From Cyanobium sp. CACIAM 14 (GTDB lineage Bacteria; Cyanobacteriota; Cyanobacteriia; PCC-6307; Cyanobiaceae), in assembly GCA_000708525.1 (NCBI GenBank), contig JMRP01000011.1, forward strand, positions 1-64,000: DNA of 64,000 bases. The letters run 5' to 3'. The notes beneath the pieces are model-generated. The model searched no databases. It saw only the letters and a list, made by a program, of their open reading frames with translations, and was not told the DNA's origin. The position numbers and the translations under genes were made by a program. Shown here piece after piece: positions 1 through 64,000 of this stretch (position 1 is its first letter; the number at the start of each line of letters is the position of its first letter).

Positions 1-165
1 ACGGTGATGTGCCTCTCCTGCGAGGGAGCTCTGGGTTCGCTTGGGTTCAGCGAGCGGTTCAGCGATGCAACAGTGGGATGGGGCGCATCGATGGCAATGG
101 CGGCAATGACGTTGTCTTGCTGCCGACCATCAGGCTCCCCTCGACATGGTCGCGGCATCCTGATC

Positions 166-1110
166 ATGCTGGAGCCGATCAGCTTTGTTGCCCCTCGGAT
201 CGTGGTGAACTGGCGTTGCCGTTTTCGGCCGTTCTGGAAGGCCTATGCGCTTTGGATGCGAGCCGACTGTGTGGATCTCAGCGCTGCCTTCGCTTACCAC
301 ACCCTTCAGTCTTTCTTCCCTGCGCTGCTCATCGCCCTTTCCGTGGCCTCACGCCTCCTGGGCCGCGACGTTGAGCGCTTCGACCGGTTGATCCTGCTGG
401 TGGGTCAGGTACTGCCGGCCGCGCTCCTGCCGACGTTCGAAGCCACCCTGCGCCGGTTCACCAGCCAGGGACTCGGAGCCGGTCTTCTTGGCCTGGTCTT
501 GCTTGTACTCAGCGCCAGCAACATCTACCTCACCCTTCAGCGCGGCGCCGATCGGCTCTGGTGGAACCGCCCCTTCGGGTTGGATCATCTTCGCTGGACC
601 CAGCATCTGCGTCGATTCCTGGCACTGCGTCTCAAGGCCCTGCTGCTGCTGCTCGTGGTAGGGGTGCTGATCGTGGTGGATCAGTTGGTCAGCACTGTGC
701 GCCTGATCAGCTCCAGGGGCTTTCATGAGCTTCTGCAGTCCTATCTGCCGGACTCCATCCGCTGGCTGGCTTCCCTGTCCTTCGGCCTGAATCTGGTGAT
801 GTCCCTGCTGGTCAGTTTCTGCGCCACGCTGCTGTTTCTCTGGATGCTCCCTTCACGGCGCATCCCGCTCCGTTCCCTGCTGCCGGGTGCTCTGCTGGTC
901 AGCGCCAGTCTCACCCTCTCCAACCTTCTGCTGGGCCGGAGTCTGCTGGCCCTGGGACTGCGCTTCCAGGCCTACGGGGTGGTGGGTGCCGTGTTGCTGT
1001 TCACCCTCTGGGTCTGGCTGCTGGGGGCGGTGATCTACTTCGGCCAGTGTTACAGCGTCGTGCTTGCCGGTGCTGCGGCTGGGGGGCCATCCACACCCCT
1101 GCCGCGCTGA
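166..1110 (+). CDS. YihY/BrkB-family inner membrane protein
   Basis: Predicted polytopic membrane protein of 314 residues of the YihY/BrkB (UPF0761) family, whose molecular role is unsettled. The sequence shows an amphipathic N-terminal part with the FAYHTLQSFFPALL stretch typical of the family's first membrane helix, then about five further hydrophobic segments, ending with an AVIYFGQCYSV segment. The reading frame is open further upstream, but the ATG at 166 places the start just before the family-like N-terminus; the earlier in-frame methionines give a Cys/Pro-rich extension that looks non-coding. It is followed 22 bases later by two small membrane proteins on the same strand, so it may head a short operon. 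Confidence 0.85.
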   Translation: MLEPISFVAPRIVVNWRCRFRPFWKAYALWMRADCVDLSAAFAYHTLQSFFPALLIALSVASRLLGRDVERFDRLILLVGQVLPAALLPTFEATLRRFTSQGLGAGLLGLVLLVLSASNIYLTLQRGADRLWWNRPFGLDHLRWTQHLRRFLALRLKALLLLLVVGVLIVVDQLVSTVRLISSRGFHELLQSYLPDSIRWLASLSFGLNLVMSLLVSFCATLLFLWMLPSRRIPLRSLLPGALLVSASLTLSNLLLGRSLLALGLRFQAYGVVGAVLLFTLWVWLLGAVIYFGQCYSVVLAGAAAGGPSTPLPR

Positions 1111-1132
1111 GAATCGAGGCGTCTGGGGCAGG

Positions 1133-1396
1133 ATGGAACCATCATGCCTGCACGGAGCCTTGGCCAAGCCTGCTCTCCGGATTCCGCCTCTGCCCGCCAG
1201 TCTGGCCCTGCTCTGCATGGCCACGGGAGCGGTGGTATTGATCGTTCTCACCACGCTGGCGTTGGTTCCCTTGCTGTTCGGTCTCGGACTGCTCGCTTGC
1301 TGGCTGGTGGCATCCCTGCTCCTCGGCTGGGCCGCCGTCGAAGGTCTGGCAGCCCTGGAGCGCTGGTTCGAGAACGATCCGCGTTTCCAGCGTTGA
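1133..1396 (+). CDS. Small membrane protein, unknown function
   Basis: Protein of 87 residues with two long hydrophobic stretches (about residues 25-70) and a charged C-terminus containing LERWFEN. No family is recognised. The start at 1133 removes an unlikely upstream extension that would overlap the preceding gene. Its stop TGA overlaps the ATG of the next gene by one base (TGATG at 1394-1398), which argues for translational coupling and supports it as a real gene. It probably belongs to a three-gene run with the YihY-like protein and the zinc-ribbon protein. Confidence 0.6.
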   Translation: MEPSCLHGALAKPALRIPPLPASLALLCMATGAVVLIVLTTLALVPLLFGLGLLACWLVASLLLGWAAVEGLAALERWFENDPRFQR

Positions 1397-1815
1397 TGGA
1401 TCGCCGGATCCCCTGGCTCTGGATCGGGGTGGCTGCAGCCCTGCTGCTGCTGCCCACCTCGGCAGGACGGCTGCTGCTCGATGTGATCGGCGGGCTCACC
1501 CTCACCCTGCTGCTGTTGCCGCTGCTGGCCGGGGGGGCCGCCCTCATCGGCTGGCAACTGGTCCGCCGTCGTCTGCGCACCTGCCCAAACTGTGGTTTCA
1601 CGAGCCTTGGCAGCGAGGTCTGCCCTGCCTGTGGCAGCCCTTTCGCCATCGATGCAGCGGGATCCCCCGCACCGGGCGCCCCCTCAGCGTCGTTCTGGAG
1701 TGCCGGACATCGGGCCGAAGTCGATGCCCGCGATGTGACAATCAACGTCGAGGCCGTGGATCTCGATGCGGACGGCAGCGACGCTCAGGGCCGTCAGAAT
1801 GCCGAACGCTCCTGA
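1396..1815 (+). CDS. Membrane protein with C-terminal zinc ribbon
   Basis: Protein of 139 residues. The N-terminal 50 residues hold two leucine-rich membrane helices. These are followed by a basic stretch and a short zinc-ribbon with two CPxC knuckles (CPNC and CPAC, about 14 residues apart). The tail is acidic and low in complexity. The start overlaps the previous stop by one base, implying coupled translation. It could be a membrane-anchored zinc-ribbon protein of unknown role. It converges on the leftward gene that ends at 1834. Confidence 0.65.
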   Translation: MDRRIPWLWIGVAAALLLLPTSAGRLLLDVIGGLTLTLLLLPLLAGGAALIGWQLVRRRLRTCPNCGFTSLGSEVCPACGSPFAIDAAGSPAPGAPSASFWSAGHRAEVDARDVTINVEAVDLDADGSDAQGRQNAERS

Positions 1816-1833
1816 GCCTTTGCCAACCAGGGC

Positions 1834-2262
1834 TCAGAGAGTCGCTGGAAACGTTCCGCCGTTAGCGCGCGCCAGTTCCTGCAGTCTTCGCTCGCGCAGG
1901 TGCAGGAACAGAGGTGCCCCGAAGGCGAAGGCGATCGTCACGCAGCTCAGCAGCACCCATGGCAGGCCCCGCATGCGAAGTCTGCGGCTCTCCCTGACCA
2001 TCCAGATCGTGACGGCCGTCGCCCCGACCGCCAGGTCGCTCGAGAGGGAGCGAGCTGCCGGGTTGGCATTCGCCATCTGAAAGAACAGGCCGAGATCGAA
2101 TGCGGATCCGGACGCCTGGATGAAGTCCAGGTTGGCCAGCCAGGGAAGTACGGCCCCGCACAAGGCCAGAACCAGGTAGAGCCAGGCGATCCAGCTGACA
2201 CCGCCCGGCCCGGAGGCGCTGGTCTGGGCATCGGTCCCGTTCGTAGAGGTCTTCTGGGTCAT
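1834..2262 (-). CDS. DUF2834-like membrane protein
   Basis: Protein of 142 residues with four predicted membrane helices. A short polar N-terminus precedes a WIAWLYLVLALCGAVLPW segment, and a basic linker (WMVRESRRLRMRGLPW) lies between helices 3 and 4. This arrangement resembles DUF2834 proteins, which are common in cyanobacteria and lack a known function. The ATG at 2262 overlaps the end of xseB by four bases (ATGA), so it is very probably cotranslated with the exonuclease VII genes, although no functional tie is evident. Confidence 0.7.
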   Translation of the reverse strand: MTQKTSTNGTDAQTSASGPGGVSWIAWLYLVLALCGAVLPWLANLDFIQASGSAFDLGLFFQMANANPAARSLSSDLAVGATAVTIWMVRESRRLRMRGLPWVLLSCVTIAFAFGAPLFLHLRERRLQELARANGGTFPATL

Positions 2263-2561
2263 GGGGCGTAGGGGGTCGGCTCCGACTCGTGGTGGGAGGG
2301 ATCCCATTGCATCACCTCCTGCTCCACTCGCCTCAGCACGATTTCGCAGCGATCGGCGTAGGTCTGGGCCCGGCGATAGAGGTCTGCCATGGTCTCCACG
2401 TCCAGATCCTGATCCTGCAACTGGGCGAGGCACAGTTCCAGAGCGGTCTGGGCCTCCCGAAAGCTCAGTTCATCGGCCTGCTGGGCTTCGGCACGGCTCG
2501 CGCGCTTCCGCTGCGCGGCCGAGGGCTGTGCGGCGGTGCTGGGGTCAGAGGACTTGGCCAT
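2259..2561 (-). CDS. xseB: Exodeoxyribonuclease VII small subunit
   Basis: XseB is the small subunit that assembles on XseA to give exonuclease VII, which degrades single-stranded DNA from both ends. The protein has 100 residues. The core from about residue 33 (LSFREAQTALELCLAQLQ, then DLDVETMADLYRRAQ) matches the helical hairpin expected for the family, preceded by a Lys/Ala-rich tail. It lies 111 bases downstream of xseA on the same strand and overlaps the next gene by four bases. Confidence 0.9.
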   Translation of the reverse strand: MAKSSDPSTAAQPSAAQRKRASRAEAQQADELSFREAQTALELCLAQLQDQDLDVETMADLYRRAQTYADRCEIVLRRVEQEVMQWDPSHHESEPTPYAP

Positions 2562-2672
2562 CGAGGGCGGTGGAGGCGGAGGGGGTTCCTGGGACGGTCC
2601 GGCGAAAGTAGCTGGGTTGCACTGGAACCAGGCTGGTGATCGGGTGGCTGGATCCGGAGGATCGGTGGTGGC

Positions 2673-3931
2673 TCAGGGAGGTGCGCCCGGTCGCTCGAGG
2701 CCACTGAGATCGCCGCCGCTGCCGGGGGAGCCACCCGGCTGGAGCGGATCCGGCTCGCCCCTCTGCACGTTCCGCACCTCCAGCGTCAACCGCCCGTCGG
2801 CCAGTTCGGCGCTGAGCCGATCGCCCGGCCGGATCCGGTCCACTGAACGCAGCAGTCGGCCCTGCCCGTCCGTGAGCAGGCTAAACCCCCGGGCCAGGAG
2901 GTGCTGGGGGGAGAGGGCCTGAAGCAACTGGCGTCGCTGGCCCAGCCACTGCAGCCGCTGGGCCAGGAGCCTGGCCGGGTGAAGCATCGCCAGCTGCTCC
3001 CGTCGTGCCGCCAGTCGATGCCGGGCGGCGCCGATCCGCAGGGTCGCCGTGCGCAGCAGATGGGCCCTTTCCTGCTCGAGGGATCGCATGGCCTCCCGGC
3101 GTTCCGGAAGCACGGCCACCACGGCGGCGGTGGGAGTGGCCGCTCTGTAGTCCGCCACCAGATCGGCGATGGTGACGTCGTCTTCATGGCCGATGCCGCA
3201 GATCACCGGCACGGGAGCCGCTGCCAGCGTGCGCGCCAGCTGCTCGCCGTCGAAGACGGCCAGATCCTCCCGGCTCCCCCCGCCCTGGCCAGCACAAGTG
3301 CTTCGAGGCCGAACGTGCAGGCCTTCCGTCCGAGGCGCTCGACGGTCTCGATGATCTGGGCTTCCACGTTCCCCTGTACTGGGATCGGCACGACCAGCAG
3401 GGCTGTGGCGGGCCAGCGCTCCCTCGCCGTGCGCAGCATGTCGGCCAGGGCTGCGCTCGGCACACTCGTGAGCAGGGCGATGCGGCCTGGCCACCGGGGC
3501 AGCGGCCGCTTGCGTTCAGGGGCGAACAGTCCTTCAGGCTCCAACCGGCTGCGGACCCGCTCGAACTGACGCAGGACGGTGGTCAGGCTGGGACGGACAT
3601 CCAGCACCTGCACCGTGAGGCTGGCCCGGGCCGCCCAGAAGTTGAGCTTGCCGACCACCACCACACCGTCCCCTTCCTGGGGGACGAAGCTGAGCTTCTG
3701 CAGCTGGGAGGCCCAGATCACGGCCTGGATGCTCGCCTCACCGTCGGTAAGGGTCAGCCAGAGGTGGCCCTTCTTCTGCTGAGGGCGTCCCACGGCCGCC
3801 TCCAGGAGGAAACGTGGGGCGAATCCGCGTTCCAGGAGTGAGCCGATGGCCTGGTTGAGCTCGGCGACCGTGAAGCGGGGGAGTCCGTCCGGCTGGCGGT
3901 GGGAGCCGGTGCTGCAGGGAGCCGTGAGCAT
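2673..3931 (-). pseudogene. xseA: Exodeoxyribonuclease VII large subunit, frameshifted
   Basis: Catalytic large subunit of exonuclease VII. The N-terminal OB-fold (FTVAELNQAIGSLLE... QAVIWASQL) and the start of the catalytic domain (RIALLTSVPSAALADML) read in one frame from 3931 to about 3285. The rest (GGSREDLAVFDGEQLARTL, GIGHEDDVTIADLVADYRA and the helical C-terminus) continues in another frame to 2673. The switch falls at the C-run 3276-3285 of the plus strand. Restoring one base would give the expected LARGGGSRED junction and a protein of about 419 residues. It may be a sequencing error in a homopolymer or a real mutation; apart from this break both halves look intact. Confidence 0.85.
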
Positions 3932-3934
3932 GGG

Positions 3935-4141
3935 TCAGCGCTGCAGCTTGCGATAGCACAGCCACCAGTACAGGCTCAGCAACCCTGCCACAAGGGCGAT
4001 GGCGCGCCCCAGCGGATGATCGGCGCGGATCAAGCCCGCGCCCGTGACCACGAGCGCGCTGCTCAGGAGCCTGGAGCCGTCGCGGCGGTTGCCGACGAAG
4101 AACCGGGGGCTGACGGCTGGACCGCTTCCGGGTGGGGCCAT
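3935..4141 (-). CDS. Small two-helix membrane protein
   Basis: Protein of 68 residues with two predicted membrane segments, one about residues 24-40 and the other at residues 46-60 ending YWWLCYRKLQR. It lies three bases upstream of xseA on the same strand, so it is probably cotranscribed with it. ATG at 4141 is preferred over the TTG one codon earlier. No family recognised. Confidence 0.55.
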   Translation of the reverse strand: MAPPGSGPAVSPRFFVGNRRDGSRLLSSALVVTGAGLIRADHPLGRAIALVAGLLSLYWWLCYRKLQR

Positions 4142-4192
4142 CAAGGGAAACGGCCTGGAACGAGCGTCAACCTAGGACCGTGGCAGGGCCCG

Positions 4193-4220
4193 AAAAAAAG
4201 CCGCCGGAATCTCCGGCGGC
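4193..4220 (-). terminator. Rho-independent terminator of the HLI gene
   Basis: A perfect nine-base inverted repeat (GCCGCCGGA / TCCGGCGGC, three-base loop, 4200-4220) is followed on the minus strand by seven T residues. It lies about 50 bases past the stop of the high-light-inducible gene. Confidence 0.85.
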
Positions 4221-4268
4221 TCCTGGGACACCTGGGATTCGGGTACCGAGTGGGGCGATCGGAGGGGC

Positions 4269-4415
4269 TCAGCCGAGACCGATCTGGGCCAGAATCCCCT
4301 GGCCAGTGAGGATTTCGGTCGCCAGACCGATCACGAAGCCCAGCATGGCGAGGCGGCCATTCCAGGTTTCAGCGAAGTTGACGAAGCCGAAGCGGGGCTG
4401 GGAGGCGTCAGACAT
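4269..4415 (-). CDS. hli: High light-inducible protein (one-helix chlorophyll-binding)
   Basis: Single-helix member of the LHC/ELIP superfamily. HLI proteins bind chlorophyll and carotenoid in thylakoid membranes and protect photosystem II assembly and chlorophyll turnover under stress. The 48-residue protein has the signature ExxNGRxAMxGF (Glu16, Asn19 and Arg21 as chlorophyll ligands), followed by one membrane helix and the tail LTGQGILAQIGLG typical of short cyanobacterial HLIs. The ATG at 4415 fits the usual length. The gene is monocistronic, with a strong terminator downstream. It is one of the clearest signs that the host is a cyanobacterium. Confidence 0.95.
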   Translation of the reverse strand: MSDASQPRFGFVNFAETWNGRLAMLGFVIGLATEILTGQGILAQIGLG

Positions 4416-4437
4416 GGGAAAAACCTCGGGAGCCTTC

Positions 4438-4443
4438 AGTGTA
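4438..4443 (-). promoter_or_regulatory. Possible -10 element of the HLI gene
   Basis: TACACT on the minus strand, 23 bases upstream of the HLI start codon, resembles a sigma-70 -10 box. No convincing -35 box lies 17 bases further upstream (GTCAAG), so it is only a suggestion. Confidence 0.3.
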
Positions 4444-4523
4444 ACGAAACATGGCGCGAGCTTGACGATGGAGGGAGGGGCGTCTGCAGGTTCGGGTGTC
4501 GCGGTTGACAGCCGGCTCCGTCG

Positions 4524-5405
4524 ATGATCGGGCCTGTGCCCTTGGCTCGGGTCTCCGGCTGTCGGTCGGTGTGGGGGCCAGGTCCGGCGGACCGTCTCCG
4601 CTCCCCCCGCGCCCGCTTCGAGCGGCACCTCTCCGCGTCTCTGCCCAGCGACCCCGATCTTGTCCTCGTGACCGATCTCGACGGAACCCTGCTGGAAGGA
4701 ACCGATTCGACACGCCGCCGGGTCTATGGCTGGCTGGCGGCTGAGCGTCGCAGGGTCCTGCATGTCTTCTGCACGGGACGTGACCTGGGTTCCGTCGGCC
4801 GGCTTCTGGCCCGGGAGGCGGCCCTGGGGCTCCAGGCCCCCCATCTGGTGATCGGCGATGTGGGTTGCACCGTGGCCTGCGGGGTCACTCTGACCCCACT
4901 GCCACTGGCGGTTGCGCCGATCGAGGCCCTCTGGCATGGGCGGGCGGAGCGGGTGCTGCCCTTGCTGAAACTGATTCCGGGCCTCTCGCCGCAGCCCCTC
5001 AGCACCGAGCGGCGCCTCGCCTACGGCATCGATCCCCACAGGCTCGACACCCGCCGACTGGCGGCGGTCGAGGCCCATGGCGTGGATTGCCTCGTCTCGG
5101 GCGACAAGTACCTCGACGTGCTCCCGGCCGGGGTCAACAAGGGCAGCAGCCTGCTGGATCTGCTGGCGTGGCTGGAACTGGACCGCCGCCTGGTGGTCAC
5201 GGCGGGGGACTCCCTCAACGACCTGGCGATGTTCGAGACAGGCCTGCAGAGCGTGATGGTCGGCAATGCCGAAGCGGCCCTGGCGCGGGCCCTGCCGGGT
5301 CTGGCCCGCACCTACCGCGCCGATGCCCACGGTTGCGACGGCATCCTGGAGGGATTGCGCCACTTCGGCTTCGGTCATCTGTTCGATCCCTGGCCTGAGC
5401 CCTGA
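4524..5405 (+). CDS. HAD-IIB sugar-phosphate phosphatase, sucrose-phosphatase-like
   Basis: HAD hydrolase of subclass IIB, the group containing sucrose-phosphate and mannosyl/glucosyl-glycerate phosphatases that finish compatible-solute synthesis. Motif I is DLDGTL, motif II CTGRD, motif III lysine lies in NKGSS and motif IV is GDSLND. The cap domain lies between motifs II and III. The catalytic fold begins near residue 46 (DLVLVTDLDGT), so the first 40 residues, which are Arg/Pro rich, may be non-coding and the true start may be a later non-ATG codon. The substrate cannot be read from sequence; no glycosyltransferase partner is adjacent. Confidence 0.75.
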   Translation: MIGPVPLARVSGCRSVWGPGPADRLRSPRARFERHLSASLPSDPDLVLVTDLDGTLLEGTDSTRRRVYGWLAAERRRVLHVFCTGRDLGSVGRLLAREAALGLQAPHLVIGDVGCTVACGVTLTPLPLAVAPIEALWHGRAERVLPLLKLIPGLSPQPLSTERRLAYGIDPHRLDTRRLAAVEAHGVDCLVSGDKYLDVLPAGVNKGSSLLDLLAWLELDRRLVVTAGDSLNDLAMFETGLQSVMVGNAEAALARALPGLARTYRADAHGCDGILEGLRHFGFGHLFDPWPEP

Positions 5406-5414
5406 GCACCGGGA

Positions 5415-8006
5415 TCATCGAGCGCCAGCGGCATCCCCGCGCGCCCCGCGAGCCAGGGCGGCCTTGGTGCGGGCCGTGGCAATGCCCTGGCGAGGATCCT
5501 CCGGCCAGGGGTGGCGTGGATAGCGGCCGCGCAGTGCCCTGCGCACCTCGCCGTAGCCATGGTTCCAGAAGCCCGCCAGATCGCTGGTGACCGCGGCGGG
5601 GCGTCCCGCCGGGGACAGCAGCTCCACCCGTACGGCCAGGCGCCCGTCCAGCACCGTCGGCCCGTCCAGGCAACCGAACATCTCCTGCAGCTTCACCGAG
5701 AGCACCGGTGTGCCGCTGCTGTAGTCCAGCGGCACACGCCGGCCCGACGGCACCGGCTGAGTGAGGGGCAACAGGCGATCGAGCTCGCCGCGCAGGGACC
5801 AGTCCAGATCGCCCCAGAGCGGTTCCGTCAGGTCGAGCTGCTGGAGATCCTGCAGGCTCCTCAGCCCGGCCAGGTGGGATGCCAGCCAGCGGGCCGGATC
5901 CCGCCGGAGCCGTTCCGGCGAGCGGTCGGGCCAGGGCGCCCCCAGGTGCCTGTGGGCCAGCATCAGCCGCTGCTGCAGCTGACGGCTGGCGGACGTCCAG
6001 GCCAGCACCTCCACGCCTAGCCGTTCCAGACCCTCCAGCAAGGCTCGCTCCACCGCTTCGCCGCTGGCCTCGGTCCAGGGGCGGCGCTCGAGCACCAGGG
6101 CGCCGGCCCGCCGCAGCCGTTCGCAGCGCACCCGCTGGTCGGTGCCATCCCAGCGGGCTTCCCTGCACTCCTCCAGCTCGTCGGCCACCAGCTCCTCCAG
6201 GCCCCGCCGGGACAGGGCCACCGCCAGCCGCACCCGCGCCTCCTGTCCCTGGCCATCGACGCTGGCGATCGCCAGGGCCTCGGCAGCGGCCAGGGGATCC
6301 GCGGGGGGAAGCATGGCGCCCCGGCCGCTGCGCATCAGGAAGCGACCATCCCCCCGGCCCCGGCCCAGGGCGAGCCGCTCCGGATAGGCCCAACAGAGCA
6401 GCTGGGCCACCCGGAAGTCGTCGCCTCCGCCGTCGTGGGGGTCGGTGGCCTGGCCCGTCCTTCCGGCGGCGGTTGCCGGCCGGGGCGCCTCTGCCTCTCC
6501 CAGCTGACGCATCAGCTGGATCTGCAGGCGCTTCCAGGGGCCCCGATCGCCCTGCCGAGCCTCTGTGCCTGTGCCATGGCGGCCATCCCGCAGCCAGTCG
6601 AGGCGCCGCATCAGGTCGGTGCCCGCCTCCCGGCGATCGAGGGGATCGCGCTCGCTGAGCAGGACGGCGACGGCACAGCCCAGCTTCTGCCAGCCGTGCT
6701 CCCGGGCGCGCAGCAGCATGTGCGCGAGACGGGGGTGGAGCCCCAGCCGGGCCATGGCCCGGCCGTGGTCGCTGAGGTGGCCACCGCCGTTGATGGCCCC
6801 CAGCTGCTGGAGCAGGGAACGGGCCTCCGCGAGGGAACGGCGGGAGGGGGCCTGGAGCCAGGGCAGATCCTCGCCCCAGCCACTGCCCCACTGCGCCAGC
6901 TGCAGGGCGATCGGCAGGGGATCCACCACCAGCAGTTCCGGGGGATCGAAGGCCGGGCGCCGCTGCTGCTCGGCCGGGGACCAGAGGCGCAGGCAATGGC
7001 CAGGTCCCAGCCGGCCCGCCCGGCCGCGCCGCTGCTCGGCGCTGGCCTGGCTGGAGGGCTGGGTGATGAGCCCATCCATGCCCGTGGACGGATCGAAGCG
7101 GCTGAGGCGACTGAGACCGCTGTCGATGACCAGGCGCACCCCCTCGATGGTGAGGGAGCTCTCCGCCACCGCGGTGGCCAGCACCACCTTGCCAGCGGGT
7201 TTCCGGGCCGGCGTGATGGCGAGACTCTGGGCCTTCAGGGGCAGCTGGCCGTGGAGGAGCGCGCATTCCGGCTCCTCTCCCCAGGGGCTGGCCTGAATGA
7301 CCCGTCGTGCGGCCTCCAGCTCCGCCAGGCCCGGCAGGAACACCAGCACGCTGCCCCGGGGGGCCGGCTGGGGCAGCCACTGGGCTTCGAGAGCCCGAAG
7401 CACCTGGTGCTCCAGCCGTTCGTCCGGCCGCGGAGGCTGGTAGTCGAGCGTGACCGGATGGGCACGGCCCTCGCAATGGATCACCTCGGCTCCATCCAGA
7501 TCCCCTGCCAGGGGTTCCAGATCGAGGGTGGCCGACATCACCAGCAGACGCAGCTCGGGATGCAGCAGGCTGCGCGCCTGACGGACCATGGCCAGGGCCA
7601 GATCCGCTTCGGCCTGGCGCTCATGGAATTCGTCGAAGATCACGCAGACCACCCCTTCCAGGGCGGGATCGGCCTGAAGACGGCGCAGGAACAGGCCGCT
7701 GGTGAGCACCTCCAGCCGGGTGGCCGCGGAGGTGCGCGATTCCAGGCGCACGCGGTAGCCCACCCTCCCGCCGACAGGTTCCTTCAGGTTGGCGGCCAGG
7801 CGCTGGGCGGCGGTGCGGGCCGCGAGGCGCCTGGGCTCCAGCATCAGGATGGTTCCTTCCGCTTCGAAGCGCTCCAGCAGCGCCAGGGGAACACGGGTCG
7901 TCTTGCCGGCGCCGGGCTCTGCCTGCAGCAGCAGGGTCGCACCCCCCGGGGCGAGGGCCGCGGTGATGGCCGGCAGGCGGCCTTCGATCGGCAGGGGGGA
8001 GCTCAG
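5415..8006 (-). CDS. hrpB: ATP-dependent helicase HrpB, probable CTG start
   Basis: DEAH-type RNA helicase of the HrpB family, 863 residues if read from the CTG at 8006. Walker A is EPGAGKTT (Lys35), motif II is DEFH followed by ER, and motif VI has QRRGRAGR. The family C-terminal HrpB domain ends with a tryptophan-rich WNHGYGEVRRALRGRYP stretch. The first ATG in this frame lies at 7844, inside the helicase core and after Walker A, so it cannot be the true start. No ATG, GTG or TTG exists in frame between Walker A and the upstream gene. The CTG at 8006 overlaps the upstream stop as CTGA, like the usual ATGA coupling overlap. The cellular role of HrpB in bacteria is not well defined. Confidence 0.85.
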   Translation of the reverse strand: MSSPLPIEGRLPAITAALAPGGATLLLQAEPGAGKTTRVPLALLERFEAEGTILMLEPRRLAARTAAQRLAANLKEPVGGRVGYRVRLESRTSAATRLEVLTSGLFLRRLQADPALEGVVCVIFDEFHERQAEADLALAMVRQARSLLHPELRLLVMSATLDLEPLAGDLDGAEVIHCEGRAHPVTLDYQPPRPDERLEHQVLRALEAQWLPQPAPRGSVLVFLPGLAELEAARRVIQASPWGEEPECALLHGQLPLKAQSLAITPARKPAGKVVLATAVAESSLTIEGVRLVIDSGLSRLSRFDPSTGMDGLITQPSSQASAEQRRGRAGRLGPGHCLRLWSPAEQQRRPAFDPPELLVVDPLPIALQLAQWGSGWGEDLPWLQAPSRRSLAEARSLLQQLGAINGGGHLSDHGRAMARLGLHPRLAHMLLRAREHGWQKLGCAVAVLLSERDPLDRREAGTDLMRRLDWLRDGRHGTGTEARQGDRGPWKRLQIQLMRQLGEAEAPRPATAAGRTGQATDPHDGGGDDFRVAQLLCWAYPERLALGRGRGDGRFLMRSGRGAMLPPADPLAAAEALAIASVDGQGQEARVRLAVALSRRGLEELVADELEECREARWDGTDQRVRCERLRRAGALVLERRPWTEASGEAVERALLEGLERLGVEVLAWTSASRQLQQRLMLAHRHLGAPWPDRSPERLRRDPARWLASHLAGLRSLQDLQQLDLTEPLWGDLDWSLRGELDRLLPLTQPVPSGRRVPLDYSSGTPVLSVKLQEMFGCLDGPTVLDGRLAVRVELLSPAGRPAAVTSDLAGFWNHGYGEVRRALRGRYPRHPWPEDPRQGIATARTKAALARGARGDAAGAR

Positions 8007-8389
8007 CGCACGTGACGGAGGCCATCCACCGGGTGATAGGCCTCCCCGGTCGTTTCCTCGTAGACGATCGCCGGCAGACCCGTTTCGAACATGGTCTGGA
8101 GGGCTTCCTTCAGGTAAGGGTTCCAGCCTCCGGTGCTGACCTTGCCGTGTCGCACGGTCCAGTCCCAGGTGCCCTGCAGGTCGCGGGGGATACGTCCCTC
8201 CCGATCCCTGCGGGCCACCAGATCCTGGGATTCGACGATGCCCACCAGGATCGGATCCTTACCGTAGGAGGGGGTCAGGCTGAGTTCGAGCCGGACGGGG
8301 TCGTCCTTCACCATCCTCAGACGAAAACGGGGGGGCAACTTCAGGCCACCGAGCACGGCCGCCACGATTCGCGTCCTCTGATCCACCAT
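8003..8389 (-). CDS. Conserved hypothetical protein upstream of hrpB
   Basis: Soluble protein of 128 residues, no recognised domain. It looks compact and well structured: a basic beta-rich N-terminal half (FRLRMVKDDPVRLELSLT) and a C-terminal half with LQGTWDWTVRHGKVSTGGW. The final TGA overlaps the inferred CTG start of hrpB by three of four bases, indicating translational coupling. ATG at 8389 is the natural start. Confidence 0.7.
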   Translation of the reverse strand: MVDQRTRIVAAVLGGLKLPPRFRLRMVKDDPVRLELSLTPSYGKDPILVGIVESQDLVARRDREGRIPRDLQGTWDWTVRHGKVSTGGWNPYLKEALQTMFETGLPAIVYEETTGEAYHPVDGLRHVR

Positions 8390-8450
8390 CGATCTCCGCC
8401 GGTAAGCGCGTTCACTTGAGGGAGCCTATTCAGCGGCCGGCCGGCTCGCC

Positions 8451-8741
8451 TCAGTTCGGATCGCTCGGGAAGGCGGGTTGCTCGTTGTCGCCGCTGAAAC
8501 GGACCGTGAGCAGGTCTTCCTTGGTCAGCTGACCGTCGGCGTCCAGCAGTTCCGGATGGATGGTGAGTCGCCCGGTGCGATCGCCGGCACGGCCGCCGAC
8601 CTCGGGCAGCGACTCGCCTCCATCGCCCGATCGTGGGAACGCTCGGAACCCCTGCCCCATCACCCGGAACGCCTGCCAGAGGAGGAAGACGAAGCAGGCC
8701 CCGTAGACGACGGGAAAGATCTGGGAGAGGAAGGAGGTCAT
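8451..8741 (-). CDS. DUF2973 family membrane protein
   Basis: Protein of 96 residues with one N-terminal membrane helix (about residues 5-25, IFPVVYGACFVFLLWQAFRVM) and a soluble tail ending in DADGQLTKEDLLTVRFSGD. Together these match DUF2973, a small family confined to cyanobacteria with no known function. The ATG at 8741 gives the expected short N-terminus; the longer frame upstream is Arg/Pro-rich and unlikely. Confidence 0.7.
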   Translation of the reverse strand: MTSFLSQIFPVVYGACFVFLLWQAFRVMGQGFRAFPRSGDGGESLPEVGGRAGDRTGRLTIHPELLDADGQLTKEDLLTVRFSGDNEQPAFPSDPN

Positions 8742-8781
8742 GGTGCCAGGGGGATGGCGCGTTTGGCGACATCCACTCCCA

Positions 8782-8889
8782 TCATCGCCCGTCTGACGGT
8801 GAGGTGGCCGTGGCCAGCATCCACGCCCAGAGCGTGGTGCAGGCCGCTCCGAACGCGAGAAAGGCAAGCAGCAGGCGACTTGTGTCCAT
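8782..8889 (-). CDS. Tiny single-helix membrane protein
   Basis: A 35-residue frame, MDTSRLLLAF onward, consisting of one hydrophobic helix (residues 5-28) and a short polar tail. It sits 40 bases upstream of the DUF2973 gene on the same strand and just downstream of an AT-rich stretch (8890-8920) that may carry divergent promoters for it and for the Deg protease. Picocyanobacteria have many such peptides, but length alone makes the call weak. Confidence 0.4.
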   Translation of the reverse strand: MDTSRLLLAFLAFGAACTTLWAWMLATATSPSDGR

Positions 8890-8995
8890 GTCCTGATAAA
8901 AAACTTTACAAATCCTAGCGGATCTGGCCGGTTTGCCTCCCTTCCTCGTGCCGTGCGCCTTGTCTACGGTTTTGTTCTGTCCGAGCCTTCTCGCG

Positions 8996-10123
8996 ATGCG
9001 TACCTCCCGCGTTCTCGCCGTGGCCGCAGTCGGGCTGGCCACCGCCACGGTGGCGGTGGCGACTCCGGCGCTGACATCACCGGGCTTCACGCAGTCGGCG
9101 GCGTCCGTCCTCGGTCGGCAGTCCTTCGTGGCGGCGGCGATCCGGCGGGCGGGCCCGGCCGTGGTCACCATCGACACCGAGCGCACCGTTCAATCGGCAG
9201 CCTCGGGCGGTCTGCCCCCGGGTCTGCTGAACGATCCCATCTTCCGGCAGTTCTTCGGTATCCCCCAGCAGATGCCGCCCTCGCGCCGCACCGAGCGGGG
9301 CCAGGGTAGTGGCGTGATCCTGCAGGCCGACGGGCTGGTGCTCACCAACGCCCACGTGGTGGAGCAGAGCGACCGGGTCACCGTCAGTCTGGAAAACGGC
9401 CGCCGCTATGAAGGCCGCGTGGTGGGTCTCGACAGGCTCACCGATCTGGCGGTGGTGCGCCTGGTGGGCACGGGGCCCTGGCCCGTGGCCCCCCTCGGCA
9501 ACTCCGATGCCCTCCAGGTGGGTGACTGGGCCATCGCGGTGGGGAATCCCTTCGGCCTCGACAACACCGTGACGCTGGGCATCATCAGCAGCCTGAACCG
9601 CAACGCCAGCAAGCTCGGCATCACCGACAAGCGGCTGGAACTGATCCAGACCGACGCCGCCATCAACCCTGGGAATTCCGGCGGGCCTCTCCTCAACGCC
9701 GATGGGGAGGTGGTGGGGATCAACACCCTGGTGAGGTCCGGGCCTGGGGCCGGGCTGGGCTTCGCGATCCCGATCAACCGGGCCCGCACGATCGTCAGGG
9801 AACTGGTGGCCACCGGCCGGGCGACCCATCCCATGATCGGCGTGGGCCTCGATGAGGTCCGGGGCGGTGATGGGGTGAACCCCTCCCGCGGCGCCGTGGT
9901 GGTGTCCGTTCAACCCGGTGGTCCTGCGGAGCGAGGGGGGCTGAGGGCGGGGGATGTGATCGTCGCCGCCCAGGGGACGGCCGTGAAAGATCCCTCCCAG
10001 GTGATCACTGCGGTGGAGCGGGCCGGGGTGGGAGGAACCCTCGATCTCACGGTCAACCGCCGGGGCGCGATGGTGAACCTGCGCCTGATCCCCGGCGACA
10101 TGGCCCTGATGCGCCAGGGTTGA
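8996..10123 (+). CDS. HtrA/Deg-type periplasmic serine protease
   Basis: Trypsin-like protease with one PDZ domain, 375 residues, the length of cyanobacterial HhoA/HhoB/HtrA proteins that degrade damaged proteins outside the cytoplasm. A signal-like hydrophobic N-terminus (residues 5-25) is followed by the protease domain with catalytic His120 (NAHVV), Asp150 (LTDLAVV) and Ser228 (NPGNSGGPL). The PDZ domain occupies about residues 285-370 ([14 protein letters not shown]). ATG at 8996 gives a normal leader; the frame is open upstream without a better start. Which paralogue it is cannot be decided. Confidence 0.92.
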
Positions 10124-10133
10124 GCCTTGCTCC

Positions 10134-10161
10134 CGGCCCCGAGCAGCTGACCTCGGGGCCG
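10134..10161. terminator. Hairpin between two convergent genes, no U-tract
   Basis: CGGCCCCGAG and CTCGGGGCCG form a perfect ten-base stem with an eight-base loop between the Deg protease and the leftward gene ending at 10178. It lacks a T-run on either side, so termination is uncertain. Confidence 0.35.
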
Positions 10162-10177
10162 AGGGACCGGGCGGCGC

Positions 10178-10447
10178 TCAGGGACTGTCGGAGCCGCTCT
10201 GGCCTTCCTCGGGCCGGAGCGAGTCGAGCAGGCCGGCATCCACCACCAGTTCCGTGCCGAACCGGGGCGGTGCACCCAACTGCTGGCGCATCACCCACTG
10301 GGTGGCGGCCTTCTGGCTGTGCCACGCCTGGAGCAATTGTTTGGCGAGACCCCGCAAGACCTGGGGATCGCCGGTGGCATCGATGGCCCGGGTCATGCGC
10401 TCCAGTTCGAACTTCTGACCGAGGGTGAGGGCGAGGGGTTCGGACAT
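10178..10447 (-). CDS. Conserved short helical protein, unknown function
   Basis: Protein of 89 residues. The first 60 residues look strongly helical (LTLGQKFELERMTRAI, then LRGLAKQLLQAWHSQKAA), followed by a loosely ordered tail ending GQSGSDSP. The opening LTLGQKFELE is faintly like the start of NblA phycobilisome-degradation proteins, but the rest does not match well and I do not assign it. ATG at 10447. Neighbours give no hint. Confidence 0.65.
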   Translation of the reverse strand: MSEPLALTLGQKFELERMTRAIDATGDPQVLRGLAKQLLQAWHSQKAATQWVMRQQLGAPPRFGTELVVDAGLLDSLRPEEGQSGSDSP

Positions 10448-10666
10448 GGCGGGCTGAGCGATGGGGCGTTTCTGACCGGCCCAAAGCTACAAACTGTTTC
10501 AAGGTGCCACGTATCCGTTGCGACAGGGCATTCGGCCCGGTCAGGGAATCCGCTCAGGGAACTGTCCCACCGCCTTCGCCGCCGATCCTCCGTGCGGCCC
10601 CCTCGTCCCGTTGGCCTTGTCGGCCTGCGGTGCCCCTGCCGGGGCATGAGCCGGCGGCAGGCCCCT

Positions 10667-10852
10667 TCAGTGGCGCTCCCTGAACTCCTCGACGCAGCGG
10701 GTCACGCACTCCCCATCCTCCAGGGAGCAGGTGGTGATGCATTCGAAATACACCTCCATCGCATCCACGGAATTCGCGGTCTCCAGGGTGTCGCTCGCGC
10801 TGGCCCTTTCCGGGCTCCAGCCGCCCTGGATCACAGCAGTCTGGGTAGCCAT
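10667..10852 (-). CDS. Small cysteine-motif protein
   Basis: Protein of 61 residues with a disordered N-terminus and a compact C-terminus carrying four cysteines in the pattern ECITTCSLEDGECVTRC (C-x3-C-x6-C-x3-C). Such paired CxxxC turns suggest metal binding or disulfide/redox function, but no family name can be given. ATG at 10852 is preferred to the TTG one codon earlier. It lies alone between a leftward gene and the ABC-F gene. Confidence 0.6.
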   Translation of the reverse strand: MATQTAVIQGGWSPERASASDTLETANSVDAMEVYFECITTCSLEDGECVTRCVEEFRERH

Positions 10853-10951
10853 CAACGTTCCTCCGAGGGAGACCCTGTCAGCCTATGCACACAGAAATCC
10901 CCGCACCAACGAAATGAGTCTTCCTGCCTAAGGAAGGATGAAGTTGTGTGT

Positions 10952-12691
10952 TCAGCGGCCCTGACGGCCTCCCTTGGCGGCTTTCTCCGCCGTCTTGGCG
11001 CGTTGCCGGCGACGCTGTTCCTCCCGTCTGGCCTCCCGCTGGCGTTGCTCCTCCAGCCGGTGGCGCTCATCGTCCTCTTCCCGTTTCTTCTCCTGGTAGT
11101 AGGCGTAGTCGCCGCGGTAGAGCACGAGTTCCCCGTCGCGCACCTCCACGATCCTGTTGGCCACCCGCCCGATGAAGAACCGGTCGTGGGAGACCAGCAG
11201 GACGGCCCCCTCGTAGGCCATCAGGGCCTCCTCGAGCATCTGCTTGGCAGGGATGTCGAGGTGATTGGTGGGCTCGTCCAGCACCAGCAGGTTGCACGGG
11301 GTGAGCAACATCAGGGCCAGGGCCAGACGGGCCTTCTCGCCACCGCTGAGCTTCGCCACCGGCTTGAAGACCGTGTCGTTGCTGAAGCCGAAGTTGCCCA
11401 GCAGGGAGCGCACCTGGGTCTGGGTCCAGTCCGGCACCGCCTCGAACAGGGTGTCGATCACCGTCTTGGAGAGATCGAGCGCCTCGGCCTGGTTCTGCTC
11501 GAAGTACCCCGCCACCACGTGGTGCTCCCCCAGGCCGGCTTCGCCCTCCAGGGGGATCTCATACCCCATCACCAGCCGCAGCAGGGTGGATTTGCCCGCG
11601 CCGTTGGGGCCCACGAAGGCGATGCGATCTCCCCGTTCCACCTCCAGGTTCGCGCCCAGGAAAAGGATCTGGTCGTCGTAGCCGTGGGTGAGGTTTTCGA
11701 TCCTCGCCACCACCCGGCCCGAGCGGGGGGCGGGGGGGAAGGAGAACCGAGGCCCGCTCACCGCCTCCAGGGGGGCCTCGATCCGCTCCACCTTCTCCAG
11801 CAATTTCTCGCGGCTCTTGGCCTGGGTGCTGCGGGTGGCACTGGCCCGGAAGCGGTCGATGTAGGCCTGCTGGCTGCTGAGTTCCTTCTGCTGTCGTTCG
11901 TAGGCGGCCAGCCCCGCCTCCCGCTCCAGGGCCTTCTGCTCGAGATGTTGGCTGTAGTTGCCCAGATAGGTGCGGGATATGCCCCGCTCGGTCTCGACGA
12001 TCTGGTTGCAGACCCTGTCGAGGAAGGCCCGGTCGTGGCTGATCACCACCAGGGGAACGCTCTGTTCCACCAGATGATTCTCCAGCCACTGGATCGTTTC
12101 CACGTCCAGGTGGTTGGTGGGCTCGTCCAGCAGCAGCAGGTCCGGCTCCTGGAGCAGGATCTTGCCCAGGGCGATGCGCATCTGCCAGCCCCCGGAGTAG
12201 TCGCCCACCAGCTTCTCGGCGGCCTCGGGGGTGAAACCGATGCTCGGCAGCAGCTTGTCGATGCGGGCCTCGAGCTCGTAGCCGTGCAGCGATTCGAAAC
12301 GGCTCTGCAGCTGGCCGAGCTCCTCGATCAGCCGGTCCAGCAGGTCTGGATCGGCGGCGGCCGCTTCGCTGGCCATGGCCTCCTCCACCCGGCGCTGACG
12401 GTTGAGCACCTCGGCGGCCTCGCCGAAGGCCTGGAAGAGTTCCTCGCGCACGCTGCGCTTCGGATCCACGTCGAATTCCTGCTGCAGATAGGCGATCCGG
12501 GGAGCGCCCTGGCGGATCACCTGACCGCTGGTGGGTTCCTCCAGGCCGGCGATGATGCGCAACTGGGTCGACTTGCCGGCTCCGTTCACCCCCACCAGGC
12601 CGATGCGGTCACCGGTCTTTACCTCCCAGGTGACGTCCCTGAGCACCTCACCGGTGGGGTAGATCTTGCCGATGCGTTCAAGGCGCAGCAC
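10952..12691 (-). CDS. ABC-F family ATPase (Uup/EttA-like)
   Basis: Soluble tandem ABC ATPase, 579 residues, of the ABC-F class that acts on ribosomes or, for Uup, in replication-linked processes. The first nucleotide-binding domain has Walker A GVNGAGKST (about residues 34-42), signature YSGGW and LLLDEPTNHLD; the second has GPNGAGKST, signature LSGGEKARLALA and LVLDEPTNHLD. The linker between them (SATRSTQAKSREK onward) is the ABC-F arm region. A charged C-terminal tail (EEQRQREARREEQRRR) resembles a coiled tail. The start codon is GTG at 12691. No membrane domain accompanies it, as expected for ABC-F. Subfamily cannot be fixed by eye. Confidence 0.9.
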   Translation of the reverse strand: MLRLERIGKIYPTGEVLRDVTWEVKTGDRIGLVGVNGAGKSTQLRIIAGLEEPTSGQVIRQGAPRIAYLQQEFDVDPKRSVREELFQAFGEAAEVLNRQRRVEEAMASEAAAADPDLLDRLIEELGQLQSRFESLHGYELEARIDKLLPSIGFTPEAAEKLVGDYSGGWQMRIALGKILLQEPDLLLLDEPTNHLDVETIQWLENHLVEQSVPLVVISHDRAFLDRVCNQIVETERGISRTYLGNYSQHLEQKALEREAGLAAYERQQKELSSQQAYIDRFRASATRSTQAKSREKLLEKVERIEAPLEAVSGPRFSFPPAPRSGRVVARIENLTHGYDDQILFLGANLEVERGDRIAFVGPNGAGKSTLLRLVMGYEIPLEGEAGLGEHHVVAGYFEQNQAEALDLSKTVIDTLFEAVPDWTQTQVRSLLGNFGFSNDTVFKPVAKLSGGEKARLALALMLLTPCNLLVLDEPTNHLDIPAKQMLEEALMAYEGAVLLVSHDRFFIGRVANRIVEVRDGELVLYRGDYAYYQEKKREEDDERHRLEEQRQREARREEQRRRQRAKTAEKAAKGGRQGR

Positions 12692-12777
12692 GGAGCGGGA
12701 GTGGGTCGCGTCGAGCGCATCATCCCTTGCCGGGGGCGTCCTGCAGACTGTGGGGCCGGTTCGCCCGTCTCGTCAGG

Positions 12778-13104
12778 ATGATCAAGCGCCTCGAGCAGAT
12801 CGCGGCCCTCGTGGTGGCGGCGGGCCTGGCGCTGACGAGCTACTGGCTGTTCTTCAGCTGGGCCCAGGGGGGCGGGTCCCACCGCCGGGAGCAACCCCGC
12901 GGCTCCCAGCTGGAGGGTCCCCGTGTCCCGAGGTCAGAGGCCGCCTCGGGCCTTGACCAGCCACTGCTTGGTGGCGCCGTCGTCGAGACCGGCCAGATGG
13001 GCCTTCACCTCCTCGGGACTGACCGGCAGACCCACCTGCTCGCCCAGGGCGACGATCCTGCCGAGGGCGCCGCTGGGATCCTGAAGCGCCTGGCGGAACA
13101 GTGA
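12778..13104 (+). CDS. Possible small single-helix membrane protein
   Basis: ATG at 12778 opens a frame with a plausible N-terminal membrane helix (LEQIAALVVAAGLALTSYWLFF). After about 40 residues it becomes low in complexity and runs antisense through the Nif11-like gene for 170 bases. The N-terminal part looks genuine; the long tail does not, so a frameshift or shorter product is possible. Confidence 0.35.
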   Translation: MIKRLEQIAALVVAAGLALTSYWLFFSWAQGGGSHRREQPRGSQLEGPRVPRSEAASGLDQPLLGGAVVETGQMGLHLLGTDRQTHLLAQGDDPAEGAAGILKRLAEQ

Positions 13105-13191
13105 CTGGGTGAGCTCGGGATCGCTGCTGATCCGTCCGTAGAGCACGGCCGCGTTGGTTGTGGCGTTGGTGGTGGCGTTGCTGGAGGACAT
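12934..13191 (-). CDS. Nif11-like domain protein
   Basis: Protein of 85 residues. After an Asn/Thr-rich start it shows the pattern LYGRISSDPELTQSLFRQAL, an Asp-Pro turn, and VGLPVSPEEVKAHL, which resembles the Nif11 domain used as leader peptide of many cyanobacterial ribosomal peptides. It ends in KARGGL, so a double glycine sits at the very C-terminus with no core peptide behind it. No lanthionine synthetase or peptidase-transporter is nearby. It is probably a stand-alone Nif11-like protein. Confidence 0.65.
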   Translation of the reverse strand: MSSSNATTNATTNAAVLYGRISSDPELTQSLFRQALQDPSGALGRIVALGEQVGLPVSPEEVKAHLAGLDDGATKQWLVKARGGL

Positions 13192-13279
13192 CGGGGCCTT
13201 GATGCTGTCCTGACCTTATGGGGAAGGGGGCCGCGGCGGCAGCCCCTCCGGTTCGTTCGCAAGGAACGCCGGGCTTCGG

Positions 13280-13588
13280 TCAGGCCGCCCTCGGGCTGAT
13301 GTCCTCCTCCGCTCCGCTGGCCGAGGCATCCTCCATGCTGCGGGCATCGAGGCAGAGCACCTTGCGCAGCTGGGCGTAGTTGGCCGCCAGGGACTGACGA
13401 CCCTCCTGCTGGGCGCCGTACTCGGCCCGCTGCAGCACATGGTGCAGATGGGTGAGCAGATACGTGCTGATCACGGCCGAAACCAGCACGTCGCTGCGCT
13501 CCGCCGTGTGACGCCTGCGGACCTGGCGGCTCTTCGGCTGGAGCGCGTCGTCGGAACGGCTGGGGCGGGACTGGGTGGATCGGGCCAT
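13280..13588 (-). CDS. Conserved hypothetical protein
   Basis: Protein of 102 residues: a basic, disordered N-terminus (to about residue 32), a helical middle with VLVSAVISTYLLTHLHHVLQRAE, and a polar tail. No domain is recognised. It lies 88 bases upstream of the Nif11-like gene on the same strand and could be cotranscribed. ATG at 13588 fits. Confidence 0.55.
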   Translation of the reverse strand: MARSTQSRPSRSDDALQPKSRQVRRRHTAERSDVLVSAVISTYLLTHLHHVLQRAEYGAQQEGRQSLAANYAQLRKVLCLDARSMEDASASGAEEDISPRAA

Positions 13589-13812
13589 GGCGGAAGCGGC
13601 CGGTGGGCCGTCGGAGGGGACGGAGTGCGGAAGGAACGCAGTGGCGCGGAGGCTCGGCTCGGGCAGACCTGGGGAGGCTGGGATCCCCGGGGTTCCTCAA
13701 GCCTACATCTGGATACTATCCATGACAGTCACTGTACACTGTTTCCTATCTCGCCGGATCCCAGCGGCACCCTCCCGCCGGAGCACTCCCAAGGCGCCCT
13801 CCCCCAGGCACC

Positions 13813-14148
13813 GTGCCCACCCGTCAGACCTCCTCCAGCGGCAAGCCCAAGTCGCCGCGGATCCAGGTCGTCCTGCCGGAGGAGCTCTGCGCCCGTCTCG
13901 CGGCCCTGGCGGAGAGCGAGTCGCGCACGGTCAGCAACATGGCCAAGGTGCTGATCCAGCAGGGGGTTGAGCGCTTCGAACGGCAGCGGGCCGCGGAGCC
14001 CTCCCAGGCGGCCCCAGCCCCGGCCGGAGCCGCCGAGGCCACGGATCGTTTCCGCCGGGAACTCGAGCAGCAGGAGCGCGGCGGCACCCGGCGGCTGCGG
14101 GGAGCCCCCCGGCGGCTGCGCCTGCGTCAGCCACCCCCTTCCCGCTGA
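13813..14148 (+). CDS. Ribbon-helix-helix (CopG-like) protein
   Basis: Protein of 111 residues started by GTG at 13813. Residues 15-55 have the ribbon-helix-helix pattern: a short strand RIQVVLPEELCARL, helix A (LAALAES), a turn, then SNMAKVLIQQGVERFE as helix B. Such proteins bind DNA as dimers and often repress their own gene. The C-terminal half is Ala/Arg-rich and disordered. No toxin gene follows, as the next gene (anmK) is convergent. Its target cannot be inferred. Confidence 0.7.
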   Translation: MPTRQTSSSGKPKSPRIQVVLPEELCARLAALAESESRTVSNMAKVLIQQGVERFERQRAAEPSQAAPAPAGAAEATDRFRRELEQQERGGTRRLRGAPRRLRLRQPPPSR

Positions 14149-14156
14149 CGCGTGGT

Positions 14157-15293
14157 TCAGGCTGGGGGGGGCGGAGAGGCGACCACCCCCAGCACGGCGG
14201 CCCGGCGTGCGCCGGTGACCGAGGGCAGCGAGCCCGGGTGACCCCGCCATCGCCACCAGGCCAGCAGGGCGAAGGCCAGGGCCTCCCGATGCTCGTCGGC
14301 GATGCCCTGGCTGGCCAGGCTGCGCACGGCCGTTCCGCGGCAGCGCCGCCGCAGCTGCTCCATCAGGAAGCCGTTGCGGCTGCCGCCCCCGGCGACCAGC
14401 AGTTCCAGGGGCCTGGTGCCGCGGGCCAGGTCCTGTCCCACCACCGCCGCACTGAAGGCCGTCAGGGTGGCCAGGGCATCGGCCGGATCCACCCCCGCGC
14501 CGAGCTGGGCTAGCCGCCGCTCCAGATCGGCGGCCCCGAACAGCTCCCGGCCGGTCGATTTCGGGGGCGGCTGCTGGACATAGGGCTCCCGGAGCCACTC
14601 CTGGAGGCGGTCTTCATGGATCAGGCCCTGCCGGGCCCAGGCCCCGTCGGCATCGAAGCGGCGGGAGCCGCCGCTGAAGCGGGCCACCGCCAGATCCAGC
14701 AGGGTGTTGGCCGGGCCGCAGTCCCAGCCCAGCACCGGCGCATCGCGCTCGGGCCCCATGGCGGGGGGGATCAGGGTGAGGTTGGCGATCCCGCCCAGGT
14801 TCAGCAGGGCCCGCCAGCCCCCGATGCTCTCGAGCAGGGCCGCGTCCGTGGCCGGCACCAGCGGCGCGCCATGGCCACCGAGGGCCAGATCGGCGCCGCG
14901 GAAGTCGAACACCACCGGCACCCCCAGCAGTTCCGCCAGCAGGGGCCCCTGCAGAAGCTGCCAGCTGGCGCCCCGGCGCCCCCCCTCCGGAGGGCGATGC
15001 CAGAGGGTCTGGCCGTGGCAGCCCACCAGCTCGGCGCGGCCTTCGGGGTCGCAGGCCCTGGCGGCGCGTGCCTGCTCTTCGGTGAGCTCCTCGGCCAGGT
15101 CCAGAAGGCTGGAGGCATCCAGGGGACTCCCCTGGCCCACGGCCACCAGCCGCTCCCGCAGGTCGTCAGGGTAGGGGGTGTGGGCACTCGCGAGGAGGCG
15201 CCAGCGGGGCCGGGCGGGCCGGCCCGTCAGGCTCACCAGCACGGCATCCACGCCATCGGCGCTGGTGCCGCTCATCAGCCCCAGCACCTCCAT
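14157..15293 (-). CDS. anmK: Anhydro-N-acetylmuramic acid kinase
   Basis: AnmK phosphorylates and opens 1,6-anhydro-MurNAc, returning cell-wall turnover sugar to MurNAc-6-phosphate. The 378-residue length is normal for the family. The N-terminal phosphate-binding stretch GLMSGTSADGVDAV is present, as are GHGAPLVPATDAALL, LNLGGIANLT and WDCGPANTLLD, and the C-terminal LVAGGGSRNGFLM. It starts five bases downstream of ktrA and closes the long leftward gene block that begins with the NDH-2-like gene. Confidence 0.93.
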   Translation of the reverse strand: MEVLGLMSGTSADGVDAVLVSLTGRPARPRWRLLASAHTPYPDDLRERLVAVGQGSPLDASSLLDLAEELTEEQARAARACDPEGRAELVGCHGQTLWHRPPEGGRRGASWQLLQGPLLAELLGVPVVFDFRGADLALGGHGAPLVPATDAALLESIGGWRALLNLGGIANLTLIPPAMGPERDAPVLGWDCGPANTLLDLAVARFSGGSRRFDADGAWARQGLIHEDRLQEWLREPYVQQPPPKSTGRELFGAADLERRLAQLGAGVDPADALATLTAFSAAVVGQDLARGTRPLELLVAGGGSRNGFLMEQLRRRCRGTAVRSLASQGIADEHREALAFALLAWWRWRGHPGSLPSVTGARRAAVLGVVASPPPPA

Positions 15294-15298
15294 GGCTC

Positions 15299-16003
15299 TC
15301 AGTGGGAAGGCAGGGCTTCGAGGGCTTCGCTGCTGCCCATCACCACCAGCAGTTCCGCTTCGTTGAGCACGTGGGAGGCCGGCGGGTTGACCGTGAGCTG
15401 GTTGCTTGGACCCGCGGCCAGGACACTGACATTGAAGTTCTTGCGCAGGTTCAGCTCGCGCAGGGAGCGGCCGACGAAGGAGGCCGGCACCTTGATCTCC
15501 TCGATGCTGTTGCGGTCATCGAGACGGAGCCGCTCCAGCAGATTGGGTCGCACCAGTTCCATGCCCAGGCGGGTTCCCTGCATCTTCGAGGGGAACACCA
15601 CCTTGTCGGCACCGACCCGGCGCAGCATCTTCTCGTGCAGATCGCTGGTCGCCCTGGCGATCACCTGCTTCACGCGGCTGCCGGTGCCGTCCTTGACGAT
15701 CAGGGTGGCGGTGATGCTGGCGCCGATCGGCTCACTGATGGCCACCACCACGGTGCCCACGTCGAGGGCTCCGGAGGCCTTCAGGGCCTCCTCGTCCGTG
15801 CAGTCGACCACCCGGGCCTCGATGGCCGGGTCGATCTGGCGCAGCTCATCGATGGCCCGCTGGGAATTGTCGATCGCCAGCACCTCGGCCCCGTGGCGCA
15901 GGAGTTCCTTGCAGACGGCACTGCCGAAGCGGCCGACGCCGATGACGGCGTAGCTGTTGGACGTGTCCTCCTCGCGGCCCTGCCATTGCCACCACTGGTT
16001 CAT
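15299..16003 (-). CDS. ktrA: Potassium uptake regulatory subunit (RCK protein)
   Basis: Cytoplasmic gating subunit of a Ktr/Trk potassium channel, 234 residues. The RCK-N Rossmann domain starts at residue 18 with YAVIGVGRFGSAVCKELL (GxGxxG nucleotide site) and has Asp at the end of strand 2 (VLAIDNS). The RCK-C domain begins near residue 155 (IEEIKVPASFVGRSLREL). ATG at 16003 is chosen because the upstream frame is low complexity. It lies 87 bases after ktrB, its expected membrane partner. Confidence 0.9.
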   Translation of the reverse strand: MNQWWQWQGREEDTSNSYAVIGVGRFGSAVCKELLRHGAEVLAIDNSQRAIDELRQIDPAIEARVVDCTDEEALKASGALDVGTVVVAISEPIGASITATLIVKDGTGSRVKQVIARATSDLHEKMLRRVGADKVVFPSKMQGTRLGMELVRPNLLERLRLDDRNSIEEIKVPASFVGRSLRELNLRKNFNVSVLAAGPSNQLTVNPPASHVLNEAELLVVMGSSEALEALPSH

Positions 16004-16090
16004 GAGGTTGAGGTCGGGAGATGGAGGGAGGTGAAGGGGGCTGGGAACCGTCGCTCGGGGGGCTGCCGGCGGGATCATCGGCCGGCGGAC

Positions 16091-17470
16091 TCAGATGTAG
16101 AGCTCCTCGCGGGGATAACCCACCCGATTCTGGGGACGGCTGCCGTGGATGGCCGAGAGCAGCAGCAGAATGCCGACCCGGCCCACGAACATGCCCACCA
16201 TCAGCACCAGCTGGCCCCAGCGATTGAGCTGACTGGTGACCCCCACGTCGAGGCCCACGGTGCCGAAGGCGGACACGCAGGTGAACAGCTTCTCCAGGAA
16301 GGTGAAGGCCTCGCTGCCGGGGGTGCCTGCCGTGGTGTTGCCCAGGCCGAGCAGCAGGGCCATCCCCACAATGAACAGGGCCGAGGCCATCGCCACGCCG
16401 ATGGCGCGCAGCACCACCTTGGGCGGCAGTTCCCGGTTGCGCACCACCACCGTGGGGTCGTCCCGCAGGGTGGAGCGGGTGGCGGCCACCAGAGCGGCGA
16501 AGGTGGAGGTCTTGATGCCGCCCCCCGTGCCGCCGGGGCTGGCGCCGATGAACATCAGCACGATCATCAGCAGCAGACCGGCGTCCGAGATCGTGGCCAC
16601 GCTGAGGGGCACGGTGTTGAAGCCGGCGGTGCGGCAGGTGATCGACTGGAACAGCGTCACCTGGAGCTTGTCCCAGAGGCTGAGCTTCGCCACCATCTCC
16701 TCGGTGGCGAAGTGCTCGGTGAAGAGCAGGCCGATCGCGCCGATCAGGATCAGGACGACGGTGGTGCGCACCACCAGGCGGGTGTGCAGGCTGAGCCGGC
16801 GGATCCGCTCGAGCCGGAAGCGGTTCACCCACAGGTCGTTGGCGACGCGCCAGCCGATGCCGCCGATCACGATCAGGGAGCCGATGACGCCGTTGACCCA
16901 GGGGTTGCCCCTGTAGGCGATCAGGTTGTCGCTCCAGAGGCCGAAGCCCGCATTGTTGTAGGCGCTGATGCAGTGGAACAGGGACGCCCACAGCCTCCGG
17001 CCCGGCTCGCGGATGTCGGCGAAGCCGAACGCATAGAGGATCAGGGTGCCCAGGCCGATCACCACCGCCGCGATCAGGGCGATCTGGTGGAAGGTGGGAC
17101 CGATGCCGCCGACACCGAATTCGTCCAGGGCCCGGCCCCTGTCGAGGCGGTGACGCAGGCCCGACTTCCCCTGCACGAAGCCCTGCAGGAAGGTGGTGAT
17201 CGCCATCAGTCCCAGGCCACCGGTGAGGATGAGCCCGGCGAGGGCGATCTGTCCCACCATGGTGAGATCGGTGCCCACGTCGATGATCGACAGACCCGTG
17301 ACCGTGATCGCCGAGGTGACGGTGAACAGTGCCTCCCACAGGCCCACGTCATCGGTGGAGCAGAGCGGACTGGCCATCACCAGCGTGCCGACGACGATGA
17401 CCAGCACGCCGGTGACGACGGTGAACTGCGGCACCGTCAGACGGTGCCGCCAACTCTGCAGTCGCCTCAC
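16091..17470 (-). CDS. ktrB: Potassium transporter membrane subunit
   Basis: KtrB/TrkH-type ion-conducting subunit, 459 residues with about eight to ten membrane segments. Pore-loop signatures with the single conserved glycine are seen as SAITVTGLSIIDVGTDLT, SAYNNAGFGLWSDN, TCRTAGFNTV and FGTVGLDVGVT, the four repeats expected for this superfamily. The gating-loop stretch IGASPGGTGGGIKTSTFAAL is intact. It overlaps the preceding peroxiredoxin gene by four bases and precedes ktrA, forming a normal KtrAB pair for Na+-linked K+ uptake. Confidence 0.93.
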   Translation of the reverse strand: MRRLQSWRHRLTVPQFTVVTGVLVIVVGTLVMASPLCSTDDVGLWEALFTVTSAITVTGLSIIDVGTDLTMVGQIALAGLILTGGLGLMAITTFLQGFVQGKSGLRHRLDRGRALDEFGVGGIGPTFHQIALIAAVVIGLGTLILYAFGFADIREPGRRLWASLFHCISAYNNAGFGLWSDNLIAYRGNPWVNGVIGSLIVIGGIGWRVANDLWVNRFRLERIRRLSLHTRLVVRTTVVLILIGAIGLLFTEHFATEEMVAKLSLWDKLQVTLFQSITCRTAGFNTVPLSVATISDAGLLLMIVLMFIGASPGGTGGGIKTSTFAALVAATRSTLRDDPTVVVRNRELPPKVVLRAIGVAMASALFIVGMALLLGLGNTTAGTPGSEAFTFLEKLFTCVSAFGTVGLDVGVTSQLNRWGQLVLMVGMFVGRVGILLLLSAIHGSRPQNRVGYPREELYI

Positions 17471-18102
17471 TTATCGGGCTGGGGGGTCATCCGCAGGTAG
17501 GGACGGATTTCTGTGACACCCTTGGGGAACTTCTCGCGGGCTTCTTCGGTGGGGATGGAGGGCACCACCACGCAGTCCCCGCCCTGCTGCCAGTTCACCG
17601 GGGTCGCCACCTGGTAGTTGTCGGTGAGCTGCAGGGAATCGATCACTCGCAGGATCTCATCGAAATTGCGGCCCGTGCTGGCGGGATAGGTGATCTGCAG
17701 ACGCAGCTTCTTGTTGGGGTCGATGATGAACACCGAGCGCACCGTGAGGTTGCTGAGGGCATTGGGGTGAATCATGCCGTAGAGGCTGCTCACCTTCTTG
17801 TCGCTGTCCGCCAGGATCGGGTAGTCGACGGTCGTGTTCTGGGTCTCGTTGATGTCGCCGATCCAGCCCTTGTGGCTCTCGGCGGAATCGACGCTCAGGG
17901 CGATTGTCTTGACATTGCGTTTCTCCCATTCGGGGCGCAGCCTGGACACCTCGCCCAGCTCCGTGGTGCAGACGGGTGTGTAATCGGCGGGGTGGGAGAA
18001 GAGCACCACCCAGCTGTCGGCGGCGAAGTCGTAGAGGTTGATCGGGCCGAGCTGGGACTCCTGGGTGAAATCAGGAACGGTGTCGCCGAGTTGCAGGGTC
18101 AT
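17467..18102 (-). CDS. 1-Cys peroxiredoxin
   Basis: Prx6-type peroxiredoxin of 211 residues that reduces peroxides through a single peroxidatic cysteine, Cys45 in the motif PADYTPVCTTELG. The C-terminal dimerisation region (VNWQQGGDCVVVPSI, then FPKGVTEIRPYLR) is typical of the 1-Cys class. It lies six bases downstream of hflX and overlaps ktrB by four bases, so it is embedded in the same transcript, with no obvious functional link to potassium uptake. Confidence 0.93.
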   Translation of the reverse strand: MTLQLGDTVPDFTQESQLGPINLYDFAADSWVVLFSHPADYTPVCTTELGEVSRLRPEWEKRNVKTIALSVDSAESHKGWIGDINETQNTTVDYPILADSDKKVSSLYGMIHPNALSNLTVRSVFIIDPNKKLRLQITYPASTGRNFDEILRVIDSLQLTDNYQVATPVNWQQGGDCVVVPSIPTEEAREKFPKGVTEIRPYLRMTPQPDK

Positions 18103-18108
18103 GGATGG

Positions 18109-19833
18109 TCAATTGGCGCCGCCAGATGCTCGCACAGGAGCCGGACGACGGTGTGGCTCAGGCTTCATCTCCGGGGCCGTGACGGGGGCCGTGACAGGGG
18201 GCGTGATGGGGGGCCAGTCCTGGAGCTCCCGGCGCAGATGCTGGAGGCCCAGGCCGGCCGTGGCCGAGACGAACAGCATGGCCGGCTCCAGCGCCCGGGC
18301 CCGTTCCAGTTCCCCGGCGGGACAGCGGTCGATCTGGTTACCGACGACCCGCCGGGGGATGGTCGCCTCCAGCGAATCGAGGATGGCGTTCACCGTGGCC
18401 AGCTGCTCCGGCCAGGCCGGATCCGCCAGGTCGACCACGATCAGGAGTCCGTCGGCGTCCAGCGCCTCCTCGAAGGTGGAGCGGAACGCCTCCATGAGCT
18501 GGGGGGGCAGGTCACGGATGAAGCCCACCGTGTCGGTGACCAGTAGGGACTGGTCGCCACTGTCGATCCTGCGGGTGGTGGGATCGAGGGTGGCGAACAG
18601 CTGGTTCTCGGCCAGCACCGCCGTGCTGCCACGGGCGCCGGTGAGGGCATTCAGCAGGGAGCTCTTGCCGGCGTTGGTGTAGCCCACCAGCGCCAGCCGG
18701 GGCAGGCTCCGGCGCCCCTGGCGCAGGCGGGCCCGGTGATCCCCCAGGCGCCGCACCTCCCGCTGCAGCCGCTCGATGCGACGGGCGATGGCACGCCGGT
18801 CCTTCTCCAGCTGGGTTTCTCCCGGTCCCCGGGTGCCGATGCCGCCCCCCTGCCGCGACAGGGTCAGGCCGCGGCCCGTGAGCCGCGGCAGGCGGTAGCG
18901 CAGCTGGGCCAGTTCCACCTGCAGCCGTCCGGCGCCGCTGGCGGCCCGCTGGGCGAAGATGTCGAGGATCAGTTCGCTGCGGTCGCTCACCGGCAGATCC
19001 AGCAGCCGCTCCAGGTCGCGGGCCTGCGCGGGGGTGAGTTCCCGGTCGGCCACCACCTGGCTCGCGCCGAGGCGGCGGGACTCCAGGGCCGCTTCTCCCA
19101 GCTTCCCCTCCCCCCAGGGGCTCTGGCCGGCAGGACCATGGCGACGCTGCTCGATCCTTCCCACCGGCACGGCGCCGGCACTGCGCACCAGACCTTCCAG
19201 TTCGGCGATGCGGCGATCGTCCAGGGTCCGCTCACCGCTGGTCTGAACCAGCAGCAGCACCCGCTCGGGGCCATCCGGAGCCGCGGCCGTGGTCTCGGGG
19301 GCCGCCGGCCGATCCACCACCGCCGCTGGCTCACGGGCGCAGAGATCGGCCAGGTCCCCCTGCAGGGAACAATGCCAGGCGCTCCCGCCGCTGCTGGCCG
19401 GGGTGTGGAGCGCCGCGGGCCAGTGTCCGCCGGCATCGGCTTGCTGGCCGAAGCGCAACCAGAGCTCCGGCGCCAGATCCATTCCCACCACACCTTCCTG
19501 GGGCGATGGCTGCAGGTGGGGCTGCCGACCCGTGCCGGAGCAGGTGATCAGCCGCAGGTCGCTGCCCTGGCGCCGGGCCGGGCCGGGCAGCTTCTCCAGC
19601 AGGCGGGCCGCCTGATCCAGCGCTCCCACCCAGAGCAGCCGGCAGAGTCCACGACCGTCCACCACCAGGGTCAGGGGCAGCTGCAGGGCCCGGCCCTCGG
19701 TCGCCAGCCGCTGCAGGGTGAGCAGATCCGCCACAGCATCAACGGGGTGGCGACGGTGGCAGAGCCGTTCCAGGCGTCGCCGTTCCGCGGGCCGCAGCCC
19801 CGCCGTCCTGCCAGCCAGGACCCCCTGCCTCAA
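18109..19833 (-). CDS. hflX: GTPase HflX with TTG start
   Basis: Ribosome-associated GTPase that splits stalled ribosomes, 574 residues, longer than many HflX proteins because of a cyanobacterial-type N-terminal extension of about 170 residues. The HflX nucleotide-binding domain precedes the G domain with G1 GYTNAGKSSLLN (about residue 380), G3 DTVGFI and G4 NQID. The glycine-rich linker GIGTRGPGETQLE is intact. The frame continues upstream into the HAD gene, but the TTG at 19833 overlaps the HAD stop as TTGA, which I take as the coupled start. The tail contains a short VTAPVTAPE repeat. Confidence 0.9.
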   Translation of the reverse strand: MRQGVLAGRTAGLRPAERRRLERLCHRRHPVDAVADLLTLQRLATEGRALQLPLTLVVDGRGLCRLLWVGALDQAARLLEKLPGPARRQGSDLRLITCSGTGRQPHLQPSPQEGVVGMDLAPELWLRFGQQADAGGHWPAALHTPASSGGSAWHCSLQGDLADLCAREPAAVVDRPAAPETTAAAPDGPERVLLLVQTSGERTLDDRRIAELEGLVRSAGAVPVGRIEQRRHGPAGQSPWGEGKLGEAALESRRLGASQVVADRELTPAQARDLERLLDLPVSDRSELILDIFAQRAASGAGRLQVELAQLRYRLPRLTGRGLTLSRQGGGIGTRGPGETQLEKDRRAIARRIERLQREVRRLGDHRARLRQGRRSLPRLALVGYTNAGKSSLLNALTGARGSTAVLAENQLFATLDPTTRRIDSGDQSLLVTDTVGFIRDLPPQLMEAFRSTFEEALDADGLLIVVDLADPAWPEQLATVNAILDSLEATIPRRVVGNQIDRCPAGELERARALEPAMLFVSATAGLGLQHLRRELQDWPPITPPVTAPVTAPEMKPEPHRRPAPVRASGGAN

Positions 19834-20507
19834 GGCCGCCGCACCAGCAGGCAGCGGAGGCCCGCGGCCCTGGCTCCGGCCTCGTCTTCGGGGCTGTCGC
19901 CCACGTGCCACACCTGGGCAGCCGGCAGAGCGAGCGCCTCCAGGGCGGCCCGGAACGGCAGGGGGGATGGCTTGGCCGCACCGGCGCTGCTGGAGACCAC
20001 CACCCGCTCGAACAGGCCGGCCAGTCCCAGGCACTCCAGCAGGGGGTGCAGCCGCTGGTCGAAGTTGCTCACCACGGCAAGGCGGAGCCCCGCCCGGTGC
20101 CATCGGCGAAGCACGGCGGGCACGTCCGGATAGACATGCCACAGGTCGGGCTCGGCGAAGCGATCGAACAGGGCGTGATGCAGCGCGGTCAGCGCCCCAT
20201 CCGCCCCGGCCGGTTCCGCCCCGGCCGCCCTCAGCACGGCGTCGATGCGCTCCCCCCACCAGGCCCGCTCGGCTTCCAGCAGCCGTGTTCCTTCGAGACC
20301 AGGGAAGGCCAGGGGAGGGGCCGTTCGGAGCACCTCCGGGAAGGCCCGGTCGATGGCGTCGGCGCTGACGGCGATGCCATGGTCGGCGGCCAGGGCGGCA
20401 TAGGTGCGGCCGACCGAGCTGCGCAGGCCGATGAGCGTGCCCATCGCATCGAGCAGCAGGCCCCGGGGGCGCGGCCCGAACCGCGTCGGCGCTCCTTCCG
20501 GGATCAT
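19830..20507 (-). CDS. HAD-superfamily hydrolase, atypical motif I
   Basis: HAD subfamily IA protein, 225 residues. Motif I reads LLLDAMGTL, so the nucleophile Asp is present but the second Asp of DxDxT is replaced by Met. Motif II is VVSNFD, motif III lysine is in AAKPSPLPF and motif IV is HVGDSPEDE. The cap lies between motifs I and II. This pattern resembles HDHD3-like proteins. Without the second Asp the usual acid/base step is doubtful, so substrate and even activity are open. The gene overlaps both neighbours by four bases (ATGA upstream, TTGA downstream). Confidence 0.85.
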   Translation of the reverse strand: MIPEGAPTRFGPRPRGLLLDAMGTLIGLRSSVGRTYAALAADHGIAVSADAIDRAFPEVLRTAPPLAFPGLEGTRLLEAERAWWGERIDAVLRAAGAEPAGADGALTALHHALFDRFAEPDLWHVYPDVPAVLRRWHRAGLRLAVVSNFDQRLHPLLECLGLAGLFERVVVSSSAGAAKPSPLPFRAALEALALPAAQVWHVGDSPEDEAGARAAGLRCLLVRRP

Positions 20508-21718
20508 GGCTTCCAGTCGGCCAGCCAGCCCGCCGCCACCCGCAGCTGATGGGACCGACCGGGCAGGCGGCTGAGGTACGCCAGCCGTCGCAGCTGGTAG
20601 GCGGCAGGGCCCGCCAGTGTCAGCCCGGCGGTGGTGAGACTGGCTTCGCCGATGCCGAGGCTCAGCATCTCGCCCAGATCCCTCCAGCGGAAGGGTTCGA
20701 GGGGCTCACCCCTCAGCGAGCGGATCAGGTTGGAGGCGAGCACCGGTGCCTGCTGGAAGGCCACCTGCGCCGTGGAAGGACCGGCGGCGCCGAAGGCTTC
20801 GCCCGGGGCGGCCTGCGGATCGACCTGGGCCGCCAGATCTCCCGCCGCGAAGAGATGCCGGTGGCCGTGCAGCAGCAGATCGGCGCCACACAACAGGCGA
20901 CCGCGGCCGTCGCAGGCGGGGGCGGGGTCGATCCGGGGGGGACGGAACCCCAGGCCGGCGGTCCAGAGGACGGCGCGCACGGCGAGGGTTTCGCTGTGGA
21001 TGGCGGCGTCTCCGTCCGGATGGCCGTGGAGCGTGATCGCCCCGGCCTCCACCGAGGCCACCTGGGTACGGGTGCGCAGACGGACGTCACGACGCTGCAG
21101 AGCCAGGGACGCCTGCTCCCGGTTGAAGGCCCGGGCCTGGGGAAGCAGTTGGGGCCCCTGCTCGATCAGTTCGATCACGGCGCTGCCATCGGCCATGTCG
21201 GCGAGCTTGCAGGCCAGTTCCACGCCGGTCGGTCCGGCACCCACCACGGCGATGCGCTGCAGGGGCAGACGGTGGCGTTTCAGGTCCGCGATCAGCGACT
21301 GGATCCTCTCCACGTCGGCCAGGGTGCGGAACCCAAGGCTGTGACGATCGGCGCCGGGCACGGCGAAGGTGCTGCTCTCGGCGCCGGTGGCGATGACCAG
21401 GCGTCCGAAGGCGAGGGTGCGTCCGGCGCGTGTGTGGAGCTGCTGCTTTTCGGCGTCGATGCGGTCGACCCGGTCCTGCAGCCAGGCCAGTCCCCGCCCT
21501 GCCAGCAGGCTGTCGTAGCGGGGGGCGATCTCCCAGCTGCGCAGTTCGCCGCTGAGCAGTTCGTAGAGGAGCGGAAGGAAGACGAACCGGTCGTTCGGCT
21601 CGATCAGCAGCACGGGGGGGTGCTGCCGGCGTTCGGCCAGGGCGAGGGCGGTGTAGAGACCACCGAAGCCACCGCCGACGATGACGACGTTCTGGGCCGG
21701 TGCCGTGTCCCCTTGCAT
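20504..21718 (-). CDS. NDH-2-like NAD(P)H dehydrogenase
   Basis: FAD/NAD(P)-dependent oxidoreductase of 404 residues resembling type II NADH dehydrogenases of cyanobacteria (Ndb), which pass electrons from NAD(P)H to quinone without pumping protons. The N-terminal FAD dinucleotide fold is VVIVGGGFGGLYTALAL and the second, NAD(P) fold is AVVGAGPTGVELA; the FAD-binding second half has LFAAGDLAA. A C-terminal stretch (LRRLAYLSRLPGR) may be the membrane-associating part. It is the first gene of the leftward block and overlaps the HAD gene by four bases. Confidence 0.87.
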   Translation of the reverse strand: MQGDTAPAQNVVIVGGGFGGLYTALALAERRQHPPVLLIEPNDRFVFLPLLYELLSGELRSWEIAPRYDSLLAGRGLAWLQDRVDRIDAEKQQLHTRAGRTLAFGRLVIATGAESSTFAVPGADRHSLGFRTLADVERIQSLIADLKRHRLPLQRIAVVGAGPTGVELACKLADMADGSAVIELIEQGPQLLPQARAFNREQASLALQRRDVRLRTRTQVASVEAGAITLHGHPDGDAAIHSETLAVRAVLWTAGLGFRPPRIDPAPACDGRGRLLCGADLLLHGHRHLFAAGDLAAQVDPQAAPGEAFGAAGPSTAQVAFQQAPVLASNLIRSLRGEPLEPFRWRDLGEMLSLGIGEASLTTAGLTLAGPAAYQLRRLAYLSRLPGRSHQLRVAAGWLADWKP

Positions 21719-21763
21719 GGATGAACCCTAACCACCGGGTTTCCGAAGGGGGATGATGGGTGG

Positions 21764-22621
21764 ATGGTGACTTTCCCCCAGACAGCTCCCCCCAGCTCCC
21801 ACGGCAGCTCCCCAGGCGGCACCCGAGGCGGCTCCGATGCCCGGACGGCGAGCCTCGAAGCCTCTCCCCCTCGTCTGCCGAGGGACCGGCATGGAAACCC
21901 CATCGATCTGCCCGCCGCCCGTTCGGCCCTGGACCCGCTCGATGCCCGGGAGCGGCTGCGCTGGGCCCAGGAGACGTTCGCCGGTCACTTCGCGGTGACC
22001 ACCAGCTTCGGCATCCAGTCGGCGGTGATGCTCCACATGGTCAGCGAGCTCGCCCGCACCGGTGTGGGACCGACGATTCCCGTCCTCTGGGTCGACACGG
22101 GTTACCTTCCGCCCGAGACCTACCGCTACGCCGAGGACCTTCGCCAGCGGCTGCACCTCGATCTGCACGTGTTCCAGGCCGACCTGAGCCCAGCCCGGAT
22201 GGAGGCGCTGCACGGCCGGCTCTGGGAAACCGGTGACGCCGAGGACATGCGCATCTACAACCGCCTGCGCAAGGTGGAACCCCTCGACCGCGGCATGGAT
22301 CGGCTTGAGGTTCACTGCTGGGCCAGCGGTGTGCGTGCACACCAGACCGACCACAGGAGTGCCATGCAGTGCCTCGATCCCGTGCGGGAGCGCTGGTCCC
22401 TGCGGCCGCTGCTCAGCTGGAGCCGTCGAGACGTCTACTACTACATGCAGGAGCACGACCTGCCGCAGCACCCCTTGTTCGAGCAGGGGTACTCCACGGT
22501 GGGCGACTGGCACACCAGCGCCCCCGACGACGGCACCACCAGCGGGCGGGCCACTCGCTTCGGGGGGCTTCAGCAGGAGTGCGGCATCCATCTGCCGGGG
22601 CTGATGGGCGAGGGCATCTGA
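21764..22621 (+). CDS. cysH: Phosphoadenylyl-sulfate reductase
   Basis: Reduces PAPS to sulfite in assimilatory sulfate reduction. The 285-residue protein has the PP-loop-like TTSFGIQSAVMLH (about residue 85), WVDTGYLPPETY, the HCWASGVRAHQT loop and the catalytic C-terminal ECGIHL motif. The two CC pairs that bind an iron-sulfur cluster in APS-type reductases are absent, so it is the thioredoxin-dependent PAPS type. The first 45 residues before RHGNPIDLP are low in complexity and the real start could be later. Confidence 0.93.
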   Translation: MVTFPQTAPPSSHGSSPGGTRGGSDARTASLEASPPRLPRDRHGNPIDLPAARSALDPLDARERLRWAQETFAGHFAVTTSFGIQSAVMLHMVSELARTGVGPTIPVLWVDTGYLPPETYRYAEDLRQRLHLDLHVFQADLSPARMEALHGRLWETGDAEDMRIYNRLRKVEPLDRGMDRLEVHCWASGVRAHQTDHRSAMQCLDPVRERWSLRPLLSWSRRDVYYYMQEHDLPQHPLFEQGYSTVGDWHTSAPDDGTTSGRATRFGGLQQECGIHLPGLMGEGI

Positions 22622-22622
22622 G

Positions 22623-23414
22623 GTGTCCCGACGCCAGCTCCGCTGGCTGCTGATCGGCAACAGCCGCTGGCACTGGGCCGAGGTCGACCTCGAAACCCGT
22701 GGCATCCCGGGCGAACCCCGTCTGCGTTTCTGGCATGCGTCGCCTGAGCAGGAGCCGGTGGCCACCCCGATCGCCTGGGCTTCCGTGGGTCCGCTGCCGG
22801 CCTCGGCCGGGCTGCCGGTGGAGCGACGGCTGCAGCTGGCGGATGTGCCGCTGGCGGGAGCGCCGGCCTGGCTGGGTGTCGATCGGGCGCTGGCGGGGTG
22901 GTGGGCGGCCCGCCAACTGGGCCGGCCGGTCCTGGTGGCCGATGCCGGCACCGTGCTCAGCCTCACCCGGGTGGACGGCCGGGGCCGTTTCGCTGGCGGC
23001 CGGCTGATGGCCGGTGCCGCCCTGCAGCTGGCGGCCATGGGCGCCGGCACCGAGGCCCTGCCTGTGCTGGCGGGAGGGCTGGCGGCTGGGGAACAGGGGG
23101 AAGACTGGCCCCAGGCCACCGCCGACGCCATGCGGAGCGGTGTGGTTCAGGGGCTGGCGGCCGCGGTGCTGGAGGCCTCCCGGCAGGTCCGGGCCCTGGA
23201 GCCCGGCTGCCGGATCGTCCTCACCGGAGGGGATGGGGCGGCTCTGCTCCCGTGGCTGCGGAGTTCAGCCGAATTGGAGGCCGAGATCCTCTGTCACCGC
23301 CCCGACCTCTGCCTGGAGGCCCTGGTGGCCCTGCGGCCCGGGCCGTTCGGCGGCTTCAGGCCAGACCCAGGTCCTCGAGGATCTGATCGGCCATGGCCTC
23401 CGCCTTCACCTTGA
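22623..23414 (+). CDS. coaX: Type III pantothenate kinase
   Basis: CoaX catalyses the first step of coenzyme A synthesis. The 263-residue protein begins at GTG 22623, one base after the cysH stop. Visible elements are an N-terminal phosphate-site-like LLIGNSRWHWA, LGVDRALAGWWAA, VADAGTVLSLTRVD and GGRLMAGAALQLAAMGAGTEALP, then the C-terminal VLTGGDGAALL. The last 20 residues are Pro/Arg-rich and overlap the convergent bcp gene by 59 bases. The normal core seems complete before that overlap. Confidence 0.88.
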   Translation: MSRRQLRWLLIGNSRWHWAEVDLETRGIPGEPRLRFWHASPEQEPVATPIAWASVGPLPASAGLPVERRLQLADVPLAGAPAWLGVDRALAGWWAARQLGRPVLVADAGTVLSLTRVDGRGRFAGGRLMAGAALQLAAMGAGTEALPVLAGGLAAGEQGEDWPQATADAMRSGVVQGLAAAVLEASRQVRALEPGCRIVLTGGDGAALLPWLRSSAELEAEILCHRPDLCLEALVALRPGPFGGFRPDPGPRGSDRPWPPPSP

Positions 23415-23835
23415 GATAGATCCGCTCGAGCCGTCCCTCCGGATCGACCACGTAGGTGTGGCGCATCATTCCCATGTACTCCTTGCCCATGAATTTCTTG
23501 AGGCCGTAACTCGCGTAGGCCTGGGCCACCGGACAGGGCTCGGCGTCGGTGAGCAGGGTGAAGGGGAGGTCGTACTTGGTGATGAACTTGCCGTGGCTGG
23601 CGGCTCCGTCCTTGCTGATCCCCAGCACCTTGATGCCGTGTCTTTCGAAGGCGCTCCAGCGATCGCGGAAATTGCAGGCCTCCTTCGTGCAGCCGGGGGT
23701 GTCATCCTTTGGATAGAAATAGATCACCACCCGCTGGCCCCGGAGACCCGAGAGCGAGACCGGTTCTCCGTTCTGATCGGGAAGGGTGAACTCGGGAGCT
23801 GGATCTCCCACCTCGAGTGCCTTCTCGAGTGCCAT
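23356..23835 (-). CDS. bcp: Peroxiredoxin Q/Bcp
   Basis: Thiol peroxidase of the BCP/PrxQ class, 159 residues. The peroxidatic Cys49 and resolving Cys54 lie in DDTPGCTKEACNFRD, the atypical 2-Cys arrangement in one helix. FYPKDDTPGCT and the later MRHTYVVDPEG match the thioredoxin fold of the family. It is transcribed towards coaX, with overlapping 3' ends. Upstream 23836-24129 separates it from the divergent exported-protein gene. Confidence 0.95.
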   Translation of the reverse strand: MALEKALEVGDPAPEFTLPDQNGEPVSLSGLRGQRVVIYFYPKDDTPGCTKEACNFRDRWSAFERHGIKVLGISKDGAASHGKFITKYDLPFTLLTDAEPCPVAQAYASYGLKKFMGKEYMGMMRHTYVVDPEGRLERIYLKVKAEAMADQILEDLGLA

Positions 23836-24041
23836 GGTTGCTGCCCTGAAGCGTCTGGGAACATCGTTACCCTAGGCGGTATCCCCAGCCATGGCGGCCG
23901 AAGTGCCGCCGGCCTCCATGGCTGGTGTCCGCGCCCCGTTCGCAGGGGCCACCGGATGACGTCGCCTCCCGGCGGTGGGAGTTGCGTGCGGCAGGTGTGC
24001 AGCGGATGGAACGGGAAACCAGCGGGATTCTCAGGTTGGAC

Positions 24042-24059
24042 TTGTTGGAAGTACAACAA
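24042..24059. promoter_or_regulatory. Short dyad in the bcp / DUF1400 intergenic region
   Basis: TTGTTG and CAACAA form a perfect six-base inverted repeat with a six-base spacer in the 294-base region between two divergent genes. It could be an operator, but nothing ties it to a known regulator. The rest of 23836-24129 shows no RNA gene or convincing promoter. Confidence 0.25.
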
Positions 24060-24129
24060 AAATGAACGCTTCGTGGACCCGCTCCAATCGCATAGCTAAT
24101 TTCAGAGTGAAGTCAATCCAGCTTGTCCC

Positions 24130-24786
24130 GTGGTCACGCGTCTTCTGGCCGGTCTCCTCGTCGGAGCGGCCGTCTCCGCCATCGCGCTGCCTGCCTCCGC
24201 TGCCGAACGGCCCGTCCGCTGGAACACCGGTGGTGCCGTCTGGTCGACTCCCCAGAGCGCCTTCGACACCTTTCTGAGCTCCGGTGACATCACCGATCGA
24301 GGCCTCGAGGGTGGTCTGGCCCGCTCCGGTTGGACCTCGGCCGAGGTCAAGGACGGCATGAACAAGTCCTATTCGGTGAGTCTGATCGGCGTCTCCCGGT
24401 TCCTCTACTCCGATGCCGGTGTCAAGTTCCTCAAGAACGCGACCAACAGCTACTTCCCCTACTGGAGCATGAACACCTACGCCGTTCAGGCTCTGCGCTC
24501 GGCGATCATCGCCGACGCCAAGGATGGCTCCATCTCCTCGGCCGGCATCCTGAAGAACCTCCCAACCGATTTCCGCCTGGCGGATTTCTGCAACACCTAC
24601 ACCGGTGCCCAGAACATCTGCGCCGAGGGCCGTTGCCAGGCCGGGACCAACCAGTGCACCTCCCTGCTCTCCTGGTACGTGTTCCTGCCGGCCTGCATCC
24701 AGGCCAACCAGTTGGCCGATCCCGTGGCCCAGGTGCGGGAGACCACCCCTCCCCCGATGCAGCAGCCCGTCCGCGGCCTCTGGTGA
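24130..24786 (+). CDS. Exported DUF1400-like protein
   Basis: Protein of 218 residues started by GTG at 24130. A clear signal peptide (residues 1-25, cleavage probably after PASAA) is followed by a domain with FDTFLSSGDITDRGL and LRSAIIADAKDGSISSAGILKNLP, the pattern of DUF1400, often attached to alpha/beta hydrolases in cyanobacteria. No hydrolase domain follows. Instead a cysteine-containing tail (FCNTYTGAQNICAEGRCQ, then QCTSLL) ends in a proline-rich stretch. It is likely periplasmic. A strong terminator follows 29 bases after the stop. Confidence 0.75.
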   Translation: MVTRLLAGLLVGAAVSAIALPASAAERPVRWNTGGAVWSTPQSAFDTFLSSGDITDRGLEGGLARSGWTSAEVKDGMNKSYSVSLIGVSRFLYSDAGVKFLKNATNSYFPYWSMNTYAVQALRSAIIADAKDGSISSAGILKNLPTDFRLADFCNTYTGAQNICAEGRCQAGTNQCTSLLSWYVFLPACIQANQLADPVAQVRETTPPPMQQPVRGLW

Positions 24787-24814
24787 CGGCCCTGACCTCC
24801 TGACCAACCGCACT

Positions 24815-24846
24815 GGCCCCGGAACCCCCGGGGCCTTTTCATTTTC
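24815..24846 (+). terminator. Rho-independent terminator
   Basis: GGCCCCGG and CCGGGGCC form a perfect eight-base stem with a five-base loop (24815-24835), followed by TTTTCATTTTC. It ends the exported DUF1400-like gene. Confidence 0.85.
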
Positions 24847-24879
24847 GTTGGACTGACCGGAAGAGGGCTGACCGAAGCA

Positions 24880-27126
24880 TCACCCTTCACCCGCGGGCTC
24901 CGGAGCCCTTCGGGAGGCCAGCAGCAGGGTGTGGCCGAGGGGCTGAGGCAGGGAGGCTCCCCTGAGATCCCGGAACAGCCCCTCCAGCCGGCGCCGGGCG
25001 GGTGGTTCGAGCAGCGCACCCAGCCGTCGGCGGTACGGCGCCTGGCGGCCGAACCAGCGGGCCAGCAGGTCGTCGCTGAGGGGCAACTCCAGGTTTTCGT
25101 CCCAGTGCCTGCTGCGCACGGTCCAGCCCAGGGCTTCCAGGCCCCGCTGCACCCGCTCCGCCGCCTCCGGTTCGTCCCGCAGCCACTCCCGCTCCCCTTC
25201 GGCCGCCAGCGCCAGCACCTCCGGCACCGTCCGGGAGGGTTGCCGCCGCAGCAGCTCCAGCAGACACCCCGCCGGACCCAGCCGAGGCGCGCTGAACAGC
25301 AGCCGGATCTCGCCGCAGGGCACCGCGAGCCGGGTCAGTCTGGACAGCCGCAGGTCCAGCTCCGGTGGAGCGAGTCCACGCCAGGGCTGGCGGGCCACGA
25401 TCCGTTCGAACCGCCCCCTGCCATCGAGGCTCTCACGGAGGAGCGCATCCAGGCCATCCGGATCCTCCGCGCTGACCGGCAGCAGCCGGGGCCGGCTGAG
25501 CTGATCGAGGATCTGCAGTTGGGCCTCCAGCCGATCGCGCACGGCGTCGGAGGGGATGGTGAGCACCACCTCTCCCTCGCTGGCCGCCTCCAGCGGATCG
25601 AGGGCCCAGAGCAGGGACTGGGCCTCCAGCACCAGCACCCGCTCCAGCCGGCCGAGGGTGGCCCCTGCCCAGAACTCGCGGCGGAGGCGATCGAGGCGCT
25701 CTCCCTCCGCCACGGCCTGGCGTTGCAGCCAGCGCTGCAGCAGGGGATCTCCCGGGCTGCTGCTCAGCCGTTCGCCGTGTTCGGCGTCCGACTCTGCGGC
25801 GGCGGCCAGCTGGGCGGCGCGGCGCTCCTGCAGGCGCCGCCGCAGGCCCCCTTCCCAGCCGAGGGCCCCTGGTTGCCAGAACACCTCCCCCTGCAGGGCG
25901 CTCGGCAGGTACTGCTGCGCCACCCAGTGCTCGGCATAGGCGTGCGGGTAGCGATAGCCGATCCCATCCCCGAAGGCCTTGCCGTCCCGGTTGGCATCGC
26001 GCAGGTGGGCCGGCACCTGCTGCCGGCTGGCCTGCCGCACCGCCTTGACCGCGTCGAAGAAACCGAGGCTGCTGTTGCTCTTCTCGGTGCCGGCCAGGTA
26101 AAGGGCGGCATGGGCCAGGGGATAGAGCCCCTCGGGCAGGCCCACCCGGTCGAAGGCTGCGGCGCAGGCTTCCACCACCACCATCGCCTGGGGATCGGCC
26201 AGCCCCACGTCCTCGCCCGCGGCGATCAGCATCCGCCGGAAGATGAAACGAGGGTTCTCGCCTGCCTCCACCATGCGGGCGAGCCAGAACAGGGCCGCAT
26301 CGGGGTCGGAGCCACGCAGCGACTTGATGAAGGCGCTGATGGTGTCGAAGTGGGCATCCCCCTGCTTGTCGTAGAGCACGGCCCGCTGCTGGATCGACTC
26401 CTCGGCGATGGCCAGGTCGATGCGGATCTCGCCGCTCGCGTCGGGCTCCGTGGTCTCCACCGCCAGTTCCAGGGCGTTGAGGAGGCTGCGGGCATCGCCA
26501 TCGGCCACGTTCACAAGGTGTTCGGCGGCCTCCGGCAGGAGGCGCAGCTTCCCGAGTCCGTAGCCGCGCTCCGGATCGGCGAGGGCGCGCTCCAGCAGCT
26601 GGTGCAGGTCCGGGGCCTCCAGGGGCTGCAGGCGGAAGAGCCGTGAGCGGCTGACGAGGGCCTTGTTCACCTCGAAGAACGGGTTCTCGGTGGTGGCGCC
26701 GATCAGGGTCACGGTGCCGTTCTCCACCCAGGGCAGCAGGGCGTCCTGCTGGGCGGTGTTGAACCGGTGCACCTCGTCGATGAACAGGATGCTGCGCAGG
26801 CCGTGCTGCTCCAGGCGGCGCCGGGCGGCGTCCACCTCGGCCCGCAGATCCTTCACCCCCGCCAGCACGGCATTCAGGCTGCTGAAGTGGGCCCGGGTGG
26901 TGTTGGCGATGATCCGGGCCAGGGTGGTCTTGCCGGTGCCGGGGGGGCCGTGCAGGATCAGGTTGCCCACCCGGTCGGCGGCAATGGCGCGGCGCAGCAG
27001 CCGCCCCGGCCCCAGGATCGCCTCCTGCCCCACGAACTCGTCAAGGCTGCGCGGCCGCATGCGATCCGCCAGAGGGGAGATACGGCGCAGGGTTTGCTCG
27101 CCCTGGTGGCTGAACAGGTCATTCAC
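24880..27126 (-). CDS. rarA: RarA (MgsA) ATPase fused to a methyltransferase-like domain
   Basis: Clamp-loader-like AAA+ ATPase acting at stalled replication forks, 748 residues. Residues 1-430 are RarA: FVGQEAILGPG, Walker A GPPGTGKTT (60-67), Walker B LFIDEVHRF, sensor GATTENPF, and the tetramerisation region NSSLGFFDAVKAVR and PHAYAEHWV. The remaining 300 residues (from about WLQRQAVAEGERLDRLRR) are the uncharacterised domain found fused to RarA in cyanobacteria; it resembles a SAM-methyltransferase fold in places but shows no clear cofactor motif. ATG at 27126. Confidence 0.92.
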   Translation of the reverse strand: MNDLFSHQGEQTLRRISPLADRMRPRSLDEFVGQEAILGPGRLLRRAIAADRVGNLILHGPPGTGKTTLARIIANTTRAHFSSLNAVLAGVKDLRAEVDAARRRLEQHGLRSILFIDEVHRFNTAQQDALLPWVENGTVTLIGATTENPFFEVNKALVSRSRLFRLQPLEAPDLHQLLERALADPERGYGLGKLRLLPEAAEHLVNVADGDARSLLNALELAVETTEPDASGEIRIDLAIAEESIQQRAVLYDKQGDAHFDTISAFIKSLRGSDPDAALFWLARMVEAGENPRFIFRRMLIAAGEDVGLADPQAMVVVEACAAAFDRVGLPEGLYPLAHAALYLAGTEKSNSSLGFFDAVKAVRQASRQQVPAHLRDANRDGKAFGDGIGYRYPHAYAEHWVAQQYLPSALQGEVFWQPGALGWEGGLRRRLQERRAAQLAAAAESDAEHGERLSSSPGDPLLQRWLQRQAVAEGERLDRLRREFWAGATLGRLERVLVLEAQSLLWALDPLEAASEGEVVLTIPSDAVRDRLEAQLQILDQLSRPRLLPVSAEDPDGLDALLRESLDGRGRFERIVARQPWRGLAPPELDLRLSRLTRLAVPCGEIRLLFSAPRLGPAGCLLELLRRQPSRTVPEVLALAAEGEREWLRDEPEAAERVQRGLEALGWTVRSRHWDENLELPLSDDLLARWFGRQAPYRRRLGALLEPPARRRLEGLFRDLRGASLPQPLGHTLLLASRRAPEPAGEG

Positions 27127-27199
27127 GGCACCATCCTCTCGCCGCCTCCCTCTCCGGGGCGGTACCCTCAGCCGAACGACCCAGGCCTTCGCAGAACCC

Positions 27200-28348
27200 G
27201 TGATCGGTCATTCCTGCAGGTCGCCTCTCTCCGGGGCCTGGAGTCAGCCCCTTTGCCCGGCCGCCGGCGTGGGAGCCGGCATCGTCCCCGGACTGGCGGG
27301 CGTCATGCTCCTGGCCGGCTGTCAATCTTCCCCACCGGTGGCGCGGCCTCCCCTGCCGGTGCAGACCGAGCCGGCCGTGCTGGCACCGTTCACGGACAAC
27401 ATCGACACCGTCAGCACCCTGGAGGCGCTGGAGGAGGTGCGCCTGGCGGCCCAGGCCGGTGGCCGCATCGAGAGGCTGCTGGTGCGTCAGGGCGACCAGG
27501 TGCGCGCCGGTCAGATCCTGCTGGTGCTCGATCAGGTTCAGGCCCGCGCCGATGTGGCACGTCTTGTGTCCGAGACGGAGACCAAGAGAGACACCTACCT
27601 GCGCTTCGACTATCTGTTCAGGCAGGGGGGAGCCAGTGCCCTTCAGGTCGATGAGCTTCGTCAGGCCTACGTTTCCTCCCGCCAGAACCTGATCGCTCGC
27701 CAGGCCGATCTCGCCTTCCGCGATCTGAAGGCGCCGATCCCGGGGATCGTGGGCGACGTGCAGGTCAAGCAAGGGGATGTGATCGCCGCGGGCAGCCCGT
27801 TCACCACGATCATCCGCAACGACCGTCTGATGGCCAGAGTTGATGTACCGGCGGTGTTTTCCGGCAGGCTGCGGGTGGGTCAGGCCGTGATCCTGATGGA
27901 TCCCGCCACCAACCGGCCCATGGCCAGGAGCGTGGTGCGCTCCATCGACCCCGGTGTGGTGGCCGGCACCCAGTCGCTGCTGGCGAAGGCGGAATTCCCC
28001 AATCCGGCGGGCCTGCTGCGCAACGGTCTGCGCACCCGTACCCGGCTGGTGCTCGACAGCCGTCAGGAGCTTTCGGTGCCCTTCGCCGCCGTCACCCAGA
28101 TCTCCGGCCAGAGCTTCGTCTACGCGGTGGGCAGCCTGGCGGACCTGGAGCGGCGCCCGGGCCGGGCCGACCTGGGGGCCGCCAGGAAGCTGCCCGCCGG
28201 CACCAGCTTCGCCCTGCAGACACCGGTGCAGCTGGGCCCTCTCCAGAACAACCGGTATCCCGTGCGCCAGGGCCTCGAACCCGGCGCCCGTGTGATCACC
28301 AGCAACCTCATCAACCTCCGCAACGGTGCCCCCGTCAAGGGGAACTGA
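27200..28348 (+). CDS. RND efflux adaptor (membrane fusion) lipoprotein 1
   Basis: Periplasmic adaptor of an RND tripartite pump, 382 residues. GTG at 27200 gives a leader ending in the lipobox LLAGC (Cys about residue 40). The lipoyl/biotinyl half-motifs are AQAGGRIERLLVRQGDQV and FRDLKAPIPGIVGDVQVKQGD, with a helical hairpin between. The beta-barrel and membrane-proximal parts follow (LRVGQAVILMDPAT onward). The stop is four bases before the RND gene start, indicating an operon. No outer-membrane TolC-like gene is present in the window. Confidence 0.88.
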   Translation: MIGHSCRSPLSGAWSQPLCPAAGVGAGIVPGLAGVMLLAGCQSSPPVARPPLPVQTEPAVLAPFTDNIDTVSTLEALEEVRLAAQAGGRIERLLVRQGDQVRAGQILLVLDQVQARADVARLVSETETKRDTYLRFDYLFRQGGASALQVDELRQAYVSSRQNLIARQADLAFRDLKAPIPGIVGDVQVKQGDVIAAGSPFTTIIRNDRLMARVDVPAVFSGRLRVGQAVILMDPATNRPMARSVVRSIDPGVVAGTQSLLAKAEFPNPAGLLRNGLRTRTRLVLDSRQELSVPFAAVTQISGQSFVYAVGSLADLERRPGRADLGAARKLPAGTSFALQTPVQLGPLQNNRYPVRQGLEPGARVITSNLINLRNGAPVKGN

Positions 28349-28352
28349 CCCG

Positions 28353-31300
28353 ATGTCCCCCTCGAACACGTTCATCCTGCGCCCGGTGCTCACCACGGTG
28401 TGCAGCCTCCTGATCGTGATCGCCGGGCTGATCGCCATCCCCCTCCTGCCGATCGAGAACCTGCCGGACATCGCCCCTCCCACCGTGAAGGTGACGTCCC
28501 GCTACGTGGGCGCCGATGCGGTGAGTGTGGAGCAGGGGGTCACGAGCGTTCTCGAGCAGCAGATCAACGGGGTGGAGAACATGGAGTTCATCACTTCCAC
28601 GAGCGCGGCGGACGGGACCAGTTCCATCTCCGTCAGCTTCGCCAGCGGCAGTAACGGCGACATCAACCAGGTGAACGTCCAGAACCGCGTCTCCCTGGCC
28701 CAGCCGAGTCTGCCGGAGGAGGTGCGACAGTCGGGCATCACGGTCAACAAGGCCTCCAATTCGATCCTGCTGGTTTACAACTTCACCAGCGAAGATCCCA
28801 GGAATCCCTTCAGCCTGGAAACGATCAGCGGGTTGCTGGATCAGAACCTCACCGATGCTGTCAGAAGGGTCCCAGGGGTCGGCGAGCTGATCTATTTCGG
28901 CAACCGCCAACTCGCTTTCCGTCTCTGGCTCGACCCTGGCCGTCTGGCTGCCAACAAGCTCACGGCCGCCGATGTGGTGCAGGCGCTGCGAAGCCAGAAC
29001 CGGCTGGTGCCCGTCGGCCGGATCGGCGGCGCCCCCTCCCCTCGGGGCCAGCAGTACACCCTCACGGTGCAGCTGCAGGGTCGCCTTCGGACCACAGAGG
29101 AGTTCGGGAACATGATTCTGCGCTCCACATCCGATGGCGGTCTGGTGCGCCTCCGGGATGTGGGACGCGTGACGCTGGGAGGAGAGTCCTTCGACATCGA
29201 GGCCACCGACCTGCGGGGGGTTCCCTCCGTGGGCATGGCGATCTATCAGCTCAGCGGCAGCAATGCGCTCGATGTCTCCAGAGGCGTGCAGGAGGTGATC
29301 GACGAATTCGCCGCAACGATGCCGGTCGGCATGACGGTCGAGAAGATCTACGACAACACCGATTTCGTGGAGGCCTCCATCCAGGGAGTCTCCACGGCGC
29401 TGCGCGAGGCGGTGGTTCTGGTGGTGCTGATCCTGTTTCTCTTCCTGCAGAACTGGAAGGCCACCCTGGTGCCGGCGATCGCCATCCCGGTGGCCCTAGT
29501 GGGCACCTTCATGTTCGTCAAGGCCTTCGGTTTCACCCTCAACCAGCTCACCCTCTTCGGCCTGGTGCTCGCCACCGGACTGGTGGTGGACGATGCCATC
29601 ACCGTGATCGAGGACACCTCCACGAAGAAGGGCTCGGGCCTGAGCGCTCTCGAGAGTGCCAAGTCGACCATGGACGAGCTGTTCGGAGCGGTGATCGCCA
29701 CCTCCCTGGTGCTGTTCGCGGTGTTCGTGCCGGTGCTGTTCTTCCCTGGTGCCACCGGCACGATCTACAAGCAGTTCGCTGCCACGATCATCTTCTCGAT
29801 CCTCATTTCCACCTTCAACGCCCTCACCTTCTCGCCGATGCTCTCGGCCCTGCTGCTGGCCAGGGAGGGTGATCCTCCCGGTCGCCGCACCTATGCCATC
29901 GCGGGGACCACGATCGGCTTCGTCTACGGGCTCCTCGCCAGCGGCGGCGGCACCCTGGTGGCCCTGGGGATCCTGGCCCTGGCCTGGGGGATCGGCTACG
30001 GCCTGCATCTGCTCACGGGCCGGCCGCTGCGCCTGCCCTTCGCCGCCGGCGGGGCCGTGGCCGCCCTGGTGCTGGCAGGGGTCAACAGCCCCCTACTGGT
30101 GCTGGCCTTCACGGCGATCGGGGGAGGCTTGGGCTGGGCCACGCCCTCCATCTTTCCCCGGTTCAATCGCGTCTATGCCGCCGTCGAGCGGCGCTACCGG
30201 GCCGGTCTGGCCTGGGTGCTGGGCAGGCGCCGCCTGGTCATGGCCGCCCTGGGTGGCGGCATCGTGCTCACCGCCGTGGCCTTCAATGCCATCCCCACGG
30301 GTTTCGTGCCCGTGGAGGATCAGGGCTACGCGATCGGCATCGTCCAGGCTCCCGACGGAGCTTCCCTGGAGAACACCCGCCGCATCAACCAGCGGGTGGC
30401 GGAGATCCTGCGTTCCGAGAAGGACATCGTCTCCGCGGCGGTGTTCAGCGGCGCCAGCCTCGATGGCAACGCCCCGAACCGTGGTCTGTTCTTCTTCGGC
30501 ACCCGCAACTGGAGCGAACGCACCTCAGGGGAGCAGACCGTGGCGGCGATCACCCAGCGCCTGAACCGCGCCTTCGCCAGGATTCAGGAGGCCAGGATCA
30601 TCGTGATCGAACCTCCGGCCATTCCCGGTTATGGCACCGGTGCTGGCTTCGAGATGCAGATGCTCAACCGCAGCGGCGGTGCCCTCAGCCCCGCGGACTT
30701 CTTCACCGCGGCCACCCAACTGGTGAGCAAGGCCAACCAGAGCGGACTGTTCGATCGGGTGTTCACGCAGTTCTCCCCGGAAGCCCCCCAGCTCCAGATC
30801 CTCGTCGACCGGGACCGGATGGCAGCCCTCGGCGTGGACTACGGCACGGCGATGCAGACCTTCAGCTTCAACATCGGCTCCTTCTACGTCAACGACACCT
30901 TCGACGCCGGAAAGGTGCGTCGCATCTTCGTGCAGGCGGACGACCGCTACCGCGCTGATCCGGAACAGCTCAAATCCCTGTATGTCGCCAATGCCAAAGG
31001 CGAACCGATCCCCCTGTCCGAATTCATCCGGGTGGAACAGGTCACAGGTCCCACCGTGATTCCCCGGTTCAATCTGTTCCGTGCGATCAAGGTGGAGGGG
31101 TCCGCGCTCCCGGGTCGCAGCTCCGGTCAGGCGATCAAGGACATTCAGGACATCTTCCAGAACCTGTCCACCACCGGCATCGGCTACGACTGGACCGGCA
31201 TCTCCAGGGAGGAGGTGAAGGCGGGGGCCCTGGCGATCGTGATCTTCGCCCTCGGCATCCTCACTGTCTATCTAGTGCTTTCGGCGCAATACGAGAGCTA

Positions 31301-31763
31301 CAGCGACCCTCTGATCATCCTGATGACGGTGCCGACGGCCATGCTCGGGGCCCTCGCCTTCCTGGCCCTGCGCGGTGAGGTGCTCAACATCTATGCCCAG
31401 GTGGGACTGGTGATGCTGATCGGCCTGGCGGCCAAGAACGGCATCCTCATCGTGGATCTGGCCAACCAGCGCATGGCGGACGGAGCCAGCGCCCTGGAGG
31501 CCGCCCGGGAATCGGCTCAGTCGCGCTTCCGGCCCATCCTGATGACCGCCATCTCCTCCCTGTTCGGTTTCCTGCCGCTGGTGCTGGCCAGTGGCGCCGG
31601 AGCCCGCAGTCAGGCCTCCCTGGGTACGGTGGTGTTCGGTGGGCTGGCCGTGGCCACCGTGCTGTCCCTCTTCGTGGTGCCTGTGTTCTACGTGGTCATG
31701 AAACAGCTCACCGGAGCCTCGGCAGGAAGCTCTGAGGTGGCTTCCACCTCCGGCGGCGTCTGA
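28353..31763 (+). CDS. RND multidrug efflux transporter 1
   Basis: Inner-membrane proton-driven pump of the HAE1/AcrB type, 1,136 residues. It has N-terminal ILRPVLTTVCSLLIVIAGL, the porter domains, FGLVLATGLVVDDAITVIED in TM4 with the paired Asp of the proton relay (DD), and a matching C-terminal half (VGLVMLIGLAAKNGILIVDLA, and RPILMTAISSLFGFLPLVLA). It is longer than AcrB because about 95 mainly hydrophobic residues (residues 506-604) are inserted between the TM6 region and the helix before TM7; they could add three or four membrane helices. The next gene overlaps its stop by one base. Confidence 0.92.
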   Translation: MSPSNTFILRPVLTTVCSLLIVIAGLIAIPLLPIENLPDIAPPTVKVTSRYVGADAVSVEQGVTSVLEQQINGVENMEFITSTSAADGTSSISVSFASGSNGDINQVNVQNRVSLAQPSLPEEVRQSGITVNKASNSILLVYNFTSEDPRNPFSLETISGLLDQNLTDAVRRVPGVGELIYFGNRQLAFRLWLDPGRLAANKLTAADVVQALRSQNRLVPVGRIGGAPSPRGQQYTLTVQLQGRLRTTEEFGNMILRSTSDGGLVRLRDVGRVTLGGESFDIEATDLRGVPSVGMAIYQLSGSNALDVSRGVQEVIDEFAATMPVGMTVEKIYDNTDFVEASIQGVSTALREAVVLVVLILFLFLQNWKATLVPAIAIPVALVGTFMFVKAFGFTLNQLTLFGLVLATGLVVDDAITVIEDTSTKKGSGLSALESAKSTMDELFGAVIATSLVLFAVFVPVLFFPGATGTIYKQFAATIIFSILISTFNALTFSPMLSALLLAREGDPPGRRTYAIAGTTIGFVYGLLASGGGTLVALGILALAWGIGYGLHLLTGRPLRLPFAAGGAVAALVLAGVNSPLLVLAFTAIGGGLGWATPSIFPRFNRVYAAVERRYRAGLAWVLGRRRLVMAALGGGIVLTAVAFNAIPTGFVPVEDQGYAIGIVQAPDGASLENTRRINQRVAEILRSEKDIVSAAVFSGASLDGNAPNRGLFFFGTRNWSERTSGEQTVAAITQRLNRAFARIQEARIIVIEPPAIPGYGTGAGFEMQMLNRSGGALSPADFFTAATQLVSKANQSGLFDRVFTQFSPEAPQLQILVDRDRMAALGVDYGTAMQTFSFNIGSFYVNDTFDAGKVRRIFVQADDRYRADPEQLKSLYVANAKGEPIPLSEFIRVEQVTGPTVIPRFNLFRAIKVEGSALPGRSSGQAIKDIQDIFQNLSTTGIGYDWTGISREEVKAGALAIVIFALGILTVYLVLSAQYESYSDPLIILMTVPTAMLGALAFLALRGEVLNIYAQVGLVMLIGLAAKNGILIVDLANQRMADGASALEAARESAQSRFRPILMTAISSLFGFLPLVLASGAGARSQASLGTVVFGGLAVATVLSLFVVPVFYVVMKQLTGASAGSSEVASTSGGV

Positions 31764-32215
31764 TGCCGGCCGCCAGCCCGCCGCCGCTGAGTGGCCGGAA
31801 GGTGCTCTGCGCTGGCTTGCTCACCGGCCTGGGTGGCTTGGCGATCGCCGTCTTCCTGCACGCCATCGTCGCCAACACGCCCCTGCGGGTGACCCCCCAG
31901 GCCCTGTTCTGGAGCACGGTGGTGCTGGGCGGATTCGGGACCGTGGCCGGCATGGCGGTGGAGGCGGTGCGCCAGCTGCAGGAGAGCAATCCGGAGCAGG
32001 AGTATCGACGGCATCGCGGCCGTCATCGTGGCCCCGGGCCCCCCCCTGAACGAGCGCATCCGGCCAGCAGCGCAGGGGACAATGCCGGTTTTTCCGGTAC
32101 CTTGCGGCCGTACGCACCGGACCGTTGCGCTGGCAGGCCCTCTCCCCCTCCCTCCCGCTGGCGCTGCTCCTGGTCTCCTGCAGTTCGGGTGAACCCCAGG
32201 CCCGGACCCCTCTGA
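31763..32215 (+). CDS. Small membrane protein between two RND operons
   Basis: ATG at 31763 overlaps the preceding stop (TGATG). The first 75 residues look real: two membrane helices (VLCAGLLTGLGGLAIAVFLH and ALFWSTVVLGGFGTVAGM) and a polar linker. The rest is Arg/Pro-rich and runs 91 bases into the second adaptor gene, so the true C-terminus may be shorter if a frameshift is present. It may be an accessory of the pumps, but no family is recognised. Confidence 0.5.
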   Translation: MPAASPPPLSGRKVLCAGLLTGLGGLAIAVFLHAIVANTPLRVTPQALFWSTVVLGGFGTVAGMAVEAVRQLQESNPEQEYRRHRGRHRGPGPPPERAHPASSAGDNAGFSGTLRPYAPDRCAGRPSPPPSRWRCSWSPAVRVNPRPGPL

Positions 32216-33264
32216 CCGTCCAGGCCGTGACCGTGGGAGAGTTCCGCTTCGCCCCCGGCATCGAGACGATCAGCACGATCGAATCCACCTCCAACGTGGT
32301 GATGCGGCCCCAGTCGGATGGGCGGGTGGTGCGCATCCTGGCCTCCGAGGGCCAGCGGGTGAAGGCCGGCCAGCCGATCCTCGTGCTCGACAACGTGCAG
32401 GAATCGGCCAACTACGACTCCAGCAGGGCGGAGGCGATCAAGGACCGGGTCAACGCCGAGCGCTACATCTTCCTCAACGAGCAGGGAGCCGTCTCCACCA
32501 AGGATCGCGACTACTACGTCACCCAGGCGATCCAGAGCCGGGACCAGGCCCGTTCCAGTGCCGCCACCCTCGGGTACAAGTTTGTCACCGCCCCGATCGA
32601 CGGTGAACTCGGCAACCTCGATTCCGTGAAGCTGGGCGATTACGTGCGTCAGGGGCAGGCGATCACGGGGATCGTCAACAACAGCACCCTCTGGACCCTG
32701 ATGGACGTGCCGGCCACCCAGGCCAGCCAGGTCAGGGTGGGCCTGCCGGTCCAGGTGGAGAGCCAGGGCAGCCCGCCGGTGAAGGGCATCGGCCGGGTGG
32801 TCTTCGTGTCCCCCTACTTCGCCACCGGCACCACAACGCCGGGCACCCCCAACACCGTGCTGGTGAAGGCGGTGTTCCCGAATCTCACCGGCCAGCTCAG
32901 GACAGGCCAGTTCGTACGCAATCGCATCATCACCGGTGTCAGCGATCAACTGGCGGTGCCCGTCCAGGCGGTGATGATGCAGGCGCAGCAACCGTTCGTG
33001 TATCGGGTGCTGCCTCTGTACACGGTGCTTCCCAGGATCAAGGCGTCCGATCAGCTGCCCGCCGCGGAGAAGCGGAGGCTGCAGAAACTGCCCGGCACCA
33101 CTCCGGTGGTGGTGCAGACGCCGGTGCGGCTGGGCCAGCTCCAGAACAATGCCTTTCCGGTGCTCTCCGGCCTCGCCAAGGGGGATCAGGTCGTGGTGAG
33201 CAACACCGCCCTGCTGCGCTCCGGCCTGCCGGTGAAGGTGATCCCTGTTGACCCGGGGAGCTGA
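32125..33264 (+). CDS. RND efflux adaptor (membrane fusion) lipoprotein 2
   Basis: Second adaptor, 379 residues from a TTG at 32125. A short leader ends in lipobox LLLVSC (Cys about residue 19). Lipoyl halves are MRPQSDGRVVRILASEGQRV and KFVTAPIDGELGNLDSVKLGD, followed by the barrel domain. It is paralogous to adaptor 1 but has a shorter hairpin. Its TTG lies inside the end of the preceding frame. The stop is eight bases before the second pump. TTG is chosen because it gives a complete lipoprotein signal; no ATG precedes the lipobox. Confidence 0.87.
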   Translation: MRWQALSPSLPLALLLVSCSSGEPQARTPLTVQAVTVGEFRFAPGIETISTIESTSNVVMRPQSDGRVVRILASEGQRVKAGQPILVLDNVQESANYDSSRAEAIKDRVNAERYIFLNEQGAVSTKDRDYYVTQAIQSRDQARSSAATLGYKFVTAPIDGELGNLDSVKLGDYVRQGQAITGIVNNSTLWTLMDVPATQASQVRVGLPVQVESQGSPPVKGIGRVVFVSPYFATGTTTPGTPNTVLVKAVFPNLTGQLRTGQFVRNRIITGVSDQLAVPVQAVMMQAQQPFVYRVLPLYTVLPRIKASDQLPAAEKRRLQKLPGTTPVVVQTPVRLGQLQNNAFPVLSGLAKGDQVVVSNTALLRSGLPVKVIPVDPGS

Positions 33265-33272
33265 GCGGGCCG

Positions 33273-36200
33273 ATGTCGTTTTCCGACAATTTCATCAGGC
33301 GGCCGGTCCTCACCACGGTCTGCAGCCTCCTGATCGTGCTGGCGGGTCTGATCGCAATCCCGACGCTGTCGATCGAAAATCTTCCCAACATCGCCCCGCC
33401 GCTGATTCAGGTCACCTCCAACTACGGCGGCGCCAATTCCCTGGTCACCGAACAGGCGGTGACCAACCCGATCGAGCAGCAGATCAACGGGGTGCCTGGA
33501 GTGAATTACATCTCCTCCACCAGCACCATGTCTGGGGTGAGCACGATCCAGGTCTATTTCAATGAGGGAACGGATATCGATATTGACCAGGTGAATGTGC
33601 AGAACCGGGTATCGCTGGCGATGCGGCAGCTGCCCCAGCAGGTGCAGGCCACCGGCGTCTCGGTGCAACAGAGCACCCCATCCATCCTGCTGGCCTATCA
33701 GGTGACGTCCACCCAGGGGCAGTTCGACGCGGCCTATCTCAACGGCCTGATCTACCAGAGCCTCTACTTCCAGCTGGGCAGGGTTCCTGGTGTGGCCAAC
33801 GTCAACCTGCTGGGCGGCAGCAATCCGGCATTCTGGTTGTTCGTGGATGCCAACAAGCTGGCGGCCAACAATCTCACGGCCGATGATGTCGTCCGCGCGG
33901 TGGCGAATCAGAACAGCGTGGCCATCGGTGGTCTGGTGGGAGGGCCGCCGGCAGGGGGCAGTCAGAAGTTCGCCTACCCGATCCTGGTGGAGAACAACGG
34001 CAATCTGGTGTCTGTCGACGACCTCAACAACCTGATCGTGGGTCGATCCTCCACCGGCAATCTGTTGCGTCTGCGGGATGTGGGCGAGGCCACCTACGGC
34101 ACCAACAGCTTCGCCCAGCAGGCGGTCAGCATCGATGGCCATCCCTCGATCACCGTCGCCGTTTTCCAGACCCCCGAGAGCAATGCTCTCGATGTCTCGA
34201 GACAGGTGGTGCAGGTGATGAAGCAATTCCGTCAGACCGTGCCGCCGGGGGTGAAGGTGTTCGAGATCTACAACGTCGGCCAGTTCATCGAATCCGCCGT
34301 GGAAGGTGTGGTCGATGCCCTCGGCCTGGCAATCGTGCTGGTGCTGCTGATCCTGTTCCTGTTTCTCCAGGACTGGCGGGCCACGGTGGTGCCGAGTCTG
34401 GCGATCCCGATCTCGCTGGTGGGCACCTTCGCATTCGTCAGGATCTTCGGGTTCTCGATCAACCAGCTCACCCTGCTCGGTCTGGTGCTGGCCACCGGCC
34501 TGGTGGTGGATGACGCCATCGTGGTGATCGAGGCGGTGGAGAAGAACCTGGAGAAGGGACTGTCACCCCGCCAGGCCGCCATGGCCTGCATGGGTGAACT
34601 GTTCGGAGCCCTTGTGGCCACGGCCCTTGTGCTGATGGCCGTGTTCGTGCCCGTGGCGTTCTACCCCGGCGGCATCGGCATCATCTACCGCCAGTTCGCC
34701 CTCACCATCGCCTTCTCCATCGCCATCTCTGCCTTCAACGCGCTTACCTTCTCGCCCATGCTCTCGGCCCTGCTGCTGAGGAACCGGAAATCACCGCCAC
34801 CGGGGCGGCTGGTGGGGATCGTCGGCGGCGCGATCGTGGGCCTGGCCTTCGGCCGCTTCAGCAGTGCCTCCTTCGGCAGCGCGGCCTACGCGGTGGGACT
34901 GGTGGGCGGGGTGCTGGCCGGCGGGAATCTCGTCTGGATCTTCGATCGCTTCAATGCGTTCTTTGCCCGCCTGGAGCGCTCCTACGCCTCCCTGGTGGGC
35001 TTCCTCATCGCCCGGCGCCGCTGGATCCTGGTGGGTCTGGGCAGCGGCATCGTGCTCACCCTGTACGCCTTCACCGCCCTGCCCACCGCCTTCATCCCCG
35101 TGGAGGACCAGGGCTATGGGCTGGGAATCATCCAGCTTCAGAACGGTGCCTCCCTGAGCCAGACCCAGGCCGTGGCCCGGGAGGTCACCAGGGTGCTGAA
35201 GGACGAGCGGGACATCGTGGCCGCCTCGGTGGTGAGCGGTTACGGCTTCAACGGGGCCAGCTCCGACCAGGGCGTGTTCTTCTACGGCTTCAGACCGCTG
35301 GAGGAGCGCAGCGGCCCGGACCAGAAGGCGCCGGCGATCGTGAAGCGGCTCAACGAGAAGCTGGGCAGGCTCAGTTCGGGTCTGGCGGTGGCGGCCCAGC
35401 CCCCGGCGGTGCCGGGGTTCTCGGCCCAGGGGGGCTTCTACTTCCAGTTCAATGACCTCAGCAACGGGGCCTACAGCTTCAACCAGCTCGACGATCTGGC
35501 CAGGCAGCAGATCCTGGCCGGCACCGTCAGCGGCGATTTCTCCAGCCTCTACACCCAGTTCATCCCCAGCGCTCCCGCCTTCGGTCTGAAGATCGACCGC
35601 TCGATCCTGGGGGCGCTGAACGTGGACTTCCAGCAGGCGATGCAGACCATCGCCGTGCTGGCCGGCAGCAATTACTCCGGCCTCACCTATGAAAGTGGCC
35701 AGGTCAGGAACATCTACGTGCAGGCGGACGCCAAGGATCGCAGTTCCCTGGAGGATGTGCTCGGCTATTACGTTCGCAGCAAGGACAAAAAGATGGTGCA
35801 GGTCTCGGAATTCGCCACGGCCGATCTGAGCAGTGCCCCACCGGTGATCAGTCACTACAACCTCTATCGCACCATTCTGATCCAGGGAGCGGAGGCGATC
35901 GGCAAAAGTTCCGGTCAAGCGTTGACGAAGATCCAGGAGATCTTCAGGGCCCAGAACTTCAACAACATCGGCTATGCCTTCACTGGTCTGGCTGCGCTGC
36001 AGCTCTCCGCCGGCAACGCCAGTGTGCTCGTGTTCGGCCTGGGGATCCTGGTGGTCTACCTGGTGCTGTCGGCCCAGTACGAGAGCTATGTGACGCCCGT
36101 GATCATCCTGATGACGGTGCCCCTGGCCATGCTGGGCGCCCTGGTGTTCCTGGCCCTGCGCTCGATCGATCTCAACATCTACGCCCAGGTGGGGCTGGTG

Positions 36201-36563
36201 ACCCTGATCGGGCTGGCGGCCAAGAACGGCATCCTGATCGTGGAGGTGGCCGAGCAGCACCTGAAGGAGGGGATGAACGCCACGGAGGCGGCCGTCGCCT
36301 CGGCGGAATCGCGGCTGCGGCCGATCCTGATGACGGCCATCGCGGCCCTGGCGGGCTTCCTGCCCCTGGTGGTGGCCACCACCGCCGGGGCCAACAGTCA
36401 GCAGGCGCTGGGCACGGTGATCTTCGGCGGCCTGCTGGTGGCCACGGTGCTTTCCCTCGGGGTCGTGCCTCCCTTCTATGTGGTGGTGAAGGCTCTGGAG
36501 GCCCGCTGGTTTTCCGGGCGCCCCGCTGCGGGTTCAGCGAACGGTGACGCTCCGGTGCCCTGA
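33273..36563 (+). CDS. RND multidrug efflux transporter 2
   Basis: Second HAE1/AcrB-type pump, 1,096 residues, clearly paralogous to pump 1. Shared landmarks are FIRRPVLTTVCSLLIVLAGL, LGLVLATGLVVDDAIVVIEA with the Asp pair in TM4, VGLVTLIGLAAKNGILIVEVA and RPILMTAIAALAGFLPLVVA. A shorter hydrophobic insertion (residues about 503-555) occupies the same site as in pump 1. The two adaptor/pump sets probably arose by duplication. Substrate cannot be predicted. Its end converges on the GAF gene with four bases between. Confidence 0.92.
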   Translation: MSFSDNFIRRPVLTTVCSLLIVLAGLIAIPTLSIENLPNIAPPLIQVTSNYGGANSLVTEQAVTNPIEQQINGVPGVNYISSTSTMSGVSTIQVYFNEGTDIDIDQVNVQNRVSLAMRQLPQQVQATGVSVQQSTPSILLAYQVTSTQGQFDAAYLNGLIYQSLYFQLGRVPGVANVNLLGGSNPAFWLFVDANKLAANNLTADDVVRAVANQNSVAIGGLVGGPPAGGSQKFAYPILVENNGNLVSVDDLNNLIVGRSSTGNLLRLRDVGEATYGTNSFAQQAVSIDGHPSITVAVFQTPESNALDVSRQVVQVMKQFRQTVPPGVKVFEIYNVGQFIESAVEGVVDALGLAIVLVLLILFLFLQDWRATVVPSLAIPISLVGTFAFVRIFGFSINQLTLLGLVLATGLVVDDAIVVIEAVEKNLEKGLSPRQAAMACMGELFGALVATALVLMAVFVPVAFYPGGIGIIYRQFALTIAFSIAISAFNALTFSPMLSALLLRNRKSPPPGRLVGIVGGAIVGLAFGRFSSASFGSAAYAVGLVGGVLAGGNLVWIFDRFNAFFARLERSYASLVGFLIARRRWILVGLGSGIVLTLYAFTALPTAFIPVEDQGYGLGIIQLQNGASLSQTQAVAREVTRVLKDERDIVAASVVSGYGFNGASSDQGVFFYGFRPLEERSGPDQKAPAIVKRLNEKLGRLSSGLAVAAQPPAVPGFSAQGGFYFQFNDLSNGAYSFNQLDDLARQQILAGTVSGDFSSLYTQFIPSAPAFGLKIDRSILGALNVDFQQAMQTIAVLAGSNYSGLTYESGQVRNIYVQADAKDRSSLEDVLGYYVRSKDKKMVQVSEFATADLSSAPPVISHYNLYRTILIQGAEAIGKSSGQALTKIQEIFRAQNFNNIGYAFTGLAALQLSAGNASVLVFGLGILVVYLVLSAQYESYVTPVIILMTVPLAMLGALVFLALRSIDLNIYAQVGLVTLIGLAAKNGILIVEVAEQHLKEGMNATEAAVASAESRLRPILMTAIAALAGFLPLVVATTAGANSQQALGTVIFGGLLVATVLSLGVVPPFYVVVKALEARWFSGRPAAGSANGDAPVP

Positions 36564-36567
36564 GCCG

Positions 36568-37392
36568 TCAGGTTTCCTTCTCCCCCGGAGGGCCACTCCG
36601 CGAGCCGCCCTCCCCCCGGCGCTCCGCCTCGGCCACCTCGGGGAAGTGCTTCTCGATGCAGGCCTGGCACACGCCATGGGTGAATTCCACGTCGGCATGG
36701 TCCTTGATGAAGGCCTCCACGCTCGACCAGTAGCCGGCATCGTTGCGGATCGCCTTGCAGTAGGAGCAGATCGGCACGAGTCCCTCGATCAGGGCGATCT
36801 TCTCCAGCGCCTCCGCCAGCCGGGCGGACACCCTCCGCAGCTCCATCTGGCTCACCACCTGGCGGGCGAGGCTCTTGAGGGCCTGGATCTGCCCCGCGGT
36901 GAGATCCCTCGGGGCATGGTCGATCACACACAGGGTGCCCAGGGGAAGGGCCTCCGGTGACAGCAGAGGGACACCGGCGTAGAAGCGGACGTTCGGCGCA
37001 CAGACGACCAGGGGGTTGGTGGCGAAGCGCGAATCCCTGTGGGCGTCCTGGATCACCAGGATGTCGTCCTCGAGGATCGCGTGGGCGCAGAAGGAGATGT
37101 CCCGGGCCGTTTCGCGGGCCTCCAGGCCGATGCTGGATTTGAACCACTGCCGGTCGCGGTCGACCAGGCTGACCAGGGCGATGGGAACGTCGCAGATGAA
37201 CGCCGCCAGGGCGGTCAGATCGTCGTAGGCCTGCTCGGGTGGGGTGTCGAGAATCCGGTACTCCCGCAAGGCCTCCAGCCGCTCCTGCTCTCGCTCGGTG
37301 AGTGGCGCCTTCATGGGCAGGGTTCCGGAGGGAGCCTGTCGCCCCACGGATTCATTGTGGAAAGCGGAGTCGGTGGCCACCCGGGGCTTCAT
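36568..37392 (-). CDS. GAF-domain protein with C-terminal Cys motif
   Basis: Signalling protein of 274 residues. Residues 33-195 form a GAF domain of the type often found N-terminal to histidine kinases or diguanylate cyclases (LREYRILDTPPEQAYDDL, DRQWFKSSIGL, SFCAHAIL, FYAGVPLLSPE, LGTLCVIDH). A coiled helix leads to a short Cys module: PICSYCKAIRNDAGYW and THGVCQACI, a likely metal-binding tail seen on other bacterial sensor proteins. No output kinase or cyclase domain is present, so it may act as a stand-alone ligand sensor. ATG 37392 follows GAGG; ATG 37314 is an alternative nearer the domain. Confidence 0.8.
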   Translation of the reverse strand: MKPRVATDSAFHNESVGRQAPSGTLPMKAPLTEREQERLEALREYRILDTPPEQAYDDLTALAAFICDVPIALVSLVDRDRQWFKSSIGLEARETARDISFCAHAILEDDILVIQDAHRDSRFATNPLVVCAPNVRFYAGVPLLSPEALPLGTLCVIDHAPRDLTAGQIQALKSLARQVVSQMELRRVSARLAEALEKIALIEGLVPICSYCKAIRNDAGYWSSVEAFIKDHADVEFTHGVCQACIEKHFPEVAEAERRGEGGSRSGPPGEKET

Positions 37393-37742
37393 CTTTCCTC
37401 ACCGTCCCCGAGCCCGCCTTCGCCACGGCGTCGCCCCGATGCTGAAGCCACTGCTGCGTGGGCGACGGTCCGCCCTGGGTTGCCGCTGCAGGCGGGTTCA
37501 CCATCGCTTTGCCGCTGAGATGGCGCGTCCGATCTCCGGTTGGTGGGCCCAACCCCTGCTGCCCAGCGCTCCGGGCTGCGGCCATGGGGAAGGGCTGCTG
37601 GTGCAGCAACGACTTGGCCGGGATCGTGAGTCTTTCCCGGCCCACTCTGGGCGGCTTGAACCAGTGTGTTGTGACCCCCATCGCTCCGTCGAGGGGACGC
37701 TGCGGTTGCTGATAGTTTCGGAACGGCCGAATCCGGGGCTCC
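37393..37742. other. Intergenic region, nothing recognised
   Basis: This 350-base stretch between the divergent GAF and LysM genes has no believable coding frame, hairpin terminator or RNA gene that I can identify. It presumably holds promoters for both genes. Confidence 0.5.
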
Positions 37743-38621
37743 GTGGGACGCAGAACAGTCGCAGCGGTGGGTGCTCTGGCATCGCTTTCCTTTGGGTTCA
37801 GCGGCTTCAGCCTTCCTCCCGGAGCGTTCGCTCAGGTGGCGTCCCCGATGCGGAGCGTGCGGGTCGTCAAGGGAGACACCCTCGAAGCCATCGCCGCCCG
37901 TGAGGGGGTGAGCGTGGAGGATCTGGTGCGACTGAACAGGATCACCAGGCCGGAGGAACTGCAGATCGGTCAGCAGCTGAAACTCCCCCCGGCCAAGGGC
38001 GTCGTTCAGGTGGTCCCCGGCGACACGATGGCCACACTGGCGGCCCGTCATGGCACCACCGTGGAGGCTCTGCGGAAGGCCAACCCCGGGGTGAATCCGG
38101 ACCAGCTCAAGGTCGGGACCTTGCTGCGCCTGCCTCCGGCCGCCGCCAAGGCGATCACGCCGGCCAAGACCTCGGCCAAGTCGGCCGCGAAGCCCGCGGC
38201 CAAGGCACCGGCCAAGACCACCGCTCCGACGTCTGCGCCGGCGAGTCCCCCGGCCATCCCTCCCGCTGCCACCAGCGTCTCACCACCCCCGGCGCCCCTG
38301 AAGCCGACTCCGGCCGAGGGGGGGCGCTGGAGGTACTACGGCAACACCGTCGTCGACTGGGCTGGCTGGAAACTGCATCCCGGCGGGGTCCGGGTCACCG
38401 TGGTGCAACCCACCCAGGCGGACGTCGGGCCGGTGCGGGCACGGGCGACGGCCGTGGCCGTGCATTGCGCCAGCCTGCGGCAGGCATGGCTGATCAACAA
38501 CGTCTGGGAACCCTGGGATGTGCCGGAAGCGCGTTCGGCGGGCCAGCAGATCGTCCTGGATCTGTGCGCCAACGTCACGGACCCGTCCGGGCCATCGGTG
38601 CCTGCTCCTCCGGCCCCATGA
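37743..38621 (+). CDS. Exported protein with two LysM domains
   Basis: Protein of 292 residues from GTG 37743. A signal peptide (residues 1-30, ending AFAQ) precedes two LysM peptidoglycan-binding modules: VVKGDTLEAIAAREGVSVED to about residue 83, and VVPGDTMATLAARHGTTVEA to about 130. A low-complexity Lys/Ala/Pro linker (TPAKTSAKSAAKPAAK and on) leads to a C-terminal domain with RWRYYGNTVVDWAGWKLHPG and two cysteines. It is probably attached to the cell wall; the C-terminal domain has no recognised catalytic motif. Confidence 0.85.
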   Translation: MGRRTVAAVGALASLSFGFSGFSLPPGAFAQVASPMRSVRVVKGDTLEAIAAREGVSVEDLVRLNRITRPEELQIGQQLKLPPAKGVVQVVPGDTMATLAARHGTTVEALRKANPGVNPDQLKVGTLLRLPPAAAKAITPAKTSAKSAAKPAAKAPAKTTAPTSAPASPPAIPPAATSVSPPPAPLKPTPAEGGRWRYYGNTVVDWAGWKLHPGGVRVTVVQPTQADVGPVRARATAVAVHCASLRQAWLINNVWEPWDVPEARSAGQQIVLDLCANVTDPSGPSVPAPPAP

Positions 38622-38656
38622 GCACTGGCCGGGTGGCCCGGCGCTGGAGCGACTGA

Positions 38657-40477
38657 TCAGGGGCGACCTTCCCCCTCGTCGTGGCGGGGCGCCCAGGGAC
38701 TGATCACCGTCGCCCTGGGGTCGGCGTGCGTCTCCTGGGAAAAGGCCGCGATCGCCGTGGGCAGCGTGGGATAGAACCGCCGGGACCCGAGGCGCTCCAC
38801 CACGCCGGCTTTCACCAGCTGGGCGTAGAGCTCCTGCTTCACCCGAGCCATGGCGAAGACGATCCCCTGGCCGGCCAGCTGCTCCTGCAGTTCCAGCAGC
38901 ATGTCCGCGGCCGTGATGTCGATCTCCACGATCGCCTCGGCGTTGAGCACGAACCAGCCCACGGGGGCCGCTTCGGCCGTGATGGCCGCCAGGGCCCGGC
39001 GCCGGAAATCCTCCGCATTGGCGAAGCAGAGGGGGGCGTCGTAGCGATACAGCACCAGCCCGGGAATCGTGCTGGCCCCCTCCCAGTCCTTCACGTCGTG
39101 CAGGCCGGCCAGTTGGGGCACGTCGCCCAGCACGGCGTCATGGGGCCGCACCAGGCGGGCGAACAGATCGATCACCGACAGGGCCACGGCCAGTCCCACC
39201 CCCACCAGGATGTCGGTCAGCAGGACTCCGGCGAAGGTGATCAGCGCCAGGCGGAACTCACTCAGCTTGAAGCGCCGCATCCGCTGGAACTCGGGGATGT
39301 CGATCAGGCGCAGGGCGGCGTAGATCACGATCGCTCCCAGGGCCGCCTTGGGGAACAGGGCCAGCAGCGGCCGCAGGAACAGCAGCACCATCAGCACCAC
39401 CAGGAACGCCACCAGCGAGAACAGCTGGGAGCGGCTGCCGAGCGACTCGCCGATGGCGGTGCGGCTGCCGCTGCTGCTCACCGGAAAGCCCTGCATCAGG
39501 CCGTTGCCCAGATTCACCGCCCCGAGCGCCAGCAGTTCCTGGTTGGCGTCGATCCGGTAGCCGCCCCGGGCCGCGAAGGCCCGCGCCGTGAGCACGTTGT
39601 CGGAATAGCCCACCAGGGCGATCCCCAGGGCGGCGGACAGCAGATACTTGAGCTCCCCGGCCGAGGGTGGCTCCGGCAGGGTGAGGCCCGGCAGCCCTGC
39701 GGCGAAGGTGCCGATCACGGCGATCCCCCGCTGATCCAGCTGGAAGGCCGACACCACGGCCACAGCCAGCAGCACCGCCAGCAGGGGACCCGGGGCTGTC
39801 GGAAAGCGGCGCTGGACCAGCAGCAGGAATGCCAGCACCGCGGCTGCGAGCACCAGGGTGGGCAGGTGGATCTCGGCGGAGCGGGCGAGGAGTTCCCGCA
39901 ACTGCCCCACAAGGGATTCGGCCTTCAGATCCACGCCGCTGATCTTGCCGATCTGGCCGGTGATCATGATCACCGCCACCCCGGCCATGTAACCCACCAG
40001 GATCGGCTTGGAGAGAAGATCGGCCAGAAAGCCCAGCCGGCTCCAAGCCCCCAGGAAGCAGAGGAGGCCCACGATCAGGGCCAGCAGGCTGGCGAGGCTG
40101 GCATAGGCAGGGCCGTCCCCCGCTGCGAGCGGCGCGATCGCCGCCGCCGTCATCACGGCGGTGGTGGATTCGGGCCCCACCGAGAGCTGGGGCGACGAGC
40201 CGATCACGGCATAGAGCAGCATCGGCGGCAGGATCGCCCACAGCCCGGCCACCGGTGCCACGCCGGCCAGTTCGGCGTAGGCCATGCACTGGGGCACGAG
40301 GTAGGCCGCCACGGTGACCCCCGCGAGAACATCGCCGCGCAGCCACTCCGGCCTGTAGGCCCTCAGCTGCCGCAACCCCGCGAGCGAAAAGCCGGATCCG
40401 TTCCCGTTCGCTCTGGCTCCCATCGCTCGTTCGCCGCCGTCGCCGGGCCGGATGCGTTCCTCATCCGAGGATGGCAC
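38657..40477 (-). CDS. SulP-family anion transporter with STAS domain
   Basis: SLC26/SulP transporter, 606 residues, with about 12-14 membrane segments and a C-terminal STAS domain (from about residue 450: GLVLYRYDAPLCFANAEDF, then VEIDITAADMLLELQ). The signature VPQCMAYAELAGVAPVAGLW is present near residue 63. Members carry sulfate, bicarbonate (BicA) or other anions; sequence by eye does not tell which. BicA-like function is attractive in a cyanobacterium but unproven. The start is GTG 40477 or ATG 40423, the latter giving a more usual N-terminus. Confidence 0.88.
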   Translation of the reverse strand: MPSSDEERIRPGDGGERAMGARANGNGSGFSLAGLRQLRAYRPEWLRGDVLAGVTVAAYLVPQCMAYAELAGVAPVAGLWAILPPMLLYAVIGSSPQLSVGPESTTAVMTAAAIAPLAAGDGPAYASLASLLALIVGLLCFLGAWSRLGFLADLLSKPILVGYMAGVAVIMITGQIGKISGVDLKAESLVGQLRELLARSAEIHLPTLVLAAAVLAFLLLVQRRFPTAPGPLLAVLLAVAVVSAFQLDQRGIAVIGTFAAGLPGLTLPEPPSAGELKYLLSAALGIALVGYSDNVLTARAFAARGGYRIDANQELLALGAVNLGNGLMQGFPVSSSGSRTAIGESLGSRSQLFSLVAFLVVLMVLLFLRPLLALFPKAALGAIVIYAALRLIDIPEFQRMRRFKLSEFRLALITFAGVLLTDILVGVGLAVALSVIDLFARLVRPHDAVLGDVPQLAGLHDVKDWEGASTIPGLVLYRYDAPLCFANAEDFRRRALAAITAEAAPVGWFVLNAEAIVEIDITAADMLLELQEQLAGQGIVFAMARVKQELYAQLVKAGVVERLGSRRFYPTLPTAIAAFSQETHADPRATVISPWAPRHDEGEGRP

Positions 40478-40581
40478 CGGGCAAGGGCGGCGCCTGCAAA
40501 GGCTGGAACCTCTCTTAACCCTTCGTGGCCAGAATCTCCTTCATCCAGGCGACACGGCAAGGGCTGGCTTTGGTCGCACGT

Positions 40582-40587
40582 TACAAT
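40582..40587 (+). promoter_or_regulatory. Possible -10 box of the Anbu operon
   Basis: TACAAT lies 31 bases before the GTG start of the Anbu gene and matches a sigma-70 -10 element. No clear -35 box is seen at the normal spacing. Confidence 0.35.
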
Positions 40588-40617
40588 TCAGATTCTCGTC
40601 AGGGGTGGTAGGGGCTG

Positions 40618-41379
40618 GTGACGTATTGCGTCGGCTACTGGTTGGAAAAGGGCCTCGTCTTCGCGTCGGACTCGCGCACGAATGCTGGTGTTGACTATAT
40701 TTCCACCTACAGCAAGATGTATTCGTTCCAGCCGGCCCCAGACCGGTTGTTCATCCTTCTGGCGGCGGGGAACCTCGCCACCACCCAGGCGGTGGTCAGT
40801 CGGATCCGCCGCGATCTGGATCAGGCGATCGAACCAGCCTCGGATGGAGCCAGGGACCTGCGCACCTGCGATTATCTGTTCGAGGCGGCCGCCTATGTGG
40901 GTCGTGTCAGCGTGGCGGCGCAACAGGAGCACGCTCCCACGCTCCAGGAGGCGGGGGCCAGCGCCCAGGCCTCCTTCATCCTGGGAGGGCAGATCGGCGG
41001 CGAGGCCCATGGGCTGTACCTGATCTATCCCCAGGGCAATGCAGTGATGGCCACGCGGGAAACGCCGTTCCTGCAGATCGGAGAAAGCAAATATGGAAAA
41101 CCACCGCTCGATAATGTGGGGCACACCAATCTTTCCCTGGAAGACGCTGCCCGGCTCTGTCTGATCTCCCAGGTGCTCACCCAGCGCTCCAACCTCACGG
41201 TCGGCCCCCCGTTTGAGCTGGCCCTCGTTCCCCGCGATGCCCTGGCCATCTCCCACCGGATCAGGCTCGAGGCGGAGGCTCCCGAGCTTGCCGCCATGTT
41301 CGAGATCTGGAGAGAGGCCCAGCGGGAGGCTCTCTATCGCCTGCCCCATTTCCCCTGGGAGCAGTCTGCACCCCCATGA
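40618..41379 (+). CDS. Anbu, proteasome-like peptidase
   Basis: Ancestral beta-subunit (Anbu), a bacterial relative of HslV and the 20S proteasome, 253 residues from GTG 40618. The protein begins Met-Thr-Tyr-Cys, so removal of Met exposes Thr1 as the N-terminal nucleophile without a propeptide. Family landmarks are LVFASDSRTNAGVDYISTY, LAAGNLATTQAVV, ASFILGGQIGGE, YPQGNAVMATRETPFLQIG and ESKYGKP. Anbu genes commonly lie beside alpha-E, ATP-grasp and transglutaminase-like genes; none is here. Instead it overlaps a glutaminase gene by four bases (ATGA), implying coupled expression. Confidence 0.92.
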   Translation: MTYCVGYWLEKGLVFASDSRTNAGVDYISTYSKMYSFQPAPDRLFILLAAGNLATTQAVVSRIRRDLDQAIEPASDGARDLRTCDYLFEAAAYVGRVSVAAQQEHAPTLQEAGASAQASFILGGQIGGEAHGLYLIYPQGNAVMATRETPFLQIGESKYGKPPLDNVGHTNLSLEDAARLCLISQVLTQRSNLTVGPPFELALVPRDALAISHRIRLEAEAPELAAMFEIWREAQREALYRLPHFPWEQSAPP

Positions 41380-42359
41380 CGGCCCAGGACTGGATCTCCA
41401 CCGGTCATCTGCCCTCGCCGGAGGTGGTGCAGGAGCTGGTGGCCGAGGCCCATCGCCGTTTCCAGCCGGTGACGGAGGGCCGGGTGGCGGATTACATCCC
41501 CGCCCTCGCCGCCGCCCCGCCGGAGCGGTTCGGCCTCTGCGTGGCGGGATGCGGCGGACCGCTGTTCGAAGCGGGGGAGTCCCGGGTCCCCTTCAGCATC
41601 CAGAGCCTCTCCAAGCCGTTCATGTTCGCCCTCATCTGTCAGGCCATCGGTGAGGAGGAGGCCCGCGACAAGCTCGGCGTCAACAGCACCGGCCTGCCCT
41701 TCAATTCCGTGCTGGCGGTGGAGCGCAGCGGCGAAGGACTCTCCAACCCGATGGTGAATGCCGGCGCGATCGCTGCCACCAGCCTGGCGCCCGGCGCATC
41801 GCTGGCGCGGAAGTGGGCCTTCATCCAGGATGGCTTCTCCCGCTTCGCCGGTCGGCCGCTGGAGATCGATCGGCCCGTCTACGACTCGGAGGCCGCCACG
41901 AACCGGCGCAACGTCGGCATCGCCACCCTGCTCAGCGACCATCAGCGCCTCTGGTGGGATCCCGAAGAGGCCACCGACCTCTACACCCGTCAGTGCGCCC
42001 TGAGCGTCACGGCGGCGGATCTGGCGGTGATGGCGGCCACCCTGGCCAATGGAGGACGCCAGCCGGTGACGGGGGAGCAGGTGATCGATCCCAGCCACTG
42101 CCAGCACGTGCTGGCGGTGATGGTCACGGCCGGGCTGTACGAAACCTCCGGGGACTGGCTCTATGCCACCGGGCTGCCAGGCAAGAGCGGCGTGTCCGGT
42201 GGACTGATCACGGTGGCCCCCGGCAAGGGCGGCCTGGCGACCTATTCTCCGCCTCTCGACGAGGCCGGCAACAGTGTCCGCGGGCAGCTCACCGCCCGGT
42301 TCCTCTCGGCAAGGCTCGGGCTCAATCTCTTCGCCTCCACTCCCGATGCAGTTCGATAG
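41376..42359 (+). CDS. glsA: Glutaminase
   Basis: Serine-dependent glutaminase of the beta-lactamase-like fold, converting glutamine to glutamate and ammonia. 327 residues, normal length. The nucleophile motif is SLSK (Ser77-Lys80) in FSIQSLSKPF. Other family signatures are NPMVNAGAIA, YDSEAATNRRNVGIA, LYTRQCALSVTAADLAVMAA, and LPGKSGVSGGLI near the C-terminus. It overlaps the Anbu stop by four bases and the glutamate symporter start by 14 bases, so the three genes form a tight operon concerned with glutamine/glutamate. Confidence 0.95.
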   Translation: MTAQDWISTGHLPSPEVVQELVAEAHRRFQPVTEGRVADYIPALAAAPPERFGLCVAGCGGPLFEAGESRVPFSIQSLSKPFMFALICQAIGEEEARDKLGVNSTGLPFNSVLAVERSGEGLSNPMVNAGAIAATSLAPGASLARKWAFIQDGFSRFAGRPLEIDRPVYDSEAATNRRNVGIATLLSDHQRLWWDPEEATDLYTRQCALSVTAADLAVMAATLANGGRQPVTGEQVIDPSHCQHVLAVMVTAGLYETSGDWLYATGLPGKSGVSGGLITVAPGKGGLATYSPPLDEAGNSVRGQLTARFLSARLGLNLFASTPDAVR

Positions 42360-43539
42360 TTTCGCCACCTTCAACATCGCCATCGTCGTGCTGGCGATCG
42401 GTCGCTGGCTGAACCGCAAGGTGGCGGTGCTGAGGGAGTTCAACATCCCCGAGCCCGTTACCAGTGGCCTGCTCGTCTGCATCCTGCTGGCCCTCGTCCA
42501 CGGGGCCACGGGCATCGACGTCAGCTTCAATCTGCAGACACGGGATTTTCTGCTGCTCTACTTCTTCGCGGCGATCGGTCTCAACGCCGACATCAAGACA
42601 CTGCTCTCCGGCGGCAGGCCCCTGCTGATCCTGGTGTCGGCCACCGTGGTCTTCATCGTTCTTCAGAACCTGACCGGCGTCGGCGTTGCCACCCTGCTCG
42701 GTCTGAATCCCCTGGTGGGGTTGCTGGGTGGTTCCGTGTCCATGCTCGGGGGACACGGCACGGCGATTGCCTGGGCTCCGAGATTCGCGGACACCTACGG
42801 CATCAGCAATGCCAAGGAGATCGGAATCGCCTGTGCCACCTTCGGCCTGGTTCTTGCCTCCCTCATGGGTGGTCCCATCGCCCGCCTCCTCATCCGCAGC
42901 CAGAGGTTGAAGCCCGAACAGGCCTCCGGGGTCCAGGGCAACGCCGCAGCGTCCGAAGGCACGGAGCCCGTGACCTATTTCAGTCTGCTGCGCACCCTGT
43001 TCTGGCTGAACATCAGCCTGGGGCTTGGCGAACTGCTGCATGAAGCCCTTCAGTCCGCCGGCAGCAACCTGCCCCTGTTCGTCTGCTGTCTGTTCGCGGC
43101 GATCCTGCTCACCAACACCGTGCCGCGACTGCTGCCCATCGGCTTCCTGGCGCCGCCCCGCTCCCTGGCGATCGTTTCGGACATCTCCCTGGGCATCTTC
43201 CTGACGATGTCCCTGATGAGCCTGCAGCTGTGGACGATCGCGTCGCTGGCGGGGCCGATCCTGGCCATCCTTGCCGCCCAGTTCGCGATCGCCTTTCTCT
43301 ACGTCATGACCGTGGTGTTCCGGGCGATGGGAAGGGATTACGAGGCCGCCGTGATCTGCGCCGGCTTCGCGGGGTATTCCCTTGGCGCCACCCCAACGGC
43401 CATGGCCAACATGTCGGCGGTTGCCAGGAAGTATGGCGACGCCCACCGGGCCTTCATCGTGGTACCCCTGGTGTCAGGGTTCTTCGTGGACATCAGCAAT
43501 GCCGTGGTGATCCAGCGTTTCCTCGTCTGGTTGGGCTGA
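42346..43539 (+). CDS. gltS: Sodium/glutamate symporter
   Basis: GltS/ESS-family transporter importing L-glutamate with Na+, 397 residues, about 10-12 membrane helices in two inverted halves. The pore-loop signatures are GGSVSMLGGHGTAIAWAP in the first half and AGFAGYSLGATPTAMANM in the second, both typical for the family. NIPEPVTSGLLVCILLALV matches its N-terminal region. ATG at 42346 lies inside the end of glsA. With glsA it could supply glutamate for osmolyte or nitrogen metabolism. Confidence 0.93.
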   Translation: MQFDSFATFNIAIVVLAIGRWLNRKVAVLREFNIPEPVTSGLLVCILLALVHGATGIDVSFNLQTRDFLLLYFFAAIGLNADIKTLLSGGRPLLILVSATVVFIVLQNLTGVGVATLLGLNPLVGLLGGSVSMLGGHGTAIAWAPRFADTYGISNAKEIGIACATFGLVLASLMGGPIARLLIRSQRLKPEQASGVQGNAAASEGTEPVTYFSLLRTLFWLNISLGLGELLHEALQSAGSNLPLFVCCLFAAILLTNTVPRLLPIGFLAPPRSLAIVSDISLGIFLTMSLMSLQLWTIASLAGPILAILAAQFAIAFLYVMTVVFRAMGRDYEAAVICAGFAGYSLGATPTAMANMSAVARKYGDAHRAFIVVPLVSGFFVDISNAVVIQRFLVWLG

Positions 43540-43573
43540 CGCCCGCCGGTGGGCACGCGCCTGCCCGGGCCCC

Positions 43574-44953
43574 TCAGAAGCGAAGGGTGGCCCGGATCAG
43601 CCCCGCCCAGACGCCGAGCGTCTCCGTTCCCGGCGGGTACGGCCCGTTCAGGGCCTGGGCGACATCGGCGAGGCCGGTCAGGGCTCCCTGGGGCCGGCTC
43701 AGCCAGAACAGGGCGGGCGTGAGGGTCAGATGGTCGCTGACGGCGATGCGGTAGAAGACCTCATAGGCCAGTCCGCGGTCGTCGATGGCGCTCCCGCTCA
43801 GGGTCCTCAGGGCCGTCAGGTGCGAGGGGCTCCCCAGCGCGACTCCCAGGCTGTTGCCCACCCCCAGCACATCGTTCCAGACCAGTCCGGCGTACCAGGA
43901 CCGGGAACGGGCCCCTGACACCCCGGCCACGGCATAGGACGCGAAGCGGAAGCTGTCCTGGCTCCAGCCGGCGCTGATCGAGGGCCACCAGCCGGAGCTG
44001 CGGGGCTGCCAGTACCCCGCCAGCGACCAGGAGCCCAGGGACCCGTCGCGCCCTTCGCCGGCGAGCTGGCTGGTCAGAGGCGTGCCCCTCAACCGCACCG
44101 GTGGACGGCTGAGGGTGTAGGCCGCGGTGACGTTCCACTGGGGCCGGGTCAGGGCCAGCTGCAGGGTGCTCGTGCTGGAGGAGGCCGGCGAGAACAGTCC
44201 GCCAGCCAGGGAGGCGTCGTCGGCCCGCCCGGCCACGTAGGCGTAACCCAGGCTGAGACCCTGCAGCGGCCCCCCGGGTCGCCACCAGGCCCCGAAGCCG
44301 CCTCCGAGCCGCTTGCTGTAGGCCCCGGGGGCCCCGGCGTACTGGAACAGGTCGAGGATGGGCGAGGCGTTGTAGACACTCGGCCAGACGGGCAGCATGT
44401 CCAGCTGCATGACCCGGGCGCCGACGCTGAGCCGGATCTCCGGTGTCACCGGAAACTGGAGATAGGCCCGGTTCACACTGACCAGCCGACCGGAGCAACC
44501 TTCCCCGCCTCCGCTGCATGTCGGCTCCTGGAAGGCGAAATCCAGGCGGGAGAGAGGGGTGGGCGGATTGGAGAAGAAGCCGGAGGGGGCGAAGTCGCCG
44601 CTGCGCAGGCGGATCCGGAACAGATCCTGACCCGTGAAGCTGGTGTCGATCGTCAGACGGACGTCATGGTTGAGGCTGAGGGCGTTCAGCAGCGGTTCGC
44701 CGTCCACGGCATTGGTGGCCGCATCGATGGCGGTGCCTCCGTAGCGCAGGGCTCCCGCCGCTCCAGTGATCTGGACCCGCACCGTCGTGGTGGGCGCGAA
44801 ACCGCTGGCCTCCAGTTCCTCGACGGTCTGTTGGATCGACCCGGGACCCTCCAGGGCCGGCCCGGGTCCGATCTCCTGGGCCAGGAGCGGGCCGCTCGCG
44901 CACCCGAGCCAGGCTGCTGCCAGCCAGGCGGGGGAAGCGGCGGAGCAGGACAT
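43574..44953 (-). CDS. Cyanobacterial outer-membrane porin-like protein
   Basis: Exported protein of 459 residues: signal peptide to about residue 25 (GPLLAQ), then a beta-rich sequence with many alternating aromatic strands, ending in RATLRF whose terminal Phe is typical of outer-membrane barrels. The pattern LDFAFQEPTC, YLQFPVTPEIRLSVGARVMQ and LGGGFGAWWRPGGP resembles the carbohydrate-selective (OprB-like) porins of cyanobacteria. The usual SLH domain at the N-terminus of large cyanobacterial porins is not seen; only a short helix (SIQQTVEELEASGF) is present. The transported solute is unknown. Confidence 0.78.
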   Translation of the reverse strand: MSCSAASPAWLAAAWLGCASGPLLAQEIGPGPALEGPGSIQQTVEELEASGFAPTTTVRVQITGAAGALRYGGTAIDAATNAVDGEPLLNALSLNHDVRLTIDTSFTGQDLFRIRLRSGDFAPSGFFSNPPTPLSRLDFAFQEPTCSGGGEGCSGRLVSVNRAYLQFPVTPEIRLSVGARVMQLDMLPVWPSVYNASPILDLFQYAGAPGAYSKRLGGGFGAWWRPGGPLQGLSLGYAYVAGRADDASLAGGLFSPASSSTSTLQLALTRPQWNVTAAYTLSRPPVRLRGTPLTSQLAGEGRDGSLGSWSLAGYWQPRSSGWWPSISAGWSQDSFRFASYAVAGVSGARSRSWYAGLVWNDVLGVGNSLGVALGSPSHLTALRTLSGSAIDDRGLAYEVFYRIAVSDHLTLTPALFWLSRPQGALTGLADVAQALNGPYPPGTETLGVWAGLIRATLRF

Positions 44954-44968
44954 GGGCCGTCGGGCCGA

Positions 44969-46651
<1,683 letters not shown>

Positions 46652-46737
46652 CTACCTCCGTCGCCGCCGGTGGACCTTTCGCTTCTGGGCCGCCGCGCCT
46701 GGGATGGTTAGCCTGGCATCAAACCTTGGATTCCGTG

Positions 46738-47229
46738 ATGGCCCGCGTGAACACCGGCGAGAAGGCTGGCGGGATGAGTGCCGTGAGGACTGGCTCCCTG
46801 CTTCGCAGGATCGCACCGCTGAATCGGAGCGGTGGCGTTCCTTTCGCTGCGGCCTTCGCCTCCGTGCTGCTGGGCGGGATGGTGCTCGGCGCGGTCGGTG
46901 CCCGTGCGGCGGTGATGGGAGCGGCAAGGGCTCTTCCCTACCCGGAGGCCGTGAGCCGCACCCATGACGCCGCCGAGGCGGTGCTGGCCGGCGCCGGCGC
47001 CGAGACCTGTCTGCGCGGAAAGCTCACCAACGCGCTGGTGGGCCTCTCCAGCAGCTGCGAAGCCAATGGCGAGCGCAATGCCCTCTGCCGTCTGGCGGAC
47101 AGCGCGGCCGTGGTCACGCCCATGACCCTGGCCTTCATGCGCGAGACCGCCACCCGGCTGCTGGCCCTCATCGACAGCCCCGACGGGGCTGCCACCCCCA
47201 AGGGCGGTCCCGCCTCCGCGCGCCCCTGA
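46738..47229 (+). CDS. Membrane-anchored hypothetical protein
   Basis: Protein of 163 residues with an N-terminal membrane anchor (about residues 35-62, VPFAAAFASVLLGGMVLGAV) and an extracytoplasmic helical domain carrying three cysteines (TCLRGK, SSSCEA, ALCRLA). In-frame TTG 46726 and GTG 46735 just upstream are alternatives. No family recognised. It is divergent from pgm and converges on the next exported protein, which also has cysteines. Confidence 0.55.
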   Translation: MARVNTGEKAGGMSAVRTGSLLRRIAPLNRSGGVPFAAAFASVLLGGMVLGAVGARAAVMGAARALPYPEAVSRTHDAAEAVLAGAGAETCLRGKLTNALVGLSSSCEANGERNALCRLADSAAVVTPMTLAFMRETATRLLALIDSPDGAATPKGGPASARP

Positions 47230-47301
47230 TCCCTCGGCAGGGGGCCTGACCTTCCGGAAGCGACCCTTCTCCAGGGCCGCTCCCCCCTCCCCGGAGGGAG
47301 T

Positions 47302-47769
47302 TCAGTTCTGGCTGGGGCGGATCAGCTTCAGGCCACCCTGCGCACCCGGCTGGCCATCCCCCGCCGGCTTGGTCACCGGCAACTGCTGGCGGCAGACGGC
47401 GGTGAGGCTGCGGGCGGCCCGGTCGATCGCCTCCCGGCGCTCGAAGCTGTTGCTGGCGGCCACCACCGCCTGCTGCCGGATGGTCCAGAGCACGTCCTTG
47501 CAGCTGGCCGGCAGGCGCGGGTGATCCAGCAATGGGTTCGCCAGGGTCCGCGCCTTCTCGCAGGGCTCGGCGCTGTTCTCGCGGCCGCAGGCCAGGGTGA
47601 TCAGCTGCAGGGAGCGGAAGTCGGAAGCGGGCGGGAAGGGTGGTGGCTGCGGGGCGGCCCCCAGGGGTGAGGCCCCGAGCAGCGGCAGGCTTCCCAGCAG
47701 GGCCAGCCGTCCCAGGACGGATCGGCGGCGGCGCGGGCCCCGATGGGAGTAGGCGACGGACCGGTCCAT
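47302..47769 (-). CDS. Exported hypothetical protein
   Basis: Protein of 155 residues. A basic N-terminus and hydrophobic stretch (VLGRLALLGSLPLLGASPLGAA) form a likely signal peptide. The mature part has four cysteines (ACGREN, EPCEK, ASCKDV, VCRQQL) in a helical context, which could form disulfides in the periplasm. It lies 22 bases downstream of the monooxygenase gene on the same strand. No known family. Confidence 0.6.
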   Translation of the reverse strand: MDRSVAYSHRGPRRRRSVLGRLALLGSLPLLGASPLGAAPQPPPFPPASDFRSLQLITLACGRENSAEPCEKARTLANPLLDHPRLPASCKDVLWTIRQQAVVAASNSFERREAIDRAARSLTAVCRQQLPVTKPAGDGQPGAQGGLKLIRPSQN

Positions 47770-47791
47770 GGCGGGCGGAAGGGTCCCCCAA

Positions 47792-49054
47792 TCATGCCGG
47801 CCCCCTGCCCTGCCCATCGCTCGGCCCATCGATCGGGCCCAGCCCGTGGCGCAGTTGGCGCTGGCCTGCCAGCCAGCGCCGGGCCAGCAGGGGACCGCTC
47901 CAGCGGGCGGTGCGGGCCAGCAGATGCCGCAGCCGGTGGCGTCGCCGCAGCAGATCGGCCCGGCGGGCCTCCTCCTCCTGCAACCGCTGGATCCGGCGGA
48001 TCTCCGGCAGCCGGGCGGCCGTGACCGCTTCAAGCGCCGCGTCGATGGCGCCGGTTTCCCCCGCGCGCAGGGCGGGGACCAGCAGGCGGGCCGCCACTAG
48101 GGCATCGCGCAGGGCCATGTTGATGCCCTGGGCCCGCAGGGGGCTCATGGGGTGGGCGGCATCGCCGAGCAGCAGCAGGCCGGGGCGATGCCAGCGCGGG
48201 CAGAGACCGACCCGTACCGGCAGGCGCAGCGGGCCCTGCACGGCCTCCGGCGGCAGCGCCCTCAGCAGTCGGGCCAGGGGCGCCGGGGCGTCGCCGGCCC
48301 AGAGTTCAGCCCAGCCCCCTGGAGCGGCCGGGGGCGGCGGGTGCGCTCCTGGCTCGAGCGCCCAGCCCAGTTGCACCCCGCCACGGGCGGAGGGGAAGAG
48401 GGCGTAGCTGCCCGCCGGCCCCACCACCGTCACGAACCGACCGGCCAGCCAGGCCAGGAGTGGCCCGGCCGCCGGGGCCTCCAGCCGGAACCAGAGCACC
48501 TCGAGAGGGGTGGGGGCAAGTTCGAGCGCAAGATCCGCCTTCTGGCGCAGCAGGGAGTCCCGGCCGTCGCAGGCGACCACCAGTTCCGCCTCCAGGCAGG
48601 TGCCGTCCGCCAGGCCGATACCGACCACCCGGCCGCTCCGGCGGAGCAGCTCCCGCACGGCCTGGCCCTGCAGCCGCCGGAAGCCGGGCTGCCTGCCAGC
48701 CTCCGCCACCAGCTCCCGCAGCAGGGAGTCCTGGTCGATCAGGGTGCAGGGCTGGCGAGCACCCATCGGTTCGGCCGTCTCGAACAGGAGCTGACCGTCG
48801 AGGTGGAAGCTCCAGGCGGTGAGCGGAAGCTGCCTGACCGCCTGAGGCAGGGGCATGAACCCCATGGCGGCCAGGGCCTCAAGACCGCTGGGCATGAGCC
48901 CCTCGCCGCGAAAGCGGCGGCTCGTCCGGCCGCCGGCCTCCACAAGGTCCACCGTCAGGCCGCTGCGGCTCAGCAGCAGGGCCAGAGCGACACCGGTGGG
49001 ACCGGCGCCGACCACCACGACCCGGGCCGAGGCTGGGCCGGAAGGGGGACTCAG
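47792..49054 (-). CDS. FAD-dependent monooxygenase (UbiH-like), probable CTG start
   Basis: Flavoprotein hydroxylase of the UbiH/PHBH type. The N-terminal FAD fold VVVVGAGPTGVALALLL, the DG motif (VVACDGRDSLLR) and the second FAD motif LLLGDAAHPMSPLRAQGINMAL are all intact. If started at the first GTG (49018) the protein would begin in the middle of the first beta strand. Reading from CTG 49054 adds 12 residues (SPPSGPASARV) and creates a CTGA overlap with the upstream stop, giving 420 residues. Substrate unknown; quinone or tocopherol-like ring hydroxylation is possible but not shown. Confidence 0.85.
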   Translation of the reverse strand: MSPPSGPASARVVVVGAGPTGVALALLLSRSGLTVDLVEAGGRTSRRFRGEGLMPSGLEALAAMGFMPLPQAVRQLPLTAWSFHLDGQLLFETAEPMGARQPCTLIDQDSLLRELVAEAGRQPGFRRLQGQAVRELLRRSGRVVGIGLADGTCLEAELVVACDGRDSLLRQKADLALELAPTPLEVLWFRLEAPAAGPLLAWLAGRFVTVVGPAGSYALFPSARGGVQLGWALEPGAHPPPPAAPGGWAELWAGDAPAPLARLLRALPPEAVQGPLRLPVRVGLCPRWHRPGLLLLGDAAHPMSPLRAQGINMALRDALVAARLLVPALRAGETGAIDAALEAVTAARLPEIRRIQRLQEEEARRADLLRRRHRLRHLLARTARWSGPLLARRWLAGQRQLRHGLGPIDGPSDGQGRGPA

Positions 49055-49320
49055 GTGAAGGAGTTGTAGTTGAGGCCTTTCTCCGGAGGAGCGCCCTCCG
49101 TGCCCTGGAGGGAGTGCTTCTTGCTGAGCAGATAGTCCACCAGCTCCTGCTGCAGGGTGAGCAGTTCGCTGGTGCAGCCCCGGAAGGCGGCCCGATGGCG
49201 GATCTCGTCGTGACGGGTGTGCAGATCCCTGAGCATCAGGTTGATGGCATCCAGGCGGGGGGTGACCTGGCGGGAGGCAGGGGGGGACACCGGCTCCATG
49301 GATGGTGCGCTACGCATCAT
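49051..49320 (-). CDS. Short helical protein in the monooxygenase operon
   Basis: Protein of 89 residues with two helical stretches (RLDAINLMLRDLHTRHDEIR and SELLTLQQELVDYLLSKKH) and a disordered tail. No family recognised. Its ATG at 49320 overlaps the stop of the broken phospholipase-D-like gene as ATGA, and its stop overlaps the probable CTG start of the monooxygenase as CTGA, so the three were probably one operon. A later start at 49299 is possible. Confidence 0.65.
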   Translation of the reverse strand: MMRSAPSMEPVSPPASRQVTPRLDAINLMLRDLHTRHDEIRHRAAFRGCTSELLTLQQELVDYLLSKKHSLQGTEGAPPEKGLNYNSFT

Positions 49321-49547
49321 CGAATCGTAGACGCCACCGCCGGTGCCATCCCCGCGGCCCTGACAGTGCCGCTGCCGCAGTTGCGACGCTGGAGGGCGAT
49401 CTTGCGCCGCAACCGGCCGTTGACGCCCAATTCGGCGCCCCGCCAGAGGCGGTTCAGTTCCGCCTCGAAATGACGTGCCAGCAGGGGCGACCGGATCAGC
49501 AGCAGAGTTTCATCGTTCTGGAAAGCGGCGCTACTACTATGAACATT
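49317..49547 (-). pseudogene. 3' remnant of a phospholipase D-like gene
   Basis: About 76 codons read NVHSSSAAFQNDETLLLIRS, then SPLLARHFEAELNRLWRGAE and NGRLRRKIALQRRNCGSG. This matches the C-terminal end of PLD/Nuc-family endonuclease-like proteins, where NDE, SP-LA--F and RLW are conserved around the second HKD site. The HKD motifs and everything upstream are missing, and the frame beyond 49547 is low-complexity antisense of the next gene. The retained stop overlaps the next gene as ATGA. I infer that the insertion of the ribbon-helix-helix/helicase pair truncated it. Confidence 0.65.
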
Positions 49548-49557
49548 GAACACACAC

Positions 49558-49734
49558 ATGACGCAGGGAGCGGCGGTAGCTGAGATCCGTTCCCGCATCC
49601 CGGTTCCGTTGCGGCGCCAACTCGACCAGCTCGCCGTCCGAAACTTCCGGTCCCAGTCCGGTGAGATCGCCGCGGCAGTTGCGTCATGGGTCGCCCAGCA
49701 CCAGCCGGCCGGCGCACCGGGGGAGGGAGCCTGA
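49558..49734 (+). CDS. Small ribbon-helix-helix-like protein
   Basis: Protein of 58 residues: EIRSRIPVPLRRQLDQLAVRN followed by SQSGEIAAAVASWVAQ, a strand-helix-helix pattern as in Arc/CopG proteins. The TGA overlaps the ATG of the helicase by one base (TGATG), so both are cotranslated. A small DNA-binding protein coupled to a helicase suggests a mobile or plasmid-like origin. A TTG four codons upstream is an alternative start. Confidence 0.55.
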   Translation: MTQGAAVAEIRSRIPVPLRRQLDQLAVRNFRSQSGEIAAAVASWVAQHQPAGAPGEGA

Positions 49735-50885
49735 TGGGCTTTGCCCTCCGTTCCTACCAACAGGACTTGGTGGACCGCAGCTGCCAGGCCCTCAAGGTGC
49801 GTCAGGCCCCGCTGGTGGTGGTGCCCACCGGCGGGGGGAAGACGGCCCTGATCGCCGAGATGGTGCGCCTGAATCGCTCCACCGACCGGCAGTCGATCGC
49901 CATCTGCCACCGCCGGGAAATCGCCCTGCAGATCACCGCGGCCAACAAACACCACACCGGCCAGGCCCCGGAGCTGGTGCTCTCCGGCAGCCGCCCCGAC
50001 TGGTCCGCGCCGGTGCTGGTGGCCATGGTGCCGACGCTGGCCCGCCGGCTGGCCCACCTCCCCCAGGGCGGCCTGCTGCTGGCCGATGAGGCCCACCACA
50101 TGGGCAGCACCAGCTGGCAGCGGGTCCGGGATGCCCTCGCTCCCGATCTCACCATCGGCTTCACCGCTACCCCCATACGCCCGGATGGCCGCGGCCTCGG
50201 TGGCGCCGGGTCCAATGTGCTGCTCGCGGGGTCCCCGCCGAAGTGGCTGATGGAGCACGGCTTTCTCTGCCCCTATGACCTGTATGCCAGCCCCGCCCAG
50301 ATCAACGTGGCTGGCGTCAGCACCAAACTGGGCGACTACGACCCCACCCAGCTCCAGGAGCGGGTCGTGGGTCTCGCCGGGGCCGTCGTGGAGGACTGGC
50401 AGCGGCTGAACGTGAACCGGTTGCCAACCATCACCGTGGGCGTCAGCGTCGCCCATGCCCAGGAACTGGCAGCCAGCTTCCGGGCGGCAGGCATCACGAC
50501 CATGGCGGTGGACGGGTCCATGGCCACCGCCGAACGGGACCGGATCTTCGCCGACTTCCGGGCGGGTCGGATCACCGTGCTCTGCGCCTGCGTCGTGGTG
50601 GACGAGGGACTGGACGTCCCCGAAGCAGGCTGCCTGCAGCTGGTACGGCCCACCCGATCCCTGCGTCTCCTGCGCCAGCTCCAGGGGCGGGTGCTGCGAC
50701 CTTCACCGGGCAAGGAGCGGGCCTTGCTGATCGACCACGGCCCCAGCTGGAAGGAGCTCCACATGTCCTACGGGGAGATCTCCAGGTCTTTGGGCCCCGG
50801 CCAGATGGACATAGCAAAACGCAATTGCTCTCTCTTCGTTCGGGGAGCTGGTGGCCGTATAAACTCTCTACGACCGGCGGCTTAA
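49734..50885 (+). CDS. Superfamily 2 DEAH helicase
   Basis: SF2 helicase of 383 residues. Q-motif-like LRSYQQDLVDRS, motif I PTGGGKTAL (Lys about 37), motif II DEAHH, motif III FTATPIRPDGRGLGG, motif IV/V region (AVDGSMATAERDRI, VVVDEGLDVPEAG) and motif VI QLQGRVLRPSPGK are all present. The layout resembles RadD and phage-type helicases, which are longer; the C-terminus stops soon after the helicase core. Its neighbours are a ribbon-helix-helix gene and AT-rich accessory DNA. Confidence 0.85.
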   Translation: MGFALRSYQQDLVDRSCQALKVRQAPLVVVPTGGGKTALIAEMVRLNRSTDRQSIAICHRREIALQITAANKHHTGQAPELVLSGSRPDWSAPVLVAMVPTLARRLAHLPQGGLLLADEAHHMGSTSWQRVRDALAPDLTIGFTATPIRPDGRGLGGAGSNVLLAGSPPKWLMEHGFLCPYDLYASPAQINVAGVSTKLGDYDPTQLQERVVGLAGAVVEDWQRLNVNRLPTITVGVSVAHAQELAASFRAAGITTMAVDGSMATAERDRIFADFRAGRITVLCACVVVDEGLDVPEAGCLQLVRPTRSLRLLRQLQGRVLRPSPGKERALLIDHGPSWKELHMSYGEISRSLGPGQMDIAKRNCSLFVRGAGGRINSLRPAA

Positions 50886-50940
50886 CGCCGTGCTCGAGAA
50901 GATCAACCCCCCCTAGGCCTAGCTGGAACGGTGACTGGCT

Positions 50941-51090
50941 ATGTTCCTGCAGCTGTGGAAGCTTGTCCAGCTGGTCAGACGCAAGCAGGCCCCGCGCATG
51001 GCCGTGTATGCCCTCCTGGCCAGACAGGTCCGATGGACCTACGACAATTTTCGGCTCACCGGCAATGCGCTCGGACGCCCCTGCTGGTAG
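50941..51090 (+). CDS. Possible 49-residue basic peptide
   Basis: ATG at 50941 opens a 49-codon frame with sensible protein character: a helix WKLVQLVRRKQAPRMAVYAL, then QVRWTYDNFRLTGNALG, ending in Trp. It is basic and amphipathic. No family is known to me, and the start lacks a strong ribosome-binding site. It is listed because the composition is unlike that of chance frames nearby. Confidence 0.35.
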   Translation: MFLQLWKLVQLVRRKQAPRMAVYALLARQVRWTYDNFRLTGNALGRPCW

Positions 51091-51271
51091 CCACAGGAAG
51101 ATCCCGGCATGCAACACTGCGGCAGGTCGAACTCATCAAGGCCGCCGACGTCCTCCCCTGAAGTCGTTTGCGGGTGTGCACGATAGGCGGGACTAGGTGC
51201 GGTTTGCCGAAAGAGTCTTCATGCCTAAAGCTGAGCATGCCGTTGCTGGGGGCGAGATAATCCCATTGCAT

Positions 51272-51300
51272 TTGGAATGCCAACTCCGACTGTGTATAGT
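51272..51300 (+). promoter_or_regulatory. Sigma-70-type promoter
   Basis: TTGGAA (51272-51277) and TATAGT (51295-51300) are separated by exactly 17 bases, close to the sigma-70 consensus. The start codon of the secreted peptide gene follows 44 bases after the -10 box. Confidence 0.6.
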
Positions 51301-51343
51301 TGAAGAGATCTACAATTAGGTCGCATTCATTCGCCTCGGCAAC

Positions 51344-51607
51344 ATGCTCATGCTCCGCTTCCTCGCCATTGCCGCAACGCTACTTAGCTCAGCGTTGACC
51401 ATTCCTGGGTATGCCCAACAGTTCTACGGACAAATGAATGGCTATGGAAACTGCGTTGGCTATGGGTGTTCAAGAATTTCAAGCCCGCAGCAAGAAAGTT
51501 TCCAACGCAAGAGTGGGTGGAGCTCTGGAGACTATATGGGACCTCCTCAGAATCAGAACGCCACTCCTCGAAACGGCCATGGAAGCGGTGACTACATGGG
51601 CTGGTAA
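51344..51607 (+). CDS. Small secreted peptide with SGDYMG repeats
   Basis: Protein of 87 residues. A signal peptide occupies residues 1-25 (RFLAIAATLLSSALTIPGYAQ). The mature part is Gly/Asn/Gln/Tyr-rich with two cysteines (GNCVGYGCSR) and a short repeat SGDYMG that occurs twice (SSGDYMGPP and GSGDYMGW), the second ending the protein. A good promoter lies upstream. No family recognised; it could be a structural or bacteriocin-like exported peptide, but no export or immunity gene is adjacent. ATG 51350 is an alternative start. Confidence 0.6.
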   Translation: MLMLRFLAIAATLLSSALTIPGYAQQFYGQMNGYGNCVGYGCSRISSPQQESFQRKSGWSSGDYMGPPQNQNATPRNGHGSGDYMGW

Positions 51608-51924
51608 AGCCCAATTGGAACTTCCGTTTTTCATCCAGTAGAAGTAGAACATTATAGTCCCACTTGTAGGCCAGGTCCAAACGGGATTTCTCGTGGTTCC
51701 CCATGACCAGGGCTTGGAGGAGGAGCTGGCTGAGCGCTGCCACAAGACGAATCGTGAGCCAAGGAACTGGCTCCAACGATGGCCAACTCGATACTGAATC
51801 CTCCCCCTGCCGGGGTGAGCGAAGCTTGCGTGCAGAGGCCCGACTCCCGCAGCCGTTCCTCTATCGGGCAAACCGGTTCAGCCTGCTTAGCATAGGCATC
51901 GAGCAAAAAGGACAAGCCACGGCT
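51608..51924. other. Region with decayed antisense coding traces
   Basis: No gene on the plus strand. On the minus strand two frames read like protein for short stretches (for instance RLVAALSQLLLQALVMGNHE and KWDYNVLLLLDEKRKF near 51776-51620) but are broken by a frame change and by the end of the secreted peptide gene. I regard this as a possible gene remnant of unknown family. Confidence 0.3.
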
Positions 51925-53001
51925 GTGAAGCGGAACCGCCACGCTCTTGGGATTTTAACCAGCCTCTCTCTGATCCCCTTCGCCCTTGCCGGTTGCACCT
52001 CGCCGAAGGTCGAGACCACGACCTCCACGAAGATTCCTGTTCCTCAGGCTCCACCCTGCACGAATCAGAACCTCTCTACAGAGGCCATCTTCTCCGGCTC
52101 GAAGGCCGGTGTGGCTGTTGTGGAAACATCGGATGGCCTAGGCAGTGCCTTTGTCGTTCGCCATCAAGATGGCGTCACCCTGCTCGTGACCAATGCCCAT
52201 GTGGTGGAGGGCAGCCAGGTGGCGACATTGAAATGGCCGGACGGCAGCCAGGACAATGCAGCTGTGGTCGCAACCGGTGGTGGCAACTCGGCAGAACCAG
52301 ACCTTGCCTTGTTGGAAGTGCGCAACATCCGCGGCAAAGTGCTTCAGATCAAGCCAGAGGCAGTCAATGTCGGTGCCGATATCTTTGCCATTGGTGCGCC
52401 CAAGGGGCTGGATTTCAGCATCAGTCGTGGCATTGTCAGTGGGCTGCGAGATGATGGTGCCATCCTCCAGATTGATGCGGCGATTAACCCGGGCAATTCC
52501 GGGGGGCCTGTCCTTGATGGCACAGGCTGTGTCGTCGGCATGGCCACCTTCAAGCTCCGGGATAGCGAGGGCCTGAACTTCGCACTGGCAGCTAGCACCA
52601 TCAACGCTTTTCTGGCCAAACCACCTTCGCCTCCAAGCCGTCCGGAGACGACACAATCCCCGGTTGATCCTAGCGAAGGAGCCGCAAACGACTCAGCTCA
52701 ACGACCCTCAGAGGTCAGCGGACGTTCGGCCTCTGGTCCGACTTGCTGGTTCCAGCTCTCACAAGATTCAACCGATCTTGAACCGTCAAGATGTACGGTG
52801 ACGTCGCGAATAAATGTCAACGGCCATCTTGTCTACGATGTCATTGAGCCTAATGGGACTACACGCACTGTTGTCCTGTGGAATGACGATTCAGCAGAAG
52901 TGATCCTCCAGGGCAGGCGCTACTTGGGCCGCTGGGAAAAAGATCAAGATGGTGACTTCCAAGTCCATCTCGATCAAGGAACCTTTGCCTTCAGATACTA
53001 G
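51925..53001 (+). CDS. Trypsin-like serine protease lipoprotein
   Basis: Lipoprotein of 358 residues from GTG 51925. Signal with lipobox LAGC (Cys about 23). The trypsin-like domain has the full triad: His92 (TNAHVVEG), Asp126 (EPDLALLEV) and Ser192 (NPGNSGGPV), as in HtrA/Deg proteins. There is no PDZ domain; a Pro/Ser linker leads instead to a small beta-rich C-terminal domain with CWFQLSQDSTD, INVNGHLVYDV and GRRYLGRWEKDQDG. Codon use is more AT-rich than in the flanking core genes, as for its neighbours in the island. It probably acts in the periplasm. Confidence 0.85.
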   Translation: MKRNRHALGILTSLSLIPFALAGCTSPKVETTTSTKIPVPQAPPCTNQNLSTEAIFSGSKAGVAVVETSDGLGSAFVVRHQDGVTLLVTNAHVVEGSQVATLKWPDGSQDNAAVVATGGGNSAEPDLALLEVRNIRGKVLQIKPEAVNVGADIFAIGAPKGLDFSISRGIVSGLRDDGAILQIDAAINPGNSGGPVLDGTGCVVGMATFKLRDSEGLNFALAASTINAFLAKPPSPPSRPETTQSPVDPSEGAANDSAQRPSEVSGRSASGPTCWFQLSQDSTDLEPSRCTVTSRINVNGHLVYDVIEPNGTTRTVVLWNDDSAEVILQGRRYLGRWEKDQDGDFQVHLDQGTFAFRY

Positions 53002-53137
53002 GAAACTATCAGCTCCCCTTAGCAACTGTTTCCTGATGTGGGGCAGGGCGGGATGTGCGTCAGTCCACCTCCTTTAATCGATTCTTCCCTGATCAGCTAC
53101 CTGTCAATCGTGGTCAGTTCGCTAGAAGCCTTATACC

Positions 53138-53159
53138 ACCGCCTCCATCGGTAGGCGGT
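53138..53159. repeat. Inverted repeat in accessory DNA
   Basis: ACCGCCT, eight bases, AGGCGGT form a perfect seven-base-pair stem. No T-run follows on either strand. It may be a remnant of a mobile element end, but no partner copy was found in the window. Confidence 0.35.
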
Positions 53160-53192
53160 TCAGCAACACAGTGCCAACCTCATCCCCTTTGA

Positions 53193-53396
53193 CTAGGCTT
53201 CCGAATTCATCTCCATTGTATCCAAGCGCTGGTGCAAGCCGACCAACAGCTTCTCAGCGGCATCCCTGCGGGATCGCAGTGGCCCGACCGTATTTCTGAA
53301 TCCATCAACGGTCGCTCCCAGGACGAGCCTCTGGACAGAGAACTGTGCTTCGCGGTTCCGTTGCTCCTGGCCTTGGCCGATCACCGGCTCTTGCAC
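53193..53396 (-). CDS. Doubtful 67-residue frame
   Basis: GTG at 53396 opens a frame with helical, charged composition (GQEQRNREAQFSVQRLVLG, then LRSRRDAAEKLLVGLHQRL). It reads like a fragment of a larger coiled or helical protein. No homologue is recognised, and it may be a remnant. Confidence 0.25.
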   Translation of the reverse strand: MQEPVIGQGQEQRNREAQFSVQRLVLGATVDGFRNTVGPLRSRRDAAEKLLVGLHQRLDTMEMNSEA

Positions 53397-53418
53397 TAAA
53401 ATAAAATTCGGTCGTTTT

Positions 53419-53437
53419 CGGCTCTCTCAGCCGTTTT
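53419..53437 (+). terminator. Weak hairpin terminator
   Basis: CGGCT and AGCCG form a five-base stem with a five-base loop followed by TTTT. It overlaps the in-frame TTG at 53436, which makes that codon an unlikely start for the following gene. Confidence 0.3.
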
Positions 53438-53489
53438 GCTTGAAGCCTCTCAACTTAGCGCTGCATCAAGACTAAGCCCGCCCACGCTC

Positions 53490-54731
53490 ATGCGGATTAG
53501 TCCGAGAATTGGATCACGTCAAGCCAGCCATGCTTTTATAGACATGAATATTAATGCCGAGTCCTTCTTTGGCGCAAAGGACCTCATTGTTATTGATTCG
53601 AATGCTTTGAGGGTGGGAGACATTATCCTTTCTACTGTTTGGAACAAGGTAGAGAAAGGTTTTCTTGGATCTAGTTTTATTCGTCTAAAAACACGGAGCA
53701 AAATCAGCCATGCCTCTCTGCATGTTGGCGGCGGCTTCGTCATTGAGGCTGTGCCGTTGGGAGTGAGGAAGGCCCATGTCCGAAGATTTACGGCTATAAA
53801 ACCTACACAGCTCCGTGTCTTGCGACCCAATGCGCTCTCTGAAGAGGCCCTCGCGCAAGTCGCCGAACAAGCCAAAAAGCTTACATATAGGCCCTATTCT
53901 ACTCATGGTGCAATCACCTCTGAGCCAATTCTTAAGTCTTTTAGGCCCAAAGGGAATCCTGGGCAGTTTTGTTCACAGCTTGTCGCACAGTCATTCTTGG
54001 AAGCTGGCTTTGGTCTCCGTGGTCTGATGGAGCCCAATGAAGTAGTTCCAGAGTCTTTTAACAAACTTATCGGTGAGGCTGGTTCGCCGTTGGAGGATGT
54101 CAGCCACTTGGCCCATCGGCGAGTTTCATCTTGCTCCTTGGCAAGGGCGGCTCATGCACTTAATCCTGAGCTTCTGGTATCAGCCAACAACAGCTTCAAT
54201 CCAACTCTCTCTCTTCGGAAAGCGGAAGAGAAGGTGTTGAATTCGGCACGACCTTTCTTCAACTACTTTGAGGAACAACCCTATCATTTATTTCACTTGC
54301 TTCGTCAGATGCCTCGCTTACAAGAAAATTTCCCCAACGTATCAATGAAGGCTGATGCTGCCATCGCTAGTTGCATGGAGGAGTTGAACTTTTCGAGTGG
54401 AAGAGTGGAGGCACGGGTTTCTATTCCCTTGCTAGGCCGACCCATTCTAGATCCTCATTTTCCAGTGATTGACGCGGGAGATACAGAGGTCGACTTGGAT
54501 GAATTCTATGCCTTGGTTGCCGAGCTGAGGCTGGCAAAGGCATGGGATGTAGCTGATTGGACCCATACATTGGCAGAGGCTGATGCAGCTTTCAAGGCGA
54601 CTAAGTTGCGATCAATTGCCTATCTTGGTCATTGGCTGATTTATGACTATAGCATTGTTGACTATAACTATAAAGCCCTTGATGGCATCCCGGCTAAGGG
54701 GCAAAACCTGCTTCAATTTCTCTCCTCCTGA
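53490..54731 (+). CDS. YiiX/YebB-like NlpC/P60 superfamily protein
   Basis: Protein of about 413 residues. The N-terminal half resembles the circularly permuted papain-like YiiX family of cysteine hydrolases: LRVGDIILSTVWNKVEKGFLG, then ISHASLHVGGGFVIEAVPLGV with candidate His74, and QFCSQLVAQSFLEAGFGL with candidate Cys161. Such enzymes act on amide or ester bonds of lipids or peptides. The C-terminal 230 residues are mostly helical with no known domain. No signal peptide is evident. ATG 53490 and ATG 53544 are both possible starts. The gene is visibly AT-richer than the core genome, suggesting transfer. Confidence 0.65.
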   Translation: MRISPRIGSRQASHAFIDMNINAESFFGAKDLIVIDSNALRVGDIILSTVWNKVEKGFLGSSFIRLKTRSKISHASLHVGGGFVIEAVPLGVRKAHVRRFTAIKPTQLRVLRPNALSEEALAQVAEQAKKLTYRPYSTHGAITSEPILKSFRPKGNPGQFCSQLVAQSFLEAGFGLRGLMEPNEVVPESFNKLIGEAGSPLEDVSHLAHRRVSSCSLARAAHALNPELLVSANNSFNPTLSLRKAEEKVLNSARPFFNYFEEQPYHLFHLLRQMPRLQENFPNVSMKADAAIASCMEELNFSSGRVEARVSIPLLGRPILDPHFPVIDAGDTEVDLDEFYALVAELRLAKAWDVADWTHTLAEADAAFKATKLRSIAYLGHWLIYDYSIVDYNYKALDGIPAKGQNLLQFLSS

Positions 54732-55400
54732 GCCGCTTCTTTTTGAAGTGTTTCAGTGACTTGGGCGCACCAATGGCACACAGGCTAAGTCAATAGTGGG
54801 CCCCGCTTAGGGAGCCGCTCTCTCGGTCATGGAGAATGGAATTCCCATGTGGCAACTGAAGCAACCAATTTGGACAGGCTCTCCCAATGACTACATGACG
54901 CGGTGAGGCGGTTTTTCTGATTTACCCAACTATTGCCGGCTCCAAAGACTTATTTGCCATGGGTAGATGGACAGTCTCAGGAAGTGGTGGTTCATTCTGC
55001 ACCTGCTGGAGAGACAGGGACTCGCTGGCTGAGGCCAGGGTCTGGAGCTCCACTTTCCCTTGCTGGGCACTGCCATGGACTTGGCGTTTCCCAGGCATCA
55101 CCCTCCCCGTTCGCTCAACGATTCACAGGCTTCGCCGCCCCTATCGCCTTCGAGATCGGTGTGCCCCTCCCGCAGCAGCACCTGGGTCCGCTCCCAGGAG
55201 CGAACCTCCTCGCATGCGATGCAGCGACGAGCCGATGCGGCGGGGAGTTGCAGTGAGAAAGGTGGCTTGGGGTCGTCGCTGATCGGCAGCTTCACCGCCT
55301 CCCGGGTTGGCCAGCGCGGCTCCGGTCCCCAGGCAGACCTCCCTCCCGGATCTGAGCTCCCACCATCTCCCTTGAAGACGAGGTGGTCAGGGATCAGGAT
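54732..55400. other. Long intergenic region, mostly without features
   Basis: A 669-base stretch spanning the return from AT-rich to GC-rich DNA. Apart from one doubtful minus-strand frame (55098-55295) I see no credible gene, terminator or RNA. It may contain the right boundary of the accessory segment. Confidence 0.5.
55098..55295 (-). CDS. Doubtful small cysteine-containing protein
   Basis: GTG at 55295 gives 65 residues beginning KLPISDDPKPPFSLQLP, with a CIAC pair and an acidic tail. A GGAGG lies just upstream but only two bases from the start. It may be a gene remnant. No family recognised. Confidence 0.25.
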   Translation of the reverse strand: MKLPISDDPKPPFSLQLPAASARRCIACEEVRSWERTQVLLREGHTDLEGDRGGEACESLSERGG

Positions 55401-56102
55401 TCAAGCGCGAGGAACATCCCTGGTGGCCTTGATCCGCTTCCTCAGCCGTCGGCTCCAGACCAGGGCCGTCAGGCTGCCGAAGACCGGCAGAGGTCCGGGA
55501 ACGGACTGGGCCTGGACAGCCGGGAGCCCATCGATCCGGAAGGCGAAGGCCTGGCCGCCATCCGGCAAGGGGCCCGGAGCTGGACCGTAACCGAAACCTC
55601 CCCCAGGGTTCTGCCAGAGGGCATCGGCACCCGTGAGGGTGTCGGACTCCTGCCAGTACCACTGCCCGCCGGTGATCGGCCGGACGATCTGAGCCGAGAG
55701 CCAGTACGTCCCCGGTGAGATGACGTACCCCATGGGATCGAAGACCAGATCCGAACCCGTCTCCGTACCGGTGAAGCTCACCAGAGGGGAACCGGAAAGA
55801 TCGGGTGTCGACCAGATGGCCGCCCGCACCTGGACATTCGCCGAGGGGGTTCCCTGCTCCGTGCCGAAGGCCGTGATCGCGGTCAGGGCTGTGGGTTGGG
55901 TGAGGCTGAAATCGTCGAATCCGGCCGCAGTGAAGGCAGGGAAATCCGGGAAGTCCTGAGACGGAAGGTCGTAGCCGTTCGCGGGCTGATCGAGAAGCGT
56001 GAGAGCCTCGGCCCTCAGGGGAAGAACCAGGACTGGAAGACACGCCAGTACGGCGGCCACTCTCGAAAGTGAGGGATGACGTGTCGGGAGATGGGAAGCC
56101 AT
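55401..56102 (-). CDS. Exported protein with PEP-CTERM-like sorting signal
   Basis: Protein of 233 residues. N-terminal signal peptide (SRVAAVLACLPVLVLPLRAEA), a beta-sandwich-like middle (FDDFSLTQPTALTAITAFGTE, GTYWLSAQI, GQWYWQESDTL) and a C-terminal tripartite signal: VPGPLPVFG, hydrophobic LTALVW, and basic RRLRKRIK. This is the layout of PEP-CTERM-type proteins processed by exosortase or related enzymes. No exosortase gene is in the window. It lies 288 bases downstream of the giant surface protein on the same strand. ATG 56102 gives the natural leader. Confidence 0.75.
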   Translation of the reverse strand: MASHLPTRHPSLSRVAAVLACLPVLVLPLRAEALTLLDQPANGYDLPSQDFPDFPAFTAAGFDDFSLTQPTALTAITAFGTEQGTPSANVQVRAAIWSTPDLSGSPLVSFTGTETGSDLVFDPMGYVISPGTYWLSAQIVRPITGGQWYWQESDTLTGADALWQNPGGGFGYGPAPGPLPDGGQAFAFRIDGLPAVQAQSVPGPLPVFGSLTALVWSRRLRKRIKATRDVPRA

Positions 56103-56390
56103 GGGTGCCGATGAAGAAGCGGATGCCGGGTGAGTGTCCACCTGCTCTTGATGACCAGGACGATCGCTGAGGGTCTGCTCTTGCCCCCCAGGCTCAGGCC
56201 AGGAGTGGCAGAAGGTTGTGGCGTTGACGACCGAGACCGTGTCACCACTGACTGCCTTGCTGAACAATCCCGGCGTTCCGGTACCGCCGGGCCGGGGGGG
56301 CCTCGCCGGAAGAAGGGATCTCCTCTGATGGGATGCCGTCCTGTCACGGTGGGGACTGCTTGGCGGGGCACTGTGGAGAGGAATCGGGCG

Positions 56391-59300
56391 TCACACGGCC
56401 ACTGCAGCTCTCCTCCGGGCGGATGCGGTGGAGGAGGTGCGGAACACCGCCACCGAGAAGGTCAGCGGATCGCTGGTGAGGTCTCCATCGGAGGCACTGA
56501 CGGAAAACGCCACCAGACCGCCTGGGAACAGGGCGGGGATGGTCCATGTCAGAACCCCTGTCACCGGATCCAGCAGCGCCCCGGCAGGACCGGCGAGCAG
56601 ATTGAACCGGAGGGTGGGGCTGGGGTTGGGGTTGGTGGTGAGCAGGTGCAGGGTCAGGGTCTGCCCCGCCACCAGCGCCTGGGGCCCGGGGTTCTGCAGC
56701 ACCGGAGGCGAAACCCCAGGAACCACGGTCACGGTGGAGGTGACCGGCGCGGAGTCGAGCTCGCCGTCGTTCGCACTCCAGCGGAGCGTCCGGGTGGTGT
56801 CGCTGCCGCTCTGGGTGGGATCGGAGCTGCTGCTGCTGAAGGTGACGGAGGCGAGCACCGCCTGGTAATGCGCCAACGTGTCGCTGCCGCTCAGCTGGAG
56901 CACCCCGGTGAGCGGGTCGTAGTGGGCGCTGATCGCCGTCCCCGCCGTCGTGGCCGCCAGCGTGTCGCCGGCCAGGAAGCCAGAGGTGATGGCCACCTGG
57001 GCCGAAGCCAGCTGGAGACTGTCGACATCCGAGACCACCAGGGCGGGCGCCACCGACACGGCCCCGCCCCCCTGTGTGAACGTGACGTTGCCGGGGGTCC
57101 CCGAGAGCACGGCGGCCTGATCGACGCCAACGACGTTGACGGCACTGCTGGCGATGGTGGAGTCGAGCGCACCATCGTTCACCTGCCAGCTGAGGCCGCG
57201 GGCGCTGTCCGCGCCGTAGGCGGTCGGGTTCGGGCTGTCGGAGAGGAAGGTGGCGGACTTGAGGACCGACTGGTAGTGGGCCAGCGTGTCGCTGCCAGTG
57301 AGCGTCAGCACCCCGGTGCCGGCGTCGTAGCTCGCGCTGATCGTCGTCCCCGCCGTCGTGGCCGCCAGGGTGTCGCCGGCCAGGAAGCCCGAGGTGATCG
57401 CGACGCGGGCCGAGGCGAGCGTTGGGCTGTCGACATCGGTGACCGTGATCGCCGGCGCCGCCGCGACCGCCGGGCCGCCCTCGGTGAACGTCACCATGGT
57501 GCCGGCACCGGCCAACAGTGGCGGCTGCAGCGGCACGGTGGTGGACGTGTCAGCGACGGTCTTGCCGGCCTCGCTCCGGCCGACGTTGTCGGTGGCAAGG
57601 CTGTAGAAGGCGTAGCTATGGCCGTAGCTGCCGGTGAAGGTGGTGGTGGTCTGCGTTGTGCCTTGCAGCTGCGGCTGGAAGGCGCCGCCATCGGTGGAGA
57701 CGAACACGTCGTAGCTGGCGATGCCCGCGCCGCTGCCATCGCTGCCGCCCCAGCTGAGCGTGAAGCTCGAGCTGTTCGTGGTCGACGGCAGCGCGTTCAC
57801 GGCGCTGGTGGGTGGACTGGCATCGACCGTGTTCACGAAGACGTTAGTCGCGACCGGCGCGTTGGCGTCGAAGACGATGCTCGCCTGGGCGTCGATGGGC
57901 GTGCCGTCGGCGAGGCCGGCCTTGGGCTGCACGAAGTAGCTGACGTAGCCCGAGCCGCGACCGCTGGCGTCGTCGGGTGGCAGGAAGCCCACCGTGGGGT
58001 CTGCCGGCAGATCCAGCGTGGTCGGGTCGATCGCCGTCAGGGTCCAGGTGAGCGTGCGCGAGGACGCATCCAGCGAGGCGGTGGCATCGACGAACACCCC
58101 CAGCGTCGAGCGCTCGTCGAGCCGGGTGCTGTAGTACTGGCGGCCGGCGGGCACGTCGACGTTGACGCTGCCGAAGCCGAAGCTGCCCAGCTGGAAGGTG
58201 GAGAGATCAAGGTTCGAGTCGAGCTGATCGGTGATCACCACCTGGGCGGCCGGGCCGGCGGCGGTGGGCTGATTCTCGAAGCCGATCTCGTAGGGATAGA
58301 GGGAATCGCCTCGCACGTACTGCGCGTTGCCGTAGCCGCCGGGGCCGGAGATGAAGTTGGGGTCGACAGAAAGGTCTCTCTGAGTAGTTAACGAGTGGTA
58401 TGCCGCAAACCCGCCCATCAAGATCGCCTCTTCGAGAGATGGGAACCCGGCAGAGGGGGATTCCCAGTCCAACGCCTTGATGTGCGGGGCTGGGGGTAGG
58501 TTGCCGTCATGAGTTAGCTGGTACCCTGCGGTATAGGTCTTCGAGATCCTGTTCCAGAGTTCGAGGGGAATGGCCACAACTAAAGCCACTTTACTCAATA
58601 TCGATGAGCGGCCTGCCGCAGCCTTGGCGGCTTCCGCGGCAGCTGCCTGTTCAGCCGCCCACTTCTGTGCCGCTTCAGCCGATCGTGCGGCCTTGGACGC
58701 TTCCATGGCCGCGACTTCTGCCGCACGATTGGCAATCGACTCTGCCACCGTGTCCGGAACCCTTACGTACACCACGCTCGGACCACCGGCACCGCTCACA
58801 GCCCGTCCCAGGCCAAGTTCGCCACCCTTTCCGATTGCACCCCCGCCGAGTCCGCTCGGATCGGCGATGTTCATAGGATCGTTACCGCTAAAGGCATAGA
58901 GGTTCGCGCCGCCAGCGATGCCTGCGGGATCCGCCTGGGTGAATCTTCCGGTCGTGGCGTCGTAGTAACGCGCCCTCATGAAGCTCAACCCAGTGCTGTC
59001 AGCCTGCACCCCCATCGCGCCGCCGAACTGGAACGGGTTGGCCACTGTCTGCGTTGCCGAGCGCAGTTCGCCGAACGGCATGTAGCTGTACTGGTTGAGG
59101 TAGGTGCCTTCCGCGCCGCTCATTCCGACCGTGGAGCCGGCGGCATCGAAGTCGTAGTAGGCCGCATTGCCGCCAGCGTCGACCTGGCTCGCTAGTCCCA
59201 GGCCGTAGGTGTAGTGGGCCGACAGCGCGCCGCTGCCGTCGAAGCTGCCGACCACGTCGCCCAGTCCTGCCGGGTCGACCAGGTACTCGGCGCGCTGGCC

Positions 59301-62300
59301 GTTGTGCACGATGGCGGTGCGGTCACCCAGCGCGTCGTACTCAAAGGTCCAGGTGTCATTGGCATTGGTCACGCCCACCAGGCGGCCAAGCGCGTCGTAG
59401 GTGTAACGCGCGGCATTGATGCCGGTGGTCGTGGCCAGGTTCCCGGCAGTGTCGTAAGTGTCTGTCGCACCACCGACCGCGGTGTACTCGTTGAGGTTGT
59501 TGGTGGTGTAGGCGGTGACGTTGCCACCATCATCCACCTGCACCCGGTTGCCGGCCGCGTCATACGTATAGGTGATCGTGTGGCCATCGGGCAGCGTCAC
59601 CTGCGTCAGCCGGCTGTCGCCGTCGTAGCCGTAGGTGGTCGTGCCCTCGGCCGTGGTCATGGTGCTGGTGCGGCCCAGCAGGTCGTACGTGTAGATGTAG
59701 CTGGAGTTGATACTGCCGTTGGCGGCCACGTTGCTGATCGAAGTGAGCTCGCCGCTGGTGTCGTAGCCGTAGTCGGTGTGGTTGCCGTTGCCCTGGTCCT
59801 TGCGCAGCAGGCGGCCCGCCGGGTCGTAGGTGTAGGCGACGATCAGGTTGTCCTCGCTGTCAGTCAGCCGCGCCAGCCGACCGGCCGCGTCGTAGGTGTA
59901 GTTGGTCGTGAAGCCGGTGCTGTCGACCATCTGGGCGCGTTGGCCGCCGGCGTTGTAGGCGTACTTGAGGAAGCGGCCGTCCGGGTAGTCGATGCGCGTC
60001 ATCCGATCGGCATCGTCGTACTGCATCGTGATGGTGCCGCTCGCATCGGTGGCCGACTTCAGGTTGGCGTGCGCGTCGTAGGTGTAGGTAGTGGTCGCGC
60101 CGTCGGCGGCCACCAACTTCGTGAGCTGGCCGCGGATGTTGTAGGTCATCGTCGTGACCAGGCCGTCGCGGTCGACCGAGCGGGTTAGGTTGCCCTGGGC
60201 GTCGTAGCCATAGGTCGACGTACTGCCATCGGCCATGGTCGTCTGCGACGGGTTGCCGTTAGCGTCGAATTGGTTGCGGAAGCCGTTGCCCTTCGCGTCG
60301 GTGAACTGCGCCAGTCCGGCATGTGCGGGGTCGTAGACGAAGGTGGTTGAGGCACCGGTTGGGTCGGTGGTCAGGTTCGGATTGCCCTGCGCGTCGTAGG
60401 TGATGCTCGACGAGCCGCCGCCCAGGGCCTCGACCTTCGAGAGCTGGTTGTTGTCGTTGTATTTGGCATAGCTGAACTGCCCGCCGGGGCCGTCGGTGCG
60501 GATCACGCGGCCGGCGTCGTCGAAGCGCAGCGTCGTGGCGTTGCCCAGCGCGTCGGTGACGCGCGCGCTCGCCACGTCGTAGCTGTACGTCAGCGCCTGT
60601 GCGCCCCCGTCGAGCTGCTCGGTCTGCAGCCGGCCCTGGGGGTCGTAGGCGTAATAGACGTGGGTGCCGTCGGGCGCACCGATCGAGGTCAGCGCGTGCG
60701 CGCGCGGTCCACTGGCGTCAGCGGTGTAGGTGTAGGTGGTGGTGCCGGCAACGGTGGTGACCGACAGCAGCTCCTGGCCGCTCGCGTCGTAGGTGTAGAC
60801 GGCCATGCGGCCCGCCGGGTCGGTGACAAGGGCCAGCCGGCCCTGGGCGTTGTAGGCGAGAGTGATCGTGTCGCCGTCCGAGTGGGTCAGGCTGGTCATC
60901 AGACCGTTGGTGTAGCCGGCGGTGATGCGGTTGCCGTTGGCATCGGACAGATAGTCGAGCGACCCGTCGGCGCGGAACACGGTGAGGTCGCCGGTCGTCT
61001 CTCGCAGCTGGTAGCCGCCGCCCACGAGGCTCAGCGTGCCGCTGTCGCCGGGCATGCCGGTGAATCCACCGTTGCCGTCGGGTGCGAAGTAGCGCGTCGT
61101 CGCGCCTTCGCGGATGGTGACCACGGTGGTCGCCGGATCGGCAGTTGCCGAGATGTCGAAGTCGTCAACCCAACCGCGGCCCATCCGGCCCAGGCTGTAG
61201 CGGCCGCCGATCGAGCCGCCAAGGAAGTTTCGGCCGAAGTCCAGGGACAGCCCCGGCGCCGGGAACGACAGGTCCAGCGCCGAGGGTGACACGGGCGACT
61301 GAATCTGGTCGTTCGCCTTCATCATTTCGAAGCCGAACAGATCGCCGATGTCGCGCGTGATGTCGCCGTTCACGAACAGCGCCTTGGAGTCGATCTCGAG
61401 CAGGCGCAGGTAGTCTCCGACGATGGTGCCGAGCTGCGGACGCAGGTTCGCCCAGATCGCGTCCCAGGCCTCGGGCGTGATGCTCTTCGGGCGCAGGCTG
61501 GCCTTCTGCGCGTCCCAGTCGATCGTCTGCAACAGGCTGACCTGCGACAGCTTGAAGTCGCTCTGCACCCCGTCGCCCACGGGCTTAGGCATGAACGTCT
61601 GGCTAAGGGTCGTGGTTGCGCCCGGCGCCAGCAGCGGGGGCAGTTGCGGTCCGGAGATGTCGACGTGTGCTTTCGAGGCGACATTGCTCGCGTCGATCAT
61701 CAAAAAGGGCACCGGCACGTACAGACCGTTAATGCCGTAGACCGTGACCGTGGTCACGATCGGTGCCCCCACACGCACGATGGGTGGCGAATAGATGGTG
61801 CTGGAGGCGTAGTTGCCGATCGCGGGGTTGCCGACGTCGAAGGTCGAGGATGCGTCGGCGCTCTTGGTGCCATCGGTCGCGCGCACCACATAGCTGCCCA
61901 CCGGCACATTGTTCAGGTCAAAGTCGGCCTCCACGCGCGTGGAATCAAGGAAGCTCGTCGCCTTCGGCGCGTAGACAGTGCCGTCGGCGGCGAGCAGGCT
62001 CACGGTCGTGTTCGGGGTGAAGGCGCTGCCGAAGACGAAGAGAAAGCCCCCTGTGTCCTCGATGCCGGTGACGGCGAACGACGCGGTCGAGGCGGCCAGC
62101 GTGTAGGCCTGCGCGGCGCCGCCGTTCGGATGCGCATGCACCAGCAGGTAGTAGTCGCCTCCCTGGGCATTGGCCAGCTGCAGGTGCGGGTTCGCGGCGT
62201 TGGTGCTGGTGGTCTGGTCGTAGTCGCTGCGCGTGGGCAGCGCGCCCTGTCGCAGGAACAGATCGGCGCCGCTGCCCGCTGCCTTGGCCGACAGATCGAG

Positions 62301-64000
62301 GTTGGCTCCGGGTGGTACCACCAGGTGGTACCAGACATCGCCACTGTCTGCGAGCTGGCCCGTGGCCGGCTGGCCGATCTGCAGCAGCGGCACATGCACC
62401 GCCACCGTTCCGGAGGTGGCGAGCTGGTTGTTGGCCCGGCTGGCATCGCTCACCTGTCCGCGGCTGTCGGCGATGACGATCACGTGGTAGGCGCCGTCGG
62501 CCAGCGCCGGCAGCGGCGCGCTCACCGTGTCGTGATAGCTCGCGCCCCCGGCCACGTCACCGCTGTGGGTCACGCGCGCGAGCAGCGTGTCGCTTGGATC
62601 CAGCGTGGTGTCAGCAGAAAGGTAGAGGGAGTCGGTCCAGGTGCCGGTGGCCGGCAGCCCGCCAAGGTTGTCGACACGCACGTCGAGGTTTGTGGTCTTG
62701 CCCGGGGCGAGCGTGCTGGTGGGCAGGGTGATCGCGCCGACCGCGAGGTCGGCAGCAGTCGCCTGCGCCGTGAGGGCGAAGCTGCCGGGCGCCAGGTTCG
62801 AGCTGAAGAGCGCTCCAGCCGCGGCGGCGGGGAGCGACACCGTGGCAAAGGCACCGCTGTGGGATCCGAAGCGCGCCACGACGAACCTGTCGCCGGAGGT
62901 GGGGCCGTAGCCGCTGGCCAGCGTGGCGGCGAAGGTGCCGTCCAGGGCAGCGTTGCCGCTCACGACGAGCTGGCCGAACTGCCCGCTTGCCGGGCTGCCG
63001 CTGAGTTGGCTCGACAGCGTTCCGGTGCTGCCCTGGGTGTAGGTGCCATTGACCGTGAGCGTGCTGGCCGGCCCGAGCGCGATCCGACCGGTGTTGGCCA
63101 GGTTGCCGGTGGTCGAGAAGCTGCGACCACCGCTGAGCGTCAGGCTGCCGGCGTTGGTTGCCAGTCCGTTGATCGCAGTCAGCTTCGAGCCGGTGCCATC
63201 CAGCGTGATGTCGGCCTGATTGACGGTGATGGTGGGAAGACGCAGCGTGGCACCGGCGCCGACGATCCAGTGGCCGCCGGTGAGCGTGGTGCCGGTCACC
63301 TGCGCCAAGGCCGGCTTGAGGCCGGTGGTGTCCGCACCATCCAGTGCCAGCGTCCCCGAGCGGACCTCGACCGTCCCGGTGTTGTCGATCGGCAGAGCGT
63401 TGGTGATGGTCGCCGTTCCGGTGCCACCCGACTTGCGCAGCGTGCCCGTGTTGTGGATGGCTGCGGCGTCGAGCACCTGGCGCCCGAAGATGGCGTCGGC
63501 CTGCAGGTCGTACAGGCCGTCGTTGAGCAGTATCCCGGCGAAACTGGCGCTGCCGACGTAGTAGTCGAGCTGCAGGTTGCCGGCCTGATGCGTGATCGTC
63601 CCGGTGTTGTCGACCAGCCCGCCGATGTACTTGGTGCCGCTGCCCGACAGGGTCAGCGAGCCCGCGTTGGTGAAGCCGGCGGTACCACCGTCGATGACGC
63701 CGCCGGTCCACTGGAACAGACCAGTGGGCAGACTGAACGTCGCACCGGTGGCGCCTGCAGCAAGCACGTTCCCGGCGAGCAGGACGCGACCCGGGCCGCT
63801 GCCGGTGAACGTGCCGCTGTAGGCGACGCGCACGCTGCCCGAGGTGTCGGTGCTGTCGGCAAGGTCGAGCGTGGCACCGGCGGCGACCTGGAACACGCCG
63901 CCATGGTTGTCGCCACGGTCGAAGGCCAAGGTGCCCGCCTCGACGTCGATGACGCCACCGGCCGTGTCGAACCCGCCGACGATGATGTTCGAGATCGTGC
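56391..64000 (-). CDS. Giant RHS/YD-repeat chimeric surface protein, 5' end beyond window
   Basis: More than 2,500 residues are visible and the frame is open to the right edge. In protein order: adhesin-like repeats of the form IDNTGTVEVRSGTLALDG (64000 to about 62900); CARDB-like and pre-peptidase-like beta domains (about 62800-61300); an RHS wall module opening with LDFGRNFLGGS and RGWVDDFD; many YD repeats (about 61000-59000); and the RHS core end DPAGIAGGANLYAFSGNDPM. A variable stretch with an Ala/Glu helix follows (58850-58350). The last 650 residues hold a DUF11-like module, a fibronectin-like domain, two cadherin-like repeats and a putative Ig domain. RHS proteins usually end shortly after the core; this one does not. 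It is likely secreted or surface-bound; the export route is not visible. Confidence 0.85.
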   Translation of the reverse strand, partial: TISNIIVGGFDTAGGVIDVEAGTLAFDRGDNHGGVFQVAAGATLDLADSTDTSGSVRVAYSGTFTGSGPGRVLLAGNVLAAGATGATFSLPTGLFQWTGGVIDGGTAGFTNAGSLTLSGSGTKYIGGLVDNTGTITHQAGNLQLDYYVGSASFAGILLNDGLYDLQADAIFGRQVLDAAAIHNTGTLRKSGGTGTATITNALPIDNTGTVEVRSGTLALDGADTTGLKPALAQVTGTTLTGGHWIVGAGATLRLPTITVNQADITLDGTGSKLTAINGLATNAGSLTLSGGRSFSTTGNLANTGRIALGPASTLTVNGTYTQGSTGTLSSQLSGSPASGQFGQLVVSGNAALDGTFAATLASGYGPTSGDRFVVARFGSHSGAFATVSLPAAAAGALFSSNLAPGSFALTAQATAADLAVGAITLPTSTLAPGKTTNLDVRVDNLGGLPATGTWTDSLYLSADTTLDPSDTLLARVTHSGDVAGGASYHDTVSAPLPALADGAYHVIVIADSRGQVSDASRANNQLATSGTVAVHVPLLQIGQPATGQLADSGDVWYHLVVPPGANLDLSAKAAGSGADLFLRQGALPTRSDYDQTTSTNAANPHLQLANAQGGDYYLLVHAHPNGGAAQAYTLAASTASFAVTGIEDTGGFLFVFGSAFTPNTTVSLLAADGTVYAPKATSFLDSTRVEADFDLNNVPVGSYVVRATDGTKSADASSTFDVGNPAIGNYASSTIYSPPIVRVGAPIVTTVTVYGINGLYVPVPFLMIDASNVASKAHVDISGPQLPPLLAPGATTTLSQTFMPKPVGDGVQSDFKLSQVSLLQTIDWDAQKASLRPKSITPEAWDAIWANLRPQLGTIVGDYLRLLEIDSKALFVNGDITRDIGDLFGFEMMKANDQIQSPVSPSALDLSFPAPGLSLDFGRNFLGGSIGGRYSLGRMGRGWVDDFDISATADPATTVVTIREGATTRYFAPDGNGGFTGMPGDSGTLSLVGGGYQLRETTGDLTVFRADGSLDYLSDANGNRITAGYTNGLMTSLTHSDGDTITLAYNAQGRLALVTDPAGRMAVYTYDASGQELLSVTTVAGTTTYTYTADASGPRAHALTSIGAPDGTHVYYAYDPQGRLQTEQLDGGAQALTYSYDVASARVTDALGNATTLRFDDAGRVIRTDGPGGQFSYAKYNDNNQLSKVEALGGGSSSITYDAQGNPNLTTDPTGASTTFVYDPAHAGLAQFTDAKGNGFRNQFDANGNPSQTTMADGSTSTYGYDAQGNLTRSVDRDGLVTTMTYNIRGQLTKLVAADGATTTYTYDAHANLKSATDASGTITMQYDDADRMTRIDYPDGRFLKYAYNAGGQRAQMVDSTGFTTNYTYDAAGRLARLTDSEDNLIVAYTYDPAGRLLRKDQGNGNHTDYGYDTSGELTSISNVAANGSINSSYIYTYDLLGRTSTMTTAEGTTTYGYDGDSRLTQVTLPDGHTITYTYDAAGNRVQVDDGGNVTAYTTNNLNEYTAVGGATDTYDTAGNLATTTGINAARYTYDALGRLVGVTNANDTWTFEYDALGDRTAIVHNGQRAEYLVDPAGLGDVVGSFDGSGALSAHYTYGLGLASQVDAGGNAAYYDFDAAGSTVGMSGAEGTYLNQYSYMPFGELRSATQTVANPFQFGGAMGVQADSTGLSFMRARYYDATTGRFTQADPAGIAGGANLYAFSGNDPMNIADPSGLGGGAIGKGGELGLGRAVSGAGGPSVVYVRVPDTVAESIANRAAEVAAMEASKAARSAEAAQKWAAEQAAAAEAAKAAAGRSSILSKVALVVAIPLELWNRISKTYTAGYQLTHDGNLPPAPHIKALDWESPSAGFPSLEEAILMGGFAAYHSLTTQRDLSVDPNFISGPGGYGNAQYVRGDSLYPYEIGFENQPTAAGPAAQVVITDQLDSNLDLSTFQLGSFGFGSVNVDVPAGRQYYSTRLDERSTLGVFVDATASLDASSRTLTWTLTAIDPTTLDLPADPTVGFLPPDDASGRGSGYVSYFVQPKAGLADGTPIDAQASIVFDANAPVATNVFVNTVDASPPTSAVNALPSTTNSSSFTLSWGGSDGSGAGIASYDVFVSTDGGAFQPQLQGTTQTTTTFTGSYGHSYAFYSLATDNVGRSEAGKTVADTSTTVPLQPPLLAGAGTMVTFTEGGPAVAAAPAITVTDVDSPTLASARVAITSGFLAGDTLAATTAGTTISASYDAGTGVLTLTGSDTLAHYQSVLKSATFLSDSPNPTAYGADSARGLSWQVNDGALDSTIASSAVNVVGVDQAAVLSGTPGNVTFTQGGGAVSVAPALVVSDVDSLQLASAQVAITSGFLAGDTLAATTAGTAISAHYDPLTGVLQLSGSDTLAHYQAVLASVTFSSSSSDPTQSGSDTTRTLRWSANDGELDSAPVTSTVTVVPGVSPPVLQNPGPQALVAGQTLTLHLLTTNPNPSPTLRFNLLAGPAGALLDPVTGVLTWTIPALFPGGLVAFSVSASDGDLTSDPLTFSVAVFRTSSTASARRRAAVAV
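56727..57092 (-). repeat. Cadherin-like repeat, copy 2
   Basis: About 120 residues with AITSGFLAGDTLAATTAGT and SGSDTLAHYQAVLASVTF. It is highly similar to copy 1, offset by 408 bases (136 codons), at both protein and DNA level, so the duplication is fairly recent. Confidence 0.75.
57135..57500 (-). repeat. Cadherin-like repeat, copy 1
   Basis: First of two tandem repeats in the giant protein, with AITSGFLAGDTLAATTAGT and TGSDTLAHYQSVLKSATF. Such repeats form beta-sandwich stalks in large bacterial adhesins. Confidence 0.75.
58350..58850 (-). other. Variable tip segment after the RHS core
   Basis: Codes for the part that follows DPSGLGG: a Gly-rich stretch, a long Ala/Glu/Lys helix (EVAAMEASKAARSAEAAQKW), a hydrophobic segment (SILSKVALVVAIPLELW) and a short soluble part. 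Base composition around 58380-58620 is visibly AT-richer than on either side. In typical RHS proteins this position holds an exchangeable toxin; no known toxin motif is recognised here. Confidence 0.5.

Follow-up and report, generated by a model that had tools for sequence, protein, structure and literature searches.

Layout and products of the locus

The window analysed here, a 64,000-nucleotide stretch of DNA from Cyanobium sp. CACIAM 14, carries three overlapping genes on the forward strand: an A-type Anbu gene belonging to a glutaminase-linked clade (40618..41379, GTG start, 253 aa), a glutaminase gene, glsA, of an Anbu-linked subfamily (41376..42359, ATG start, 327 aa), and the sodium/glutamate symporter gene gltS (42346..43539, ATG start, 397 aa). 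The open reading frame coordinates bear out the 4-nt (ATGA) Anbu/glsA and 14-nt glsA/gltS overlaps described by a first-pass annotation of this DNA. The locus is bounded on the left by a divergent SulP-family sulfate permease gene (38657..40477, minus strand) and on the right by a convergent OprB-like porin gene (43574..44953, minus strand), both outside the operon. The overlaps, common strand and clean boundaries indicate that the three genes probably constitute a single operon, and Anbu, glsA and gltS would thus be co-transcribed. The 14-nt overlap is local to the window, and in several sister species glsA and gltS are separated by genes for a permease of the AI-2E type and for an unknown protein.

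The 140-nt divergent intergenic region (40478..40617) is the expected home of the operon promoter and contains no sigma-70-like promoter match, and no exact NtcA site (GTAN8TAC) was found upstream of the A-type Anbu at any locus. A palindrome, GTGATCTTGATCAC, lies about 77 nt upstream of the A-type Anbu at L034, L035, L036 and L040, with one base differing in L040; it matches the CRP-type core GTGAN6TCAC and is kept in sister species and absent from the window. A single terminator-like site inside gltS occurs at chance level and was set aside.

The Anbu product scores 17.3 bits against the Pfam Proteasome model, under the cut-off of 22.4, and its identity was therefore taken from full-length matches to solved Anbu structures, including the designed Anbu 5LOY (E=1e-66; the alignment spans residues 1-247 and takes in the C-terminal region), 5NYJ, 5NYW and 5LOX. 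At the level of sequence comparison we regard its fold as settled by these matches. Alongside this full-length homology, the protein has the Thr1 after Met, Asp17 and Lys32(33) that mark the Anbu-1 type, and Thr1, Asp17 and Lys32 are invariant in all 62 sequences of the glutaminase-linked Anbu clade. Residue 48, the counterpart of specificity residue 45 in 20S beta subunits, is Ala in 60/62 of these sequences and Ser in 16/16 canonical Chromatiaceae copies; Ala48, an S1-pocket residue, was dropped as a clade diagnostic because Ala also occurs in some Ectothiorhodospira and Thioalkalivibrio copies. Two local variations were seen elsewhere in the clade, namely extra in-frame residues, variable in number, near positions 67-78 of some B-type proteins (L070, L071, L072, L090 and L091) and a glutamine-rich C-terminal tail of about 30 residues in the Anbu at L155:1450-2313.

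The glsA product matches PF04960 (E=4e-101) and the NCBIfam glutaminase A model. Its closest solved relative is YbaS (1U60), the acid-resistance glutaminase of E. coli, with which it shares the family, the SxxK motif (QSLSKPF, aligned to ESISK of YbaS) and the absence of extra domains. It differs from YbaS in forming its own Anbu-tied subfamily, and known acid-resistance genes are absent beside it. The gltS product matches PF03616 (E=1e-121) and is a full-length TIGR00210 equivalog (452 bits against a cut-off of 311), as expected of a GltS sodium/glutamate symporter; what sets the gene apart is its context beside Anbu and glsA. The invariant Thr1/Asp17/Lys32 and the conserved SxxK motif suggest that Anbu and GlsA of the window are both probably active, and Anbu would act as a hydrolase in vivo. 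Peptidase activity on standard substrates or proteasome peptides has been detected for none of the Anbu proteins tested (PMC6376114, PMC5666114).

Anbu types and their partner genes

The window genome carries three Anbu genes, the window copy, a copy on C6 (65% identical) and a copy on C48 (42%), and a family-wide search found up to three kinds in Anbu-bearing Cyanobiaceae, which we call A-, B- and C-type. The A-type is the window copy with its partners glsA and gltS. B-type proteins (L033, L053-L072; G000 C6:55618-56394) are 65% identical to it, and their genes directly follow hrcA, which encodes the heat-shock repressor, with trpB convergent downstream of Anbu. C-type proteins are 42% identical to the window Anbu; in most Cyanobiaceae (L073-L089) their genes adjoin N-formylglutamate amidohydrolase-like (PF05013) and transglutaminase-like genes, so that glutamate/glutamine chemistry appears again in the same organism family, with other partners and in a separate clade. 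The C-type copy of the window genome itself is not beside such genes. Cyanobacteria sampled outside Cyanobiaceae have, as a rule, one Anbu that is 40-46% identical to that of the window.

Compared with the canonical Anbu-1 operon (Fuchs et al. 2017), the window Anbu shares full-length homology, the Thr1/Asp17/Lys32 residues, the S1-pocket residues Thr20 and Leu52, and the lack of an adjacent AAA+ ATPase partner. It differs in forming a separate clade, in having Ala rather than Ser/Thr at S1 residue 48, and in its partners, which are glsA and gltS in place of ATP-grasp, Alpha-E and transglutaminase-like genes. As the first-pass annotation had stated, none of these three canonical partner genes is found at the window locus; an intact ATP-grasp/Alpha-E/transglutaminase operon lies on C12 of the same genome and adjoins none of its three Anbu genes. 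Sequence and active-site residues place the window Anbu in the Anbu family, but its neighbours are not those of a canonical Anbu operon.

The grouping proved not to be unique to this genome, since a neighbourhood survey of the kind first proposed for picocyanobacteria found Anbu-glsA(-gltS) recurring in Cyanobiaceae and Chromatiaceae. A glsA gene immediately follows Anbu in the same orientation at 18/23 A-type, 4/10 Chromatiaceae-type and 4/33 B-type loci, and gltS lies nearby (in the flanking sequence retrieved, at most about 8 kb) at 16/23, 8/10 and 0/33, respectively, where the B-type set counts one locus fetched twice (L069 and L149) and absences in short contigs weigh little because some of the fetched contigs were short. 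The four B-type loci with glsA comprise two intact genes, one with an internal deletion and one remnant, and another remnant adjoins the B-type Anbu of G051. Spacing from Anbu to glsA ranges from -4 to about 66 nt across measurable loci, Chromatiaceae included. Neither glsA nor gltS was found at any of 70 canonical gammaproteobacterial, 18 C-type or 11 other cyanobacterial Anbu loci. The canonical gammaproteobacterial loci have ATP-grasp at 56/70 and Alpha-E at 52/70, and neither gene occurs at any of the 66 loci of the window's Anbu clade, so that no locus in either set has partners of both kinds. No plasmid-borne member of the clade was found with 60% identity or more.

Co-occurrence across 151 Cyanobiaceae genomes follows the same lines. 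With relatedness and genome size ignored, a glutaminase of any kind is present in 28/32 Anbu-bearing and 5/119 other genomes, and gltS in 27/32 and 4/119. Alpha-E is present in 31/32 Anbu-bearing genomes and also in 56/119 others, and the canonical module therefore tracks Anbu much less closely in this family and can exist without it.

Two family-wide surveys showed that the Anbu-linked glsA forms its own subfamily, adjoining Anbu in 19/19 Cyanobiaceae and 3/3 Chromatiaceae genomes. The three linked Chromatiaceae genes are 70-72% identical to the window glsA, and other glutaminases found there reach at most 45%. One candidate member, the L236 glsA from a Thiocapsa MAG, was rejected, as it branches just outside the group and has no Anbu beside it.

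Origin and inheritance of the Anbu-glsA pair

In a tree of 82 Anbu proteins, the A-type, B-type and Chromatiaceae group form one clade (100/100), which branches from within the canonical Anbu of Chromatiaceae (97/84 and 100/99) and lies far from the C-type and other cyanobacterial proteins. This clade has been found so far only in Cyanobiaceae, in Chromatiaceae and on one 3.1-kb contig (L155) from a sulfidic-cave MAG labelled Phycisphaera, which carries gltS-Anbu-glsA on one strand and may be misbinned. The Chromatiaceae arrangements vary: gltS is divergent from Anbu-glsA at L272 and L273, Anbu-glsA stands alone at L271, Thiocapsa roseopersicina and Lamprocystis purpurea have the clade Anbu with gltS nearby and no linked glsA, and G584 and L280 additionally keep a canonical Anbu with ATP-grasp/Alpha-E. 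The glsA tree agrees with the Anbu tree, as it groups Chromatiaceae-linked with Cyanobiaceae-linked genes (94/95) and separates B-linked from A-linked glsA. Where a genome has A and B copies together, the linked glsA is at A in 15 cases, at B in 2 and at both in none. The most likely history suggested by these trees is that Anbu-glsA was acquired from Chromatiaceae by a forebear of the Cyanobiaceae carriers and then duplicated, after which one copy lost glsA; the direction of transfer is inferred from the nesting of the clade within Chromatiaceae Anbu.

The same nesting among Anbu that have ATP-grasp/Alpha-E, predicted peptide-ligase partners, lends something to the idea that the A-type Anbu is a specific amidase or isopeptidase freeing glutamine or glutamate from a conjugate, with GlsA acting on the product. 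Amidases do occur among Ntn hydrolases, Anbu leaves standard peptides uncut (PMC6376114), and the Ala48 of the clade departs from the Ser of canonical Chromatiaceae copies. We nevertheless consider this reading distinctly unlikely, as Ala48 is found too in some canonical gammaproteobacterial Anbu, and as the Alpha-E gene is present in 56 of the Cyanobiaceae genomes in which no Anbu was detected and absent from one Anbu-bearing genome, a mismatch from which it follows that conjugate synthesis by the Alpha-E module would not be coupled to Anbu here.

The history of gltS is less uniform. The gltS of the window operon forms one clade with most Cyanobiaceae copies, and the Chromatiaceae copies form another, which takes in genes near A-type Anbu in G062 and in Cyanobium sp. 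FGCU6, the latter lying 5 kb from Anbu. In G062, the gltS beside the A-type Anbu is split by transposase genes/insertion sequences (L050:9045-12358). The gltS genes at the locus are thus of two lineages and stand in several orientations. Some main-lineage gltS genes lie apart from Anbu, and in several genomes gltS is unlinked, which makes its tie looser than that of Anbu with glsA.

A block that seemingly moved between phyla, with a variable gltS, could also be a passive passenger whose genes have no common function. This is improbable given that the Anbu-glsA adjacency survived transfer, duplication and several flanking contexts, that one linked glsA per genome was kept in the two-copy genomes, and that the gltS genes at the locus belong to two separate lineages. 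Functional coupling of Anbu, GlsA and GltS, the core of the original interpretation, is well supported by comparative evidence: adjacency recurs in two phyla, glsA was reciprocally lost between Anbu copies, Anbu and glsA were co-inherited through transfer and duplication, two gltS lineages in several gene orders occur at the locus, and neither partner is present at the 70 canonical gammaproteobacterial loci. The support is strongest for Anbu with glsA and weaker for gltS.

Possible roles of the linked genes

The pathway first suggested for this locus, in which Anbu frees peptides, GlsA makes glutamate and GltS recovers it, is plausible but hypothetical, as is the alternative suggestion that Anbu serves the turnover of glutamine-rich peptides. 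In the reading that we prefer, to which we assign a probability of roughly 0.4, the locus encodes a glutaminase-linked Anbu variant in which Anbu would be co-expressed with a cytosolic glutaminase and a glutamate importer, the three together channelling recycled nitrogen and carbon into glutamate. As a proteasome-like Ntn hydrolase, predicted to form a split ring, Anbu would cut cytosolic proteins, peptides or glutamine/glutamate-containing amides, and general peptidases encoded outside the operon would complete the breakdown of its products. GlsA would turn the resulting or imported glutamine into glutamate and ammonium, and GltS would bring in external glutamate or recapture leaked glutamate. 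The feeding of GlsA by Anbu products and the direction of GltS transport are the steps that we infer. Besides the comparative evidence given above, salvage is favoured by the reported rise of Anbu in nitrogen-limited Pseudomonas putida (PMC5666114, PMC6376114) and by growth of freshwater picocyanobacteria on glutamate and glutamine; one of these, with GltS, showed its shortest lags when glutamate, glutamine or aspartate was the source of nitrogen (PMC11851481). Several observations count against it. A glutaminase works against glutamine synthetase, and expressing it constitutively would run a futile cycle; classical cyanobacterial nitrogen control would use the NtcA site that is missing upstream; the B-type paralog, usually without glsA, indicates that Anbu can do without an adjacent glutaminase; and the lack of cleavage of standard proteasome peptides by any tested Anbu, together with the unlinked gltS of several genomes, points the same way.

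The main rival to salvage is an operon for osmotic or acid stress, where GlsA and GltS would serve to increase glutamate and ammonia in the cytosol as Anbu clears damaged proteins in parallel, the genes being co-regulated and their pathways separate. The nearest solved glutaminase, YbaS, is an acid-resistance enzyme, and GltS provides the same metabolite, glutamate. The sister paralog also ties this Anbu branch to stress, as B-type Anbu mostly begins 10-54 nt 3' of hrcA on the same strand (one-base overlap in three), a conserved unit that suggests heat-shock control of the B-type copy; no CIRCE elements were found near hrcA by a simple regex. The upstream sequence of the A operon in sister species, with a CRP-like palindrome and not an NtcA site, is compatible with such regulation. 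This explanation, which we judge rather unlikely, leaves unaccounted for why the linked glsA subfamily occurs only beside Anbu and not beside other stress genes.

The Anbu-glsA-gltS grouping is genuine and conserved in two phyla; a search of the open-access literature turned up no earlier description of it. We tentatively propose, while holding it doubtful, that an Anbu branch which arose in purple sulfur bacteria and later reached picocyanobacteria may be a Gln/Glu-releasing hydrolase in which a glutaminase and a glutamate transporter replace the ATP-grasp/Alpha-E/transglutaminase partners; if this is true, the product stream of such a dedicated enzyme would reveal Anbu chemistry. In cyanobacteria and purple sulfur bacteria alike, Anbu is here associated with two proteins whose chemistry is known, and the link to glsA and gltS provides a specific clue to the role of one Anbu branch that makes the question of the Anbu substrate directly testable.
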